Position numbers and translations under genes: made by a program. A stretch of 64,000 nucleotides of DNA, from NCBI RefSeq assembly GCF_013282625.1, contig NZ_CP054020.1, positions 1,364,001 to 1,428,000 on the forward strand, read 5' to 3'. The notes beneath the pieces are model-generated. The model saw only the letters and a list, made by a program, of their open reading frames with translations, did no database searches and was not told the DNA's origin. How positions within the stretch are numbered: the stretch's first letter is position 1; each line of letters opens with the position of its first letter. This DNA comes from Thiomicrorhabdus xiamenensis. GTDB lineage: Bacteria; Pseudomonadota; Gammaproteobacteria; Thiomicrospirales; Thiomicrospiraceae. This document shows, piece by piece, positions 1 to 64,000 of the stretch.

Positions 1-349
1 CCGCGACCGTGCCGGAATAAAGCACATCGTCTCCCATATTCGCCCCAGCATTAATTCCGGAAATGACCATATCCGGTTGAAATCCGAGCGCACCGTTAAC
101 CCCCAGATGAACACAGTCTGTCGGAGTACCGTTAACACTGTACTGAGTTGTATTCTTTTCGTCATCCTGCTTAACCAGATGGAGACGTAAAGGATTAACC
201 AGAGTCAGAGAATTACTTGCCGCGCTGCGGTTACGATCCGGAGCGATCAGAGTCAGGGATTGAATAGTCGGATGCCCTTGCAAACTCTGCAAGAGGGTTT
301 GAATGCCGGGGGCGAAATGGCCGTCATCATTCGAGATAAGAATTTTCAT
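1..349 (-). CDS. surE: 5'/3'-nucleotidase SurE, N-terminal part (cut by window edge)
   Basis: The leftward reading frame starts at the ATG at 347-349 and runs off the window, giving about 116 N-terminal residues. They start [10 protein letters not shown], the SurE metal-binding aspartate pair. [14 protein letters not shown] segment and [13 protein letters not shown] follow, both typical of the family. SurE is a metal-dependent phosphatase that dephosphorylates nucleoside monophosphates and is often linked to stationary-phase survival. The C-terminal half lies outside the window. The gene is divergent from the Smr-domain gene at 442, with 92 bp between them. Confidence 0.93.
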
Positions 350-441
350 TCAGTTTACAATACGTCTTAAATTTCAGCCTAATAATATAAACCATACCGG
401 CAGGCTTTAGCAAAATAACCCAATAAAAGTTTCTTGAAATT

Positions 442-987
442 ATGAGCAATGACGACCAAGACCTTTTCGCCGCAGCAATGAGCGATGTTACCCCTCTGAA
501 AAAGTCGAATAAAATCGAGTCTTATGACCGGGAAGAACAGATCGCCAAAAGCAAGCGCCTCCTCAGAGACAGTAAAAGGAAACGCATGCAAAAAACGCAT
601 CCGGAACTGGAGTTGGATCGAAAGCAGATTTTTTCCAAAGTCGGCGCCTTTGACAAATTGTTGTATTCACAGAAAGGCGTCCAACTGCGTGAAATCAATC
701 GTTTGAAAAACGGCGATTTTGCGGTTCAGGCGCTACTGGATCTGCATGGTAATACCGAAGAACAGGCCGAAATCCTTTTAAACCGGTTTCTGGCGGATGC
801 CATAGCGCAAAAGTTGCGTTTCATCCGCATTATTCACGGTAAAGGCTACAACTCGGAAAATGATTTTCCGGTACTGAAAAACCTGACAAACCAGGTATTA
901 CGTCAGTGTCGTCCGGTCATTGCATTTAGCAGTGCTGCAGAAAAAGACGGCGGCGTTGGAGCGGTAAACATCCTTCTTAAATCCTAA
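442..987 (+). CDS. Smr-domain protein (putative endonuclease, SmrA/YdaL-like)
   Basis: This 181-residue protein has a charged, probably helical N-terminal half and a C-terminal Smr domain from about residue 96. The domain shows the DLHG motif (residues 100-103), the HGKG motif (IIHGKG near 130-135) and the closing GAVNILL strand. Smr domains occur alone or at the C terminus of MutS2, and several are nicking or RNA/DNA endonucleases. The length matches the stand-alone proteobacterial form. It is divergent from surE and convergent with ftsB. The exact substrate cannot be read from sequence. Confidence 0.88.
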   Translation: MSNDDQDLFAAAMSDVTPLKKSNKIESYDREEQIAKSKRLLRDSKRKRMQKTHPELELDRKQIFSKVGAFDKLLYSQKGVQLREINRLKNGDFAVQALLDLHGNTEEQAEILLNRFLADAIAQKLRFIRIIHGKGYNSENDFPVLKNLTNQVLRQCRPVIAFSSAAEKDGGVGAVNILLKS

Positions 988-1116
988 AAATCCTTAGAAT
1001 CAAAAAGTTAAAGATGCTTTTTGAGAAAATTTAAAACGTAAACAATGCCGTGAAAAACGACTTTTGAATAGAATAGATTGACACGATTTCGTGTACAGAA
1101 GTGAACCAGGTTTAAA

Positions 1117-1473
1117 TCAGGAACTTTGATCGCTGTCGCGCGGACCATCCTTCTGTAAGGATTCGTCTTCAGAATCATTCTGAATGGTAATTGGAGCCAG
1201 TGGAATTACTTCGATAAAGACCTCGTTTGGTTTAACCATCCCGAGCACTTGACGTGCAATGGTTTCGATCCCTTCATCGGAAGTTTGCAATTCGTTGACT
1301 TCCTGTTTCAGAAGGCTGTTTTGCTGCTGCTGGTCGGCCAGCGTTCGATCAATCTCGTTAAGCTGTTGTTTCGCCTGCAGATAATCGCTAAAACCACCGT
1401 CGGATGACAGTAAACGCAAAAGAAAAACCACGCTTAAAAAGATCAAGAGGTAATTAAAGTATTTTAATTTCAT
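1117..1473 (-). CDS. ftsB: cell division protein FtsB
   Basis: This 118-residue bitopic protein has one transmembrane segment near the N terminus (YFNYLLIFLSVVFLLRLL). A glutamine-rich coiled coil (about residues 35-65) follows, then an acidic tail. This is the plan of FtsB/DivIC, which links FtsL and FtsQ in the divisome. The frame is open upstream, but the ATG at 1473 has a good AAGGAG site just before it, so I chose that start. Position directly downstream of eno is the usual gammaproteobacterial arrangement. The tail after about residue 80 is longer and more acidic than in E. coli FtsB (103 aa). Confidence 0.9.
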   Translation of the reverse strand: MKLKYFNYLLIFLSVVFLLRLLSSDGGFSDYLQAKQQLNEIDRTLADQQQQNSLLKQEVNELQTSDEGIETIARQVLGMVKPNEVFIEVIPLAPITIQNDSEDESLQKDGPRDSDQSS

Positions 1474-1552
1474 CCTAATCTCCTTAAAACGTGGCTTCAT
1501 TATCTATCCCGTATTCGACAGGATAGATCAATAACCGATTAATTCGCGTTAT

Positions 1553-2848
<1,296 letters not shown>

Positions 2849-2922
2849 TTAATGTAAATCTAAAAACTCTTGAATGAATCCATCAATTTTAAGGTGTTAT
2901 GATGACATTTTAATGAAGTTTC

Positions 2923-2963
2923 AAAATAAAGCCCCGAATTATAAGAATAAATTCAGGGCTTTT
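2923..2963 (-). terminator. intrinsic terminator after kdsA
   Basis: An interrupted inverted repeat GCCCcGAATT ... AATTCaGGGC has A/T-rich runs on both sides. On the minus strand the hairpin is followed by TTTATTTT, so it should end transcription from pyrG-kdsA before eno. Confidence 0.75.
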
Positions 2964-2976
2964 GATCTTTGAATGA

Positions 2977-3819
2977 CTAAATGTCCAGCAGGCTGTTTTC
3001 AATAAAGCCGTGCTTTTTAACCACCTGATCCAGTTCTTTCATGGTTTCAAGGAGTGGTTTCAAATTGCCTAAAGGCCACATGTTCGGGCCATCACTCAAG
3101 GCATTTTTCGGATCCGGGTGTGTCTCCATAAAGACGCCTGAAATACCTGCTGCAATTGCAGCACGTGCCAGAACCGGAACCATTTCACGCTGTCCGCCGG
3201 AAGTCGTACCCTGACCACCCGGCTGCTGAACCGAATGCGTCGCATCGAAAACGACCGGACAACCAGTACTGCGCATCTGTGCCAAACCGCGCATATCTGA
3301 GATCAACGTATTGTAGCCGAAAGAAGTACCACGATCGCAGACCATAATCTGTTCATTGCCGACCTCACGGGCTTTAGCGACAACCTGATCCATATCCCAA
3401 GGCGCTTGAAACTGCCCCTTCTTAATATTGACCGGTAGTCCCTGGCGGCAGACATTTTGAATAAAGTTGGTTTGTCGAACCAGAAACGCCGGAGTCTGCA
3501 TAACATCAACAACCGAAGCTACCTCATCCAAAGGGGTATCTTCATGGACATCAGTAAGAACCGGTACGCCGATTTCGTCTTTTACTTTCTGCAGAATGCG
3601 CAATCCTTCTTCGATCCCTAATCCACGGAAACTTTTGGTCGATGAACGGTTCGCTTTATCGTAAGAAGACTTATAGATAAACGGAATACCCAGTTCATCG
3701 GTCAATTCCTTCAGAGAGGCCGCTGTTGCCAACGCCATCTCTTCGGATTCAATGACGCATGGACCTGCAATCAGAAAAAGAGGCTTATCCAGACCTGCTT
3801 CGAAATGACATAGCTGCAT
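2977..3819 (-). CDS. kdsA: 3-deoxy-8-phosphooctulonate (KDO-8-P) synthase
   Basis: This 280-residue enzyme condenses phosphoenolpyruvate with arabinose 5-phosphate to give KDO-8-phosphate for the lipopolysaccharide inner core. Visible motifs are GPCVIES near the N terminus, [11 protein letters not shown], the [19 protein letters not shown] block and [12 protein letters not shown]. The open frame extends 14 codons into the end of pyrG. I chose the ATG at 3819 because it matches the family N terminus and lies 4 bp after the pyrG stop. The pyrG-kdsA-eno order is conserved in gammaproteobacteria. Confidence 0.97.
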
Positions 3820-3823
3820 ATTT

Positions 3824-5458
<1,635 letters not shown>

Positions 5459-5651
5459 CTAGGGTCACTTTTTGAAGAAAAAAAGAACTTAAAGAATTAA
5501 GTATTTGAGTCATCAGAATGGAAGCGCATTATAGCCTATAAGTGCGTATTCAGCAATGCGTTTCCCAAAAAAGCGCCGTAAAAAAGCTTATTTGCGCAAA
5601 CGGGTTGACGTTATCGCTTATTAACGCATTTTCAAACGCACTTGCGAACTC

Positions 5652-7118
5652 TTAACTGTTGTCGAGCAGCGGAATTTCCATGCCTTCGGAAAGCAAGCCC
5701 AGCCATTGCCATAATGCAACCTGATCGAAGCCGCCGAGATTACAGTTATCGCCCGATGACTTTCTTAATCCCAGCACGCTAAAACCGTTTTCATCGCTAT
5801 TAGACTCATGCATATATTCACGCGAAACCAATACCGGCCAGTCTATCCTTTCCCAGTAAGGGATTTTCTGCTCCTGAAAAAAATTCTTCAGATCTTTCTT
5901 GGAAAACGGGAATGCGCTGTGTGTTTTCACCTCGGACAAAGGACGAATATCCGCAACCTGCGGCGCCCTATTAAGCTGCCCAGACCCCCAAAAGCACCAG
6001 CGCGACTCGACTTTCGTGCCCGGCGACAATAAAGCAGCGCTAAATACTGAAGCATTAAACGCCTTTGTTTCAGGCTCCTTGAGCAGATACAGCCGATCTT
6101 TGTAGATTCTAAATTCAAGCCCTTGCGGTAACTTATAAGCAAGCCGGTGATTCTTTCCGGTAAACGGCCGATACCAGTATTGTTCGAGCCATGCAAAATG
6201 CACGCGATTGACAAGAATTTTATTCCCCGCAAGATGCTTAAGCCAGTATTGCACTAGATTCTTATGTTCCGGCCAATCCAGCTCTGGATGTTTTTCCAGG
6301 TACAGTGCCGTTGCAAGCTCGGGTTGCAACTGCAGTCGAGCTAAACGTTCAAGCAGATCTTGGCTTTCCTGAGCGTTTTTGGCAGTTTCCGCAAGGTTAT
6401 GTACCGCACCGGGAACTTCTTGTTGCAGTTCAGGCACAATCTTCCGTCTCAGCCAGTTACGACGAAACATTAAGTCTGCGTTACTTGGATCCTCGATCCA
6501 CTGAAGGTTTTCGACTTTGGCGTAGGCACTCAAGTCATTTCGGGAAAAAGTCAATAAAGGCCTGAGTAACCATTTCTGCCGCTTTCGTTGAATTTCGGGC
6601 ATGGCGGACAAACCACCGATTCCGGTTTGCCGCAGGCTGTTCAGTAAAAAAGTTTCCGCCTGATCGTTTTCGTGGTGCGCGGTCAACAGGACCTCGTTCT
6701 CGGCAAGATCGGAAAACAATGCCTGATAGCGTGCTTGACGTGCTACAGCCTCCAACCCCTGACGATTACGAGAGGTAATACAAACATTAATCGATTTAAA
6801 AGGAATCGACCATTGCCGGCATAAATCGCGACAAAAGGCTTGCCAGCCTGACGAATGGGATTGCAACTGATGATTAATATGCACGGCACGGCACGGAATG
6901 GATAATTGCGAACAGAGATGAAGCAGCACAGCCGAATCAAGACCGCCACTCAATGCAACAACCAGTGACGGGCTTGTCAGATCGGTTTTACGAAGAAGAG
7001 AATGCACGCTTTGCGAAAAAGCAGCGCTGATCGATCCGCGATCATCGTGCAACAGGCTCTCGTCCGATAGGTTGGCGTTATGAATGCAATAGTAAGACGC
7101 TGCAGGGTAATCGGACAT
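5652..7118 (-). CDS. tilS: tRNA(Ile)-lysidine synthetase
   Basis: This 488-residue protein has the PP-loop motif SGGLDSAVLLHL (about residues 57-68) and a LTAHHENDQAETFLLNSLRQTG block. It also has the RPLLTFSRNDLSAYA and DPSNADLMFRRNWLR segments typical of TilS. It modifies C34 of tRNA-Ile(CAU) to lysidine so that AUA is decoded as isoleucine. The C-terminal domain is diverged, which is usual. It follows accA on the same strand after a hairpin. An accA-tilS order is common in gammaproteobacteria. Confidence 0.95.
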   Translation of the reverse strand: MSDYPAASYYCIHNANLSDESLLHDDRGSISAAFSQSVHSLLRKTDLTSPSLVVALSGGLDSAVLLHLCSQLSIPCRAVHINHQLQSHSSGWQAFCRDLCRQWSIPFKSINVCITSRNRQGLEAVARQARYQALFSDLAENEVLLTAHHENDQAETFLLNSLRQTGIGGLSAMPEIQRKRQKWLLRPLLTFSRNDLSAYAKVENLQWIEDPSNADLMFRRNWLRRKIVPELQQEVPGAVHNLAETAKNAQESQDLLERLARLQLQPELATALYLEKHPELDWPEHKNLVQYWLKHLAGNKILVNRVHFAWLEQYWYRPFTGKNHRLAYKLPQGLEFRIYKDRLYLLKEPETKAFNASVFSAALLSPGTKVESRWCFWGSGQLNRAPQVADIRPLSEVKTHSAFPFSKKDLKNFFQEQKIPYWERIDWPVLVSREYMHESNSDENGFSVLGLRKSSGDNCNLGGFDQVALWQWLGLLSEGMEIPLLDNS

Positions 7119-7159
7119 AGATTAAACGAAAGAAAAAACTGAAACCGAAGACAGCAAGC

Positions 7160-7192
7160 AAACTGCATTCCCGAGATCGGAATGCAGTTTTG
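7160..7192 (-). terminator. hairpin between accA and tilS
   Basis: An 11-bp perfect inverted repeat, AACTGCATTCC and GGAATGCAGTT, has a 7-nt loop. It sits between the accA stop and the tilS start. The T-run is weak on the minus strand, so it may attenuate rather than fully terminate. Confidence 0.5.
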
Positions 7193-7200
7193 TGAACAGT

Positions 7201-8154
7201 TTAACCTTCAAAGTTTCCATAATTCATATAACGCTCGTAGCGACTGCCGAGAAGATCGTCAATCGAACGCGTTTTGAGATTAGCCAACTGTGACAGAATT
7301 GCAGATTTCAGGCTTTCCGCCGCTTTGTCATAATTGCGATGCGCCCCACCCAGAGGTTCTTCGATAATTTCATCGACCAGCCCCAGTTCTTTAAGACGCG
7401 TAGCGGTAATACCAAGCGCTTCCGCGGCATCGGCTGCATTAGCGGCATTCTTCCAAAGAATTGACGCACACCCCTCAGGTGAAATAACCGAGTAAGTCGT
7501 ATACTGCATCATCATAGTGACGTCGCCGACACCGATTGCCAAAGCACCACCGGAACCGCCTTCTCCGATAACCGTACAGATAACCGGAACTTTAAGTTCC
7601 GCCATTTCGATCAGATTGCGGGCAATCGCTTCACTTTGACCGCGTTCTTCGGCATTGATCCCAGGGTATGCTCCCGGAGTGTCGATGAATGTCAAGATCG
7701 GAAGATTGAATCGTTCCGCCATTTTCATCAGGCGAAGCGCTTTGCGGTAACCTTCTGGACGAGGCATACCAAAGTTGCGGCGAATCTTCTCTTTGGTATC
7801 ACGCCCTTTCTCCTGCGCAATTACCATTACCGATTGGCCGTCAATTCTTGCCAGACCGCCGACAATTGCTTCGTCATCGGCAAAAGCGCGGTCACCGTGC
7901 AGTTCTTTGAATTCAGTAAAGATACGCGGAATATAATCCAGCGCATAAGGACGCTGCGGATGTCTGCAGAGCTTCGAGATCTGAACATCACTGAGTTTGC
8001 TGAAAATAGATTGCGTCAATTTTGTGCTTTTCTCTTCCAACGCCGAAATCTCATGCACCAGATCCATATCGTCGCTTTCCAAGTGACGCAATTCTTCGAT
8101 CTTTGCTTCCAGTTCAGCGATAGGCTGTTCAAAATCCAAAAAATCTAACTTCAT
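7201..8154 (-). CDS. accA: acetyl-CoA carboxylase, carboxyltransferase alpha subunit
   Basis: This 317-residue subunit works with AccD to transfer the carboxyl group from biotin to acetyl-CoA, the committed step of fatty acid synthesis. The crotonase-like fold shows [30 protein letters not shown] and the oxyanion region [16 protein letters not shown] helical N-terminal segment (about residues 1-60) is as in E. coli AccA (319 aa). The start has the expected [20 protein letters not shown] terminus. Confidence 0.98.
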
Positions 8155-8452
8155 AATTCTTTATCCATCTTCAGACAGTTTGACACGGTGCAATTTATAA
8201 CAATGCAAATTATTCGCGCATTTTAACAAAACTTGCTGCCTTTAAAGGCTTTTTGTCATCACTTCCACTACACAAAGCGCGTAACCGATTGTATTTGCAA
8301 ATAATAATGACCGCAAAATACCATCCGGACCGAAAATTGACCTTTCGAACTTTCAGTTTATTATTATTTACTGAATAATAGCGAACCGTATTTTTCGACG
8401 ACCGTTAAAATTTTTTTAACGCGGTTACGGTAAACAATCCAAGGAACTTTTT
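8155..8452. other. divergent intergenic region accA / DUF481 gene
   Basis: No gene is visible. The region is A/T-rich and must hold both divergent promoters. An inverted repeat built around GTTAAAA and TTTTAAC (about 8402-8427) lies just before the DUF481 gene and could be an operator or a leader hairpin. I see no tRNA or conserved RNA. Confidence 0.5.
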
Positions 8453-9199
8453 ATGCACTTAAACCGTCACAATTCCACAACTAAACGATCCGGCATCGTT
8501 CTATCCACTTTACTGGCGGCCACACTGGCGAGCCCGGTCATGGCTGACGGCCTTAGCGGATCCGGTGAACTCGGTTACAGCGATTCCGACGGAAACACTG
8601 TCAGCACTTCACTCTACGGGTCATTAAAAGCCAAATACACTCAGCCGGTGTACGAAGTAAAAACACTGATCGAAGCCAACTATAAGTCTGAAAATGATAT
8701 CCAGACCCAAGAGCGTTATTTGCTAGATGCACAGATGAACCGTTTCTACAACGAAGCACACAACTACTACAGCTTCGTGGGCGCACGTTTTGAAAAGAGT
8801 AAATTTGAAGGTGTTGATCTGGACGCTACCTATACGCTAGGTTTGGGTAAAGAGTTGTACAAGACAACCAGCACCCAGTTCCTTGTTGAATTGGGTGTGG
8901 GTTACCAGACCATTGATTACTCCGACGATTTCGGCAACGGATCTGAAGACCAGGTAATCGGTCGCTTTAAAGCCGAGGTCACCCATAAATTGACCCAATA
9001 CGCGGACTTCTCGCAGGATGTAACCGCTACCTTTGGTGAAGCCAACACGAAAACCGAAGCCAATACCGCCGTCAAAGTCAAAATGGCGGAGAAACTGCGT
9101 CTAAGCGTCGGTTACAAATACCGTCATAACTCCGATCCGGCCGACGGCGCTCTGAAACTGGATACCCAAACACTTGTCACGCTGGTATACGATTTCTAA
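8453..9199 (+). CDS. DUF481-family outer-membrane beta-barrel protein
   Basis: This 248-residue protein has a signal peptide (LSTLLAATLASPVMA, cleavage near residue 31). A body of alternating hydrophobic/polar strands follows, ending in LVTLVYDF; the terminal Phe is typical of outer-membrane barrels. The opening GSGELGYSDSDGNTVSTSLYG and overall length fit DUF481 (the family of E. coli YdiY). Function is unknown. It stands alone, and a GAGGCGGA/TCCGCCTC hairpin follows the stop. Confidence 0.8.
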   Translation: MHLNRHNSTTKRSGIVLSTLLAATLASPVMADGLSGSGELGYSDSDGNTVSTSLYGSLKAKYTQPVYEVKTLIEANYKSENDIQTQERYLLDAQMNRFYNEAHNYYSFVGARFEKSKFEGVDLDATYTLGLGKELYKTTSTQFLVELGVGYQTIDYSDDFGNGSEDQVIGRFKAEVTHKLTQYADFSQDVTATFGEANTKTEANTAVKVKMAEKLRLSVGYKYRHNSDPADGALKLDTQTLVTLVYDF

Positions 9200-9227
9200 A
9201 CTTGATCCATTACACTTGTTCAATATC

Positions 9228-9251
9228 GAGGCGGAACGCTTACTCCGCCTC
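9228..9251 (+). terminator. hairpin after DUF481 gene
   Basis: A perfect 8-bp stem GAGGCGGA / TCCGCCTC with an 8-nt loop lies 29 bp after the stop codon. There is no U-run, so termination is likely but not certain. Confidence 0.4.
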
Positions 9252-9406
9252 ATCACGCTGAGGCCTTCTTGCCCTCTCACTACGCGGCCACACATCTACT
9301 TCAGTCTTCCCCAGATCTATATCCCTATAAAAAAGGCTTGCTTATTCCAGAATTCCTTTTCGTTAATAATACGGTTTTATACAAGTGTTCTTAGTAAACC
9401 AATTCA

Positions 9407-9568
9407 ATGCATTTTCGACGCAAAGCCTTCCTCCGATACACTGTTAAATCACTTGCACTTTCTACCTTTTTTTCAGCCCACTCAGCTTTAGGATTTTCCA
9501 CCGAAGACTGGGACATTCCCGTCGCATCCGGAGAACCCATATTTCTTTTTTACAAAAAGGAATGGTAG
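9407..9568 (+). CDS. small putative exported protein (53 aa), unknown
   Basis: An ATG at 9407 opens a 53-codon frame. Its N terminus, MHFRRKAFLRYTVKSLALS, is basic and then hydrophobic like an export signal. RKAFLR resembles a twin-arginine motif with Lys in the second position. After a likely AxA-type cleavage (SAHSALG) only about 25 residues remain (STEDWDIPVASGEPIFLFYKKEW). It may be a real small secreted protein, or the leftover 5' end of a larger gene. No strong ribosome site is visible and the name is unknown. Confidence 0.35.
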   Translation: MHFRRKAFLRYTVKSLALSTFFSAHSALGFSTEDWDIPVASGEPIFLFYKKEW

Positions 9569-9625
9569 AACCTTAAAAAAGGATGCTAATTATATGTTTT
9601 TACACAAATATAAACAATCTTTACT

Positions 9626-11377
9626 CTATTGTTTAAATTTGTTTACATTGCGATAAATTTTCAACATCGTCTGATGCTGCTCAGCGCTGGAAAAGATTCC
9701 TATTCCGGTCGGAGCCCCCCAAAACTGCATGGAACCGTCAAGATGAGCTAAAACCTTATCCGCCACCTGATTACCGAATAGAGCCTGTACTGCGCTTGTA
9801 TCCTGAATGCCGTCGCTCGTTTCATCGAGCATAATTTCCAAAGCAAATTCAAACGCTTTGTAGATCGAATAGCGCTTGTCGTTCGGATCGATAAAGAACC
9901 AAACGCCTGCAAGTGATTCCAGCGCTTCCTCGAATTCCTGTGCCGCCAATAAGCACCAGAATTTAAGCTGCAGGCAGTTTATGCCGGCCCAGAAACTTCC
10001 CTTATCAGCCATCAGACCGATCAAGGACGCAACGCCCTGGTGGTCACTCAAACCCAACTGGTCGATAAGATCGACGATTTGCAATGGATCCTGATGATCC
10101 GGATAAGTCAGCAGCGCTTCTCGTAAAAGTCGTCCGAAGTTTTGATTTGCATCGACAATTTCATGTTTAGGGTAAACTTCGGACATACCGGGAACGATAA
10201 TTCTGCACGCTTCAAAACCGTAGTGATTGTAATTGGCGACAAACACGTCCGTACCCTGTTGGTAGACCAGTTCACAAAGATGTTTCCACTGTTGCTCAAC
10301 ATTGCCGGTAAAATCCCAGGCGACGAATTCGTAATCGAAATCTCTGGACACAAAGTGGCTGTGAATGAGCCCGCTAGAGTCGATAAAGTGGTTTTCAATA
10401 TTTTCGTCCGATGCAACATCAAACTGATCGAAACTCGGTGTCTGGAAGCCATCCAACTCTTTGAGATGACGGCCTTGCAGAGATTCGGTCAAGGTTCTTT
10501 CCAGCGCAACTTCAAAAATCGGATGCGCGCCGAATGACGCGAAACAACGGCCGCTTGCCTGATGGAACAGCGTAACGTTCATGACCGGGAAAATACCGCC
10601 CAATGAAGCGTCGCGCACTTCGGTATAAATTTCTTCGTCCTGCAGTGCCGCTATCGCTGTAGCGACCTGTGGAAACTGATCAAGAACATCCTGCGGAACA
10701 AGCGGCAAGCAAATATTTTCACGCAATATACGGTTTTTAACCCATCGCTCGAACACCTCGGACAGCCCCTGTACCTGCGCTTCCAGAGCGCTGTTACCTG
10801 CGGACAAGCCGTTACTGGCATACAGGTTACTGAGCAGGTTCATCGGGAAATAGCAGGTCTCCCCTGTCTTCTGCGACATTAAAGGTAAGGCACGAATCTG
10901 ATCGGCATGATCATTCAGACTCAAAAAAGTATCGAATTCAAAATCCTCTTCGGTGAAGTCTGCATATTCCTCACTATGGCTCAGATCCGCATAAAAACGC
11001 CACAATTCAGGATTCAGCATCTGCTTGAAATTTTTACGGTCATACGATTTTTCATTCGGATAATACAACCAGTCGTTTTCGCTTGCTGCAAAGTCGCTTT
11101 CCAGCCAGAAGTCGGAAAAGAAATAATTGGTCGACAAGCGCTCAAGATATTCACCCAATGCGCTGGCAAGCGTGGCCTTTTCCGAAGCACCTTTGCCATT
11201 GGTAAAAATCCCCGGACAGCTGTTTTCATAGATATGCAGTGAATGAATTCCCGGAACCGGGTTTAACGTCAACCCTTCACGGATATCGAACCCGACTTCC
11301 GACAGTATCGAACTGAGATGGGATATGGATTCTTCAAGGGGTTTCACCTTGCCTTTAATAAAAGTTGCTTCGCTCAC
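9626..11377 (-). CDS. ycaO: YcaO-domain protein (S12 methylthiotransferase accessory factor type)
   Basis: This 583-residue protein has the layout and length of E. coli YcaO (586 aa). The N terminus has FTNGKGASEKATLASALGEYLERLSTNYF, and a central block is ASNGLSAGNSALEAQVQGLSEVFERWVKNRI. YcaO enzymes use ATP to activate amide backbones; the stand-alone E. coli form has been linked to RimO-dependent beta-methylthiolation of ribosomal protein S12. No precursor-peptide or dehydrogenase gene for azoline natural products lies beside it, so I favour the housekeeping role. Confidence 0.88.
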   Translation of the reverse strand: MSEATFIKGKVKPLEESISHLSSILSEVGFDIREGLTLNPVPGIHSLHIYENSCPGIFTNGKGASEKATLASALGEYLERLSTNYFFSDFWLESDFAASENDWLYYPNEKSYDRKNFKQMLNPELWRFYADLSHSEEYADFTEEDFEFDTFLSLNDHADQIRALPLMSQKTGETCYFPMNLLSNLYASNGLSAGNSALEAQVQGLSEVFERWVKNRILRENICLPLVPQDVLDQFPQVATAIAALQDEEIYTEVRDASLGGIFPVMNVTLFHQASGRCFASFGAHPIFEVALERTLTESLQGRHLKELDGFQTPSFDQFDVASDENIENHFIDSSGLIHSHFVSRDFDYEFVAWDFTGNVEQQWKHLCELVYQQGTDVFVANYNHYGFEACRIIVPGMSEVYPKHEIVDANQNFGRLLREALLTYPDHQDPLQIVDLIDQLGLSDHQGVASLIGLMADKGSFWAGINCLQLKFWCLLAAQEFEEALESLAGVWFFIDPNDKRYSIYKAFEFALEIMLDETSDGIQDTSAVQALFGNQVADKVLAHLDGSMQFWGAPTGIGIFSSAEQHQTMLKIYRNVNKFKQ

Positions 11378-11536
11378 AGAACGCTCCTCGTTATTCGTAT
11401 TTTTTAGTATAAGTTTGCTTATTTTGGGCTAAGTAATTTTGATGAGTGGTTATTAAGATAAATCAGTAGAATGAAGAACAACCTAGCATTTTATTCAGGT
11501 ATTTCTGTCATATTTCGAGCGACTGAAGGAGGCTAT

Positions 11537-11815
11537 ATGAAGAGAAGTTTACCCTTAACCGTTTTGGCAAGCGGGCTATTTTCACTTCCGGTTCTTGCCG
11601 AACCACATCCGGGGCAGGAACTCCACGCCAGTGCAAACTGCATGAAGTGTCACGCGTCCCAACCTTATGACCCGGTCAAAACCCCTACCTATGAGAAACT
11701 TGTCAAAGCGGTCGCATTCTGTAACAACAACCTGAACACCGGAATGTTCGAGGATGAAGTGGAACAGTTGGCGGACTATCTCAATCAGGAATACTATAAA
11801 CATCCGAAACCCTAA
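11537..11815 (+). CDS. small periplasmic mono-heme cytochrome c-like protein
   Basis: This is a 92-residue protein with a cleavable signal peptide (MKRSLPLTVLASGLFSLPVLA, cleavage about residue 21). A single CMKCH heme-binding motif follows at residues 35-39. Met70 in NTGMFEDEV is a possible distal ligand. The C-terminal helix (EDEVEQLADYLNQEYY) is typical of small class I cytochromes. The open frame extends upstream, but GAAGGAGG lies at the right distance from the ATG at 11537. It is a likely electron carrier; the partner is unknown. An intrinsic terminator follows at once. Confidence 0.8.
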   Translation: MKRSLPLTVLASGLFSLPVLAEPHPGQELHASANCMKCHASQPYDPVKTPTYEKLVKAVAFCNNNLNTGMFEDEVEQLADYLNQEYYKHPKP

Positions 11816-11839
11816 TAAAATTAGACTCGTCCGATAAAC

Positions 11840-11872
11840 AAAAGCCATATATTCAACGATATATGGCTTTTT
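11840..11872 (+). terminator. intrinsic terminator after mini-cytochrome c
   Basis: The hairpin AAAAGCCATATA ... TATATGGCTTTTT has a U-run on the plus strand and a matching A-run on the other side. It can serve both the cytochrome gene and the convergent gene ending at 11888. Confidence 0.85.
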
Positions 11873-11887
11873 CCGTTTAAAAGCGGC

Positions 11888-12775
11888 TTATTTCTCTCTG
11901 CGAATGCTCTGAGTCAGCTGACGAAGTCGTTCTACCTTGTCTGAACCGGCGTTTTCAATACCTTCTTCATATAATTGATCCGCGGCATCAAATACCACTT
12001 TGTCGATCGCTTCGATCATGAAATAGTCATAAGTACTCTCAGCAATCTTTTTCCAGTCGCGGTTTTTCGCCTGCCATAATTTCTGTAACTTCGGATGCTG
12101 GTCAAAAATCTTCTGCACTTGTTCAAGCATCATTATTGCCGGCGCAATTCTTTCAAAAGCGTATAAAGGGCGATTATTCGTGTCGTAAAAAACTTTACGA
12201 TGGTATTTCACCAGATCAAATACCGGTACCAGCTCCTCGAGCCCGGCATTTTGCGCTTCACGTTGGGCACGGGCAATACGGTCAAGCGTCATAACCGGTG
12301 CATCGGATTTCCAGCGTCCGAAAACAATATACAAATTATTTCGCTCGACAAAATAATGCTTACCTTCCCCCAACTTCATACTCTGCAAACGCGGTACGAC
12401 ATAGTTCAAGCGTTGCTTGTCCAGCTTGGTGGTGTCTTTCCACACTTCCCAGCCGGCTCCGTAACCTCGCGCCATCGCTTCCGGATCTTCCTTTTTAATC
12501 ATAGGAATGCAGGAGCTGCCGTAATCATGCCCTTCGACATAATCCTGCACTTCAATCAGGTAATCACCGTTTTTTTCCAGGCGTTGAACCGTTCCCACAA
12601 TGAAAGCGTCATCCTTGATATTACCGGCCGGAAAAGCCACAAAAATCGTATCCCCCGGCTTGAATTGGTGGACATTCATTTTTGCTTGTGCCGTCGAGAC
12701 GGCAAAAGCCATCAGCATTGCGCATAACGTTGCGAATAAAGTTATCGGTTGAGTTATCTTTTTTAGTTCGGGCAT
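11888..12775 (-). CDS. periplasmic protein of unknown function (295 aa)
   Basis: I do not recognise the family. The N terminus is a clear signal peptide (ITLFATLCAMLMAFAVSTAQA, cleavage after residue 31). The mature part starts with a small beta-rich region (FKPGDTIFVAFPAGNIKDDAFIVGTV...YLIEVQDYV) that looks like an SH3- or KOW-like barrel. A mostly helical C-terminal half follows, rich in Lys, Gln and aromatic residues, and no catalytic motif stands out. It starts 12 bp after the stop of the universal stress protein gene on the same strand, so the two are probably one operon. Confidence 0.7.
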   Translation of the reverse strand: MPELKKITQPITLFATLCAMLMAFAVSTAQAKMNVHQFKPGDTIFVAFPAGNIKDDAFIVGTVQRLEKNGDYLIEVQDYVEGHDYGSSCIPMIKKEDPEAMARGYGAGWEVWKDTTKLDKQRLNYVVPRLQSMKLGEGKHYFVERNNLYIVFGRWKSDAPVMTLDRIARAQREAQNAGLEELVPVFDLVKYHRKVFYDTNNRPLYAFERIAPAIMMLEQVQKIFDQHPKLQKLWQAKNRDWKKIAESTYDYFMIEAIDKVVFDAADQLYEEGIENAGSDKVERLRQLTQSIRREK

Positions 12776-12787
12776 AGTTGATCCGCT

Positions 12788-13261
12788 TTACTTCTTGGTC
12801 AGTTTAACGTTTAACACATCGCATTCCGCTTCGATTAATACCGAGCGGCTGGTGCTGCCGATCAGATTATGTAATGCGGAGTGCCCATGATATCCGATCA
12901 AAATGCAGTCAACCTGATGCTGACTGGCATAGTCGCATAATTCCTGAACGGGATGGCCAATCTGAACTTTAGCCTCTATGTGCAGCTTTTGACGGGCATC
13001 CTCTGGTATCGTCGCCATCCATTCATCCAACTGCTTATGAGCAACATCAAGCCACTGCTTGGTTAACTCTTCGTCCCATAGGCCAGGAAGTCCGGTGACA
13101 GCAATATCTTCGAGAATCGGATTTACCGGCAGCTCGACCACATGCATCAGAGTGATTTTGGCCTGCAGATCTTTCGCCAGTTTTAACGCCCGATTGAGTG
13201 CAGCGCGGCTGGAATCAGAAAAATCCACTGCGACCAGTAAATGTTGATAGGACTTGTTCAT
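12788..13261 (-). CDS. universal stress protein (UspA family)
   Basis: This 157-residue single-domain Usp begins YQHLLVAVDFSDSSRAALNRALKLA. It ends with the nucleotide-binding motif GYHGHSALHNLIGSTSRSVL (G-2x-G-9x-G-S-T), which indicates an ATP-binding member. Cytoplasmic stress and starvation roles are known for the family. The ATG at 13261 has a GAGGAGATGAT ribosome site before it. It leads the unknown periplasmic gene at 11888. Confidence 0.92.
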   Translation of the reverse strand: MNKSYQHLLVAVDFSDSSRAALNRALKLAKDLQAKITLMHVVELPVNPILEDIAVTGLPGLWDEELTKQWLDVAHKQLDEWMATIPEDARQKLHIEAKVQIGHPVQELCDYASQHQVDCILIGYHGHSALHNLIGSTSRSVLIEAECDVLNVKLTKK

Positions 13262-13464
13262 ATCATCTCCTCAAACTTGCTGGCATCCCGCATACGGAAG
13301 CATGCATTGCGGTTGTTCACAGAAACTGTGGATAAGCGTGTGCGTAATCATTTTGTAAGGCAAATAAATGCTTAATCATCAAAGACTTTTCCACCATTGA
13401 CTATAAATTAAGCAACCCTGCCACAAACCATTGTTACAAAAATCAAGGCTTGCAGAAAGTATTA
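13262..13464. other. intergenic region with one DnaA-box-like site
   Basis: No gene is seen. TGTGGATAA at 13327-13335 matches the DnaA-box consensus in reverse orientation, and a weaker TTGTTCACA lies at 13313-13321. Two sites are too few to call an origin. Confidence 0.35.
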
Positions 13465-14223
13465 TTATTTCGCGTCCTGCGCTTTTAGCAACTGCTTCGC
13501 TTGTCGCTCTTGAATCGTTTCGGCTACCTGATTACGCAAATATAAAGGAACCGGCAATCCTTGCTGCAATGACTGCTTACGCGACAGATAAATTTCGGCC
13601 AAATTGAGCATCGCCATAGCATTCGGTTGCACTTCTCTATAGGCGTCGTTGTCAGCGATTTCCGGATATTCGCGGGTAATGTCTCCGAAAATCAAGAAAC
13701 CATGCTCTTTTTCCTGCGCTTGGCTCTGTAGTAGCGCAAGTCGCTCTACCACTTCCAGAGGCGAAACCAACACGGCTTGTTCGGCTTGCCACGGCGTCTC
13801 CGCAGCCGGGTCATACAAACCTTTCTGCAAATAGATCTCGTTCATTCGCGCGTCCATTAGCGCACACCATTGTAACGGCTTTTGACGGCTTTCAAAGAGC
13901 ACACTCTGGTACGCCATCGCTTCCAGTGAAGAGATGGCAACGAAGTCACTATTCCAACCTAAAGCCAACCCTTGAGTCACGCCCGCAGCGATACGAACAC
14001 CGGTAAAAGCCCCCGGCCCCTCTCCGAAAGCGATCAAATCGACACTATCGCCATGAATACCGGCTTGTTGCAGCAATTCATCGATCATAGGAAGCACTCT
14101 ATGTGCGTGCTTCTGCGGCGTCATTTCATGAATGGCATAGGCTTCCTCTGCATGGCGCAAAGCAACCGAGCAAGCAACCGTTGAGGTATCAATCGCAAGA
14201 ATGGTTTTTTGTGTATTAGACAT
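13465..14223 (-). CDS. tsaB: tRNA threonylcarbamoyladenosine biosynthesis protein TsaB
   Basis: This 252-residue ASKHA-fold protein starts TILAIDTSTVACSVALRH and has HAHRVLPMIDELL, FGEGPGAFTGVRI and GLALGWN. These are typical of TsaB, the partner of TsaD in making t6A37 of ANN-decoding tRNAs. The open frame extends 7 codons into yoaA; I chose the ATG at 14223, one base after the yoaA stop. The yoaA-tsaB pair is conserved in E. coli, which suggests translational coupling. Confidence 0.95.
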   Translation of the reverse strand: MSNTQKTILAIDTSTVACSVALRHAEEAYAIHEMTPQKHAHRVLPMIDELLQQAGIHGDSVDLIAFGEGPGAFTGVRIAAGVTQGLALGWNSDFVAISSLEAMAYQSVLFESRQKPLQWCALMDARMNEIYLQKGLYDPAAETPWQAEQAVLVSPLEVVERLALLQSQAQEKEHGFLIFGDITREYPEIADNDAYREVQPNAMAMLNLAEIYLSRKQSLQQGLPVPLYLRNQVAETIQERQAKQLLKAQDAK

Positions 14224-14224
14224 A

Positions 14225-16183
14225 TCAATCAGCTGTATTATCAAGTAATTTCAAGGCATCCTGCGGGCTGTAAACCCAGGAAAAAGGCGGCAGACTGTCA
14301 CCGATGGTTTTACCGTATCCCTTTGACGACAAACGCGGATCGCACAGCATAAGCACGCCGCGGTCGTTGACGTCACGAATTAAGCGCCCGGCCCCCTGTT
14401 TCATGGCGATAACCGCTTCCGGCAGCTGGAAATGCACAAAGGCATTCAAGCCTTTTTCCTTCAAAAACTCTTCGCGTGCTTGCACAATCGGATCATCCGG
14501 CGGTGCAAACGGTATACGGTCGATCACCACCAACTTGAGCGCCTCTCCTTTAACATCCACCCCTTCCCAGAAACTGCTGGTACCCAAAAGAATCGGCGCG
14601 TCTACTTCGCGGAAACGTTGCAGCAGCGTAGATTTAGGCTGCTCGCCCTGAACCAGAAGCGTGCCGTGCCAATGTTCTTTTAATATCTCGCGTGCCTCCT
14701 GCAAGGCTCGGTGGCTGGTAAAAAGTAAAAATGCCCGGCCATCGCTGGCCTTCAATAGCGGCCAGGCCGCACGTAAACAAATTTTGATATAGCGCGGATC
14801 TTTCGGCTCCGGCAGTCCGATCGGGTGGTAGATAACCCCCTGAGTCCGGTAATCGAACGGGCTCAACCAATTCGCCGTTTTAGCATCGTTCAGTCCAAGG
14901 CGTTTGGCAAAATAATCAAAATTGTTGCGCACACTCAGTGTCGCTGAAGTAAACAGCCATGCGCCGCCGATCGCTTCACGCTGTCGGCTGAAGGGCCCGG
15001 AAACATTCAACGGCGTCAGAAACAGGCGGAAACGCCCCATTGAGGACTCAACCCAGCGGATTTTATTTTCACTCGCTTCCGTACGCCAATCGTTCAACTG
15101 CTCGAGAAATTCTTTAGCACGCTTATGTACCGAAGCGATTTGCTTGCCTCGTTCACTGAGTTTTTTAAGATTATCAGTCAGTTGTGTCAGTGACTGAATA
15201 AGGCGTTTTAACTGCTGTTGAAACGCTGCCTGGGTTTCCAACTGCTCCCAGGTCCAACGTTTTTCCCATTTACCTAACGTCTCGCTGAGCAGCTTAACCT
15301 GTTCGCCGAACAGGTGTGCCTGATCGCTGATGGTCTGCGACTCCGGCGCTTCCGCTTTCTGTGCACTGACAATATCGCGAATCAGTTCATCGAGTTGTGA
15401 TCGTGAAATACTGAACCCCAGAAACTGCGCGGCAATATCCGGGAGCTGATGTGCTTCATCGAAAATATAAATTTCCGCTTCCGGTAGCAGTTCGCCGAAA
15501 CCTTGTTCGCGAAGCGCCAGATCGGCACAAAAAAGATGATGGTTTACCACCAAAACTTGAGTTTCCTGTGCTTTCTGCTTCTGCTCGGGATAAAAACAGC
15601 CCAAATCGCTTGAACAATCGGCAGCCTGACAGAATTCCAAACGCGCACAGGTTTTACGCCAAATAGGGTCTGCTTCAGGGATTTCGGAAAGTTCAGCACG
15701 GTCTCCGCTCAGAGTCTTTTCTTCAACCCAGTCGCGAATCAACTCAAGCTTTTTCCAATCCTCTTTGGAATGCTGTTCAACGGTTTCGGTAATTTCCAAT
15801 CGCTGCGGACAGATATAATTGTCACGGCCTTTAAGCAATTGCGGCTTGCCTTTGATACCGCATACCTTATACAGCATCGGCAAATCCTTTTGCACCAGCT
15901 GTTCCTGTAGCGTTTTGGTCGCCGTGGAAACAATCACCTTTTTGCCGGACAACAGCGCCGGCACCAGATAGGCAAAGGTTTTACCGGTACCGGTACCCGC
16001 TTCGGCAAGTAACGTTTCCTGCTGCTCAATCAGTTCCGCGACCTCATTTGCCATTTCGATCTGCGCTTCGCGCGGTGCGTAGCCTTCCACCTGCTCACTC
16101 AGTACACCGTCGGCGCCCATCACCGCTTCGATTGTCAAATCGGAAACCTGAGTAGTCTTTTTATTTTTTTTGCCCGAAGCCAT
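14225..16183 (-). CDS. yoaA: YoaA/DinG-family ATP-dependent DNA helicase (XPD-like)
   Basis: From the chosen start the protein has 652 residues. Visible are Walker A (AEAGTGTGKTFAYLVPALL), the four-cysteine iron-sulfur cluster segment (C..LEFC..ADC...GC), the Walker B box FDEAH and the C-terminal motif VI stretch QGAGRLIRD. YoaA is a 5'-3' helicase of the XPD family that helps repair replication-blocking damage. The start is uncertain: ATGs at 16183 and 16213 are both possible and neither has a strong ribosome site. tsaB follows with a 1-bp gap. Confidence 0.92.
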   Translation of the reverse strand: MASGKKNKKTTQVSDLTIEAVMGADGVLSEQVEGYAPREAQIEMANEVAELIEQQETLLAEAGTGTGKTFAYLVPALLSGKKVIVSTATKTLQEQLVQKDLPMLYKVCGIKGKPQLLKGRDNYICPQRLEITETVEQHSKEDWKKLELIRDWVEEKTLSGDRAELSEIPEADPIWRKTCARLEFCQAADCSSDLGCFYPEQKQKAQETQVLVVNHHLFCADLALREQGFGELLPEAEIYIFDEAHQLPDIAAQFLGFSISRSQLDELIRDIVSAQKAEAPESQTISDQAHLFGEQVKLLSETLGKWEKRWTWEQLETQAAFQQQLKRLIQSLTQLTDNLKKLSERGKQIASVHKRAKEFLEQLNDWRTEASENKIRWVESSMGRFRLFLTPLNVSGPFSRQREAIGGAWLFTSATLSVRNNFDYFAKRLGLNDAKTANWLSPFDYRTQGVIYHPIGLPEPKDPRYIKICLRAAWPLLKASDGRAFLLFTSHRALQEAREILKEHWHGTLLVQGEQPKSTLLQRFREVDAPILLGTSSFWEGVDVKGEALKLVVIDRIPFAPPDDPIVQAREEFLKEKGLNAFVHFQLPEAVIAMKQGAGRLIRDVNDRGVLMLCDPRLSSKGYGKTIGDSLPPFSWVYSPQDALKLLDNTAD

Positions 16184-16459
16184 ATCTGATTGCCAATAAA
16201 AATTTCCGGCCATTATACTGCATATTCCCCTCTTCTTGAGGGCATCATCTAATGCTAAAAAGGGATGAAAACCCTCTGTTTGACAACCTTCATCCATTAA
16301 AATTGGGCTGTGTATAAAGCTGTCGATAAATATAGGATAATTTTTAGGCCCGCGGGCTGGACTTCCGCTTGAAAAGCACTTATAATCCGCGGCTTCAAAT
16401 ATTTGAACTTAAGTCGGATTGGTTTTGAAATATCCGGCACTAAAAATTGGATATATCTG

Positions 16460-16585
16460 ATGAAAATTTTATCTTCTCTAAAATCTGCTAAAAACCGCCA
16501 CAAAGACTGCCAGGTTGTTAAGCGTCGCGGTAAGGTTTATGTTATCAACAAAACTAACCCTAAATTCAAAGCGCGTCAGCGTTAA
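16460..16585 (+). CDS. rpmJ: 50S ribosomal protein L36, type B (zinc-ligand-poor form)
   Basis: This 41-residue protein starts [22 protein letters not shown] and ends in NPKFKARQR. It aligns with the longer L36 paralogue (E. coli YkgO type). Canonical L36 binds zinc through three Cys and one His. Here only one Cys (17) remains, and the VINK position replaces the third Cys. This suggests a zinc-independent form, as used in zinc limitation, though no Zur site was recognised. The ATG at 16460 fits the family start. The gene's terminator is the attachment site of the island that follows. Confidence 0.92.
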
Positions 16586-16604
16586 TATTTAGGCTTAGCA
16601 GCAG

Positions 16605-16634
16605 AAAAAAAGCGCCCTGATCAGGCGCTTTTTT
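16605..16634 (+). terminator. rpmJ terminator, also left attachment site
   Basis: The hairpin AAAAAAGCGCC-ctgatca-GGCGCTTTTTT is a strong intrinsic terminator just after rpmJ. Its right half (16617-16634) is repeated exactly at 27934-27951, so island insertion leaves a working terminator. Confidence 0.9.
16617..16634 (+). repeat. attL core repeat (18 bp)
   Basis: CTGATCAGGCGCTTTTTT is identical to 27934-27951 in the same orientation. It is the descending arm of the rpmJ terminator. Confidence 0.85.
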
Positions 16635-16687
16635 AGTTTTATAACCTATTGAATTTAAACAGATTACTAACCTACATCTATTCTCCG

Positions 16688-16705
16688 TACCGTAAATAAT
16701 ACCGT
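16688..16705 (+). repeat. left integrase arm-like sites
   Basis: TACCGTAAA at 16688 and TACCGTTTT at 16700 are spaced 12 bp apart. They match the 12-bp-period TACCGTAAA array near the right end (27793-27825), so they are candidate integrase arm-binding sites. Confidence 0.5.
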
Positions 16706-16973
16706 TTTTTGTTTTATTTCGGCTGTTTTGCCCTCTCTACTTACTTCTAAATCCTGCTCATTACTCAGGGCGTGGGGGATATGTGTTACAAGATTCAAAA
16801 TCATTCCCTGCTAATAAACCGGCTTTACTAAATTAATATCTGTGCCAACTTGCACCGCTTATCTTAAATCTCAATACTTCTGAATTTGCCCGCCCCTCTC
16901 TACTCTTTTTATAAAAAACGGCATGGCACCTTTTGCCAAAAAGAAAACACGCGCGCAATTTTTGCCCTGTCAT

Positions 16974-17134
16974 TACTTTCTCTGGGATTCGGCACAAATT
17001 AAGCCCGACTACAACGGCCGTTAATTTCTCCGGCATCTGGCACAAATTAGTACCAACTATAACGACCGCTATTTTCTCTGGGATCTGGCAGAAATTACCA
17101 CCAACTATAACCGCCACTAATTTCTCTGGGTTCC
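16974..17134 (+). repeat. 48-bp tandem repeat array, left (three units)
   Basis: Units begin with GGCACAAATTA-type cores at 16991, 17039 and 17087, exactly 48 bp apart, followed by a diverged partial unit. The core GGCAC-AAATTA-GTGCC is a short inverted repeat, best preserved in the right-hand copies. Two more copies lie at 26423 and 26471 in the same orientation. Confidence 0.85.
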
Positions 17135-17339
17135 TGCTAGAAGTTTTCGGCATTCGTGAACATTAAACCGATAACCGGCACACGAATTATTTAGCCTTAA
17201 ATTTTAAGAAACTGACCGGTGGCGGCCTCCTTTGGTTGTGGATCTGGCACCACATGGGTACCCAAGGGCGGGGTCAAAAGTCTAGCGCCCTATAGACCTA
17301 GACCGTAGCCCCAGTCGCGTGTACTCGCACGGCAATTTT

Positions 17340-17563
17340 TATAGGGGGGGGTATCTAGTAATAGTGCTTATCAATCCTGTAATTCAATATCTCAGATTCA
17401 AAACGGCTCAATGTGGCCGGTCAAAAAATACCACGGCCTATATTTTTCAAGGGGGGGCTTTCTTCTTGGTTGCCAGAATAAAAAAGGTACTTCCTAAGGG
17501 TGTGCCCTGCACGGGGGATTAGACGCGCAGTTTATTTGCAGACGTAGAATTTTCTGAGGGGGG
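17340..17563 (+). repeat. three T-rich/G-tract motifs at 107-bp spacing
   Basis: Runs of 8, 7 and 6 G start at 17344, 17451 and 17558, each preceded by a T-run and two to three spacer bases (ATTTTTNNA then G6-8). The spacing is exactly 107 bp twice, while the sequence between motifs is not repeated. Confidence 0.55.
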
Positions 17564-17661
17564 TTCCGGTTTTAGGTGATGAGTACAGTCAGTGCTAAGG
17601 CACATGCAGCCCACTTCCTAGAACCAGAAATAAGGCAGTTTTTATAAGATAGTTATATTTT

Positions 17662-17757
17662 TTAACGGTACAAACGGTACAAGCGGTACGAGCCTTTATT
17701 CATAAGGGTTTCAGCCCGTGCCGTTTACGGTACAAAAACGGTACGAACGGTACAGGG
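17662..17757 (+). repeat. GGTAC iteron cluster, left copy
   Basis: Six GGTAC sites lie at 17667, 17676, 17685 (9-bp period) and 17729, 17740, 17749. The cluster is an inverted, diverged copy of the 114-bp repeats at 25189 and 26259. It is a candidate replication-initiator binding region. Confidence 0.65.
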
Positions 17758-17912
17758 CATTGCTTTTAGATAGTTAAGTATAGTATTTTGATTGCCGCCG
17801 CCTCCAGTTAAGGCCAATTAGACGCGGCAAAAGGCCAAGTTTGCGCGCGCGTTCTTCCTTTTGGAAAAACCAAACCGGCATTTTTAGAAATTTCTTTTAA
17901 GAGATAGCTAAA

Positions 17913-17951
17913 ATGGAAGCTTTTCAAATAAAGGCGTTAATTGATGACTAA
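17913..17951 (+). CDS. possible 12-codon leader peptide
   Basis: ATG at 17913 reads MEAFQIKALIDD and stops at 17949-17951, overlapping the start of the 121-aa gene at 17944. Such an overlap could couple or limit translation of the downstream gene. The ribosome site is weak (AAGAGA). Confidence 0.2.
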   Translation: MEAFQIKALIDD

Positions 17952-18309
17952 TGAAGAATTACTAGCACCTGCATCTTATGAAGAGGAAATAGCGGCACTT
18001 GAATTTCATGAAGAAAATGATTCTTGCTATCGAATTACTTCAAACGGTACTGACTTACCATTCAAAGTATCTTCTATAGATGGAGGAGAACCTGAGCGTG
18101 AAAATCTAATATGGTGGCTTGATGCTTATAAAACATTCAAAGAACTTATAAAAGAGAGCGGATACGACACTCATAATGTCAATAATGTTTGCCTTAAACA
18201 CACAAAAACCCGCTCTTTTAAGGTTTTCTATGCTTCTGAGACTGTTAGCCTAACTGCTGAAAACACACTTTCTGAAAGAAAACAGTACATTTCAGTAACA
18301 AAAATTTAA
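17944..18309 (+). CDS. unknown island protein (121 aa), only rightward gene
   Basis: I do not recognise this protein. It is acidic at the N terminus (NEELLAPASYEEEIAALEFHEEND) and soluble, with no signal or membrane segment. It has a central EPERENLIWWLDAYKTFKELI helix and a C-terminal beta-rich part. It looks more A/T-rich than the neighbouring replication genes and faces the opposite way, which fits later-acquired cargo. A TTG three bases upstream is an alternative start. A strong terminator follows. Confidence 0.55.
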   Translation: MTNEELLAPASYEEEIAALEFHEENDSCYRITSNGTDLPFKVSSIDGGEPERENLIWWLDAYKTFKELIKESGYDTHNVNNVCLKHTKTRSFKVFYASETVSLTAENTLSERKQYISVTKI

Positions 18310-18321
18310 ATTTATTATCAC

Positions 18322-18347
18322 AACGCCCATATATCGGGCGTTTTTTT
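18322..18347 (+). terminator. intrinsic terminator after the 121-aa gene
   Basis: The hairpin ACGCCC-atatatc-GGGCGT is followed by seven T on the plus strand, 13 bp after the stop. Confidence 0.85.
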
Positions 18348-18359
18348 ATAAAGACCAAC

Positions 18360-20093
18360 TTACTCACTTTCTAGGATGGTGGATTTCACCGCATAACTCG
18401 GAACCCGTTTACCGGTTTCCGTTTCTGGGGTTAGGTGGGTGTTGCGGTCTGGCTGATGCTTTAGGTAGCCATGCTTTTTCAGCGTGTTTAAAGCCAGCTT
18501 CCAACTGATCCCCTTGCAGACCTCTTTCTTAAAGACTTCCTGCAGAAAGTAATAGGTGTACTCAATACCCGTTTCATTTTCGCCGCCACGATAACCGGCA
18601 CGGTCTCCAATGTTCGGTTTATGGTCATCGTTCACGCGGTTAAGGTTACTAAAGCGGCTCTCAGCGTAACGTTCGATAAAGCCGCGTACTTGGGCAATGG
18701 CCTGCATTTCTTCTTGCGAGTGGGTAGAACTTTGCAGATTACTAACCCAACTATCAAAACACGCCTTAGCCGCGTTCATGGCTTCCATTTGTTGCCAACC
18801 GGTTAAGCCGTAGACCGTTGCCAGTTCGCCCCCTGCCGCTACCATAGCAAAGCGGTTAATCACCCGTTTAACTTGGCTGTTTGCCTCCTTTGGGGTGTAG
18901 AGTTCAATAAACTTAGCGTAGGCGGTTCTGAACGCTTTCAGGCTTTCCGCTTCGTTCTCCGTGAACTTCTCTAAAAAACGAATGCCAACGGCACCGTAGT
19001 ATTTATTGGTCTGCTCTTGCAGGGTTTCAGCCTGTAACCGGCTATCGGTATAACCATCAATCAGGCAATCAAACACACCATATTCACCCGTCACGGCTTC
19101 AATATCGACTAGCCGCACCTCATGCCCAGCACGGCTTGTATTCCCCGTTTCAGCCAAGGCACTTTTTAAATCAATTTCACCGGTAGAGATAAACAACAAC
19201 CGCCATTGCTTCGGGTGTGCATCATTGTGCCGTTGCTTGGCTTGGCCGTTAGCCAACATGTAAACCGTTTGCCCTATCTCTCTTGGGTTCATCTCCCCCA
19301 TTTCATCCAATAAAAGCAAGCTGTCGTTATGCTGGTAGGAAGTCATTTCTAGCCCGTTGGACGTGGCGCGCCATGTCTTTTTGCGCTCATGGCTTCCCCA
19401 TACCGAACCGGCCGCATAAAGGGTAATAGTCTTGCCCTTAGATGATTCACCGCGAAAATGGAAACCGCCACCCTCAATACCCAACTTGGATAACAAAGGT
19501 GCGGTAAAGGCGGCACTGATAGCAAAGGCAATACGGCTATTACCGGCAGCGAATTTTGCTACATTCTTTTGCCACTGCTCAATAGTTCCGGCTGTTTGAA
19601 AACCTAACTGGCTCGGGAAATCAGTTTGATATAACACCTGTTGGCCGTCTGTATCGCCAATGGTTTGCGTAGGCAATACGTAACACTTTTCAAACCAGCC
19701 GATACGCTCTACACAAATACTAATACCCGCTCCGTGGCATGATTGAATGTATTGAGCCAGTAGGTTCTTGGCCTTGGGGCTGTTGCTGATACTCAGCCCC
19801 ATACTAAGCAAGGTACTATGCAGCGCATCCCCGCGACCGGCAAGCATCGCCATTGGCATTACCCAGCGCTTTTTACGCTTCTCCATGTCCTGAAATTCAA
19901 GCACGCGCCCCCAGTTTTCCCCGTTACGGTCTCTGGTACTCGCGGTTACTTCCAACTTAGAACAAATCCAAACAGGGTTGGCGTTGTCATTGTATGGGTC
20001 TAGGTAGTTAAGGCCATTCTCACCAAAACTAAACCCCTCGGGCATGGTTGGTTGCTGAATCGGTACAATTTTATCTGCTAGGCTCTCACTCAT
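18360..20093 (-). CDS. DUF927-domain ATPase/helicase-like protein of the island replication module
   Basis: This is a 577-residue protein. A Walker A-like FRGESSKGKTITLYAAGSVWG motif (about residue 230) and Walker B LLLLDEMGEM (about residue 278) sit in the DUF927 domain. GGEN, RAGHEVRLVDI and a C-terminal winged-helix-like region follow. DUF927 proteins are mobile-element NTPases, often beside or fused to primases, and probably act as replicative helicases. Its start overlaps the end of the Toprim primase gene by 8 bp, so the two are coupled. Together they replace the single alpha protein of P4. Confidence 0.85.
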   Translation of the reverse strand: MSESLADKIVPIQQPTMPEGFSFGENGLNYLDPYNDNANPVWICSKLEVTASTRDRNGENWGRVLEFQDMEKRKKRWVMPMAMLAGRGDALHSTLLSMGLSISNSPKAKNLLAQYIQSCHGAGISICVERIGWFEKCYVLPTQTIGDTDGQQVLYQTDFPSQLGFQTAGTIEQWQKNVAKFAAGNSRIAFAISAAFTAPLLSKLGIEGGGFHFRGESSKGKTITLYAAGSVWGSHERKKTWRATSNGLEMTSYQHNDSLLLLDEMGEMNPREIGQTVYMLANGQAKQRHNDAHPKQWRLLFISTGEIDLKSALAETGNTSRAGHEVRLVDIEAVTGEYGVFDCLIDGYTDSRLQAETLQEQTNKYYGAVGIRFLEKFTENEAESLKAFRTAYAKFIELYTPKEANSQVKRVINRFAMVAAGGELATVYGLTGWQQMEAMNAAKACFDSWVSNLQSSTHSQEEMQAIAQVRGFIERYAESRFSNLNRVNDDHKPNIGDRAGYRGGENETGIEYTYYFLQEVFKKEVCKGISWKLALNTLKKHGYLKHQPDRNTHLTPETETGKRVPSYAVKSTILESE

Positions 20094-21147
20094 AGTTCAC
20101 CCCCGTATTTTGCATGGGTGATGTATCGAGCAAGTACCGGTCGTTAAAATCCGAGCCGCTTTCATGCGGCGCAAACTCCGGCCACACTATAGCCCCGTCT
20201 ACAGCCTTAGCCGCCTTTTGACCATAGACAATACCTTTATTCACTTTGGCCGGTGTACCGTCTTTATTAAAGCGGTCATTATCGGCCGCAATGATTAACC
20301 GGCTGACTGGGTAACGGATCTTAAAAGCACGGGCTACCGGTTTAAGGTTGGCGGCATCAAAGGCCACCACTATTGCGGATTGCGTATCATAGTGGGCGGC
20401 ATAGGTAATGCCGGTGGCGATACCCTCACACACCACAATAGATGCGCTATCCGGATGAAAGCGTAATACAAAGAAACTGCCGGTCTTTTGCGAGCCTTTT
20501 AAAAAACGCTTGTCGCTGTCTGGGTTAATAAACTGCACGCTAACCAATTTAAGCGCCGTGCGTAAATCTGTGTCTTTTGGGTGCGCTTTTGGCTGGGTGT
20601 TAAAGCGGTATACCGGTACCATGACCGCCCGCCCTAACTGCAATGGCAGATTCAAGCCGTGTAGCATGTCGGTTACGCCCTTCTGCACAAAATATTCGTT
20701 TCTCGGGTTGGCAATCATGGCGCGCTGTACAAGGTCTTTTGCCTTGCTCTGTGCCGCTAAATACCCCTGTTCACGCTCTTGGGCTTCTTGTTGTTCGGCT
20801 TGCTTGCGTTGGTTTGCACGCTTGCGTTGTTCGGCTTTGAGTCGCTTCTTATCGGCCTCATTCATGGGGGCGAACTTATACCCGTTTTCGATAGCCTCAT
20901 GGATTAGGCTTCCAATGGTTACGCCCCCACTGGCACGGATACTACGCCATGTACTAATAAAGGCGTTCTTATCGTAATTTGATGCGGTGGCGCTCCATGC
21001 TTGCATCACTTCTTTGGCATCCTCTCCAAATTCGGATTTGGCCGCCATCAGCAGGCGCGCCCAGTCTTCACGGGCTTGCTCTGCCGAGATGTAATTAAGC
21101 ATCTGCTCTAAAATGCTTAAATCAATGTCTTGGTGTTGTTTGTTCAT
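20086..21147 (-). CDS. Toprim-domain primase with PriCT_2 domain
   Basis: This is a 353-residue protein. The N-terminal 80 residues (ILEQMLNYISAEQAREDWARLLMAAKSEFG ... SIRASGGVTIGSLIHEA) fit PriCT_2. A Lys/Arg/Gln-rich linker follows. The C-terminal Toprim domain shows VVCEGIATGITYAA (catalytic Glu), VVAFDAANL, IIAADND (the DxD pair) and GSDFNDRYLL. It should prime replication of the excised element. It overlaps the DUF927 gene by 8 bp and lies 8 bp after the 112-aa gene upstream. No zinc-finger domain is visible. Confidence 0.87.
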   Translation of the reverse strand: MNKQHQDIDLSILEQMLNYISAEQAREDWARLLMAAKSEFGEDAKEVMQAWSATASNYDKNAFISTWRSIRASGGVTIGSLIHEAIENGYKFAPMNEADKKRLKAEQRKRANQRKQAEQQEAQEREQGYLAAQSKAKDLVQRAMIANPRNEYFVQKGVTDMLHGLNLPLQLGRAVMVPVYRFNTQPKAHPKDTDLRTALKLVSVQFINPDSDKRFLKGSQKTGSFFVLRFHPDSASIVVCEGIATGITYAAHYDTQSAIVVAFDAANLKPVARAFKIRYPVSRLIIAADNDRFNKDGTPAKVNKGIVYGQKAAKAVDGAIVWPEFAPHESGSDFNDRYLLDTSPMQNTGVNYE

Positions 21148-21155
21148 ACTCTTAC

Positions 21156-21494
21156 CTATGGATTCTTCTCTAGGGTTTTGCGTATTGCGGCTAGGTGCGC
21201 TCTGGCTTCATCCGGCGGCGTTGGCTTGGCTTTCCGAATAGGTTGGCCCGCCTTAACGCCGTAATAGTGACGGTAGGTTTTACCAAGTGCCCTGCATTTA
21301 ATCACTAGGCGCTGTGCTACCGGATTGAGCACATAGAAAAAATGATAGGTTTTGCCGGTATCGTCTTTTGCTCGAAAGTTATAAATCACTCCGTTAAAGG
21401 CAATAACCGGCATTTTCACTATCTTTAAGCCTGCAAAGGTCGTGGCAAAAGCCTGTTTAAAATGGCGCTTGATTTCGTCATTGTCTTGGCTCAT
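21156..21494 (-). CDS. unknown small basic protein (112 aa)
   Basis: Not recognised. It is rich in Lys/Arg with a beta-rich core (KIVKMPVIAFNGVIYNFRAKDDTGKTYHFFYVLN) and a helical basic tail. The pattern suggests nucleic-acid binding, but no known motif is present. It lies between the unknown genes and the primase, 8 bp from the primase start, so it belongs to the same leftward transcript. Confidence 0.65.
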   Translation of the reverse strand: MSQDNDEIKRHFKQAFATTFAGLKIVKMPVIAFNGVIYNFRAKDDTGKTYHFFYVLNPVAQRLVIKCRALGKTYRHYYGVKAGQPIRKAKPTPPDEARAHLAAIRKTLEKNP

Positions 21495-21501
21495 GAAAGA
21501 A

Positions 21502-21567
21502 TCAGTCCTTTCCTGCCATCAATGCAGGGTATGCCCGTACTTCTTCATCAATGTCTATAACTTCCAT
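21502..21567 (-). CDS. possible 21-aa microprotein
   Basis: The ATG at 21567 opens a 21-codon frame reading MEVIDIDEEVRAYPALMAGKD, filling the gap between two island genes. AGAGGTG lies just upstream at ribosome-site distance. The peptide is acidic. It is plausible only because it fits the tight packing and has a ribosome site. Confidence 0.3.
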   Translation of the reverse strand: MEVIDIDEEVRAYPALMAGKD

Positions 21568-21577
21568 TGCGACACCT

Positions 21578-21970
21578 CTACGGATCAGACTGCTTAGATT
21601 CGTTTTCCGAATCCTTTAGGTAGTCTTTACCGCCGTGCTTAAAGTGTTGCTCAATGCCGAAATTCGCTTGTGCATTGATGTACTGGATTTCGCTTAATAG
21701 ATCCATTTCTTCCTGTAACCAGATTGCAAAGCATTCGACCTCATTCTTTTCTAGTGGATCATCTTCATAATGCAGACCGGCACGGAAAAGCTTTGCCATC
21801 AATTGAATGTTCATCGGTCGCGTTTCCATTTCATTACTGGAATAGCTTTGCAGTTCATCCAGTGCTTTTAACTGCTCTGCATTCACTATCGGCCTATTGA
21901 AATCAATAGCGAAATTACGCGAGTAATCAGGGTTACGTAGGTTTTTTAGGATATGGGCTAAAGAATGCAT
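21578..21970 (-). CDS. unknown island protein (130 aa)
   Basis: Not recognised. It is a soluble, mostly helical, acidic protein (for example ALDELQSYSSNEMETRP, ECFAIWLQEEMDLLSEIQYINAQ) with no signal peptide, membrane segment or catalytic motif. Its ATG overlaps the stop of the preceding gene (TAATG), which shows translational coupling. Confidence 0.65.
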   Translation of the reverse strand: MHSLAHILKNLRNPDYSRNFAIDFNRPIVNAEQLKALDELQSYSSNEMETRPMNIQLMAKLFRAGLHYEDDPLEKNEVECFAIWLQEEMDLLSEIQYINAQANFGIEQHFKHGGKDYLKDSENESKQSDP

Positions 21971-22602
21971 TACTCACCCCCTTTTTCAGCTTGTGTAGAG
22001 TTCATAACCGGCATGGCGTTTAACAGCTCTTCCATGTCGTTTACGGTCTCTTTGAGAGTGAATAAGGTAGATAGGCAGGTACCAACATCAAACGCGCTTT
22101 TTAGCTGTTCAAGGTCATCGACAAAGGCTTGCGTTTCATTGGCAATAGCGGTCACTACCTTGGCGTTCTCCTGCAATATGGCTTGCACCTCGATAACGCC
22201 GGTCATTTGGTTAAAGGTCTGTTCTGCTTCGTCTGTATCTGGAATAACTAACGGCTCAGGGGGTGTAAATACCGGCGGTACATTTAACCCTTTCGAGGTG
22301 ATACTCTCTCGTACTTGGGGGTGTGCGTATGAATTTCTAATTAACCCTTCCAAAGTCGAGAAGAACCCAACCAAAAAGCCCTTTTCAGCATCGTTTAAGG
22401 TGTCTTTATCCGTAAAGGCATAGGCAATGCCCTGTAAATTACCGCCGGTATAGTCACTCTCACACAAATAACGCACGTAATCATAGACACCGGCCTTACC
22501 TACTTTGTTAGCTTGGCAATAGTCTAGGCATGGATCTATGTTTAATTGCAGCTTGCCGTTTTTATAGCAGTTCGAGAAAAAAGGTCTGTTTGCACTGTTC
22601 AT
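21970..22602 (-). CDS. unknown island protein (210 aa)
   Basis: Not recognised. The frame is open upstream, but the ATG at 22602 overlaps the previous stop as TAATG and gives MNSANRPFFSNCYKNGKLQ. The N-terminal half contains several Cys (CYKN, CLDYCQA, RYLCESD). A Pro-rich linker (VPPVFTPPEPLVIPDTDEAE) leads to a long helical C terminus (residues ~130-205) that may form a coiled coil. No enzyme motif is seen. Confidence 0.6.
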   Translation of the reverse strand: MNSANRPFFSNCYKNGKLQLNIDPCLDYCQANKVGKAGVYDYVRYLCESDYTGGNLQGIAYAFTDKDTLNDAEKGFLVGFFSTLEGLIRNSYAHPQVRESITSKGLNVPPVFTPPEPLVIPDTDEAEQTFNQMTGVIEVQAILQENAKVVTAIANETQAFVDDLEQLKSAFDVGTCLSTLFTLKETVNDMEELLNAMPVMNSTQAEKGGE

Positions 22603-22880
22603 TACTTGGTACCTCCCATGGTTGGAAGTAATACCGACATTTCCGGCACGCCTTGGCTGGCTAACCAAAGGGCTAGGCTGTCGAGCGTTTCAAAGTATCG
22701 AGCGGATTTGGTAACAGGGTTTTGAATGGTTGCCAGTTGGCCGCTTTCGGTTTCAATGGATAAATTCCAGACACCGGCAAGCGAAACGGCAATAAAGCGT
22801 TTAATAAAGCTGTTTTCAGGCAGATTAATCGAAAAAGAGAATTGCCCCACAGTGGCGGCATTTTGAGAAGTATTAGGCAT
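22602..22880 (-). CDS. unknown island protein (92 aa)
   Basis: Not recognised. It is small and beta-rich (VGQFSFSINLPENSFIKRFIAVSLAGVWNLSIETESG). ATGs at 22895 and 22880 are both open. I chose 22880 because a strong GGAGGG ribosome site precedes it and lies inside the longer frame. It overlaps the stop of the gene before and the start of the gene after. Confidence 0.6.
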   Translation of the reverse strand: MPNTSQNAATVGQFSFSINLPENSFIKRFIAVSLAGVWNLSIETESGQLATIQNPVTKSARYFETLDSLALWLASQGVPEMSVLLPTMGGTK

Positions 22881-23226
22881 AGGATTGCCCTCCATATAGT
22901 TTAGTCAGTGTTTGCCCACCTGCGTTAATTACAGGTGGGCGGGTCTCAACTACCGCTATATGACGGCTGGACTTATTCCCCGTAAAGGGTCTTGTATTAA
23001 GTCCTATCAACCCGCCCGCATTTTTAATAATACGGAAACGGTTTTCCATGCCGCTAGATAGCATTTTAGATACAGCTATCCATAGATTTTGGGCATAAAA
23101 AAAGCACGGTTTAAAGGCTGTGCGGGTGGCCTCATATAGTTTAGTAGTGCCGCCAATGTTAGCGGCTCCGGCTAATAGATGCAAGCGCATTGAGTTAAAT
23201 GGGGGCATTAAGGCAAACTTAGGCAT
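22873..23226 (-). CDS. unknown basic island protein (117 aa)
   Basis: Not recognised with confidence. The protein is strongly basic with patches such as KPCFFYAQNLWIAVSKMLSSGMENRFRI and a tail HIAVVETRPPVINAGGQTLTKLYGG. Similar small basic proteins (Ash/Icd-like, cell-division inhibitors) are common near alpA in P4-type islands, but that is only a positional analogy. The ATG at 23226 has GGAGGT six bases upstream and overlaps the preceding gene by 8 bp. Confidence 0.55.
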   Translation of the reverse strand: MPKFALMPPFNSMRLHLLAGAANIGGTTKLYEATRTAFKPCFFYAQNLWIAVSKMLSSGMENRFRIIKNAGGLIGLNTRPFTGNKSSRHIAVVETRPPVINAGGQTLTKLYGGQSYA

Positions 23227-23572
23227 GTTTACCTCCACGGGCTTGACGGTATAAATCTAGCGCTTCTAGGGCGCATTCTTTTTGGTGCCCTGCCAGTGTG
23301 TAGTAACCGGCGTTAGAATTGCTCCCGTCTTGGTCAATGCTGCTCATACGGCCGGTATCAATCACCCAACCGGCTTTTCTCAGTTTGAGAACAATATCAG
23401 GGGAATTAGCCACACCGGCAATCTCGTCCAGTTCTTGACGGGTGACAGGTCGCTGTACCAACACTTTAAAGAATCGGTATTCTTTTGCTGTGCGTATCAC
23501 GGGGCATTTGCTAGAATGAAAAAGCTCTGCTTGAGCCGTGGCATTGTCTTGGGTGTTGCGGCTCGCTTCCAT
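23219..23572 (-). CDS. winged-helix-like DNA-binding protein of the island
   Basis: This 117-residue protein has a central helix-turn-helix-like stretch (YRFFKVLVQRPVTRQELDEIAGVANSPDIVLKLRKAGWVIDTGRM) that fits a winged-helix fold. The frame is open upstream, but the ATG at 23572 overlaps the alpA stop (TAATG) with GAGGC before it. It is a probable regulator acting with AlpA on island genes. Similarity was judged by eye only. Confidence 0.6.
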   Translation of the reverse strand: MEASRNTQDNATAQAELFHSSKCPVIRTAKEYRFFKVLVQRPVTRQELDEIAGVANSPDIVLKLRKAGWVIDTGRMSSIDQDGSNSNAGYYTLAGHQKECALEALDLYRQARGGKHA

Positions 23573-23775
23573 TAGGCTGCCTCCCCACGAGTTGCTAACC
23601 ACTCGTTTACCTCTGCCACACTCCATACAGAACATTGCAAAGAAAGCTTTTTAGGCTTAGGGAATCCTTGGGTTTTAATCCATCGGTACACGGTTGACGG
23701 GTTTACACCCCCAAGCATTTCACGGCACATATCGGCCATGCGAATCTTGGGGTCTATGGTATTGGATTGGGTCAT
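23572..23775 (-). CDS. alpA: AlpA-family transcriptional regulator
   Basis: This 67-residue MerR-like helix-turn-helix protein contains RMADMCREMLGGVNPSTVYRWIKTQGFPKPKKLS and VWSVAEVNEWLATRG, the standard AlpA pattern. In P4-like elements and CP4-57, AlpA-type proteins control integrase/excisionase or late genes. Its ATG directly abuts a 58-nt three-stem RNA structure that contains the AGGTGG ribosome site, so translation is probably controlled. It heads a run of overlapping genes down to the DUF927 ATPase. Confidence 0.9.
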   Translation of the reverse strand: MTQSNTIDPKIRMADMCREMLGGVNPSTVYRWIKTQGFPKPKKLSLQCSVWSVAEVNEWLATRGEAA

Positions 23776-23833
23776 ATTGCCACCTGTTTTAATTGGTTAA
23801 AACGTAGCGCAATGCGTTGCGCTTGGTGGCAAT
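23776..23833 (-). promoter_or_regulatory. three-stem RNA junction / nested palindrome at the alpA start
   Basis: In the alpA transcript a 9-bp closing stem (ATTGCCACC with GGTGGCAAT) encloses two perfect hairpins. One is GCGCAA-CGCA-TTGCGC and the other GTTTTAA-CCAA-TTAAAAC. Junction linkers are only 2, 3 and 1 nt. The 3' strand of the closing stem with the preceding A forms AGGTGG, the only ribosome site, and ends directly at the ATG. The fold should block translation unless opened. The same DNA could also be a set of protein operators. Confidence 0.65.
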
Positions 23834-23878
23834 GTAAGAAAGTGGTTTAAGGAATGTTACTAAATGGCGGTAATGTCT

Positions 23879-25027
23879 TTATTGACTGCTTGATGGCGGT
23901 ATTGGCTCTTTGGTGTACCTCTTGAGCCGTTTTAAGAATGCTTCTTTATCTATCTCTTTTCCATCAAGCAGAATAGCGTTTTGTTTTTCATTTAAGCTTA
24001 GATAGCTTGGTAGGTTTATTTTGAAGTACTCCCATGCTTCTACTCTCTGAGGAAGTCGGCCGTTATCACTTAAAAACGCGGCAAACACCGTATTCATTGC
24101 ATTGAATAAGTCGTCTTTTTTGCGCGGTGGACTGCTAAATACATTAGTTGTATTTTGCTTTGGCGTGTTTACTTTCATTCTGTGTTCAATTCCTAGGTAC
24201 TCTTGTTCGAAGCACATTAATTCACGCCTTGAAATATAAAATCTGTCCGCTTCAATCAATCTTATAAAGTAGTCAGTATCAAGTTCATGCTGATAAATTA
24301 ATTCAACATTACATAACTCTGTGTCTGATTCGTACTGTAGTTCATCTGGCAATTCATCGCACGGCAGATTAACAATTACTCCTTTAATAGGTTTTAAAAC
24401 GTCATTGTTAAGGTCAGTAAATTTAGAAATCTTTAAACGCTTTAGGTACTCTATATCACCATGTAAGACTTTAAGAATCCAATTAGGGGCGAACCACTCA
24501 AACACTGGGAAAATAAGCCTTTCAGGTTTTCCTTTAAGCCCAATCTCATCAATTAGTGGTTCATAGTTGGTATCATCGTGTTTTTCTTGTTCTTTATCCC
24601 AAAGCAATACAGGCGGATAGTGAAAACGGTACTTTTTTACAATGGGGGCGGTTAGTCGGTAAGTCTCAAGTAAGTACTTTGTAAGATACTCATTCCCATC
24701 TTTTACAGACTCGTAATTTTCATTAGAGTGCTTCTTATGGTATTCCAGTTGTTTCTTTAAGCCATTATATAGACGCCTAGCTACTGCTGGATATTTGGAC
24801 TCATAATAGGGTTCACCAATAACCCTAATTTCATATCCTTGCTGTTTTGCTAAACGCTCATTCCATAGGTCGGTATTTCCCCTTGTAAATGGCAAAGAGA
24901 GTAAACCAAAATTTAAAAGCCCTCTAGCCCCCAAATCTAAAACACTTTCACGGGTTACCATTGGATCTCTTTGCTGGAAAATCTCTACCACTTCTTCTAT
25001 GTGGTAATAGGGCTTCAAATACGCCAT
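23879..25027 (-). CDS. unknown island protein (382 aa)
   Basis: Not recognised. It is soluble and charged, with no signal or membrane segment. The N-terminal 40 residues (YYHIEEVVEIFQQRDPMVTRESVLDLGARGLLNFG) look like a helix-turn-helix region. The C-terminal 80 residues (LFNAMNTVFAAFLSDNGRLPQRVEAWEYFK ... ILLDGKEIDKEAFLKRLKRYTKE) could also bind DNA. It lies between alpA and the iteron repeats and reads toward alpA. A regulatory or defence role is possible but not shown. Confidence 0.7.
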   Translation of the reverse strand: MAYLKPYYHIEEVVEIFQQRDPMVTRESVLDLGARGLLNFGLLSLPFTRGNTDLWNERLAKQQGYEIRVIGEPYYESKYPAVARRLYNGLKKQLEYHKKHSNENYESVKDGNEYLTKYLLETYRLTAPIVKKYRFHYPPVLLWDKEQEKHDDTNYEPLIDEIGLKGKPERLIFPVFEWFAPNWILKVLHGDIEYLKRLKISKFTDLNNDVLKPIKGVIVNLPCDELPDELQYESDTELCNVELIYQHELDTDYFIRLIEADRFYISRRELMCFEQEYLGIEHRMKVNTPKQNTTNVFSSPPRKKDDLFNAMNTVFAAFLSDNGRLPQRVEAWEYFKINLPSYLSLNEKQNAILLDGKEIDKEAFLKRLKRYTKEPIPPSSSQ

Positions 25028-25073
25028 TAGTCAAACCCTCCCGAGCTTGCTATCCACTGGAATAAGTAAGGGC

Positions 25074-25127
25074 GGCACGGTCAGGGGATGGATATTCCCT
25101 TTTCGCCCCGTCGGGCTAGACCGTGCC
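25074..25127 (+). ncRNA. second three-stem structured element (possible regulatory RNA)
   Basis: A perfect 9-bp closing stem (GGCACGGTC with GACCGTGCC) encloses two inner hairpins. One is AGGGGA-tggata-TTCCCT (one G-U pair, so the plus-strand RNA folds better) and the other GCCC-CGTC-GGGC. It lies 47 bp from the start of the 382-aa gene, on its upstream side. No open frame overlaps it. It may be a plus-strand small RNA or a leader element. Confidence 0.4.
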
Positions 25128-25188
25128 AGTGCTGTTCTATTCGGCTAATCCGCTGTTTTACAGTGCATTAACGCTTGTTTTTCATTTC

Positions 25189-25302
25189 TCTGTACCGTTC
25201 GTACCGTTTTGAAAACAAAAACGGTACAGGCTCTAGGCCGCGTGAATAAAGGCTCGTACCGTCCGTACCGCTTGTACCGTTGGTTTTTACGTATGTCATA
25301 AG
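25189..25302 (+). repeat. 114-bp direct repeat with GGTAC iterons, copy 1
   Basis: It holds GTACC sites at 25192, 25201, 25256, 25265 and 25274 (9-bp periods) and an inverted GGTAC at 25223. It also has a 10-bp inverted repeat GTACCGTTTT/AAAACGGTAC. It matches 26259-26372 with five mismatches. In P4 the cis replication region is also two ~120-bp iteron-bearing direct repeats. Confidence 0.9.
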
Positions 25303-25303
25303 C

Positions 25304-25579
25304 CTATGAAATAATTTTTATCTCTGAATAAAGTGGAATACTCATGGAAAGGTTATACTTTGACTTTTCCCAATCTGTTGGGATGCAGTCTTCTGGATTT
25401 GGTATTTCTACTATTACAGGGAATACTTGATTTAGCAGGGTTTCGATATTAGTGTTATCCCCATAAAGCGCCCCCCAAAACGCCACAATTTGATCATCTG
25501 CAGTTTTACATTTAAGCCACGTTACTTCTTTGTAATCTGAAAAGTGATGTTCAATTTTTTCAATAAGCTTTATTTCCAT
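25304..25579 (-). CDS. unknown small protein (91 aa) in the toxin-antitoxin cassette
   Basis: Not recognised. It is acidic with N-terminal MEIKLIEKIEHHFSDYKEVTWLKCKTADDQIVAFWGALYG, so a small alpha/beta domain is likely. It starts 15 bp after the antitoxin stop on the same strand and lies within the segment bounded by the 114-bp repeats. It may be a third component or a passenger of the module. Confidence 0.6.
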   Translation of the reverse strand: MEIKLIEKIEHHFSDYKEVTWLKCKTADDQIVAFWGALYGDNTNIETLLNQVFPVIVEIPNPEDCIPTDWEKSKYNLSMSIPLYSEIKIIS

Positions 25580-25594
25580 AAGCGACCTTTTGCT

Positions 25595-25894
25595 TTATGC
25601 CGTTGCCATATGCGGCTGTAAACGGAACTCTAGCCCGAGTGCTTGGATTACTTTAAACACGGTTTCAAAACGGGGGTGCTTGCCCTCCCCAAACGATTTA
25701 TAAAGGCTTTCACGCCCTAGGCCGGTCTGCTTGCTGATTTCTGCCATACCTTGAGAGCGCGCCGCAATGCCTAGCGCTTTAATAAATAGCTGGGGGTCGT
25801 TTTCTTCTAAACAGGCTTCTAGGTAGCTTTTAACGTCCTCAGCGGTGGTTAGGTATTCCGCCGGATCATAAGGCACCGAATTTAAGTTACTCAT
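25595..25894 (-). CDS. HigA-like antitoxin (HI1420-type addiction module antidote)
   Basis: This 99-residue protein has a helix-turn-helix domain (ALGIAARSQGMAEISKQTGLGRESLYKSFGEGKHPRFETVFKVIQALGLEFRL) typical of the antidote of the HI1419/HI1420 type. Its start overlaps the toxin gene by 8 bp, giving the toxin-first order of HigBA-like systems. It probably represses its own operon through the palindromes at 26200 and 26231. Confidence 0.9.
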   Translation of the reverse strand: MSNLNSVPYDPAEYLTTAEDVKSYLEACLEENDPQLFIKALGIAARSQGMAEISKQTGLGRESLYKSFGEGKHPRFETVFKVIQALGLEFRLQPHMATA

Positions 25895-26189
25895 CTAACC
25901 AACTCCTTACTTCTTTAATGTCTTTCTTTTGGTTGGGCTTATCGCCTACCAGTATTAACAAAACGATTTGAGCGCCCTCTTTGGTGTAATAAACGCGCCA
26001 CCCTTTACCTACATCAATTCTTAATTCAAACAGGTTTTCACTTAGTTGCTTATGGTCTCCTGCGTTGCCCATTGCTAGACGGGTTAACCGTGCCGTAATT
26101 CTGCTTTTGGCCTGTTTATCTTTGATTTGGTTAAAGCGTTCATCAAACGGGCTTTCACCATTCCTAAGGTATTTTCGGATTTCAATCAT
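25887..26189 (-). CDS. RelE/HigB-superfamily toxin (HI1419-type)
   Basis: This 100-residue protein of the RelE-fold killer group has ARLTRLAMGNAGDHKQLSENLFELRIDVGKGWRVYYTKEGAQIVLLILVGDKPNQKKDIKEV. Family members cleave mRNA at the ribosome. It is first in the operon, with the antitoxin overlapping its stop. The module probably stabilises the island. Confidence 0.9.
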   Translation of the reverse strand: MIEIRKYLRNGESPFDERFNQIKDKQAKSRITARLTRLAMGNAGDHKQLSENLFELRIDVGKGWRVYYTKEGAQIVLLILVGDKPNQKKDIKEVRSWLDE

Positions 26190-26199
26190 AGTTAGAATT

Positions 26200-26246
26200 G
26201 TATCTTATAAGATACGAATTAAGCAAAAATGTATTCACTTAGATAC
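26200..26246 (-). promoter_or_regulatory. toxin-antitoxin operators
   Basis: The perfect 16-bp palindrome GTATCTTATAAGATAC (26200-26215) lies 11 bp upstream of the toxin start. A diverged copy, GTATTCACTTAGATAC, lies at 26231-26246. They are 31 bp apart, about three helical turns, as expected for cooperative autorepression. Confidence 0.65.
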
Positions 26247-26258
26247 AAAATAGGGGTT

Positions 26259-26372
26259 TCTGTACCGTTCGTACCGTTTTGAAAACAAAAACGGTACAGG
26301 CTCTAGGCCGCATGAATAAAGGCTAGTACCGTCCGTACCGCTTGTACCGTTAATTTTTACGCATGTCATAAG
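26259..26372 (+). repeat. 114-bp direct repeat with GGTAC iterons, copy 2
   Basis: It is 109/114 identical to 25189-25302 in the same orientation, offset 1070 bp. The two copies bracket the toxin, antitoxin and 91-aa gene. Confidence 0.9.
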
Positions 26373-26402
26373 GTTGTACAAAATAACAGGGGTGAAAAGT
26401 GG

Positions 26403-26514
26403 CGCTATTTTCTGTTGGATTCGGCACAAATTAATGCCAACTATAAGCGCCACGATTTTCTCTCGGAATCGGCACAAATTAGTGCCAACTATAAGCGCTA
26501 CTAATCTGTGGGCG
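26403..26514 (+). repeat. 48-bp repeat array, right (two units)
   Basis: GGCACAAATTA cores lie at 26423 and 26471, 48 bp apart, including the perfect inverted repeat GGCAC-AAATTA-GTGCC. It has the same orientation as the left array and ends just after the integrase stop. Confidence 0.85.
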
Positions 26515-26516
26515 TG

Positions 26517-27767
26517 CTATCCCGCATTGGCGTTATTGCGGTTAATCGGGATAACGTCACCACCGTTTTTGAGTGCATCTAAATGGTCTGCCCATGCCTG
26601 CATCATTTTGGTTCGGTCTTCTATCCATTCCGCATTATTGTAGGCGGCTCGAATCCGGTCTTTATCCATGTGGGCTAATTGCGCCTCGATAACGTCAGGC
26701 GAAAACTTTAATTCATTGAGTATGGTGCTAGCAGCGTGCCGCCAACCGTGCGGACTCATTAAGCCTTTGCCTACTGGCTCCCCTGTTTCTGGGTTCTTAG
26801 TTTTGTTAATGGCGCATGAAAGCGTACTAACGGCAAGCGGCTTATCCTTACCCGCTGTGGACGTGGTGAAAATGTAGGTCTTATCCCCGTTTAGCTCTCT
26901 CATGGCATTGAGGATATTAAGCGCCTGCTTTGATAACGGTACTTTATGGGGGCGGTCTGTTTTCATTTCCCCGTCTTGGTAGGTCATCATCTTGGTTTCA
27001 AAGTCGATGTTTTGCCATTTAAGTTCTCGTATGTTCTTTGGGCGCATAAAGACATAAGGCATAAACTGCAAAGCCATTTTTACCGGATAACTACCGTGAT
27101 ATTGTTCAAAGCCTTTTAGCAGTACCTTGAGTGTGGCCGGATCGGTTGTGGACGGCATACTTTTTCTAGGCATTGCCTTGGCATTGGTCGGGAATAGATC
27201 CGTTAGCCCTTGCGCGGGGTTGGTGCTGATAATCTGCAAAGCAATAAGCCGGTTAAACACTTCCTTAGTTGCACCTATGCACTTTCTAAGGGTTTCTCTC
27301 TTACCGATGTCATACAGGTTTTTGAAGTGGTTATATAAGTGAATGGTGGTAATGGTTTCAACCGGTACCCTGTCCAGTACAGGGAATAGGTGAATTTCCA
27401 TTAATTCGCGCTTCTTGCGCTTGGTTACTTCTCTATTGGGTGAATCTTTGAGTATATCCAGTGCATAGGCGCTGAATGGCTTAAAGCGTTCGCCTTTGAT
27501 GCGTTTAAACTCAACTCTAGGATCAAGCCCTTCTGCTACAAACGCCCTTGCCTGTTCGTGTAGGTCTCGGGCTTTCTTCAGTGGAATATCTGGGTATTGA
27601 CCAATTGTAAGCGTGTAGCGATGTCCGAACAGAGAGAAGTCATAACGCCATGTTTTGGTGTTGCTTGGCTTGATAAGCAGATACAGGCCGCCGCCGTCTG
27701 CTTCTTTATACTGTTTCTCTTTTGGCTTTAGTGCCTGTATTTTTCGGTCTGTAAGTTTCCGTTTCAT
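26517..27767 (-). CDS. int: P4-type tyrosine integrase
   Basis: This is a 416-residue protein. The N-terminal DUF4102-type domain is KLTDRKIQALKPKEKQYKEADGGGLYLLI ... TWRYDFSLFGHRYTLTIGQYP. The core-binding and catalytic domains carry Arg in MRPKNIRELKW, the HGWRH box (SPHGWRHAASTIL) and the catalytic Tyr in RAAYNNAEW. The frame is open upstream, but that extension encodes a repeat-derived RYHLRYRLRY stretch, so I chose the ATG at 27767. It should catalyse integration at the rpmJ terminator. Confidence 0.95.
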   Translation of the reverse strand: MKRKLTDRKIQALKPKEKQYKEADGGGLYLLIKPSNTKTWRYDFSLFGHRYTLTIGQYPDIPLKKARDLHEQARAFVAEGLDPRVEFKRIKGERFKPFSAYALDILKDSPNREVTKRKKRELMEIHLFPVLDRVPVETITTIHLYNHFKNLYDIGKRETLRKCIGATKEVFNRLIALQIISTNPAQGLTDLFPTNAKAMPRKSMPSTTDPATLKVLLKGFEQYHGSYPVKMALQFMPYVFMRPKNIRELKWQNIDFETKMMTYQDGEMKTDRPHKVPLSKQALNILNAMRELNGDKTYIFTTSTAGKDKPLAVSTLSCAINKTKNPETGEPVGKGLMSPHGWRHAASTILNELKFSPDVIEAQLAHMDKDRIRAAYNNAEWIEDRTKMMQAWADHLDALKNGGDVIPINRNNANAG

Positions 27768-27792
27768 GAAAAAAGCGCTCAAAATTGTTCCG

Positions 27793-27827
27793 TACCGTAA
27801 ACGATACCGTAAATGGTACCGTAAATG
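27793..27827 (+). repeat. right integrase arm-like sites
   Basis: Three TACCGTAAA(C/T)G units at 27793, 27805 and 27817 have an exact 12-bp period and lie 26 bp upstream of the integrase start. Two related units lie near the left end. Confidence 0.65.
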
Positions 27828-27843
27828 TAGTGCAATTGAGAAA

Positions 27844-27909
27844 AACACTATGCAACACTAAACCACAAAAAAGCCCCAATTAACGGGGCTTAGAGCAACA
27901 CTATGCAAC
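27844..27909. repeat. 13-bp direct repeats around a hairpin near attR
   Basis: AACACTATGCAAC occurs at 27844-27856 and 27897-27909, 53 bp apart, between the arm-like sites and the att core. They flank the GCCCC hairpin and are possible additional integrase or accessory-factor sites. Confidence 0.5.
27865..27890 (-). terminator. leftward terminator shielding the integrase
   Basis: The hairpin GCCCC-aattaac-GGGGC is followed on the minus strand by six T. It lies upstream of int and should stop host transcription arriving from the cheV side. Confidence 0.75.
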
Positions 27910-27933
27910 TTGTTAAAATTTGAAAAATACCCT

Positions 27934-27951
27934 CTGATCAGGCGCTTTTTT
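27934..27951 (+). repeat. attR core repeat (18 bp)
   Basis: CTGATCAGGCGCTTTTTT is identical to attL at 16617-16634. The upstream half of the terminator stem is not repeated here. Confidence 0.85.
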
Positions 27952-28040
27952 TGTATTCGGAGTTTAAAAATTCCCACAAAATATTTCAGGAAAAATCTTC
28001 TACTTACATCACCCTATTCAAATACGAGCAAACACAACAC

Positions 28041-29015
28041 TCAATTTGAATAGAAGTCATTTTGAACCTTCTTGATCGTGTCGACGATCATATCCGTATC
28101 AACCTTACCGATAAAGTAGTTAGCCCCCATACTCAAAACTTCCCGCGTATTGTTTTCACTGGTCATTGAGGTATGGACGACAATCGGGATATCATGGGTT
28201 TTACTATGCTCGCGCAATTCGCGAATTACGGTATGCCCTGAAGCGACCGGCATCTCCAAATCGGTAAACACCATTGATACCGAATCCATACTCTCCAGTC
28301 CGTCGATATAGTCCAATAGCAAACGTCCGTTTTCAAAGGCTATGAACTTTAAGCCGAGCTGGTCGAAAACCATTCCCATATATTTCTGAATCGCTTTGGA
28401 GTCTTCGGCAAAAAGAATGGTTTTCTGGTACAACTCCGGAGCAAACATATTCGCTTCGATGTCGATTTCTTTCGCCGACGAAAAGATTTTTTGGGCCATG
28501 CTAGGCATCGCCTCAATCAGTAGCTTTTCAATATCCAGAATAAAACACAATGTCTCACTGTTATCCAGATAGGTATGGTTGATAATCTGGTTGGTGTTTA
28601 CATTGATATTGTAATTACCGGCCGGGTGAATATCCGACCAGTTTTTCTCTTCAACGCCATGAATATGCGAAACACGCAAGCCGACAAAGTTGTGACTGAA
28701 ATCGGACACGATAATAATCGATTTTTCGCGCTCCTCTGAGCTCATTGGAAAGCCCATCCACTGCGGAAGATCGATAACCGGTAGATACTGCCCGCGCAAC
28801 TCGATCATGCCTTCAATCAGATCGTTGGTATCCGGCATCGGAGAAACCGGGTAACTACGCCCTTCCAGAACTTCTCTAACCTTAAAAACGTTCATTCCGT
28901 AGTAAGGGGGATGATAGTCGTCATTGCCAAACTGCACCTGAAAAATCATCAGACTCAACTGATTGTTTTTACTTAACTGAGCGGTTTTTTCGACTTGTTC
29001 CAGAGTGGTGGTCAT
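28041..29015 (-). CDS. cheV: chemotaxis coupling protein CheV (CheW-receiver)
   Basis: This 324-residue protein has an N-terminal CheW domain (MIFQVQFGND ... GMNVFKVREVLEG ... IELRGQYLPVIDLPQWMG) and a C-terminal receiver. The receiver has the acidic pocket FAEDSKA, phospho-acceptor Asp in VFTDLEMP, conserved Thr/Ser in VVHTSM and Lys in IGKVD. CheV couples chemoreceptors to CheA and may act as a phosphate sink. It stands alone, separated from rnhB, and is the first host gene right of the island. Confidence 0.95.
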   Translation of the reverse strand: MTTTLEQVEKTAQLSKNNQLSLMIFQVQFGNDDYHPPYYGMNVFKVREVLEGRSYPVSPMPDTNDLIEGMIELRGQYLPVIDLPQWMGFPMSSEEREKSIIIVSDFSHNFVGLRVSHIHGVEEKNWSDIHPAGNYNINVNTNQIINHTYLDNSETLCFILDIEKLLIEAMPSMAQKIFSSAKEIDIEANMFAPELYQKTILFAEDSKAIQKYMGMVFDQLGLKFIAFENGRLLLDYIDGLESMDSVSMVFTDLEMPVASGHTVIRELREHSKTHDIPIVVHTSMTSENNTREVLSMGANYFIGKVDTDMIVDTIKKVQNDFYSN

Positions 29016-29152
29016 ATGTAAGCCTGTATAAGAAGTTAATATTCGGATGGAAGTTATTCAGATTCTAACGGAAAGCGGTGGATTTTCCCAAGTATAAACA
29101 GGGTTTTATCAAAACAATTGATATTGGCCAATTTAACAACCGTATTGAACGA

Positions 29153-29776
29153 CTAGCTCTGCTCCAAAAGCAGACGTACCGGTTTGAAAGAACGGCGATA
29201 TTGCTCAAGCACAGGCAAGTTTTGCAACCTGCTCATGTGCTCTGCTGTCGGGTATCCCTTATGTTTGGCAAACCCATACTCAGGATAGCGTTGGTCAAGC
29301 TCAATCATCTGCCGGTCACGATAAACCTTAGCCAGAATTGATGCCGCGGAAATCGCTTTAATCTTGGCGTCGCCTTTGATAACCGACTGACATGGATACT
29401 TAATGTCCGGGCAACGATTCCCGTCCACCATCACCAAATCAAAGCGGGATTGCGATGCTACCGATTCGATGGCCCGCGTCATGGCCAGCATGGTCGCCTG
29501 TAGGATATTCAATTCGTCAATCTCTTCTGGAGAGGCAACTTGAATGCTGTAGGCAACCGCCTGTTCGCAAATTTGATCGAACAGCAGTTCACGTTTCTTT
29601 TCAGACAGTTTTTTGGAGTCGGCAAGAGGCAAACTGCAATCATCGGGCAGAATCACTGCTGCCGCCACCACATCGCCAATCAGAGGGCCACGTCCGACTT
29701 CATCGACACCGATGATAACCTGTGAATCTTCCGGCGAGTCGTTTGCAAAAAGATCGATCTGTTGTGTGTTTTTCAT
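29153..29776 (-). CDS. rnhB: ribonuclease HII
   Basis: This 207-residue enzyme removes RNA from RNA-DNA hybrids and misincorporated ribonucleotides. The conserved [21 protein letters not shown] (active-site Asp-Glu), [19 protein letters not shown] and [21 protein letters not shown] blocks are present. It overlaps the lpxB stop (TAATG), the usual lpxB-rnhB coupling, and closes the large envelope array. Confidence 0.97.
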
Positions 29777-30948
29777 TATTGTGGTTCGTTGCCTATTCCC
29801 GTCCAGCGCTCGATTGCCGCTACGGCAATCTGTGCGGAAGGCTGTTTAAGTTGCTGATACTGCTGCTCGAAGCATCTCAGCTGCTGTTCACGGATCACTT
29901 CGGATTCAATCAGGCTTGCCAACTCTGTTGAGATTTTTTCCGCTGTCGCCTGATCCTGAATCAACTCCGGAACAATATCCTGCTGCGCGAGAATATTGGG
30001 TAATCCAATCCATTTGGTCGTTGCCAGACGCGACATAATCCAATAGGAAAGCGGGTGCACTTTGATCGCCAGAACCAACGGACGACGCATTAATGCGCAC
30101 TCCAGCGTTGCCGTTCCGGAAGTAACCAGAGCCTGGTCACACGCCTCCAAAGCCAACTGAGCCTGCCCTTGCAACAACAGTACCTGTTCATCCAATTGCC
30201 ATTTTTTAAGTGCCTCTTCGATTCTCCGACGGGCTCGGTCATGAATCACCGGAATAACGAAACGCATTGTTGGATAGGCTTTAAGTAGCTGATCGGCCGC
30301 CTGTAAATAAGGATCAATCATCTGGTTGATTTCACTCATCCGCGACCCAGGCAGTATCGCCGTCACTTGAGAATCCTCGGCAAGACCGAGTCGGCTACGC
30401 GCGCTGATTTTATCCGGCACTTCCGGCACTTGTTGCGCCAGAGGATGCCCGACACATTCGACCGGGATCTGGTAGCGGTGGTAATATTGGGGTTCAAACG
30501 GGAATAAAACCAGAACACCGTCAACGGCGCGCTTGATTTTCTGCAGACGTTTTTCCCGCCAGGCCCAAACAGAAGGCCCGACATAATGAACGGTTTTAAT
30601 CCCCTGCTGTTTCAGATGTTTTTCAACTGTGAAATTGAAATCCGGTGCATCGATCCCGATAAAAACATCAGGCTTCAACTCGATAAGACGCTGTATAAGC
30701 TGCTTACGCAGTTTGAGAAGTTGCGGCAGGCGCTTTAAGACCTCAAAAAAACCCATAACCGACAAGGTTTCCATCGGATACCAGGAATCCATACCTAAAG
30801 CGATCATTTTTGGGCCGCCGATACCGACAAAACGAGCGTTGGGATAGCGTGATTTAAGTTCGGAAAGGAGGTCAGCCCCGAGCGTGTCGCCGGAAGCTTC
30901 TCCGGCAACCAGGGCAATGGTAATCGATTGATTGCTGTTGTGAGACAT
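29776..30948 (-). CDS. lpxB: lipid-A-disaccharide synthase
   Basis: This 390-residue membrane-associated glycosyltransferase condenses UDP-diacylglucosamine and lipid X. Visible are [53 protein letters not shown] and [10 protein letters not shown]. The frame is open upstream; I chose the ATG at 30948 (MSHNSNQS) because family homology starts soon after it. It overlaps rnhB and lies 50 bp after lpxA. Confidence 0.97.
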
Positions 30949-30998
30949 CAGTATAGTATTCCGATCATCATTCGACCCGAAGAAATTTCGGGACAAAC

Positions 30999-31769
30999 TT
31001 AGCGTGTAATGCCCCGTTCGGAGTTCTGAAGAAATTCAATAAGATGTTGCAAGGTATTTTTCGAATCTTCGATTTTCTGCAATTCTTTAACCGCGTCTTT
31101 GACCGACAGACCGCGACGGTAGATGACCTTATAGGCTTTTTTGACCAGCGCTCTCTGTTCGGCATCGTAATCCCGGCGCTTCAAACCTTCCAGATTGACT
31201 GAACGGGCTTCGGCGATATTGCCGGAAACGACGATAAAATCCGGGACATCTTGATTGATGACACTGCCCATACCGCAGAACGAATGACGACCGATCCGGC
31301 AAAACTGATGCACCAGTGAATAACCGCCGAGAATAGCCCAGTCTTGCACTTCGACATGACCGGCAAGCGCGACATTATTGGCCATAATGGTGTGATCGCC
31401 GATAATACAGTCATGTGCAATATGAACCCCAGCCATCACCCAGTTATCGTTACCGATAATGGTTTTTCCAAGATCTTGGATTGTGCCGCGATTCAAGGTC
31501 ACGTTCTCACGGAAAGTATTATTGTTGCCGATAATCAATTCGGTCTTTTCCCCGGCATATTTCTTATCCTGAGGCGCGGCACCGATTGAACCGAACGGAT
31601 AAAAATGATTATTTTCACCTATCCGTGTCGGGCCTGAAATGACAACATGGGATTCTAATTTACAGCCGGCACCAATTTCGACATCGCCTTCAACGACACA
31701 GAAAGGTCCAATTTCAACGTCATCGGCGATTTTCGCGTCCGGGTCTATGATTGCTGACGGATGGATCAA
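30999..31769 (-). CDS. lpxA: UDP-N-acetylglucosamine acyltransferase
   Basis: This 256-residue left-handed beta-helix enzyme adds the first 3-hydroxyacyl chain of lipid A. Hexapeptide repeats begin IHPSAIIDPDAKIADDVEIGPF, and the catalytic His is in GVHIAHDCIIGDH. The start is TTG at 31769, three bases after the fabZ stop, with GAAAGG at ribosome-site distance, so coupling is likely. Confidence 0.97.
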   Translation of the reverse strand: MIHPSAIIDPDAKIADDVEIGPFCVVEGDVEIGAGCKLESHVVISGPTRIGENNHFYPFGSIGAAPQDKKYAGEKTELIIGNNNTFRENVTLNRGTIQDLGKTIIGNDNWVMAGVHIAHDCIIGDHTIMANNVALAGHVEVQDWAILGGYSLVHQFCRIGRHSFCGMGSVINQDVPDFIVVSGNIAEARSVNLEGLKRRDYDAEQRALVKKAYKVIYRRGLSVKDAVKELQKIEDSKNTLQHLIEFLQNSERGITR

Positions 31770-31772
31770 AAC

Positions 31773-32210
31773 TTATACCTTTCTCTCTGCACACATCAGA
31801 TCGGCTGAAGCGATAACTTTACCGTCAACCTTGGTTGTGCATTCAAATTTCCAGATACCGCGCTTATTGCCTAACGCCTTAACCTCGAAATCCAGACGAT
31901 CTCCCGGAACGGCAGGCTGGCGGAAACGCGCATTATCGACAGCAGCCAAATAGTACATTGAGGTTCCGTCAGGTTTAACGCCTTGACTGCGGAATGCCAG
32001 AATGCCCGTACATTGCGCCATAGCTTCGATAATCATGACACCCGGCATAATCGGGTTATTCGGAAAATGGCCGGTGAACTGCGGCTCATTGAAAGTGATA
32101 TTTTTATAACCTTTTAGACTCTCATTTGGAGTAAATTCGGTTACTCGGTCAACCAGCAAAAACGGGTAGCGATGCGGCAAATAATCAAAAATGTCTTTTA
32201 CTTCCATCAT
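31773..32210 (-). CDS. fabZ: 3-hydroxyacyl-ACP dehydratase FabZ
   Basis: This 145-residue hot-dog fold protein carries [11 protein letters not shown] and the active-site pair in [20 protein letters not shown] (His and Glu). It dehydrates beta-hydroxyacyl-ACP and draws on the same hydroxyacyl pool as LpxA and LpxD, between which it lies. Confidence 0.97.
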
Positions 32211-32227
32211 AAGAGTATCCAGTTTTA

Positions 32228-33265
32228 TTAATTATTATTTTGTAGTTCTTTAAGTTGTTTTTGTAATTCTTTTATCTGCATTGCCATCTTATCCAGATTT
32301 CTCTGGCGTACGATCTGCTTTTGCCACTTTGCCGTTTCCTGCACCGGAAATCCTGAATAAGCACCGGAATTTTTGACTGTCTGGGTGACCCCCGACTTGG
32401 CGGCAAAATGACAATTGTCAGCCGTGCTCAGATGTCCGGCGAATCCGGCCTGACCGGCAACAATATTGTGCTTACCGATTTTGGTTGTCCCGGCGAATCC
32501 AGCCTGACCGGCTATAGCGGAGCCTTCTCCAATAACGACATTATGTGCAATATGCACCAGATTATCGATTATACAGTGATCTTCGATTACCGTATCTTCG
32601 ATTGCTCCGCGATCGACACAGCTGTTGTTACCGATCGAAACATGATTACCGATTACAACGCGCCCGACCTGCGGGATTTTAGACCATTGGCCGCGATTAG
32701 GTGCCCAGCCGAAACCGTCACCACCGATGATCGCCCCGGATTCTATGCGGGTATGATCGCCGATAATGCAATTCTCATGAATGACGACATTGGAGCCGAT
32801 CTTGCAATGCGCACCGATTTTAACATTGCGATGAATTACCGCTCCTGACTGAACCCAGGTTTGACACCCGATCGAAACATTTTCTTTAACGACAACCTGA
32901 TCCTCGATGCAGACTTGCTCTTCGAGATCCGCCGTCAGAGCGACCGAAGCACTTTCAGCTACACCGGAAAAAGGCGCCGCATCCGGATAAACAACCTGTG
33001 CGAGTAAAGAGTAGACAAAATAAGGGTCATGTACGGAAATTGAATTGGTCGGGCATTGCGCCTGAAATTCGCTACGAAGAACCACGACCCCGGCAAGGGT
33101 CTGGTTTAATGAGTCGATAAACTTGTTTGAATTAAGAAAACTCAGGCTGTCTTGGCTTGCATTATCCAGACCGGCAACTCTATTTATCTCTACCGATTTA
33201 TCGCCAGAAAACTGATAATCGATTTGGTTACGGTCCAGTACCGAAAGTAAAGAGTCTATGCGCAC
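32228..33265 (-). CDS. lpxD: UDP-3-O-(3-hydroxyacyl)glucosamine N-acyltransferase
   Basis: This is a 345-residue protein. The N-terminal uridine-binding domain has [18 protein letters not shown]. The hexapeptide beta-helix includes the catalytic His in [12 protein letters not shown] and [14 protein letters not shown]-terminal helical tail ([22 protein letters not shown]) is predicted to be a coiled coil, as in other LpxD trimers. The start is GTG at 33265, 15 bp after the ompH stop. Confidence 0.97.
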
Positions 33266-33280
33266 AAAACAGCCTTGTTG

Positions 33281-33823
33281 TTATTTATTGAAATCAGAAC
33301 GTTTTTTTTGAGATTCCGTTCTCAAATACTGTAAAACGTCCTTAGTGACATCGATGCGACTATTGGTATAGGCAATTCCTTCATAGAGAATCAGGTCAAA
33401 GCCCTGTTTTTCTCCGATGGTCTTGATGGCTTCATTCACCAGATTCTGGATTTTTGCCAATTCTTCGTTACGACGCAGATTGATGAGTTCCTGAACATCG
33501 TTACGACGGCGCTGAATTTCACGCGTCATCATGGTCAATTCACGCTCTTTAGTTGCGCGTTGCGCATTGCTCATGACGGTTTTATTTTTTTCGTACTCTG
33601 CCTGTTCGCTTTCAAGCTTTTTCGCCAGGTTTTTTAGTTCCTGCTGCTCTTTGGAAAACTCTTTCTTTAACTTTTCCGTGGCCAATTCTGCTTGAGGCGC
33701 CTGCTCAAGTAACAGGGCGACATTAACAACCCCCAATTTCACCGGCTTATCTTCAGCGGCATTTGCTTGAGAAATCATTGCCAAAAAAGAGAAAGCGACA
33801 ATCAGGAAATAAGGTTTAAACAT
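33281..33823 (-). CDS. skp: periplasmic chaperone Skp (OmpH)
   Basis: This is a 180-residue protein. A signal peptide (LIVAFSFLAMISQANA) leads to a mature start KLGVVNVALLLEQAPQAELA, then long charged alpha-helical tentacle arms (about 55-120) and FDLILYEGIAYTNSRIDVTKDVL. This fits trimeric Skp, which holds unfolded outer-membrane proteins for BamA, its upstream neighbour. Confidence 0.95.
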   Translation of the reverse strand: MFKPYFLIVAFSFLAMISQANAAEDKPVKLGVVNVALLLEQAPQAELATEKLKKEFSKEQQELKNLAKKLESEQAEYEKNKTVMSNAQRATKERELTMMTREIQRRRNDVQELINLRRNEELAKIQNLVNEAIKTIGEKQGFDLILYEGIAYTNSRIDVTKDVLQYLRTESQKKRSDFNK

Positions 33824-33861
33824 CGATCCATCCTATTATCTATAGTTTTGGAGATTTTACC

Positions 33862-33893
33862 CTAAATTATCATCAGTCTTACTGATAATTTAG
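33862..33893. promoter_or_regulatory. A/T-rich hairpin between bamA and skp
   Basis: The perfect 11-bp inverted repeat CTAAATTATCA / TGATAATTTAG with a 10-nt loop lies in the 128-bp bamA-skp gap. It has no U-run and may be a stability element or operator rather than a terminator. Confidence 0.35.
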
Positions 33894-33951
33894 AAGTAAA
33901 ACTCCGCTAATACGCATTGTTTGGAGCCGGACGCCCTAAGCTTGCCCGTTT

Positions 33952-36246
33952 TTAGAAGGCGGTCCCGAGTGTAAACTGGAATGCCTGGGTTTTATCATCA
34001 GACTTGGAGTTGACCGGTTGTGCGATACTGAAGGTCAACGGCCCTACTGGCGTAATCCAGGAATAACCGATACCGACTGATGAGCGTAGTTCGGTGGTCT
34101 CCACTTCCTTAATATCTTCAAAGACGTAACCGGCGTCGAAGAACCAAGAAATACGCTGGTTACTGGAGTCCTCGATAAACGGCGTAGGCGAAATAATCTC
34201 GATCGTACCCAGGACACGCGTATTACCGCCTCGCGGACGGTCACTACCGTCCTGAGTCAGATCGAAACGATTTCCAAGCGAGTTCGGTTCAAAACCACGC
34301 ACAGTTCCGATCCCACCGGCATAGAAGTTTTCATAGAAAGGTAGCGTGTCGATATCGCCGTAACCATCACCGAAGGCAAAGCCACCTTTAAAGTGCAATG
34401 ACAGATTTTCCGTCATAGGCAGATAAAGGTTCTCTTCAGCAAACACTTTATAGAATGGCGCATCGGAAGTTCCCGGTACGACCGCTTCCAGAGAAACCGA
34501 AGCTTTACGCCCTTTACTCGGGAAATAGAAACTATTGGTGGTATTGCGTACCCAACTCAAGCTTGCCTGAACGGAATTGGTATCCGAACCGTATTGATCA
34601 ATGTAATCATGACAATAGGTAAAATCGGAGTTACAGACCAGTTCCTGAGAATCCAACTTCAACCCGAAACGAATCGAATCATCTTCGTTCAACGGATAGC
34701 CGATACTGGCTTTCACACCGTAGTTGTTGGTCGTGTAGTCGGCTACATCCAACTCTTCGGCATCGATTTCACGATAATAGATCCCCATCCCGAGACTGAC
34801 ACCGTCTTCGGTAAAGTATGGATCGGTCACCCCAATATCGGCCGTTTTTCTGGCCGCACTGGTTGCCACCTGAAGGTCCAATTTATTACCACTACCGATA
34901 AAGTTACGCTCGGAAAGTCCGATATTGAAACTGGCTCCGTCAAGCTGAGAGTACCCGATACCGGCGGTGAAAGAACCGGTTGGCTGCTCTTCGATTTTGA
35001 CAATCAGATCAACCTGATCGTCAGAAACGCGTTTGGTTTCGATTTTACTGCTTTTAAAAAAGCCTAGACGATCCAGTCGGGATTGTGACTGGCGTACTGC
35101 TTTCAGTGAGTAAGGCGCGCTCTCCAGCTGTCGAAGTTCACGACGAATAACATGATCGCGTGTACGTGTGTTGCCTTCAAAGTCGATATAACGGATATAA
35201 ACACGATTTTTCGGTTCGACTTTAAAGGTGACCGACATGGTTTTATCTTGCGGATTGATGACCGTATCCGGCGTCACTTCGGCAAAAGCATAGCCTTCTT
35301 CACTGAGACGTTCGCGGATGGTATTGACGGCATTGATAATCTTACTGCGCGAGAATGTATCTCCCGCACGCACATCAACCAGTTGATCAATCTCATCAAG
35401 AGTCAGAATGGTTTCACCGGTAAACTTCACTTCACTCAAAGTAAAGCGATCGCCTTCCTGCATATTGATGGTCGTGAAAACACGGGTTTTATCGACCGAC
35501 AACGAGACCTGCGATGAAACAATATTAAACTGCGCGTAGCCGCGATCCAGATAGAAAGAGCGGATTTTCTCAAGATCGGCTTCAAGCTTCGGCTTGGAAT
35601 AAGAATCGCCGGTTCCCAAGATCCCGCCTTCACCTAAGGACATCTGACCTTTAAGACGGCGATCCGAATAGACTTCATTACCGACCAGCGTAATGCGCCC
35701 CATACTTGCCGGCTCGCCTTCGATAATTTTGATCTTCAGGTCAACACGGTTACGCGGTAATTCTTTGCTTTCGATTTCAACCGAAGCAGCGTAATACCCC
35801 TGGTTCTGATAGCGGCGTTTCAGATCGATGATAATACGATCAAGATCCAGCTGGTTATAGATTCGTCCCTGTTTGACACCAAGACTCTGCAAGGCATCTT
35901 GAAGAATATCGGTTTCGATCAGCTTATTCCCTTCGATTTTGACTTCGGCAATCGACGGACGCTCTTCAACCTTGATCACCATCTCGCCCTGTCCGCGCTG
36001 GTAGATGGATACATTATCGAAAAAGCCGGTTTTGTACAGACGCTCAATGGTCTGTTGGGTCAAGGCAGAATCAAGAAACTGTCCCTTGCTGATCGGTAGA
36101 TAACTGTTGATGGTTTCGTAACCGATACGGTTCGCCCCTTCAACGACAATTTTCTCAACCACAAAGGCGTTGGCAATTGCAGGTGCTAGCAAACTCGCCG
36201 AAAGAGCGGCAACAAGGGTGGTTTTTCTAAAGTTTACAGGATTCAT
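33952..36246 (-). CDS. bamA: outer-membrane assembly factor BamA
   Basis: From the chosen start the protein has 764 residues. A signal peptide (VAALSASLLAPAIANA) precedes five POTRA repeats (for example FVVEKIVVEGANRIGYETINSYLP, RIYNQLDLDRIIIDLKRRYQNQGYYAA). The C-terminal 16-strand barrel ends SIAQPVNSKSDDKTQAFQFTLGTAF with a terminal Phe. VRGFEPNSLG matches the conserved barrel-lock VRGF motif. A start three codons earlier (36255) overlaps the rseP stop and is also possible. Confidence 0.97.
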   Translation of the reverse strand: MNPVNFRKTTLVAALSASLLAPAIANAFVVEKIVVEGANRIGYETINSYLPISKGQFLDSALTQQTIERLYKTGFFDNVSIYQRGQGEMVIKVEERPSIAEVKIEGNKLIETDILQDALQSLGVKQGRIYNQLDLDRIIIDLKRRYQNQGYYAASVEIESKELPRNRVDLKIKIIEGEPASMGRITLVGNEVYSDRRLKGQMSLGEGGILGTGDSYSKPKLEADLEKIRSFYLDRGYAQFNIVSSQVSLSVDKTRVFTTINMQEGDRFTLSEVKFTGETILTLDEIDQLVDVRAGDTFSRSKIINAVNTIRERLSEEGYAFAEVTPDTVINPQDKTMSVTFKVEPKNRVYIRYIDFEGNTRTRDHVIRRELRQLESAPYSLKAVRQSQSRLDRLGFFKSSKIETKRVSDDQVDLIVKIEEQPTGSFTAGIGYSQLDGASFNIGLSERNFIGSGNKLDLQVATSAARKTADIGVTDPYFTEDGVSLGMGIYYREIDAEELDVADYTTNNYGVKASIGYPLNEDDSIRFGLKLDSQELVCNSDFTYCHDYIDQYGSDTNSVQASLSWVRNTTNSFYFPSKGRKASVSLEAVVPGTSDAPFYKVFAEENLYLPMTENLSLHFKGGFAFGDGYGDIDTLPFYENFYAGGIGTVRGFEPNSLGNRFDLTQDGSDRPRGGNTRVLGTIEIISPTPFIEDSSNQRISWFFDAGYVFEDIKEVETTELRSSVGIGYSWITPVGPLTFSIAQPVNSKSDDKTQAFQFTLGTAF

Positions 36247-36247
36247 C

Positions 36248-37645
36248 TTAACCATTGGATATTCTTAAAATGTCATTAAATATAGCAAGTAAAGTGAGAC
36301 TGAGAATCAGGAATAACCCAACTGTCTGACCATATTGCATAAATCTGTCGCTCACAGGGGAGCCTTTTATCATTTCGACGAGGTAATATAGCAAATGACC
36401 GCCGTCTAAAACAGGTATTGGCAGTAAATTTAGGATACCGATACTCAGGCTGAGAAGTCCCAGCAAGCCCAGAAAACTTATTAAACCGCTCTGTACGGCC
36501 TGACCGGACATCTGGGCGATACTGATCGGGCCGGATAAATGTTGCAGACTGACTTCGCCGAACAGCATTTTTTTAAGCATTTGCAGACTCATATAAGTCA
36601 GATCCTGCATACGCTGCCAACCCGCTTCAATCGCCCCGCTCAAATCATAACTGATCCGGTTACTGAAAGGCGCCATCGCATGGCGATCAAAACGCACGCC
36701 GAGCCCTACCTGACCAACCTGCTGCTCATCTCTCAGCACACTGCCAAGACGAATCGCAACCTCATACTCGACACGATCACGTAAATAGCTCACGTTTACC
36801 GTCTCACCCGGTTTATCCTGGATAATTTTGACGAACTCACCCCAGTTCTCGACCGGAAAGCGATCAACGGAGGTAATTCTATCTCCCGGCTGCAGACCGG
36901 AATTTGCAGCCGGTCCGTCAGGCAAAACCCGATCAATAACAGCAGGAATCCGTGGAGGTGCAGGGACAAACCCTAAAACAGTCAGCCAATCTGTATCGGC
37001 GGCATTTAAATCCAGCAACCGAATATCCAAACCGGAAACCTGAATAGCTTGTCCGCTATAGACTTCCTGTAACTGCAAATCGACATTGGCACGTTTCTCA
37101 ATCATCGCCAGCATCAACTGCTGATTAACCTCGTTCCAGGCATTAACCGTTTTACCGTTAACCGCAACGACCTCCCACAGGCCATCTTGCGCTCCATGCG
37201 ACTGCAGTTGCTGCATATTTAACACCTGAGAAAGCGGTGTATTTTCAGGAATCACTTCAATAACTGGTTTTAAGGTATTGATTCCTATTAGATAAATAAC
37301 AATAAAAACCAGCCAGGCAAAAAGGATATTAATCAAAGGACCGGCTGCAACCACAGCAAATCGCTTATAAACACTTTGACGGTTAAATGCTCTTGGCAAA
37401 TCCTCGTCCGCAACCGGCCCTTCGCGCTCATCGGTAAAGCGTACAAAACCGCCCAAAGGAATCATCGCAATCTTATAGTTTGTCTCGCCTTTTTGCTTCT
37501 GGTAAAGGGCCTTGCCGAAACCGATTGAAAATTCGACAACTTTAATATTGAACCAGCGCGCGACCTGGAAATGTCCCCATTCATGCAATGTAACCAGAAT
37601 ACCGATAACAATGAGAAAGCCGACTAAAGACCATAAGAAGTCCAC
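36248..37645 (-). CDS. rseP: site-2 zinc protease RseP
   Basis: This is a 465-residue inner-membrane metalloprotease. The HEWGH zinc motif lies in the first membrane segment, and IPLGGFVRF follows. Two periplasmic PDZ regions have GLQPGDRITSVD, and the second catalytic motif is LNLLPIPVLDGGHLLYY. It cleaves RseA in the sigma-E envelope stress pathway. The start is GTG at 37645 with AAAGGA upstream. Confidence 0.96.
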   Translation of the reverse strand: MDFLWSLVGFLIVIGILVTLHEWGHFQVARWFNIKVVEFSIGFGKALYQKQKGETNYKIAMIPLGGFVRFTDEREGPVADEDLPRAFNRQSVYKRFAVVAAGPLINILFAWLVFIVIYLIGINTLKPVIEVIPENTPLSQVLNMQQLQSHGAQDGLWEVVAVNGKTVNAWNEVNQQLMLAMIEKRANVDLQLQEVYSGQAIQVSGLDIRLLDLNAADTDWLTVLGFVPAPPRIPAVIDRVLPDGPAANSGLQPGDRITSVDRFPVENWGEFVKIIQDKPGETVNVSYLRDRVEYEVAIRLGSVLRDEQQVGQVGLGVRFDRHAMAPFSNRISYDLSGAIEAGWQRMQDLTYMSLQMLKKMLFGEVSLQHLSGPISIAQMSGQAVQSGLISFLGLLGLLSLSIGILNLLPIPVLDGGHLLYYLVEMIKGSPVSDRFMQYGQTVGLFLILSLTLLAIFNDILRISNG

Positions 37646-37670
37646 AAAGCAGTCCTTTAAATCAATTCAA

Positions 37671-38483
37671 TCAAACCGTATATACGGACCAAAGCAGGTA
37701 AGTCAAAGGCATGGCGACCAGAAGGCTGTCAATCCGATCGAGAACACCACCATGCCCAGGAAGAATCGATCCGCTATCCTTGATATCGGCCTGTCTTTTA
37801 AGAACACTCTCAAACAGATCACCAAATACGGACAACAGAGCGATCAGAGTCAGTGCCACAGAAATCCATACTCGTTCAGTAAACGGTGTATCTGACAAGA
37901 CAAACGAAAGCACGGCATAGGAGAGAATGAAGGCACTCAAAGCACCACCCCAAACGCCTTCCCAACTTTTCCCCGGGCTTACGTAACTCGCCAGTTTGCG
38001 CTTACCGAAAGCGCGGCCGCTAAAATAAGCCCCTGTATCCATCGCCCATACAATCGCCATACTGAGTAAAAGTATCGCTGGCGCTACAGACGAATGCAAA
38101 GCGAGCAAAGCAACAATAAAAACCAGTGTCAGAGCAAAACTCAGCAACAACATTAAGGGCCTTGAATTTAAACCGACACGTCCCTGCGTCCGCTGATAAC
38201 GGACAACAACGGACAAGACCGCGAGCATGACGACAATCGTCACCAACAGATAAGCGTAACCGTTAATAAACGGAGACAGGAGGTAAATCAATACAGCAGA
38301 AACCGCTGTAAATAGTATTTTGAGCCATAATGCGCGGCACTCGGCAAGTTTCGCCCACTCCCATAAAGCGAGCACAGCGAGAACGAACACCCCTGAAGAC
38401 CAAACACTATCCGAGGCATAAAAAACGCCGCCGACAACAATAAAAACCAGAACCAGCGCAGTGAGTATCCGAGGAATCAACAT
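37671..38483 (-). CDS. cdsA: phosphatidate cytidylyltransferase
   Basis: This 270-residue multi-pass membrane enzyme makes CDP-diacylglycerol for all phospholipids. The C-terminal signature is SPGKSWEGVWGG ... SVFGDLFESVLKRQADIKDSGSILPGHGGVLDRIDSL. About eight hydrophobic segments are visible. It overlaps the uppS stop by 7 bp. Confidence 0.96.
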   Translation of the reverse strand: MLIPRILTALVLVFIVVGGVFYASDSVWSSGVFVLAVLALWEWAKLAECRALWLKILFTAVSAVLIYLLSPFINGYAYLLVTIVVMLAVLSVVVRYQRTQGRVGLNSRPLMLLLSFALTLVFIVALLALHSSVAPAILLLSMAIVWAMDTGAYFSGRAFGKRKLASYVSPGKSWEGVWGGALSAFILSYAVLSFVLSDTPFTERVWISVALTLIALLSVFGDLFESVLKRQADIKDSGSILPGHGGVLDRIDSLLVAMPLTYLLWSVYTV

Positions 38484-39217
38484 TGCTGCACCTGCTCACT
38501 GGTTCGTCCGAAACGACGTTCGCGCTTGGCGAAAGAGTCGATCGCCTTATCCAGCTCTTCGGCACCGAAATCCGGCCAGAGTGCATCGGTAAAATACAGC
38601 TCAGAATAAGCCATCTGCCAGATCAGAAAATTACTGATTCGCTGTTCGCCACCGGTACGAATTAACAGATCAGGCAAAGGCAGATCCGCATTGGCTATGT
38701 ACTGCCCTAATTCATCGACCGACAGCTCCTGAACCGATTTATCTGGATTTGCAGCCTGCCAGGACTTTACTGCCTCGACAATATCCCACTGTCCGCCGTA
38801 ATTGGCGGCAATATTAAGTACCAGACCGTCGTTTTCGCGAGTCAAGGCTTCCGCCTGTTCGATATGCTGCTGAATTTCCTGACTGAAACCGGAACGATCG
38901 CCGATAATCCGTAGCTGCACGTTATTATCGTTTAATTTTTTGACTTCTTTCTGCAAGGCGGTCAAAAACATCGACATCAACTTATTGACCTCGTCCTTTG
39001 GACGTCGCCAGTTTTCCGTACTGAACGCAAACAGGGTTAAGGCCTTTACACCACGCTTGGCGCAGTGGGTAATGGTACGCTTAACGGCCTTCAACCCCTT
39101 TTGGTGTCCGATAAAACGCGGCAGAAGCCGTTTTTTTGCCCAGCGCCCGTTACCGTCCATAATAATCGCGATATGTTGAGGAACATGAGTTTCAGTCAAT
39201 TTGTCAGGCAATGTCAC
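38477..39217 (-). CDS. uppS: undecaprenyl diphosphate synthase
   Basis: This 246-residue cis-prenyltransferase makes the C55 carrier for peptidoglycan. It has IAIIMDGNGRWAKKR (catalytic Asp), TLFAFSTENWRRP, NIAANYGGQWDIV and LIRTGGEQRISNFLIWQMAYSELYF. The start is GTG at 39217. The usual dxr gene between frr and uppS is absent; a terminator lies there instead. Confidence 0.97.
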   Translation of the reverse strand: MTLPDKLTETHVPQHIAIIMDGNGRWAKKRLLPRFIGHQKGLKAVKRTITHCAKRGVKALTLFAFSTENWRRPKDEVNKLMSMFLTALQKEVKKLNDNNVQLRIIGDRSGFSQEIQQHIEQAEALTRENDGLVLNIAANYGGQWDIVEAVKSWQAANPDKSVQELSVDELGQYIANADLPLPDLLIRTGGEQRISNFLIWQMAYSELYFTDALWPDFGAEELDKAIDSFAKRERRFGRTSEQVQQC

Positions 39218-39251
39218 ACCCTGCGTCAGTTTAGAAATAAAAATACCAATA

Positions 39252-39287
39252 AAAAAGCCAAAAACCTATTCGATTTTTGGCTTTTTC
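39252..39287 (-). terminator. intrinsic terminator after frr
   Basis: The 12-bp stem AAGCCAAAAA ... TTTTTGGCTT has T-runs on both outer sides. It should end the pyrH-frr transcript, leaving uppS with its own promoter or with read-through. Confidence 0.8.
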
Positions 39288-39378
39288 ATATTCTACCAAA
39301 TTCGCTAATTATGCCCTATTACGGCGCAAATAGCGAACGGCTTTACCGAGTTGCTGATGTACGCAACGGCAGAAACGA

Positions 39379-39936
39379 TTACAGATCCATCAGAGACGTT
39401 TCTTTATCAGCAAGAAGATCATCGACTTGCTTAACCACATCGTCAGTAATTTTCTGAATCTGATCTTCGGCACGACGTGCATCGTCCTCAGTAATCTCTT
39501 TATCTTTCAGTAGATTTTTAACATCGTTATTGGCGTCACGACGCACATTACGAATAGCAACACGCGCCTGTTCCGCTTCAGCACGCGCAACCTTGGTCAG
39601 GTCACGACGACGTTCCTCAGTCAACGGCGGTAACGGGATACGAATCAGATTACCGGTTGTTGCCGGGTTCACTCCAAGATCCGAAGTCATAATCGCCTTC
39701 TCTACCTTGGCGACCATTGGTTGCTCCCATGGTTGAACCGTAAGCGTACGCGCATCCTCAACATTAATATTGGCCACTTGGCTCAACGGCACATCAGAAC
39801 CATAATACTCGACCATGATGCTGTCTAAAATAGACGGGTGCGCACGCCCAGTACGAATTTTGGCAAAATTCGTTTCCAGGTTTTCGAAAGACTTCTGCAT
39901 TCTTTCCTTAGCGTCTTTTTGAATTTCGTTTAACAT
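39379..39936 (-). CDS. frr: ribosome recycling factor
   Basis: This 185-residue two-domain protein releases ribosomes after termination with EF-G. It has [44 protein letters not shown] and [33 protein letters not shown]. It lies 3 bp after pyrH. Confidence 0.98.
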
Positions 39937-39939
39937 TTT

Positions 39940-40659
39940 TTATTCTCCTGAGCTAACCAAGGTGCCTTCATCTTCACCTTGAACAATTCGAATAACTGCC
40001 TGATCCTTAAACATATCGAAAACTCGAATCGGCATTTTATGGTCACGGCACAGCACGAACGCCGTCATATCCATAACCTGTAAGTTTTTCTGAATGACTT
40101 CATCATAAGTCAAAGTAGTATAACGCTCGGCACTTGGATCTTTTTTCGGATCAGCCGTATAGATTCCGTCAACCTTAGTCGCCTTCAAAACGATATCGGC
40201 ATCGATTTCCACACCACGAAGCGCTGCGGCCGTATCGGTTGTAAAGAAAGGCGAACCTGTTCCCGCTGCAAAAATAACCACTTCGCCATTACTTAACTGT
40301 TTTTTAACCAGGTTTGCATTAAAACCGGTTGAAATCCCTTCAATGGACATCGCCGAAAGCACCTGCGCCTTGATATCCATAGATTCAATCACATCACGCA
40401 ACGCCAAAGCATTAATAACCGTCGCCATCATCCCCATATGGTCACCGGTAGTTCGCTGAATACCCGACCCCTGAATCTGGGCACCGCGGAAAATATTACC
40501 GCCGCCGACAACAATCCCGACTTCTACGCCCAGGTCACGCAGATCCTTGACCTGCTTGACAACCTTGCGCAAAGTTTGTGCACAAAGACCAAACTCGCCA
40601 TCGCCCATCAGGGCTTCACCGCTAAACTTCAACAATATGCGCTTATATTTAAGAGCCAT
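39940..40659 (-). CDS. pyrH: UMP kinase
   Basis: This 239-residue amino-acid-kinase-fold enzyme phosphorylates UMP. Motifs are RILLKFSGEALMGD, VGIVVGGGNIFRG, GDHMGMMATVINALALRD and FFTTDTAAALRGVEIDADIVLKATKVDGIY. A terminator separates it from tsf. Confidence 0.98.
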   Translation of the reverse strand: MALKYKRILLKFSGEALMGDGEFGLCAQTLRKVVKQVKDLRDLGVEVGIVVGGGNIFRGAQIQGSGIQRTTGDHMGMMATVINALALRDVIESMDIKAQVLSAMSIEGISTGFNANLVKKQLSNGEVVIFAAGTGSPFFTTDTAAALRGVEIDADIVLKATKVDGIYTADPKKDPSAERYTTLTYDEVIQKNLQVMDMTAFVLCRDHKMPIRVFDMFKDQAVIRIVQGEDEGTLVSSGE

Positions 40660-40745
40660 AACTCATCCTAAGAAAAGGGTTAAAAAACAATTTGTAAATA
40701 CCTGATAAATAAAGCTATTTACAAATTACTCTTAAAATTAATACA

Positions 40746-40787
40746 AAAAAACCACAGGGTCAGAAACACTGATCCCCATGGTTTTTC
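40746..40787 (-). terminator. intrinsic terminator after tsf
   Basis: The interrupted hairpin ACCAcaGGGtCAG ... CTGaTCCCcatGGT is followed by a T-run on the minus strand, in the gap between tsf and pyrH. Confidence 0.75.
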
Positions 40788-40800
40788 TCAACAAGGACGA

Positions 40801-41688
40801 TTAAGAACCTTGAGCTGCTTTCGCCGCTTCAGCAACTTCGTCTGCAAAGTTGGTTTCTTGTTTTTCAATACCTTCACCTACTTCCAGGCGAACGAATGAA
40901 GTAACCATTGCAGAGTTAGATTTCAAAAGCTTCTCAACAGTCTGATCAGGATCTTTAACGAAAGACTGACCTAGTAGAGTGATCTCACCGACGAATTTAC
41001 GCATACGCCCTTCGATCATCTTCTCAATAATTTCCATTGGTTTACCGGAAGATTGCGCCTGTTCGATTTGGAACGCGCGCTCTTTCTCGACAACCGCTGC
41101 ATCTAGATCATCAGAAGAAACCGCTTGTGGCTTAGCTGCAGCAACGTGCATCGCAACGTCACGGATAAGCGTTTCATCACCACCGTCCATAGCAACAACA
41201 ACACCGATCTTCTCACCGTGCTGGTATTGACCGATTTCACCATTGGTCTCAATAATTTCAACACGACGCAAGCCCATGTTTTCACCGATCTTAGCGATCA
41301 ATTCACGACGGGTTTCATCAACGGTTTTACCGTTGGCCATAGTCTGGCTCATGATAGTATCGATATCAGTTGTTTTATTCGCTAGAGCGATCGCTGCGAT
41401 TTCATCTGCAAACGTTTTGAATTCGTCACCTTTAGCAACAAAGTCAGTTTCACAGTTAACTTCAGCAATTGCCGCAGTTTTCTTGTCATCAGCGATAGCG
41501 ATTGCGATAACACCTTCAGCAGCAAGACGGCCGGCTTTTTTATCAGCACCCGCCATACCTTTTTTACGCAGGAACTCAATCGCCGCATCCATATCGCCGT
41601 CAGTTTCTGCCAGCGCTTTTTTACAATCCATCATACCTGCGCTAGTGATTTCACGCAGTTCTTTTACCATTGCAGCAGTAATTGCCAT
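40801..41688 (-). CDS. tsf: elongation factor Ts
   Basis: This 295-residue GDP exchange factor for EF-Tu has the N-terminal [35 protein letters not shown] and the [10 protein letters not shown] core segment. The rpsB-tsf order is universal in this group. Confidence 0.98.
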
Positions 41689-41778
41689 GTTTAATTCCTT
41701 GAGTTTTTATAAGGGTTAAGAAACTGGGAGGGAAAATCACCGGCTCACTTTTGGTCAGCCGATGATAGAGCTCAGAGA

Positions 41779-42519
41779 TTATTCAGCTGCTTTTTCTTCA
41801 GCTTCAACAAAATCATCGCCTTCGACCGCTGTAGTGATCGAAGCTTTCGCTTCATTGATCGCATCAGCAGCTGCGCTTAGGTATAGGCTGATCGCACGGA
41901 TTGCGTCGTCGTTACCTGGGATAACATAGTCAACATTGCGCGGATCGTTGTTGGTATCAACAACACCGATAACCGGAATACCTAGAGTCTTAGCTTCCTG
42001 CAGAGCGATTTTTTCATTACCGGTATCGATAACAAAGATCGCATCAGGCATGGCACGCATATCTTTAATACCACCAAGAGAAAGCTCAAGCTTCTGCTTC
42101 TGACGAGTCATCATCAGCGCTTCTTTCTTAGTGATCTTTTCGAAAGTACCATCCTGCTCCATTGCTTCAAGCTCTTTTAGACGCTTGATAGACTGCTTAA
42201 TGGTTTTGAAGTTAGTCAACATACCACCCAACCAACGGTGATCGACATAAGGCATGCCGCAACGTTGTGCTTCCTGAGCAACCAATTCACTCGCAGCGCG
42301 TTTAGTACCAACAAACAGAACATTTCCTTTGTTAGCTGCAATGCTACCCATGTAGTTCAGGGCATCGTTGAACATTGGAAGAGTTTTCTCAAGGTTAACG
42401 ATATGAATTTTGTTGCGCTCACCGAAGATGTACTCAGACATCTTAGGATTCCAGTAACGAGTTTGGTGACCGAAGTGAACACCGGCTTCCAGCATTTGAC
42501 GCATGGTAACTTTTGCCAT
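41779..42519 (-). CDS. rpsB: 30S ribosomal protein S2
   Basis: This 246-residue protein has [46 protein letters not shown] and [16 protein letters not shown]. The frame is open 14 codons upstream, but ATG 42519 has a GGAGAAAAATC ribosome site and the family N terminus. The leader carries an S2-type regulatory motif. Confidence 0.98.
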
Positions 42520-42523
42520 GATT

Positions 42524-42640
42524 TTTCTCCAATATAGTGGGTTAGGCCTCCGTCTACCCATAAAAACGAACTGAAAAAAGCCTTGGCATAGGATTTAGTC
42601 AGCACCCCGTTTTATGTCTCGGTAAACGTGCGGATTTTCT
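42524..42640 (-). promoter_or_regulatory. rpsB leader (t44-like S2 autoregulatory RNA)
   Basis: The transcript before rpsB contains GGGTAG-acggaggc-CTAACCC (42539-42559), resembling the conserved t44/rpsB leader of gammaproteobacteria. There S2 binding is proposed to repress its own operon. Boundaries are approximate and the rest of the fold was not computed. Confidence 0.55.
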
Positions 42641-42748
42641 GTTAAAATTTCTCTCATCTGAGAGGCGCGGCATTTATACCATAACCAGCCGTTTTTCTCA
42701 ATATTTTCTGAACAAAAAGCTAACCGAACTTAACAAAAACGAGATTTC

Positions 42749-43534
42749 ATGACCATTAAAATTAAAACCTCTGAAGAGATTGAAAAATTACGCGTTGCTG
42801 GTCAATTGGCCGCTAATGTCCTGGATATGATTGCCCCGCATATGAAACCGGGGGCTTCAACAGGTGAACTGAACCAGCTCATGCATGATTACATGACCAA
42901 TGAATTGGAAGTGGTACCTGCCACCTTGAATTATCATGGTTTTCCAGCTTCAAGCTGCATCTCAATCAACCAGGTTGTCTGTCACGGAATCCCGGACTTT
43001 AATAAAAAGCTGAAAAAAGGCGATATCGTCAATATCGACGTTACCGTCATCAAAGACGGTTATCACGGTGATACCAGTATGATGTTCGAAATCGGCGAGG
43101 TTAAACCTTTTGCCCACCGCCTGAGTCAAGTTGCACGCGAATGTCTATGGCTCGGTATCGAACAGGTCAAACCGAATGCAACCTTGTATGATGTTGCCAA
43201 GGCGATCCAGACACACGCCGAAGCCAATAATTATTCCGTGGTACGTGAATACTGCGGTCATGGTATTGGCGCCGAATTCCATGAAGAACCTCAGGTGCTG
43301 CACTACGCAGCCGAAGAACTTAAAGACATCGTACTCAAGCCAGGCATGGTTTTCACCATCGAGCCGATGATCAACCTGGGTAAGGCCGACGTTAAACTTT
43401 TACCGGATAACTGGACGGTCGTTACCAAGGACCGTAAACTCTCCGCGCAATGGGAACATACTCTGGCCGTAACGGAAGACGGTTATGAAATTTTCACTAT
43501 GCGCCAAGGCGAAACCCCGTTTTTACCAGAGTAA
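42749..43534 (+). CDS. map: methionine aminopeptidase, type I
   Basis: This 261-residue enzyme removes initiator Met. Metal ligands are seen in NIDVTVIKDGYHGDTSMMF (Asp pair), GHGIGAEFHEEPQVLHY (His), FTIEPMIN (Glu) and WEHTLAVTEDG (Glu). It is divergent from rpsB, as in E. coli, and followed by glnD. Confidence 0.98.
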   Translation: MTIKIKTSEEIEKLRVAGQLAANVLDMIAPHMKPGASTGELNQLMHDYMTNELEVVPATLNYHGFPASSCISINQVVCHGIPDFNKKLKKGDIVNIDVTVIKDGYHGDTSMMFEIGEVKPFAHRLSQVARECLWLGIEQVKPNATLYDVAKAIQTHAEANNYSVVREYCGHGIGAEFHEEPQVLHYAAEELKDIVLKPGMVFTIEPMINLGKADVKLLPDNWTVVTKDRKLSAQWEHTLAVTEDGYEIFTMRQGETPFLPE

Positions 43535-43545
43535 TACCGTCCCCT

Positions 43546-43570
43546 CCTGCAAAGGCTGAACCTTTGCAGG
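43546..43570 (+). terminator. strong hairpin between map and glnD
   Basis: A 10-bp perfect stem CCTGCAAAGG / CCTTTGCAGG with a 5-nt loop lies 12 bp after map. The following T-run is poor, so it may stabilise the map 3' end or attenuate. Confidence 0.45.
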
Positions 43571-43626
43571 ACAGACTCCTCTTTACCTTGGCTTCGTTAA
43601 ATTAGCTTAAATTCAGTAGGTCCTGC

Positions 43627-46269
43627 ATGTTCAGCGATATACACCGCCCCTCCCTGCCTCAATTTATCAGCGCACTACTTGATCCGGAAATGTCGCATCT
43701 GGATAAAATAAAGGCCGGGCGAAATGTTATCCAGCGCTTTGTCGATTATCAGTTCAAACAGTATGAAGCAGGTGCGCCGGTTTCAGAACTCTTAAAGGAA
43801 CGAGCAAGCTTTGTCGACCAGATTCTTAAAAAGATCTGGTCAAACTTCGTTCAAGACCCTGATGCCGCGCTGATCGCAGTCGGTGGCTACGGACGCGGAG
43901 AACTGCATCCATATTCAGACATTGACCTGCTGGTTATTGCCGAAAATCCCGACAAACTGCAGAACAGCCTATCGGAATTCATCACTTTTTTATGGGATCT
44001 CGGATTTGATGTCGGCCACTCTATCCGCAGTCTCGACGACTGTTATGAAGAAGGCTTAAAAGACGTCACCACCGCCACCAACCTATTGGAAGCCCGCTGG
44101 ATCACCGGGAATTATCAGGCCTTTCAGAACCTGATTAGCCTTTGGGCAAGAAACGACTTCTGGCCGATTAAAGAGTTTTTCAGTGCCAAGCTCGAAGAAC
44201 AGAAAAAACGCCATCATCGCTTTCAGGACACAACCTATCAGCTCGAACCAAACATTAAGGAAAGCCCCGGCGGTCTGCGTGATATTCATATGATCAACTG
44301 GGTCGCTAAACGCTATTTCCGCGTCAAATCGATCAATGAACTGGTCCAACGCAACTTCCTGACTACCGAAGAATATGTCGAAATCGAAGCAGCGAATAAG
44401 TACCTGAACCGTATCCGCTTTGCGCTGCAACACCTGAAACGCCGCCGCGAAGAGCGTTTACAGTTCGACTTTCAGCAGCAGATAGCGAGTGAATTTGGCT
44501 ATCAGGACAATCCGGAAAAAATGGCGGTTGAGCAGTTCATGAGCAGCTATTACCGCAATGTGCAAAGCGTGGCTAAACTCAATGAAATTCTGTTGCAGCA
44601 CTTCCGTGAAGAACTGTTTGAACCGGATGAAGTGACAATCACCCCAATCAACAATCGTTTCTGTATTCGTAATGACTATCTGGACATCACTTCTGAAGAT
44701 GTTTTTTCAGTCAACCCGACAGCGATTTTCGAGATGTTTGTTGCTCTGGCCAATCTACCTCATATTAAAGGTCTGCGCTCGACAGCGATACGCTCGATCC
44801 GCGACCATTTGCACTATATCAACGAACAATTCCGCGCCGACCCGATTAACAAAGCCCTGTTCATCGAAATATTCCGACAGCCCAAAGGGGTCTATGCCTC
44901 CATCAAACGCATGCATAGCTACGGTATCCTCGATAGCTACCTGCCGGTTTTCAAGAAAATCAGCGGCCTGATGCAGTTTAATATCTTCCACGCCTATACG
45001 GTCGATGACCACACCATTCTTGTCATCCGTAATCTGCGCCGTTTTTTTGTCGATGATTACGCCTATGAGTTTCCAACGGCGCACCAGATTGCCAAACAGA
45101 TCTGCCGTCCGGAAGTGCTTTTCCTCGCCGGGCTATTTCATGACATTGCCAAAGGGCGAGAAGGCGAACACGAAGTTGTCGGAGCCGAAGATGCCGCCGT
45201 TTTTGCCCGCGAGCACAACCTTCCTGTCAAAGATCAGAAAATGATCAGTTGGTTGGTGCGCTATCACCTGGAATTTTCGCATGTCGCGCAGCGCAAAGAC
45301 CTCAGCGACCCGAAAACCATTAACGAATTTGCTTCCTTAATGGGCGATCAGGAACATCTTAACCACTTATACCTGTTAACGGTGGCCGACGTCTGCGCAA
45401 CCTCAAACGACGTCTGGAACGACTGGAAAAACTCCCTCTTCCTGGAACTGTACAACGAAACTACGAAAGCGCTGGCACTCAGTTCAAACGCACCAAAAAA
45501 CAAGGCAATGAAAGCTTTGCAGACTCAGGAAAAAGCCAAGGAGCAGTTGTCGAAACGCGAAATTAGCACCACCGCCTACCAGCCCTTCTGGGACAGCATG
45601 GCCGACAGCGAATTTTTCAGCCGTCAAAGCCCGAACAGCGTATCTCGGATTACCGAACAGCTCTATCTTGCGGATCGGAATCAGATCCATGTTATGGTCC
45701 GGGCCAAAAGCCCGCGTGGTGCCTCAGAACTGCTGATCTATATGCCGGATAGAGATTACCTGTTTGCCAATATCACCTCGGCGCTCGACCGGCTGAAAAT
45801 GGATATTATGGAAGCTCGTATTTTCAGTAGTAATGACGGCATGACTCTGGTCATTATGTACTTCCTGACCAGGGATGAACATCAAGCCGTTAAAGAGCAG
45901 GATACCGCGTTAATCTGCGATACGATTCGCAAGCATATGCTGGGTGACGGTATGGAACCGGTTGCACAAAACAACTTCCTTAATCGCCGCATACGCTGTT
46001 TCGAGACGCCAACCGAAATCCATATTGAAAAACTCAATGATCATCGCAGCGAGCTACATATCTCGACCAAGGATGCGCCCGGACTTTTATCGCGGATTGG
46101 ATTTGCTCTGCGTTCGTGCCATATCAGGTTGCATGACGCCAGAATCACTACGGTTGGTGAGAAAGCTGAAGACTGGTTTATTATCAGTGACACAGACGAA
46201 AAAGCCATTACCAGCAGTGAAAGTCAGGCCAGATTGCGCGACGCCTTGATCGAAACGATCGAAAATTAA
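43627..46269 (+). CDS. glnD: PII uridylyltransferase / uridylyl-removing enzyme
   Basis: This 880-residue nitrogen sensor modifies PII proteins. The nucleotidyltransferase motif is GGYGRGELHPYSDIDLLVI (about residues 88-106). The HD domain has LFLAGLFHDIAKGREGEHEVVGAEDA (about 498-523). Two C-terminal ACT domains follow (QIHVMVRAKSPRGASELL and ELHISTKDAPGLLSRIG), which bind glutamine. All modules look intact. The map-glnD order is conserved. Confidence 0.97.
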   Translation: MFSDIHRPSLPQFISALLDPEMSHLDKIKAGRNVIQRFVDYQFKQYEAGAPVSELLKERASFVDQILKKIWSNFVQDPDAALIAVGGYGRGELHPYSDIDLLVIAENPDKLQNSLSEFITFLWDLGFDVGHSIRSLDDCYEEGLKDVTTATNLLEARWITGNYQAFQNLISLWARNDFWPIKEFFSAKLEEQKKRHHRFQDTTYQLEPNIKESPGGLRDIHMINWVAKRYFRVKSINELVQRNFLTTEEYVEIEAANKYLNRIRFALQHLKRRREERLQFDFQQQIASEFGYQDNPEKMAVEQFMSSYYRNVQSVAKLNEILLQHFREELFEPDEVTITPINNRFCIRNDYLDITSEDVFSVNPTAIFEMFVALANLPHIKGLRSTAIRSIRDHLHYINEQFRADPINKALFIEIFRQPKGVYASIKRMHSYGILDSYLPVFKKISGLMQFNIFHAYTVDDHTILVIRNLRRFFVDDYAYEFPTAHQIAKQICRPEVLFLAGLFHDIAKGREGEHEVVGAEDAAVFAREHNLPVKDQKMISWLVRYHLEFSHVAQRKDLSDPKTINEFASLMGDQEHLNHLYLLTVADVCATSNDVWNDWKNSLFLELYNETTKALALSSNAPKNKAMKALQTQEKAKEQLSKREISTTAYQPFWDSMADSEFFSRQSPNSVSRITEQLYLADRNQIHVMVRAKSPRGASELLIYMPDRDYLFANITSALDRLKMDIMEARIFSSNDGMTLVIMYFLTRDEHQAVKEQDTALICDTIRKHMLGDGMEPVAQNNFLNRRIRCFETPTEIHIEKLNDHRSELHISTKDAPGLLSRIGFALRSCHIRLHDARITTVGEKAEDWFIISDTDEKAITSSESQARLRDALIETIEN

Positions 46270-46332
46270 AATCAAACAGCGAACCCGCAACGGATACGAC
46301 TGCTGTTTAACCGCTACAACCTGAATTTGAGA

Positions 46333-46371
46333 AGCCGGTGGGCACTCGCTTTGAGCGCCAGTGTACCGGCT
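46333..46371. terminator. possible hairpin between glnD and the VOC gene
   Basis: AGCCGGT ... ACCGGCT encloses an inner ACTCGC/GAGCG-type stem in the gap between convergent genes. It lacks a U-run. Confidence 0.3.
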
Positions 46372-46394
46372 AAACTACAAATCAGTTTTGCAAA

Positions 46395-46772
46395 TCAATC
46401 AACCTCAGTCAGTTCAATCGCATTGCCATCCAAGTCTCTGAAAAACAGTGCTTTTCTCCCGGAACGGCTTTTGGTATATGCAACACCCGCCTGCTCAAGC
46501 TTAGCGACAAAAGTTTCCAAATCCTTGATACGCAGAGCAAAATGAAAATCACGCCCGCCGTGCTCGGGAAGACGGTCGTTGAGAACATGCTCTCGACTTA
46601 CCTGTAACAGGTGTAGCGACTGTCCCTCGCCCAAATCCAACCAAACCCCTGGAAAACCGAGGTCCGGGCGCTCAAGAATAGCCAGGCCAAGAATATTCTG
46701 ATAAAAGGTTGCGGCTTTATCCGCATCCTGTACCAAAAGACTAATATGATCCATTCCGAATACAGCTGACAT
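46395..46772 (-). CDS. glyoxalase/VOC-fold protein
   Basis: This 125-residue vicinal-oxygen-chelate protein has FGMDHISLLVQDADKAATFYQNILGLAILERPD ... FRDLDGNAIELTEVD. The His in MDHI and the Glu in NAIELTE are the usual metal ligands. The open frame extends 34 codons upstream, but ATG 46772 has AAGGG before it and starts at the fold boundary. Substrate is unknown; methylglyoxal or resistance-type functions are both possible for the family. Confidence 0.85.
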   Translation of the reverse strand: MSAVFGMDHISLLVQDADKAATFYQNILGLAILERPDLGFPGVWLDLGEGQSLHLLQVSREHVLNDRLPEHGGRDFHFALRIKDLETFVAKLEQAGVAYTKSRSGRKALFFRDLDGNAIELTEVD

Positions 46773-47011
46773 ACGACCCTTCATAATTAGACTAAAAATC
46801 CACCGCATTATATCAGTGCACGAGCCCTTGCAGGCGTAACATAACAAGCAACAAATCAGCAAATCACATGGCAAAAAGCACTGACTGAGAACATCAAGCG
46901 GATATCTTGAAAAACGTGAATACGCTTAGAAAAGAAAGACAGGAACAGGCGCAGGAGAGACCTGACGCCTTATACGCCCAGCCGGATCGGCCGGGCTACG
47001 AGCGGGGATAA

Positions 47012-47911
47012 TTAGTCGTTACTGTGCAGTACGCTATTTAGTCCGCCCCACAGGGTACCGTCGGTGACAATTGCTTGTACCTGACCAGTCTGACTATGAC
47101 GACGGAACAACAGTTTCGATTGTCCAGACAGTTCGCGAGCAGAAACAACAGAACCATCAGGCATCTGAACCTTAGTACCTGCGGTCAAATACAGTCCGGA
47201 TTCCACAATACAATCGTCACCCAGTGAAATCCCCAGACCCGCGTTCGCACCCAACAGGTTACGCTGTCCCATAGAGATTACCTGCTTACCACCACCGGAA
47301 AGCGTTCCCATGATCGAAGCACCACCACCGATATCGGTATGATCATCCACCACAACACCGGCAGAAATTCGGCCTTCAACCATAGACTGACCCAAAGTTC
47401 CCGCGTTGAAGTTAACAAATCCTTCATGCATGATCGTTGTTCCAGGTGCAAGGTGCGCCCCTAGACGTACACGATCTGCATCACCGATACGAACGCCTTC
47501 CGGAATCACGTAATCGACCATACGCGGGAATTTATCGATTGAAGTCACAGTCAACTGAATCATTTCTTCTTGGATTGCTTCACGCAGGTTTTCAACTTCT
47601 GAAGGCAATACAGGACCGGCATTGGTCCAAGCGACATTGGTCAACAGGCCGAAAACACCGTCTAGGTTAATGTCATGCGGCTTATAGGCACATTCAGATA
47701 GCAGGTGAAGACGCAGATACGCTTCTTCAGCCGTTTTTGGCGCTTCATCGACTGATTCAATCTCTACGGTAACAAAATCGCTTTTGATAATGCCTGCCTT
47801 GAGAGCCAAACAGTTACGCGCAATCTCTTTATTAGAGCGCGGAAACCACACATCCAATGTAACGCCGGTTTGTGCATCGCTATAACGGTGTCCAATTCGC
47901 TTGATTGTCAT
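47012..47911 (-). CDS. dapD: tetrahydrodipicolinate N-succinyltransferase
   Basis: This 299-residue hexapeptide-repeat enzyme makes N-succinyl-2-amino-6-oxopimelate in lysine/diaminopimelate synthesis. The left-handed helix part has GVRIGDADRVRLGAHLAPGTTIMHEGFVNFNAGTLG and EGRISAGVVVDDHTDIGGGASIMGTLSGGG, the DapD core. It resembles the Pseudomonas-type DapD more than the E. coli form. dapE, which acts later in the same pathway, lies nearby on the other strand. Confidence 0.93.
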   Translation of the reverse strand: MTIKRIGHRYSDAQTGVTLDVWFPRSNKEIARNCLALKAGIIKSDFVTVEIESVDEAPKTAEEAYLRLHLLSECAYKPHDINLDGVFGLLTNVAWTNAGPVLPSEVENLREAIQEEMIQLTVTSIDKFPRMVDYVIPEGVRIGDADRVRLGAHLAPGTTIMHEGFVNFNAGTLGQSMVEGRISAGVVVDDHTDIGGGASIMGTLSGGGKQVISMGQRNLLGANAGLGISLGDDCIVESGLYLTAGTKVQMPDGSVVSARELSGQSKLLFRRHSQTGQVQAIVTDGTLWGGLNSVLHSND

Positions 47912-48131
47912 AATTCAAATCTCTTTAAAAGGTTAACAACAGATAAACCCGAGAGTATAACCTGTCGGCCGTAGAGATACAAAAATCAAACCGCTAATTT
48001 CGTCAGGCCAAATTCTTAGTTACTGTGAACGGTTTTTTTAAACGGCTATTTCAATAGAGTATTTTTCACAACGAATCATAAAGCCGTATAATTGCCCGAC
48101 TTTAACGGATCAAAACGGAGAAGCCATTCCA

Positions 48132-48479
48132 ATGACGACTATGTACGGCATCGCCAATTGCGACACGATTAAAAAAGCCCGCAAGTTTCTGGATACACAG
48201 AACATCCCCTATCAGTTTCATGATTTTCGTAAGGATGGACTCAAGGCGGAACAGATCGAGGTATGGCTGCAAAAAGTCACTCTTGCCGAGCTGATCAATA
48301 AACGCAGTACCAGCTGGCGCAATCTTGACGAGCAGTTGAAGACAGCTTTACAGGAAAACTCACCGCAAGCCGTGGAAATTATTCTGCAGCAGCCGACATT
48401 AATCAAACGTCCGGTTCTTGAGAAAGGTGACTCCCTGCTAATCGGTTTTAAAGAAGCCGAATACAAACAGTTGATATAA
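48132..48479 (+). CDS. yffB: ArsC/Spx-like protein YffB
   Basis: This 115-residue thioredoxin-fold protein of the ArsC family starts MYGIANCDTIKKARKFLDTQNIPYQFHDFRKDG and has KRPVLEKGDSLLIGFKEAEY. A single N-terminal Cys follows GIAN. The E. coli homologue is also next to dapE. Suggested to act as a glutathione-linked reductase; the true substrate is unknown. Confidence 0.9.
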   Translation: MTTMYGIANCDTIKKARKFLDTQNIPYQFHDFRKDGLKAEQIEVWLQKVTLAELINKRSTSWRNLDEQLKTALQENSPQAVEIILQQPTLIKRPVLEKGDSLLIGFKEAEYKQLI

Positions 48480-48579
48480 AACATTAAACAGTAAAGCATC
48501 TGTGCGTTACGCTTCTCAAAAGCGCACTCAGTGCCTAAAATAAAATTTCTTCAAAAAAACAGTACAAAATGAGAGTGTC

Positions 48580-49713
48580 ATGAGCGAAACCATTGACCTG
48601 GCCCAAGCATTAATTCAAGTTGATTCCGTAACCCCGGAAGACAAAGGGTGTCAGCAGATGATTGCAGACTACCTTGAACCTCTTGGGTTCAAAAACGAAT
48701 CCATGCCTTTCGGGGAAGTCACTAACCTCTGGTCTCGCCGCGGTAACGAAAGTCCTTGTCTGGTGTTTGCCGGCCATACGGACGTCGTACCGACCGGGCC
48801 GCAAGACGCCTGGAAATTTCCACCCTTTTCAGCCCATATCGAAGGCGACATGCTGTACGGTCGCGGCGCAGCCGACATGAAGAGTTCCATCGCCTGTTTT
48901 ATGGCGGCAAGCAAACGCTTTGTCGAATCCTATCCCGAGCACAGAGGATCAATCGCCTTCCTGATCACCAGTGACGAAGAAGGCCCGGCGGTTGACGGTA
49001 CGGTCAAAGTGATCGAAACGCTGGAAGCTCGCAACGAAAAATTCGAATACTGCCTGGTTGGCGAACCCTCCAGCTCTAAAAAACTGGCCGATTCAATCAA
49101 AAACGGACGCCGCGGCTCCCTGAATGGAAAACTGAACGTAAAAGGCATTCAGGGACATATCGCCTATCCGGATCTTGCTGACAACCCGATTCACAACCTG
49201 GCTCCAGCACTGGAGCAATTGGTCAACATTAACTGGGATCATGGCAACGAATATTTCCCACCGACATCCTTTCAGGTTTCCAATATTCATGCCGGCACCG
49301 GTGTCACCAATGTCATTCCCGGGGAAATCGAAGTCCTGTTTAATTTCCGCTTCTCGACCGAACATACTGCGGAAGCGCTGCAGCAAAGCGTGCAGGCAGT
49401 ACTGGACCATCACAATCTGGACTACGATATTGAATGGAATCTTTCCGGCAACCCGTTTATTACCGAGGGAGACGGAGAACTCATTCAAGCCGTTAAACAA
49501 GCGTGTCATTCGATTGTCGGCTACGAGCCGGAGCTGTCGACCGGCGGCGGAACTTCCGACGGACGTTTTATCGCGCCAACCGGCGCGCAAACGATCGAGC
49601 TAGGCCCCCTGAACGACACTATCCACAAAGTAAATGAGTGCGTCAGCGTGTCGGATCTCAATAAACTGACCGACATCTACTATCAGACTATGATCAATCT
49701 GTTGGTTAAATAA
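48580..49713 (+). CDS. dapE: succinyl-diaminopimelate desuccinylase
   Basis: This 377-residue M20-family metal enzyme has VFAGHTDVVPTGP (metal His/Asp), YGRGAADMKSSIACF, ITSDEEGPAVDGT (catalytic Glu pair) and STGGGTSDGRF. It releases LL-diaminopimelate for lysine and peptidoglycan. It lies 100 bp after yffB. Confidence 0.97.
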   Translation: MSETIDLAQALIQVDSVTPEDKGCQQMIADYLEPLGFKNESMPFGEVTNLWSRRGNESPCLVFAGHTDVVPTGPQDAWKFPPFSAHIEGDMLYGRGAADMKSSIACFMAASKRFVESYPEHRGSIAFLITSDEEGPAVDGTVKVIETLEARNEKFEYCLVGEPSSSKKLADSIKNGRRGSLNGKLNVKGIQGHIAYPDLADNPIHNLAPALEQLVNINWDHGNEYFPPTSFQVSNIHAGTGVTNVIPGEIEVLFNFRFSTEHTAEALQQSVQAVLDHHNLDYDIEWNLSGNPFITEGDGELIQAVKQACHSIVGYEPELSTGGGTSDGRFIAPTGAQTIELGPLNDTIHKVNECVSVSDLNKLTDIYYQTMINLLVK

Positions 49714-49725
49714 AAAGGAATTCAC

Positions 49726-49974
49726 GTGCAGGAAAATGACCTACCGGCTGGCGTGCAGTATTTTCTGATTGCTCTGCAGATTATTGCACTGCTTATATTT
49801 CTCTACTTTATCTGGCCACTGGTCAAAAGCGAAAACTGGAAAGCAAAATTCATCGACAATAAAACTGCACGCTCGATCCTGATTGTGTTTGTTCTGATTT
49901 TTGTTTTCGTTTACGGACTTGGTGCCGCATTCGATGCGCTTTTTCCGATCGAACGCCTGGATCGACAGCACTAA
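49726..49974 (+). CDS. small inner-membrane protein (82 aa), unknown
   Basis: The frame starts at GTG 49726 with AAAAGGA upstream, 12 bp after dapE. Two hydrophobic helices (FLIALQIIALLIFLYFIWPLV and SILIVFVLIFVFVYGLGAAF) are joined by a short charged loop. Likely a two-pass membrane protein co-transcribed with dapE; no family recognised. Confidence 0.75.
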   Translation: MQENDLPAGVQYFLIALQIIALLIFLYFIWPLVKSENWKAKFIDNKTARSILIVFVLIFVFVYGLGAAFDALFPIERLDRQH

Positions 49975-50010
49975 TCAGAAATCAGATAATCCCCCTATTC
50001 CCATTCTTTA

Positions 50011-50035
50011 AAACGCGGTGCCAACCGCGTTTTTG
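50011..50035 (+). terminator. intrinsic terminator after the dapE unit
   Basis: The hairpin AACGCGGT-gcc-AACCGCGTT is followed by T-rich sequence, 37 bp after the small membrane protein gene. Confidence 0.85.
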
Positions 50036-50255
50036 CTATCAATCGTCTTGAGCATCTTTATACAAGCTCAGACAGCGCTTATTTATTTTGAATAAATGAC
50101 TAACAAGCGTTAATTTTTTTACTGTACAGATAAAAGCAATTTATCTGTAGAATCCACATAAATATTAGGTTTATAGCAATGGTCGCAATTTATTCGCTCC
50201 GTTAGAGACCGCTTACAGAATTCAAACCACAAAAAAATCAAACTTTGGAGAAAGA
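50036..50255. other. intergenic region upstream of the c-di-GMP gene
   Basis: No gene is visible. It is A/T-rich, with no obvious operator or riboswitch, and presumably holds the promoter for the 50256 gene. Confidence 0.5.
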
Positions 50256-52988
50256 GTGATCTTAACCAATACTAAAATGCTCAAGTCGCTGCTTGCACTC
50301 GTTTTAGGTGTCGGTTATCTGACTTCAATACTCTATATTCTCGATCGTAATACCGCTCATCAAGAATACGTTATTGAAGATAAATGGTTCAAATTCGAGG
50401 AGCTATGGAAAGCCGCCATACTGATCGATCACGATAAACCCAGTGCAACTTTCATCTCCGAAAACCCGGAAATCCTATCCATTATCAATCGGGCCGCACA
50501 AGCGGATTATCCGCAGCGTGCAGTTTTGCGCAGACAACTGTACGACCTCATGCAGCCCTACTATGAAAAGTTGCGCGAAACGGGTATCCATCAGCTCCAC
50601 TTCGTTTTACCTGACGGCACCAGTTTTTTACGCATGCATGCTCCCGAGCACTTCGGAGATAACCTTAACGAAGTCCGTAACTCCTATCGTCTGGTCAACA
50701 CTTATAAAAAGGTGGTTTCCGGTTTCGAACTCGGGAAAGTCGTATCTGGCTATCGTTATGTGCAACCGCTGTTCATCCACGGACATCATATTGGCGCTTT
50801 CGAACTCAGCACTAAACTTGAACAGATCAAGAAAAACTTCAACGCACTGGATGCCTCTCAGGAGCTTGCCTTTCTGCTGACTCCCGGTTTGAAAAACATG
50901 CTGCTTGAGGACTTTAAAGACAGTTACAAGAGCCTGGATTTTGCTCCAGGCTGGTACTTGGAAGACCCCAACCGAGAATATTTTTTCGATAAAGCGCCTC
51001 TGTCGGCGGTTTTTCTGTCCTCACTGGAGAATATTTCAGTCACCGGAAACCTTCTCGAAAAACTCGATGCTAAACAGAAATTTATTGAAACCCAAAATCT
51101 ACAAGGCCATTCCTACACAATCACGTTTACACCGATCAATGACCTCTCCAATCACTTTTTCGGTTATGTCGTCGCACGCTCCTCAGCGCCTATGCTTGAC
51201 CAGATAAAGAACGATTTATTGCTTAATATTGCGCTCACGACGCTGATTTTTCTTTTCCTGAGCATTATCGGTCTGATTTTAATTCGCAACATCCAATCAC
51301 GATTGATCGCGGCCAATGTTTTTGATGCCAAAACGGCGATGTTGATAACCAACGCTAAAGGCAAAATCTGCAAAGTGAATTCGGAATTCACCCGTTTGAC
51401 CGGCTATAAAGAGGAAGAAGTCATCGGCAAATCCCCGTCACTCTTAAGTTCCGGGAGGCAGGACAAGGCATTTTACCGCACAATGTGGGACGAACTTCTC
51501 AGCAAGCGAAAATGGCAGGGAGAGATATGGAACCGCAAGAAAAACGGCGAAGAGTATTGTGAAAATCTGACCATCAGCGTGGTTGAAGACAACTTCCACA
51601 AGATCCGCTTTTTTGTCGGCTCTTTCTACGATGTCACAGGACATAAAAAAGACCAGGAAAAAATCAAACTTCTGTCGTCTTATGACTCACTTACCGGACT
51701 GGTCAACCGAAGCCTGTTTGAAAACTATCTTGAAGCGAACTTGAAAACCGCCTTATGCGAGGAAAAGAGCGGTGGCCTGCTGTACATCAACATCAACCGC
51801 TTTAAGTTCATTAACGATCTCGAAGGGTTCGAACTCGGCAACCAGCTACTGAAAACCTTTTCTCGGAAACTCAAGTCGCGACTGAAATCCAATGAGATTC
51901 TTGCCCGTTTCGGTAGTGACCGATTTGGGATATTACTGTTGGATATCGCCAGCGAAGAAGAAATTGAACAAAAACTTCACGACCTCTGCGAAAAGTTGCT
52001 GCAATTGACCAGTAAGGCAATCAAAATCAATCAGGAAGAATACCATATCGGCTTGTCTATCGGCGCTGTGACTTTCGGCAACAACGGTTTAACCACAGTC
52101 GACAATATCCTGCTGAGTGCGGAAAGCACCACTCATGAAGCAAAACAGCATGGCCAGAACCAGGTTCAATTTCTGACAAAAACCCTACTGGAGAAATTCA
52201 GTCGTCGCAGAGATTTACAGACCCGTTTCAAAACCGCCCTGTTAAATCGAGAATTTACTCTGTATTACCAACCGCAACACGATCGCTTCAAGAAAGTTAA
52301 GGGGGTTGAAGCCTTAATCCGCTGGAACCATCCTCAATACGGCCTGCTGTTCCCGGATGACTTTATTCCGCTTGCCGAAGATACCGGTTTCATCGAAGAG
52401 CTTGGACTCTGGGTCATCGAGGAAGCCTGTCATACTATTGAAAAATGGCAGTCGTCGACAGTGTTGAGCGGCATTCCGATTTCAGTCAACGTCAGCGCCA
52501 AACAACTCTATCAGGACGAATTCTACAATCGTGTTTCCGGCTTGCTTCAGAATTATCATATTCCGCAAGGCTTACTTAAATTCGAATTAACCGAAAGTAT
52601 GGTTATCTCAAATGCCATGACCGCAGAAAGACTGATGAAACTGTTCATCAACAAAGGAATTCATTTTGCGCTTGATGATTTCGGAACCGGCTTCTCGTCG
52701 CTGTTGAGCTTGAAAAACCTGCCTTTCTCCCAAGTTAAAATCGATAAATCCTTTGTCTTTGAAATTCTTGAAGACAAAAGCGCCGCTGTATTGACGAAAA
52801 ATACCATTGCGCTCGCCAACGAACTGGGACTGGACATTGTTGCTGAAGGTGTCGAAAGCGAAGAACACAAAAACATTCTGGAAAAGATGGGCTGCCACCT
52901 CTACCAGGGCTATCTGTTCTCGAAACCGCAGCCCTACTCGGAAATCGCCGGCTATATACGGCAATATAACCGTAAACCTAGTCACTAA
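50256..52988 (+). CDS. membrane sensor c-di-GMP phosphodiesterase (PAS - degenerate GGDEF - EAL)
   Basis: This is a 910-residue protein. An N-terminal membrane helix, a periplasmic sensor region (about 30-310), a second helix (LLLNIALTTLIFLFLSIIGLILI) and a PAS domain (ITNAKGKICKVNSEFTRLTGY) come first. A GGDEF domain follows whose signature reads FGSDRF, so cyclase activity is probably lost. The EAL domain looks active: EALIRWNHP, NVSAKQLY, ELTES, DDFGTGFSSL, KIDKSF and AEGVE. It probably degrades c-di-GMP, with the GGDEF part as a possible regulatory site. The start is GTG with GGAG upstream. Confidence 0.93.
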   Translation: MILTNTKMLKSLLALVLGVGYLTSILYILDRNTAHQEYVIEDKWFKFEELWKAAILIDHDKPSATFISENPEILSIINRAAQADYPQRAVLRRQLYDLMQPYYEKLRETGIHQLHFVLPDGTSFLRMHAPEHFGDNLNEVRNSYRLVNTYKKVVSGFELGKVVSGYRYVQPLFIHGHHIGAFELSTKLEQIKKNFNALDASQELAFLLTPGLKNMLLEDFKDSYKSLDFAPGWYLEDPNREYFFDKAPLSAVFLSSLENISVTGNLLEKLDAKQKFIETQNLQGHSYTITFTPINDLSNHFFGYVVARSSAPMLDQIKNDLLLNIALTTLIFLFLSIIGLILIRNIQSRLIAANVFDAKTAMLITNAKGKICKVNSEFTRLTGYKEEEVIGKSPSLLSSGRQDKAFYRTMWDELLSKRKWQGEIWNRKKNGEEYCENLTISVVEDNFHKIRFFVGSFYDVTGHKKDQEKIKLLSSYDSLTGLVNRSLFENYLEANLKTALCEEKSGGLLYININRFKFINDLEGFELGNQLLKTFSRKLKSRLKSNEILARFGSDRFGILLLDIASEEEIEQKLHDLCEKLLQLTSKAIKINQEEYHIGLSIGAVTFGNNGLTTVDNILLSAESTTHEAKQHGQNQVQFLTKTLLEKFSRRRDLQTRFKTALLNREFTLYYQPQHDRFKKVKGVEALIRWNHPQYGLLFPDDFIPLAEDTGFIEELGLWVIEEACHTIEKWQSSTVLSGIPISVNVSAKQLYQDEFYNRVSGLLQNYHIPQGLLKFELTESMVISNAMTAERLMKLFINKGIHFALDDFGTGFSSLLSLKNLPFSQVKIDKSFVFEILEDKSAAVLTKNTIALANELGLDIVAEGVESEEHKNILEKMGCHLYQGYLFSKPQPYSEIAGYIRQYNRKPSH

Positions 52989-53036
52989 CCTCTGATGGTT
53001 CTAAAGTAGCCTGACAGCCGACTATGCGCCGGAGCG

Positions 53037-53615
53037 CTATTTGGTTTCATCCTGAATCAGCTCATCCCCAAACTTGCGGCACGCCGCTAACAGCTTCGTT
53101 ACCATTTTCTCGTCCTGCAGTGAATTCGCCACCGCCACACCGCCGATCATCATAGCCGTCAGAGCCAAGACCCGATCACTATCTGCAGACTCACCCATCA
53201 GTTTCGCGATAAAAATAACCAGCCGTTTGTATACCTTGGTGTAAACATCGCGCACTTCATCGTTTCGATGGGCAACATCTGTCGCCATAAAAGCCAATGG
53301 GCAAGACGGTTCATCGGTAGACAAATGGGAAACATCAAGATATTGATCCAGAAGAAAGTGTAATTTTTCCGCATCCGTCATGGACGCTTCGGGCAATCTT
53401 GCTGCCACACTCCGCTGCGCAGCCATCTTAATCGCTTCAGCGTAAAGGGCGTCCTTGGATTGGAAATGCGAATAAAACCCGCCTCTGGTAAGACCGGCAT
53501 TACGCATCACATCATCAATAGAGACACGGTCAAACCCCTTTTCACTGAAAAGCTGGGCGGCGCATTCAAGAATCTGATTTCTGGTATTTGCTTTTCGCTT
53601 CTCCGGCCATGCCAT
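53037..53615 (-). CDS. TetR-family transcriptional regulator
   Basis: This 192-residue regulator has the N-terminal helix-turn-helix ARNQILECAAQLFSEKGFDRVSIDDVMRNAGLTRGGFYSHFQSKDALYAEAI-like region (TRNQI in this protein). Its ligand domain follows. A GTG at 53621 is in frame, but ATG 53615 has AGGAG at the correct spacing. It is divergent from a MAPEG gene, with a palindrome between, so it probably represses that gene and itself. Confidence 0.92.
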   Translation of the reverse strand: MAWPEKRKANTRNQILECAAQLFSEKGFDRVSIDDVMRNAGLTRGGFYSHFQSKDALYAEAIKMAAQRSVAARLPEASMTDAEKLHFLLDQYLDVSHLSTDEPSCPLAFMATDVAHRNDEVRDVYTKVYKRLVIFIAKLMGESADSDRVLALTAMMIGGVAVANSLQDEKMVTKLLAACRKFGDELIQDETK

Positions 53616-53630
53616 TGCCACACTCCTAAA

Positions 53631-53648
53631 ATATGTTCTTGAACATAT
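53631..53648. promoter_or_regulatory. TetR operator candidate
   Basis: The perfect palindrome ATATGTTC-TT-GAACATAT lies between the divergent regulator and MAPEG genes, 16 bp from the regulator start. Confidence 0.7.
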
Positions 53649-53704
53649 TGTTATCAGAATTATGATAAATCACAACCACTATTCAGGTCTTAAAGGAGTA
53701 CATT

Positions 53705-54133
53705 TTGCAGCAACATATTATCTTTTACCCGATGCTCGTCATGATCGGATTAACCTTCTACACCGGTATCAGAATGCTCTTTTTGCGTTTCAGAGCGGTT
53801 GCGCATGAGGGGTTGAACCCTCGCTATTTTTTGCATAATCGCGGCGGGAAGTTACCGGACGCCCTGACACAAACCGAGCAACACTATCAGAACCTTTTTG
53901 AACTGCCGATCCTGTTCTATCTGCTGATACTTTCAGTTTACGTAACGCAAACGCTCGATCTGCTACAAGTTACCCTTTGCTGGCTGTTTGTCTTATCCCG
54001 GCTCTGGCATACAACCGTACATCTTGGAACAAATAACTTCGTAAAAAGGAGAAATGCTTTCCTGTTCGGCGGGCTGGTGCTGTTTCTGAGCTGGAGCAAT
54101 TTTGCCTACCATCTCGTCAGCAAAACGAACTGA
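53705..54133 (+). CDS. MAPEG-family membrane protein
   Basis: This 142-residue four-helix membrane protein has FRAVAHEGLNPRYF ... NLFELPILFYLLILSVY ... FVLSRLWHTTVHLGTNNFVKRR, a bacterial MAPEG pattern. MAPEG proteins often have glutathione-linked functions. It starts with TTG 53705 preceded by AAAGGAG. The adjacent TetR gene suggests inducible expression in detoxification. Confidence 0.85.
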   Translation: MQQHIIFYPMLVMIGLTFYTGIRMLFLRFRAVAHEGLNPRYFLHNRGGKLPDALTQTEQHYQNLFELPILFYLLILSVYVTQTLDLLQVTLCWLFVLSRLWHTTVHLGTNNFVKRRNAFLFGGLVLFLSWSNFAYHLVSKTN

Positions 54134-54306
54134 CAGCCATACCGACACCATTTTAAGTTGTTACGTGTTTTACGGTTGATTACGGCTATTCGAAATCAGA
54201 TATTAAGGATCAACAGAGTTTTATGCTTTAGTTCCTATAGCCAGAATCGCCAAAGAAATTTGCAGAGTATCTGCTTGGAAATCAGGAAAGTATAAAGGAA
54301 TATAAA

Positions 54307-54393
54307 TGGTGCCCAGGGCCGGAATCGAACCGGCACGGTATTTCTACCGGGGGATTTTAAGTCCCCTGCGTCTACCAATTTCGCCACCTGGGC
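54307..54393 (-). tRNA. tRNA-Leu (TAA anticodon)
   Basis: The complement gives a complete cloverleaf starting GCCCAGGTGGCGAAATTGG, with anticodon TAA in CTTAAAA, a long variable arm as expected for Leu, GGTTCGATTCC T-arm and encoded CCA. Confidence 0.95.
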
Positions 54394-54472
54394 AGGTGTT
54401 CAGCAAAGCATGTATAAGGGGCACGATTTACTGAGAAGAATTTGCAGACTGGGAGTCTGCAAACTAAGAATA

Positions 54473-54546
54473 TGGAGGCGCGACCCGGAGTCGAACCGAG
54501 GTCCACGGATTTGCAATCCGCTGCATAGCCACTCTGCCATCGCGCC
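54473..54546 (-). tRNA. tRNA-Cys (GCA anticodon)
   Basis: The complement starts GGCGCGATGGCAGAGTGG and has anticodon GCA in TTGCAAA, the T-arm GGTTCGACTCC, discriminator T and encoded CCA. Confidence 0.96.
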
Positions 54547-54552
54547 ATATTT

Positions 54553-54628
54553 TGGAGCGGGAAACGAGGTTCGAACTCGCGACCTCAACCTTGGCAAGGT
54601 TGCGCTCTACCAGCTGAGCTATTCCCGC
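54553..54628 (-). tRNA. tRNA-Gly (GCC anticodon)
   Basis: The complement starts GCGGGAATAGCTCAGC, with anticodon GCC in TTGCCAA, T-arm AGTTCGAACCT, discriminator T and encoded CCA. The pgsA-Gly-Cys-Leu order matches E. coli glyW-cysT-leuZ. Confidence 0.96.
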
Positions 54629-54751
54629 TTAGATGGGGCGTATTATAGGGTCTGGACGTAAAAGGTCAAGCGGTTTTTACGACTTTTTTCATACCCTTTT
54701 CGCTTTGAGGATTCATCTAAGTCTCCTGCCCGGAAACAAGATCCGCTAACC

Positions 54752-55324
54752 CTATGATTTCGTTGAGGCGATGATCTGCGGCAAAGCCGCTTTGGTGTAT
54801 TGAATCCAGGTAATCAATGTCAGAACCGCTGCAAAATACAACATCGGGAACCCAAGCTCACCCCAGTTAACGCCCCACAGCTCGCCACCGTACAGCAGCC
54901 AGGTCAAGGCAGCCAACTGCGATGCCGTTTTGATTTTTCCAAGATAGGATACCGCGACCACTTCACGGGCGTTATTTTCCGCCATCCATTCGCGCAGCGC
55001 GGAAATCGCCACCTCTCGCATCATAATCACAACCGCCGACAGAATAACCAGCAGGTTATCGTGATATTCGGCGGCAACCACTATTAAAGCCGCTGCAACA
55101 ATCAGTTTGTCGGCAACCGGATCCAGAAAGGCACCGAGTTTACTTGAAGAACCCAGTTTACGGGCCAAATAGCCGTCGAACCAATCGGTAATTGCCGCGA
55201 TCATAAAGGCCAGTCCTGCCCAGAAGCGCGCATCTTCGATCGGAGCATAGTAGCAAATTAGGAAAACCGGAATAAGAACGACACGACTCCATGTCATCAT
55301 CATTGGCAATGATTGCAGATTCAT
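54752..55324 (-). CDS. pgsA: CDP-diacylglycerol-glycerol-3-phosphate 3-phosphatidyltransferase
   Basis: This 190-residue membrane enzyme makes phosphatidylglycerol phosphate. The CDP-alcohol phosphotransferase motif is DWFDGYLARKLGSSSKLGAFLDPVADK (D-x2-DG-x2-AR-x8-G-x3-D-x3-D). Several membrane helices are visible. It lies downstream of uvrC and upstream of three tRNA genes. Confidence 0.96.
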   Translation of the reverse strand: MNLQSLPMMMTWSRVVLIPVFLICYYAPIEDARFWAGLAFMIAAITDWFDGYLARKLGSSSKLGAFLDPVADKLIVAAALIVVAAEYHDNLLVILSAVVIMMREVAISALREWMAENNAREVVAVSYLGKIKTASQLAALTWLLYGGELWGVNWGELGFPMLYFAAVLTLITWIQYTKAALPQIIASTKS

Positions 55325-55465
55325 CTGATATGTCTTTTATTGAATGAGTTGAAAAGGCGGATGTCTTTACACTTGCGTAAATTGCAAGCGAGATAAAATT
55401 CTGAGGCAATACTACCATATCTGGATAAAAATCGGGGATTAAAGCGCAAAACCTTGCCGCCTTTT

Positions 55466-57304
55466 TCAGACTTCGCCGTGGAAAAAGTCATAGATTGTCT
55501 GCGCCTTATCTTTACTGATCCCTTTTACTTTTTGCAGTTCCGACACCGCCGCATTCTTAACCTCGCCCAAACCGCCGAAATGCAGCAACAGGTTTTTGCG
55601 CGTCTTGGGGCCGATTCCCTGAATATCTTCAAGACGGGAGTGCGTCATTGCCTTGGCGCGTTTTTTACGATGGGAAGTAATCGCGAAACGATGCGCCTCG
55701 TCGCGAATATGGTTAATCAGGTGCAACGCAACGTCATCGTCTGCCAGATCGATTCCATCACTGTTATAGGGTGTATACAGAACCTCGAGCCCCGCTTTAC
55801 GGCCTTCCCCCTTGGCCACAGAAACCAGAGGCAGAAAATCCAGTTCCAACCCTTTCAGAACTTCGATCGCCTGATTCAACTGCCCTTTCCCGCCATCAAT
55901 AACCACCAGATCCGGCAGTCTGTCAGCTTCTTTTTTAAGACGCGAATAACGTCTCTGCAAAACTTGATGCATGGCGGCATAATCGTCGCCGGGTTGAATG
56001 CCTTCGATATTGAATTTACGGTAATCACTACTGCTTGGGACCCCGTCTTTGAAAACGACACAGCTGGCGACCGTTAAATTCCCTTGCGTGTGACTGATAT
56101 CGAAGCACTCCATATGCTTCGGAGGCTGAGCCAACTCCAGCGCTTCCTGCAAAGCTTTGAGTCGCTGTAACTGGTTACTCTTTTGCGTCATCTGCTGTTT
56201 CAAGCCCGCTTCAGCATTAGTCTGGGCCAGTTGCCACAAACTTTTATCGGTCTGTGTTTTAGCGACTTTGAAGCCGGTTTTTCGCTGGTACTTCTCCGTC
56301 AGCAGCGACTGTAGCGCCTTTTCTTCCGTCAGTTTGCGATCAAGCAGAATGGTATGTGGTGCCGGATGCAACTGATAGTGCTGAACGATAAAAGCATCGA
56401 TAATTTCTTCCGTTTCACTGTTTGCGGCCACTTTCGGGAAAAAAGTTTCGCTGCCCCATAAATTTCCGCCACGATACATCATCAGACACAGGCAGACTTG
56501 ATCGCCCTGCGAAGCGACGGCAATCACATCAATATCCCGATTCCCCGGTTGATTGATCAGATGCTGCGACTGGATCGAGCGCAGTGCAGAAATTCGATCA
56601 CGGTAAACTGCTGCCTGCTCGTACTCCATCTGCATCGACGCTTGCTGCATCTGCTCGCCGAGTTCTTCCACCACAGCAAAACTTTTGCCCTGTAAAAACA
56701 TCATGGTATGACGGACATCACGCTGATAATCGTCATCCGAAACCAACCCCTCGATACAAGGACCGGAACAGCGCTTGATCTGATATTGCAAACAGGGACG
56801 CGAACGATGCTGAAAAACGCTTTCCGCGCACTGGCGAACCGGAAAAATTTTCTGTAAAGCATGCAAGGTATGGTGCACAGCAGAAGCGTTGGGAAAAGGC
56901 CCGAAGTACTCTCCTTTTCGGCGCTTGGCACCACGATGAAAACTCAGCGAGGGATATTTTTTTGCTGTTGAAACATAGATATACGGATAAGACTTATCAT
57001 CCCTGAAAAGAATGTTGTACTTCGGCTTATGGCGTTTAATCAGTGTGTTTTCGAGGATGAACGCCTCGCTTTCCGTTTCGGTGATCGTGACTTCAATACG
57101 TGCGACTTGCTCGACCATTTTGGCCGTCTTGATTTCGTCATGACGTTTTTTGAAATAACTGCTGACTCGGCGCTTAAGATTTTTTGCCTTGCCGACATAG
57201 ATAATCTGCCCCTGATTATCGAGCATTCGGTAAACGCCCGGTCGCTCGGTCAGATGCTTCAGAAAATCGTCAATATCAAACACCTCGTCGCGATCTCGTT
57301 CCAT
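55466..57304 (-). CDS. uvrC: excinuclease ABC subunit C
   Basis: From ATG 57304 the protein has 612 residues, close to E. coli UvrC (610). The GIY-YIG nuclease is RPGVYRMLDNQGQIIYVGKAKNLKRRVSSYF. A Cys-rich stretch (CLQYQIKRCSGPC), a UVR motif, an RNase H-like C-terminal nuclease (CFDISHTQGNLTVASCVVF, VVIDGGKGQLNQA) and a terminal HhH domain follow. Longer starts (57370, 57394) exist, but AGGAG lies six bases before 57304. Confidence 0.96.
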   Translation of the reverse strand: MERDRDEVFDIDDFLKHLTERPGVYRMLDNQGQIIYVGKAKNLKRRVSSYFKKRHDEIKTAKMVEQVARIEVTITETESEAFILENTLIKRHKPKYNILFRDDKSYPYIYVSTAKKYPSLSFHRGAKRRKGEYFGPFPNASAVHHTLHALQKIFPVRQCAESVFQHRSRPCLQYQIKRCSGPCIEGLVSDDDYQRDVRHTMMFLQGKSFAVVEELGEQMQQASMQMEYEQAAVYRDRISALRSIQSQHLINQPGNRDIDVIAVASQGDQVCLCLMMYRGGNLWGSETFFPKVAANSETEEIIDAFIVQHYQLHPAPHTILLDRKLTEEKALQSLLTEKYQRKTGFKVAKTQTDKSLWQLAQTNAEAGLKQQMTQKSNQLQRLKALQEALELAQPPKHMECFDISHTQGNLTVASCVVFKDGVPSSSDYRKFNIEGIQPGDDYAAMHQVLQRRYSRLKKEADRLPDLVVIDGGKGQLNQAIEVLKGLELDFLPLVSVAKGEGRKAGLEVLYTPYNSDGIDLADDDVALHLINHIRDEAHRFAITSHRKKRAKAMTHSRLEDIQGIGPKTRKNLLLHFGGLGEVKNAAVSELQKVKGISKDKAQTIYDFFHGEV

Positions 57305-57421
57305 AGCAGGCTCCTGCGACGGGTTTTCAAGGGTTTTGTCAGGATGCTCGGCTGGCTTTTGTTGGGTCATAGTCAATATCGGGGTAAAATGCACAAACTT
57401 GCTTATTATAAAGGATCAGGA

Positions 57422-58423
57422 ATGGAACAAGAATCGAACAAAGCCACGCAAGAAAATCAACCACAGACTGCTGCGCAGTCACCGGCAGTCGAAATGAAGA
57501 ATTTTGACCGTCTGGCCGGCGCCGTCGAATCGCTTGTCAAACAGGAACGATGGAGCCGACGCTTCGCCAACCTTCTGAAACTTGCCATTGCCGCTTATGT
57601 CGTATTTTTCATCTATGTTGCCATCGACAACATGGGTACCGCCGAACAGTTGAAACAGGCCGATGCCTCTCAAGAACATATTGCCGTGATTCGCCTTGAA
57701 GGCGCTATTATGCCGCAGAGTGAAGTCAGCGCCGAAACAATGATTCCTCTTCTTCAGCAAGCCTTCAGCAACCCGGCTTCCAAAGCGGTCGTCATCAAAG
57801 CGAACTCGCCAGGCGGCAGTCCGGTTCAATCGGCATTGATCAATGACGAAATCACCCGTTTGAAGAAACAATACCAAAAACCGGTTATCGCGGTGGTTGA
57901 AGATATGTGCGCCTCCGGTTGCTATTACATTACGGTAGCGGCGGATAAAATCATCGCCAATAAAGGCTCGCTGGTCGGCTCAATCGGCGTCAGAATGGAC
58001 TCATTCGGCTTTACCGGTCTAATGGACAAACTCGGTATTGAAAACCGCTCCATGCATGCCGGAGAACATAAAACCTTTATCAATCCGTTTGCACCGAAAG
58101 ACGAGGAAGGTCGCAAGTTCTTCCAGAGTCAGGTATTGGAAAAAACGCATCAGCAGTTTATTCAAGCCGTACGTGACGGGCGCGGTGATCGCATCCAGGA
58201 AAACGAAAACACCTACACCGGTCTGGTCTGGCTGGGTGAGGATGCAGTTACAAACGGCATGATCGACGGCATCGGCGATATGGGCTCGGTTTCTCGCGAA
58301 ATCATGGAAGAACCTAATATTCGCTACTACGAAGTCGAGAAAAACTTCTTCGAACAGTTGATGGGCGATATCAGTACCCAGACTGCCAGTCGTTTGAGCC
58401 TGTACTTTACCGGTATGCGCTAA
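57422..58423 (+). CDS. S49-family signal-peptide-peptidase-like protease
   Basis: This 333-residue protein has a disordered N terminus, one membrane helix (NLLKLAIAAYVVFFIYVAI, about 58-76) and a single S49 domain. The domain shows IKANSPGGSPVQSALI, VEDMCASGCYYITVAADKI (catalytic Ser) and NKGSLVGSIGVRM. It is of the shorter SppA/SohB type. ATG 57422 has AAAGGATCAGGA before it; the long open frame upstream overlaps uvrC and is not real. Confidence 0.88.
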   Translation: MEQESNKATQENQPQTAAQSPAVEMKNFDRLAGAVESLVKQERWSRRFANLLKLAIAAYVVFFIYVAIDNMGTAEQLKQADASQEHIAVIRLEGAIMPQSEVSAETMIPLLQQAFSNPASKAVVIKANSPGGSPVQSALINDEITRLKKQYQKPVIAVVEDMCASGCYYITVAADKIIANKGSLVGSIGVRMDSFGFTGLMDKLGIENRSMHAGEHKTFINPFAPKDEEGRKFFQSQVLEKTHQQFIQAVRDGRGDRIQENENTYTGLVWLGEDAVTNGMIDGIGDMGSVSREIMEEPNIRYYEVEKNFFEQLMGDISTQTASRLSLYFTGMR

Positions 58424-58440
58424 GCGCCCGGCTCAGCAAT

Positions 58441-58481
58441 AAAAAAAGCGACCACTCTGTCACAGAAATGGTCGCTTTTTT
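58441..58481 (+). terminator. bidirectional terminator between the S49 and ABC-F genes
   Basis: The hairpin AAAAAGCGACCA ... TGGTCGCTTTTTT serves the rightward S49 gene and, on the other strand, the leftward ABC-F gene. Confidence 0.88.
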
Positions 58482-58527
58482 ATTTATCAGCCTTCACAAC
58501 CGATCTTTCAAGCCAGTTCGAGGCAAT

Positions 58528-60474
58528 TCAACCGGCAAGCTTCGCTTCAAAATCTATTTTTTTCTGCTGGATAACCTCTTCGATTTCCAGCCACTGCATT
58601 TCCAAATCTTCCAAATCCTGTTTGCATTTGGCTTCGGCTTGCAGACACTCGGTTAATTTATCCTTGTTCGCTGCGTCATACAGCGAGCTGTCTTCAAGTA
58701 AAGCGTGCAGCCGATCCAACTCCTGCTGCGTCTTTTCAAGCGATTTTTCCAGTTTACGACTCAACTGCAGATCAGCCTTAAGCAGGGCGTCCAGCTGTTT
58801 ACGCTGATGCGCATTCTGTATCCGTTGCTGCTTTTTATTTGTTGTTTTGGCGGCAGAAGCGTCTTCTGATATCAGCGCTTTTTTCTCTTCTTCCGACTGC
58901 TGGCGGATTCGTCTCAGCTGCTCGTTAAGGTATTCGTCAAGATCGCCATGGAACAGTTCCACCTGGCCTTGATGAACCCACCAGTACTGATCGGCAATCG
59001 AGGCCAGAAGATGTTTATCGTGCGATACCAGCAACAAAGCACCGGTGTAATCCTGCAGCGCCATCTCAAGCGCGTCACGCGTTTCCATATCCAGGTGGTT
59101 GGTCGGCTCATCGAGAATAATCAGATTAGGCTGTTGAAAGACGATCAACGCCATTGCCAGACGCGCCTTTTCACCACCGGAAAAAGGTTCGACCTGCTGT
59201 AGACATTGCTCGTTGCTAAATCCGAAACCGCCGAGAAAATCCCGAGCCTGCTGATCGCTTGGCGCATCTTCCAAAGCCAAGAGATGCTGTAACGGACTCC
59301 ATTCCGGGCGCAGGGTATCAAGCTGATGCTGCGAGAAATAACCGGTTTTCACCCCTCTGGCAACCTGAATTTTACCTCCCTCCGGCTTCAATTCCCCGAC
59401 GAGCAGTTTTAACAGCGTGGTTTTACCGGAGCCGTTAACCCCAACCAGCCCGATACGGTCGCCGGCACGCAGAACCAAATCCGCTTTTTCGATAATCGCT
59501 CTGTCCGCATAGGAGAAACGCAATTGTTCGATCTGCAACATCGGATCCGGCTGCACCTTCGGTTCGGGAAACTCGAAATGAAAAGGGTTGCTCGCCTGTA
59601 CCGCTGCGACCATCTCCATACGTTCCAAGGCTTTGACACGGCTCTGCGCCTGCTTGGCTTTGGAAGCTTTCGCTTTGAAGCGGCTGATAAAGGTTTTAAG
59701 ATGCTGCATCTGCTGCTTCTGCTTGTCATGCAACGCCTGTTGCTGCATCAGGCGTTCATTGCGCTGACGTTCAAAAGCGGCAAAATTGCCGTTGTAATAG
59801 GTAATTTTCTGCTGCTCGATATGTGCAATCCCCTGCACAACCTGATCCAGAAAATCGCGGTCGTGCGAAATTACCAGAACTGCACCGGGAAAGTTTTTCA
59901 GCCACTGCTTTAACCAGGAAACCGCTTCGATATCCAGGTGGTTGGTCGGTTCGTCCAAAAGCAGCAGATCGGCACGCTGCATCAGCGCCCGCGCCAATTT
60001 AAGACGCACCTGCCATCCGCCGGAAAACTCAGCAATAGACTGCGAAAAGCTATTTTCAGTAAAGCCTAAACCGTACAGCAGTTGTCGGGCCTGATTTTCG
60101 ACTGCGAATCCCTGCAGCTTATCCAACTGATCATAGGCGCGTACGATGGCATCTTCGTCTCCCGCTTTTTCGGCCGCGTCACGGCTCGCTATCGCATCGG
60201 CATATAACTGGTCGCCAAAACTGACATACTGCAGAACTTTCTGTTCCAGCTCTCCGCTTTCCTGTTCCACATAACCGATGATCCAATCTGCCGGGATACT
60301 TAAATTTCCGCCATCAATCGTTACCTGACCGAGAATCGCTTTAAACAGCGTGGTTTTACCGGCACCGTTCTGGCCGACAAGACCGATTTTCTGGCCCGGA
60401 TGAATCGCCAGATTGGCGCCGGACAACAAAGGTTTGATTCCGGCACGTAAAGAGAGGTTTTGTATATTGATCAT
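58528..60474 (-). CDS. yheS: ABC-F family ATPase, YheS-type
   Basis: This 648-residue protein has two ATP-binding domains without membrane segments. Walker A sites are GQNGAGKTT and GVNGSGKTT, signatures are EFSGGWQVRLKLARAL and PFSGGEKARLAMAL, and Walker B/H motifs are LLLLDEPTNHLD and LIILDEPTNHLD. The basic helical linker and the charged coiled-coil C terminus match YheS. ABC-F proteins act on the ribosome. Confidence 0.92.
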   Translation of the reverse strand: MINIQNLSLRAGIKPLLSGANLAIHPGQKIGLVGQNGAGKTTLFKAILGQVTIDGGNLSIPADWIIGYVEQESGELEQKVLQYVSFGDQLYADAIASRDAAEKAGDEDAIVRAYDQLDKLQGFAVENQARQLLYGLGFTENSFSQSIAEFSGGWQVRLKLARALMQRADLLLLDEPTNHLDIEAVSWLKQWLKNFPGAVLVISHDRDFLDQVVQGIAHIEQQKITYYNGNFAAFERQRNERLMQQQALHDKQKQQMQHLKTFISRFKAKASKAKQAQSRVKALERMEMVAAVQASNPFHFEFPEPKVQPDPMLQIEQLRFSYADRAIIEKADLVLRAGDRIGLVGVNGSGKTTLLKLLVGELKPEGGKIQVARGVKTGYFSQHQLDTLRPEWSPLQHLLALEDAPSDQQARDFLGGFGFSNEQCLQQVEPFSGGEKARLAMALIVFQQPNLIILDEPTNHLDMETRDALEMALQDYTGALLLVSHDKHLLASIADQYWWVHQGQVELFHGDLDEYLNEQLRRIRQQSEEEKKALISEDASAAKTTNKKQQRIQNAHQRKQLDALLKADLQLSRKLEKSLEKTQQELDRLHALLEDSSLYDAANKDKLTECLQAEAKCKQDLEDLEMQWLEIEEVIQQKKIDFEAKLAG

Positions 60475-60503
60475 ATAACTATCGGTTTACTTGTTACACA
60501 GGC

Positions 60504-61223
60504 TTATGCTGGCGTCTGACCTGACGGATTCTGGGCGCTTTCTTCCGCATGCAGTTCGCCGTTCTTAAGTCGTAATATGCGATCCATACGGTTAGCCAGT
60601 TGCATATCATGCGTTACGATCAGCACCGCTGTTTGGAATTCCTGATTCAGCTCCAGCAACAGCTCGAATACCTGTTTGGCCGACTCCTGATCAAGATTCC
60701 CGGTCGGTTCGTCGGCAAGAATGCACGCCGGATCGGTAATCAGGGCTCTGGCGATCGCCACTCGCTGACGCTCACCACCGGACAGTTCCGCCGGTTTATG
60801 CTTCAAACGGTGTCCCAGACCGACATGTTCCAGCAGTGCAGTGGCCTTGGCTGTGGCCTCGTTCAGATTGCTTCGGCGGATTCGCAGCGGCATCAATACA
60901 TTATCCAGCGCGGTGAATTCAGGAAGCAGATGGTGAAACTGATAAACGAAGCCCATATTGGCATTACGCAGTTTGCCGCGCTTACCTTCGCTCTTTGCAG
61001 AAAAAACCTCGCCAAGCAGCAACACTTCGCCGGAGCTGGGATTATCCAGACCGGCCAGCAGATGCAACAAGGTACTTTTCCCGGAACCGGAGGCACCGAC
61101 AATCGCCAGTTTTTCTCCGGCGGCAAGACGGAAATCGATATTTCGAAAAACCTGGGTTTCAATCACTCCTTCCTGATAGGTCTTGCCGAGATTTTTCGCT
61201 TCCAATACATAAGAATTACTCAT
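60504..61223 (-). CDS. lolD: lipoprotein-releasing ABC transporter ATPase LolD
   Basis: This 239-residue ATPase has Walker [10 protein letters not shown], the LolD-type [18 protein letters not shown], signature [15 protein letters not shown] and Walker [13 protein letters not shown]. It powers release of outer-membrane lipoproteins from the inner membrane. It overlaps the permease gene by 8 bp. Confidence 0.96.
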
Positions 61224-62466
61224 ATCTCAGGGCCTCCGCAGGTTGAACCTTAGCTGCTTTTCTGGCCGGATAGAGCGTTGCCAGCAAAGTCAGAATAAAC
61301 GCGATACCACTGACCGAATAGACATCGCTCCAGATAATTTTCGACGGCACCTGACTGATGTAATAAACATCCGGCGGGAAGAATTTGAAACCGAGCAGAT
61401 TTTCGATAAACGGCACAATCACATCAATATTGGAGGCGAGGCTGATGCCACCGACAAGCCCTAGAAGCGCCCCGAAAAGTCCGATCACCAGACCTTGAAT
61501 AATGAAAATCCACTGGATACTGTTCGGCGTGGCACCAAGCGTACGCAACACGGCAATATCCGCCTGTTTATCGGTCACGACCATGACCATGGTCGAAACA
61601 ATATTGAACGCCGCAACCATAATAATCAGCGCCAGGACAATAAACATCATGCGCTTCTCCATTTCGATAGCCTTGAAGAAATTCAGATGCTGCTGACGCC
61701 AGTCGCGAACATACAAAGTCTGCTGCAAGTGATTGGCCAACTCCTGCTTGACTTCGCCGACACGGAAAAGGTCATCAATCTTGAGTTGCAGACCGGACAC
61801 ACTGTCGCCGTATTTGAACAGAGTTTGCGCGTCTTTAAGATGGATCAGTGCCAGCCCGCTGTCATATTCATGCATGCCCGCCTCGAAAAAACCGACGATA
61901 GTGAAGCGTTTGATTCGCGGAATGATACCGACCGCAGAGACAGATCCCTGCGGAGCAATCAGGGTAACTTTATCGCCGATCGAAACACCAAGACTGAGCG
62001 CCAACTCTTTACCCAGAATAATCGAAAACTGTCCCGGCTTGAGTGCCTCCAGCGAGCCGTAACGCATCTTTTGCGCAATATCACCGACTTCATTTTCATA
62101 AACCGGCAGTATGCCGCGAATTGCAACACCTTTGACTTTGCCGTTATAGGTCAGCATCCCCTGCTCCATGATATTCGGGGCGGCGCCGAGAATGTCCGGC
62201 TGTTGCTTGACTTGCTCGTACAGAGGCTGCCAATCGCTGAGATGCTCATGCTGTTCAGTAATCGTCATATGTGCCGTCATACCGAGGATACGGTCACGCA
62301 GTTCCTCTTGAAAGCCGTTCATTATCGACAGCACCGTAATCAGCGCCGTCACACCCAGAGCAATGCCGATAATAGACGAAAATGAAATAAAGGAGATAAA
62401 ACCATTGCGCCGCTTGGCGCGCGTATAGCGTAATCCGACAAAAAGCTCAAAAGGGAGTTTTAACAT
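61216..62466 (-). CDS. lolC: lipoprotein-releasing system permease LolC/LolE
   Basis: This 416-residue protein has an N-terminal membrane helix ([41 protein letters not shown]), a periplasmic domain and three C-terminal helices. These include [30 protein letters not shown], which contacts the ATPase. Only one permease gene lies with lolD here; it could be a homodimeric LolF-like form or LolE may be elsewhere. Confidence 0.92.
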
Positions 62467-62478
62467 AAGGTCTCGATT

Positions 62479-63174
62479 TTATTTGGACGAATCTTCTTTA
62501 TTGAGGTTCGATTCTTCGGAAACCGGATTGGGAGAAGTCTCCGGCGCTTTATAGGAAATAAACACGGGCAGCTCGATTTTTCGCATAATCGCCCAGACCC
62601 GCAGTGTCACTGTCAGCAGAATGGCCGTAATGACCGCAACATCCTGCTCGATACCGACGTGAAGCAGAAGCAACAACAGGCTTGCACCGATAAAAGACGC
62701 GGTCGCGTAAATTTCCTTTCGTAACACCAGAGGGATTTCACCGACCAGTACATCGCGGATCACACCGCCAACAACACCCGTCATAATACCGGTCATAATT
62801 GCAATCGGATCGGAGAACCCGAGTTCCATCGCCTTTTGCGTCCCTATGACGGTAAACACGGCCAATCCAAGCGCATCCGTAAACAGCAGCATCTTAACCG
62901 GCAAACGCTTATAGCGTGCGAGAAAAAAGAACGCCACGGTAGAAATCACGACAACGTAAATATAGATATCGTTCTGGGTCCAGAAGACCGGTACACCGAT
63001 AATCAGATCGCGTAAGGTTCCGCCGCCTATCGCCGTTACCATCGCGATGACAATCGCACCAAACAGGTCAAGTTGTTTGCGGCGTGCAGCAAGCAACCCG
63101 GTGATGGCGAACACCACGGTTCCGAAAAGATCCAGAGAATAGAGAATTTGCACAAGATTCATAATGGCGCTCAT
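62479..63174 (-). CDS. TRIC-type / UPF0126 membrane protein
   Basis: This 231-residue protein has seven predicted membrane helices in two similar halves (DLFGTVVFAITGLLAARRKQLDLFGAIVIAMVTAIGGGTLRDLI and DALGLAVFTVIGTQKAMELG ... MTGVVGGVIRDVLVGEIPLVL). GGGTLRD and GGVIRD are the family motifs. Homologues (YadS/YicG) are related to trimeric cation channels. Start 63174 or 63162 cannot be separated by ribosome sites. Confidence 0.88.
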   Translation of the reverse strand: MSAIMNLVQILYSLDLFGTVVFAITGLLAARRKQLDLFGAIVIAMVTAIGGGTLRDLIIGVPVFWTQNDIYIYVVVISTVAFFFLARYKRLPVKMLLFTDALGLAVFTVIGTQKAMELGFSDPIAIMTGIMTGVVGGVIRDVLVGEIPLVLRKEIYATASFIGASLLLLLLHVGIEQDVAVITAILLTVTLRVWAIMRKIELPVFISYKAPETSPNPVSEESNLNKEDSSK

Positions 63175-63320
63175 TATAAACCAGGGTCAGGAGACAATAC
63201 ATCGTTTGCTATCCGTTGACGCAGATTTTTTAGCAAATCCCTTCAGAAGCATTGTGGCAGGCAAGCACCGGTTGCTATAAACAGGCACAAACAAGGTGTT
63301 TTGAATGTTTTTTGCAGGCA

Positions 63321-63352
63321 AAAAAAACGCCCCGATAAACGGGGCGTTTTTT
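63321..63352 (-). terminator. intrinsic terminator after the SQR gene
   Basis: The hairpin AAAAAAACGCCCC-gataaac-GGGGCGTTTTTT works on both strands and lies just after the stop of the gene ending at 63370. Confidence 0.88.
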
Positions 63353-63369
63353 CAGCTTTGGGAATTCAA

Positions 63370-64000
63370 TTATTTGTCTGATTTCAGACGGTTGATTCCA
63401 AGCATTTTCATAATGTACTTCTGATAGATCGGTTCAGAGTTACCCGCTTTCATATTACGGATAAAGTACTTCTCAAATGCGATTTTCGCCAAGTGTACCC
63501 ACTTACCTTTCTTAGCCCAGGTCAGGTTACGAGGCGGGATCTGAGGCAGAGCAACAAACGCTGCACCGGAATCACCCATATCTGCCAGACAGACGGTGTT
63601 CCAAGTTGGCTCTTCGTGTGCATCCTTACCTTCGATGTTCGCTTCGATGTTGTGGCAGATCGCCGTTACCATCGATTCAATCATCAAACCGGTCTTAGGT
63701 GTACCACAAGGTACCGGACAAGTGGTATCAACTGGAGGAATGGCAATACCAACACCTAGTGCATAGATGTTTTTGTAAGTCGGGTTACGGCTGAACTGGT
63801 CAACTTTAACGAAACCGCGAGGGTTAACCAGAGGGCCACCCATTTTCTCAGGATCACCATCAACCAGGTCGCACAGGAATTTAGATCCTTTAAACGCCGG
63901 TAGCATCATAGAGTATTTGAAAGGCAGTTCATGCTGTTTGATAACATTACCCTGCATGTCGTGCTCGTCAACATACATCACACCGTCTTCGATCTTAGTT
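63370..64000 (-). CDS. sqr: sulfide:quinone oxidoreductase, C-terminal part (cut by window edge)
   Basis: About 209 C-terminal residues of a flavoprotein are present; the frame continues past 64000. It shows KYSMMLPAFKG, GFVKVDQFSRNPTYKNIYALGVGIAIPP (flavin-site Gly/Val block), the cysteine pair in CPVPCGTPKTGLMIESM, and an amphipathic C terminus (KWVHLAKIAFEKYFIRNMKAG) for membrane docking. It oxidises sulfide and reduces quinone. This supports a sulfur-oxidising lifestyle. The SQR subtype cannot be set from this part. Confidence 0.85.
   Translation of the reverse strand, partial: TKIEDGVMYVDEHDMQGNVIKQHELPFKYSMMLPAFKGSKFLCDLVDGDPEKMGGPLVNPRGFVKVDQFSRNPTYKNIYALGVGIAIPPVDTTCPVPCGTPKTGLMIESMVTAICHNIEANIEGKDAHEEPTWNTVCLADMGDSGAAFVALPQIPPRNLTWAKKGKWVHLAKIAFEKYFIRNMKAGNSEPIYQKYIMKMLGINRLKSDK

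Follow-up and report, generated by a model that had tools for sequence, protein, structure and literature searches.

The 58 nucleotides that precede the alpA start codon in an integrative island of Thiomicrorhabdus xiamenensis are a real RNA element, which is conserved in structure and absent from Rfam release 15. In it, an outer stem encloses two hairpins in a three-way junction, and it very probably hides the alpA ribosome site. With slightly less than even confidence, we read this leader as a cis-acting lock on alpA translation, probably directed against read-through transcription. Coordinates refer to the window, i.e. the whole stretch of 64,000 nucleotides that was analysed.

The alpA leader and its fold

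Because alpA is on the minus strand, the leader element is read as the reverse complement of positions 23776-23833; all of its pairs are perfect. It consists of the following parts:

23776-23833, minus strand: alpA three-way-junction leader (sequence, fold z -5.84, recurrence in 11/52 family alpA leaders)
23833-23825 / 23784-23776, minus strand: outer stem, 9 bp (sequence)
23823-23806, minus strand: hairpin 1, 7 bp (AGCGCAA-CGCA-TTGCGCT)
23803-23786, minus strand: hairpin 2, 7 bp (GTTTTAA-CCAA-TTAAAAC)
23825-23833, minus strand: 5' arm of the outer stem, ATTGCCACC, complementary to the alpA ribosome site
23776-23785, minus strand: ribosome-site region, AGGTGGCAAT, with the 3' arm GGTGGCAAT within it
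23572-23775, minus strand: alpA, 67 aa, excisionase/regulator family (PF05930, 34.8 bits; phrog_66 'excisionase and transcriptional regulator')

The description of these 58 nt in the earlier note as a nested junction of three perfect stems is confirmed by sequence and fold, and its 9-bp outer stem enclosing two hairpins is borne out, with the 3' arm at 23784-23776 and the alpA ATG directly after it on the minus strand. Of the hairpins of 6 and 7 bp given there, the latter stands, and the former has 7 bp when its closing A-U pair is included. As this pair of hairpin 1 had been omitted, the linkers had been given as 2, 3 and 1 nt; they are counted here as 1, 2 and 1, namely A after the 5' arm, AC between the hairpins and A before the 3' arm. 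The ribosome site AGGTGG had been placed in the outer stem, which holds for its GGTGG part, the first A being an unpaired linker.

The minimum free energy (MFE) of the minus-strand leader is -25.2 kcal/mol, compared to a mean of -11.06 kcal/mol (sd 2.42) for 200 shuffled sequences (z -5.84), none of which was as low. Perfect inverted repeats fold on either strand, so the choice of strand cannot be made from the fold by itself: the plus strand is nearly as stable, with -24.6 kcal/mol, a z of -3.51 and 1 of 200 shuffles as low. The minus strand was chosen on the basis of the position before alpA and of the relatives.

Recurrence of the junction among AlpA leaders

A DNA similarity search of 23219-25400 against phages, plasmids and E. 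coli genomes gave no match, so that no close copies were at hand for a simple alignment, and an AlpA peptide-pattern search returned none in genome contigs and three viral-contig loci, which matched over 12-24 residues only and were left out. AlpA (PF05930) genes were collected at three levels: the host family, i.e. Thiomicrorhabdus and its kin, with 54 matches spread over 29 of 60 genomes; the class (71 of 274 genomes); and the phylum (at least 199 of 398 genomes). For class and phylum, samples of 90 leader loci each (30 + 60) were taken from among the matches listed. L062 and L240, which are without a start codon, and near-duplicates were excluded; de-duplication left 190 leaders for the arm and loose-junction tests and 221 for the strict-junction and TAAT tests.

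For a strict junction, the MFE structure had to contain an outer helix, 7 pairs or longer, over the ribosome-site zone, which enclosed two hairpins and no more, each with 4 pairs or more; the last 22 nt of the leader were held fixed in the shuffles. In the samples taken, the three-way junction is a feature of the host family. Strict junctions were found in 11 of 52 non-redundant family alpA leaders, where 1.73 were expected, and, among the matches listed, in 2 of 83 leaders of the class sample (3.12 expected) and 1 of 86 of the phylum sample (3.83 expected). At other ORF starts of the family loci, they numbered 2 in 69. The strict members are L007 (the window), L008, L010, L016, L018, L023, L024, L077, L230, L241 and L242; L011, whose second hairpin has 3 pairs, fails the strict test and is included in the 12 junction loci considered below. 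Loose three-way junctions are common and not enriched (28/190 AlpA leaders vs 23.2 expected), as one would expect of a chance fold in an AT-rich spacer, an explanation that is scarcely credible for the window in view of its z of -5.84 and of the family count under the strict test. The idea that every AlpA leader forms a three-way junction was dropped, given the loose count and the near-confinement of strict junctions to the family.

The junction loci keep the order of arm, short A-rich linker, hairpin, hairpin, arm and start codon, and the letters of all parts vary; AAG is common after the 5' arm, and otherwise little sequence is shared. A core conserved in sequence and structure for ligand binding, as is characteristic of riboswitches, was not found among the members. 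As a sequence alignment of the members left the helices out of register, pairs were counted in a hand-set register. In this register, pairing is seen in 79 of 84 cells of the outer stem and in all cells of hairpin 1 (48 of 48) and hairpin 2 (47 of 47); 25, 26 and 25 of the cells, respectively, differ on both sides, and 0 of 2000 column shuffles reach the observed pairing, a count that overstates covariation because the members were selected for folding; the strict test is the unbiased one. Counted from the inner end, the third pair is flipped (A-U vs U-A) between the window and L008, its nearest relative. Together with the recurrence in the family, these compensating changes support the earlier claim of an RNA structure over the alpA ribosome site.

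Junction members fall in four separate places of the family AlpA tree, which is a tree without support values. The genome of the window contains four AlpA genes, with the junction in three of the leaders (L007, L018, L077) and not in the fourth (L086). The sequences of the three are unrelated and their shape is the same, which argues against one shared protein operator. It is very improbable that the inverted repeats serve as DNA operators, for AlpA or another regulator, with the RNA fold as a by-product: AlpA-family proteins do bind DNA, perfect inverted repeats fold on either strand and the repeats lie at the predicted promoter described below, but repeat sequences are unrelated also among the other relatives, nesting, order and pairing with the ribosome site are kept despite changed letters, and G-U pairs occur among the junction members.

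Hiding of the ribosome site is also found, as a weaker tendency, in AlpA leaders at large. In the set of 190, leaders in which a 5' arm can pair with the ribosome-site region are more numerous than expected (44 at p<=0.05, 16 at p<=0.01), low MFE values are frequent (66/190 at p<=0.05), and the mean ribosome-site pairing is slightly raised (0.61 vs 0.57; 28/190 leaders at p<=0.05). For the alpA of E. coli K-12, two of the three lengths that were folded show a small stem of the CTCTC/GAGAG type. In phage P4, whose vis is an AlpA-type excisionase by annotation, the stretch compared was:

complement of 9031-9088, phage P4 (L251): stretch before vis

Here, as in the window, an upstream segment (GCTACC) can pair with the ribosome site (GGTAGC) around an inner hairpin; in contrast to the window, there is no three-way junction, and the segment from -80 to +12 folds otherwise, with -18.2 kcal/mol.

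Island setting, upstream transcription and the proposed lock

The leader lies in an island with the following further features:

16606-27957: island of 11.3 kb with flanking repeats at 16606-16640 and 27923-27957 (repeat and empty site)
27871-27891, minus strand: terminator-like hairpin inside the cheV-side end, facing transcription from cheV
26517-27848, minus strand: tyrosine integrase gene (int) of the island (PF00589, PF13356)
25060-25126, minus strand: int-alpA RNA (RF02996; 44.6 bits, gathering score 35.8)
23879-25027, minus strand: co-oriented upstream gene, 382 aa, no family match
23831-23860, minus strand: weak promoter-like site GTAACA-18-TACATT, predicted only, with +1 near 23824
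22930-23016, minus strand: sRNA-Xcc1 (RF02221; 55.3 bits, gathering score 53), downstream of alpA

Read along the minus strand, the order is int, a toxin-antitoxin pair, int-alpA RNA, the 382-aa gene, alpA, a small HTH gene and sRNA-Xcc1, followed by several unknown genes and then two replication genes; the succession of an alpA-like gene, a regulatory stretch and a primase resembles phage P4 (vis, cI, ..., alpha). An empty site was found in Thiomicrorhabdus sp. 6S3-12 (L333), where cheV and dinG are adjacent with one copy of the repeat; the DinG proteins of this strain and the window are 98% identical. The cheV terminator hairpin has -16.9 kcal/mol at the empty site and -5.4 kcal/mol at the cheV-side junction, half of the terminator having been replaced on insertion of the island.

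Promoters were scored with a sigma-70 matrix, by which GTAACA-18-TACATT is the best promoter-like site within 200 nt upstream of alpA. Its -10-like box stops 6 nt short of the arm's inner end, which puts the predicted start at about the end of the 5' arm; with such a start, only read-through RNA could form the stem. A -10-like box that ends 6-7 nt short of the arm's inner end is a top-four site in 5 of the 12 junction loci, ranking first in the window and L023; in the other 7, the promoter-like site at this distance is outside the top four. The promoter hexamers of the junction loci are poor, the -11 A is often missing, and a stricter scan returned no promoter-like site on the minus strand here. 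The tetramer TAAT immediately in front of the arm was chosen after inspection of the family and class leaders: the 8 nt that follow it are the most complementary to the ribosome-site region of all 234 tetramers in the class set and rank 2 of 143 in the family set. In the phylum set the signal failed, with rank 159 of 241 among the matches listed, and TAAT before the arm was therefore not retained as a rule for AlpA genes in general.

A lock against read-through predicts co-oriented upstream neighbours. All 12 junction loci have such a gene no more than 350 nt upstream, its end 103-224 nt from alpA, as compared to 21 of 41 other family alpA genes (Fisher p 0.0017). In the wider set, it is present for 33 of the 42 leaders whose arm is significant and for 58 of the 102 without an arm (p 0.014), a test that omitted 46 of the 190 leaders (arm p 0.05-0.2, or short flank). 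In the window, the likely source of read-through into alpA is the 382-aa gene, and a scan of the interval between it and the stem returned no terminator-like site. Of the 12 junction loci, 4 have a terminator between the upstream gene and alpA, as do 9 of 15 other co-oriented loci, which is too small a difference to carry weight; this comparison used 15 of 22 other co-oriented loci, those with longer gaps.

The junction loci share two properties with fold-back locks, in that longer transcripts would include a 5' arm able to pair with the ribosome site and the co-oriented gene puts all 12 under putative outside transcription. In RNA that reads in from the 382-aa gene or from beyond it, the ribosome site would be paired with the 5' arm, with the two inner hairpins drawing the outer arms together, and alpA would stay untranslated. 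The weak promoter of alpA itself would start RNA near the A just after the 5' arm. As the arm would occupy -10 to +1 of this promoter, alpA's own transcripts would lack it, leaving the ribosome site open and alpA translated, and read-through RNA alone would be silenced. Stray transcription of the resident island would then make no excisionase, and deliberate activation of the promoter would. The predicted energies are consistent with this: opening the ribosome site costs 13.7 kcal/mol with the 5' arm and 4.4 kcal/mol without it in the window, and the mean over the 12 loci falls from 9.3 to 3.4 kcal/mol on removal of the arm; the change is from 8.2 to 5.4 kcal/mol in L010, and L230 is barely affected (5.9 vs 5.6 kcal/mol).

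We hold the fold-back lock tentatively. The significant fold, the excess of strict junctions in the family, the pairs kept in all three helices of the fold-selected members with both sides changed, the spread of the members over four places of the AlpA tree with three of them in one genome, the drop in opening cost and the co-oriented genes speak for it, as do the -10-like boxes in the register of the arm and the TAAT ranks in class and family. Against it stand the poor hexamers, the outcome of the stricter promoter scan, the 7 loci without a top-four site in the register of the arm and the TAAT result in the phylum; furthermore, the site is partly closed even after removal of the arm in the window, L010 and L230, the model has no need of the inner hairpins, and 41 of 53 family alpA genes are without the junction, 21 of which have a co-oriented gene within 350 nt.

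The inner hairpins, which are kept beside the outer stem and which a bare lock would not need, fit better with a regulated RNA switch, in which transcription would start further upstream, the junction would be present in every alpA transcript, and a ligand, a protein, an RNA or temperature would open it. The common AAG after the 5' arm points in the same direction. Small-molecule aptamers normally have a conserved core sequence, and sensing of RNA, a protein or translation, as proposed in the earlier note, finds no counterpart in an aptamer-like core beyond this AAG. With no conserved core sequence among the members, no Rfam family over the leader and no more than chance pairing with C4, sRNA-Xcc1 or int-alpA RNA (see below), a switch is unlikely, and we favour the fold-back lock over a sensor. 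AlpA-driven excision in Shewanella oneidensis is cold-responsive, which would suit a switch; the response is ascribed there to H-NS, by which alpA is repressed (PMC5148205).

The same study reports excision in 33+/-8% of Shewanella cells upon overproduction of AlpA alone (PMC5148205), from which it follows that low dosage matters. The fold and the hidden ribosome site could accordingly be a constant damper, keeping alpA translation low in every transcript and limiting spontaneous excision with neither a switch nor read-through logic; we consider this quite improbable, as it accounts neither for the link with co-oriented upstream genes nor for the adjacency of the arm and a -10-like box.

Repressors and H-NS are the usual explanation for how the excision genes of islands stay silent within DNA that is transcribed. 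The fold-back lock, if true, would be a repressor-free answer, extending a principle of transposase genes to satellite-type islands, and together with the terminator at the island edge it would form two layers against outside transcription. The leader would also represent a structure-only RNA class missing from Rfam, which is hard to detect by sequence because shape alone is kept. It is possible, if somewhat less likely than not, that AlpA-type islands from P4 to that of the window widely carry a translational read-through lock selected for shape and free in sequence, and that the Thiomicrorhabdus lineage has developed it into the three-way junction shared by several unrelated islands, a second layer behind a terminator that would prevent excision of a resident island upon transcription from neighbouring genes.

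Known leader locks and other RNAs of the island

A fold-back lock of the IS10/Tn10 transposase was reportedly described by Davis, Simons and Kleckner in 1985, a paper whose title names two layers of protection against outside transcription for Tn10. Under the favoured model, the window resembles it in that the ribosome site of a recombination gene is paired with a 5' arm of outside transcripts; it differs in that the gene is the excisionase of an integrative island, the structure a three-way junction and not a plain hairpin, and the effect predicted. The transposase leader of IS200 reportedly (Beuzon, in 1999) has a structure that hides the ribosome site. The same is described for the tnp leader of ISPpu9 (PMC8450116). 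Both resemble the window in the hiding of a mobile-element gene's ribosome site by its leader, with a different architecture; ISPpu9 adds two small RNAs acting on the leader, and no such partner was found for the alpA leader. Terminators upstream of transposase genes, in turn, block expression of insertion sequences located in a transcribed region (PMC2965389). By this comparison, transposase-leader locks are known, and what appears new is the three-way-junction variant at an excisionase gene; no published alpA leader structure was found in the literature, with older P4, IS10 and IS200 work scarcely covered.

The int-alpA RNA belongs to the same kind of island and also has a stem enclosing two hairpins. 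In contrast to the leader, it is a separate RNA some 1.3 kb upstream and has conserved loops. Neither RF02996 nor any other Rfam family matched 23776-23833 up to an E-value of 10, and no Rfam match lies over the leader in the 12 junction loci at gathering scores.

C4 antisense RNA (RF01695) and sRNA-Xcc1 are RNA regulators of P1/P4-type elements. One or the other is found 756-850 nt after the alpA start in the window, L008, L230, L016 and L024, and L077 has a below-threshold sRNA-Xcc1/C4 match at about 470 nt; the same place after the alpA start suggests that sRNA-Xcc1 and C4 are counterparts in related islands. Base pairing between the leader and C4, sRNA-Xcc1 or int-alpA RNA was tested as an idea and dropped, as it is not above that of shuffled leaders: the five cognate pairs of C4 or sRNA-Xcc1 with a leader gave p values of 1.000, 0.145, 0.755, 0.150 and 0.960, and the pairing of the window leader with sRNA-Xcc1 is weaker than all 200 shuffles. 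The proposal that the leader senses RNA is not supported for the other RNAs of the island, with which it pairs no better than chance.

The sRNA-Xcc1 stretch is overlapped by a 121-aa ORF (22873-23238) without a Pfam or PHROGs match, whose look we take to be Icd/Ash-like. Further upstream, the toxin-antitoxin pair (25595-26189; a dnstrm_HI1420 antidote and a weak ParE/Gp49-like match) is bracketed by a 114-bp direct repeat (96%; 25189-25302 and 26259-26372), which gives the impression of an insertion or duplication of the pair between int and the remainder of the island. Within the duplicated 114 bp, upstream of int-alpA RNA, lies a 19-nt imperfect inverted repeat (79%; 25213-25231 / 25270-25288). 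Arrays of a 48-nt repeat are found near the island end (16977-17130, 3.2 copies) and just downstream of int (26407-26498, 1.9 copies).
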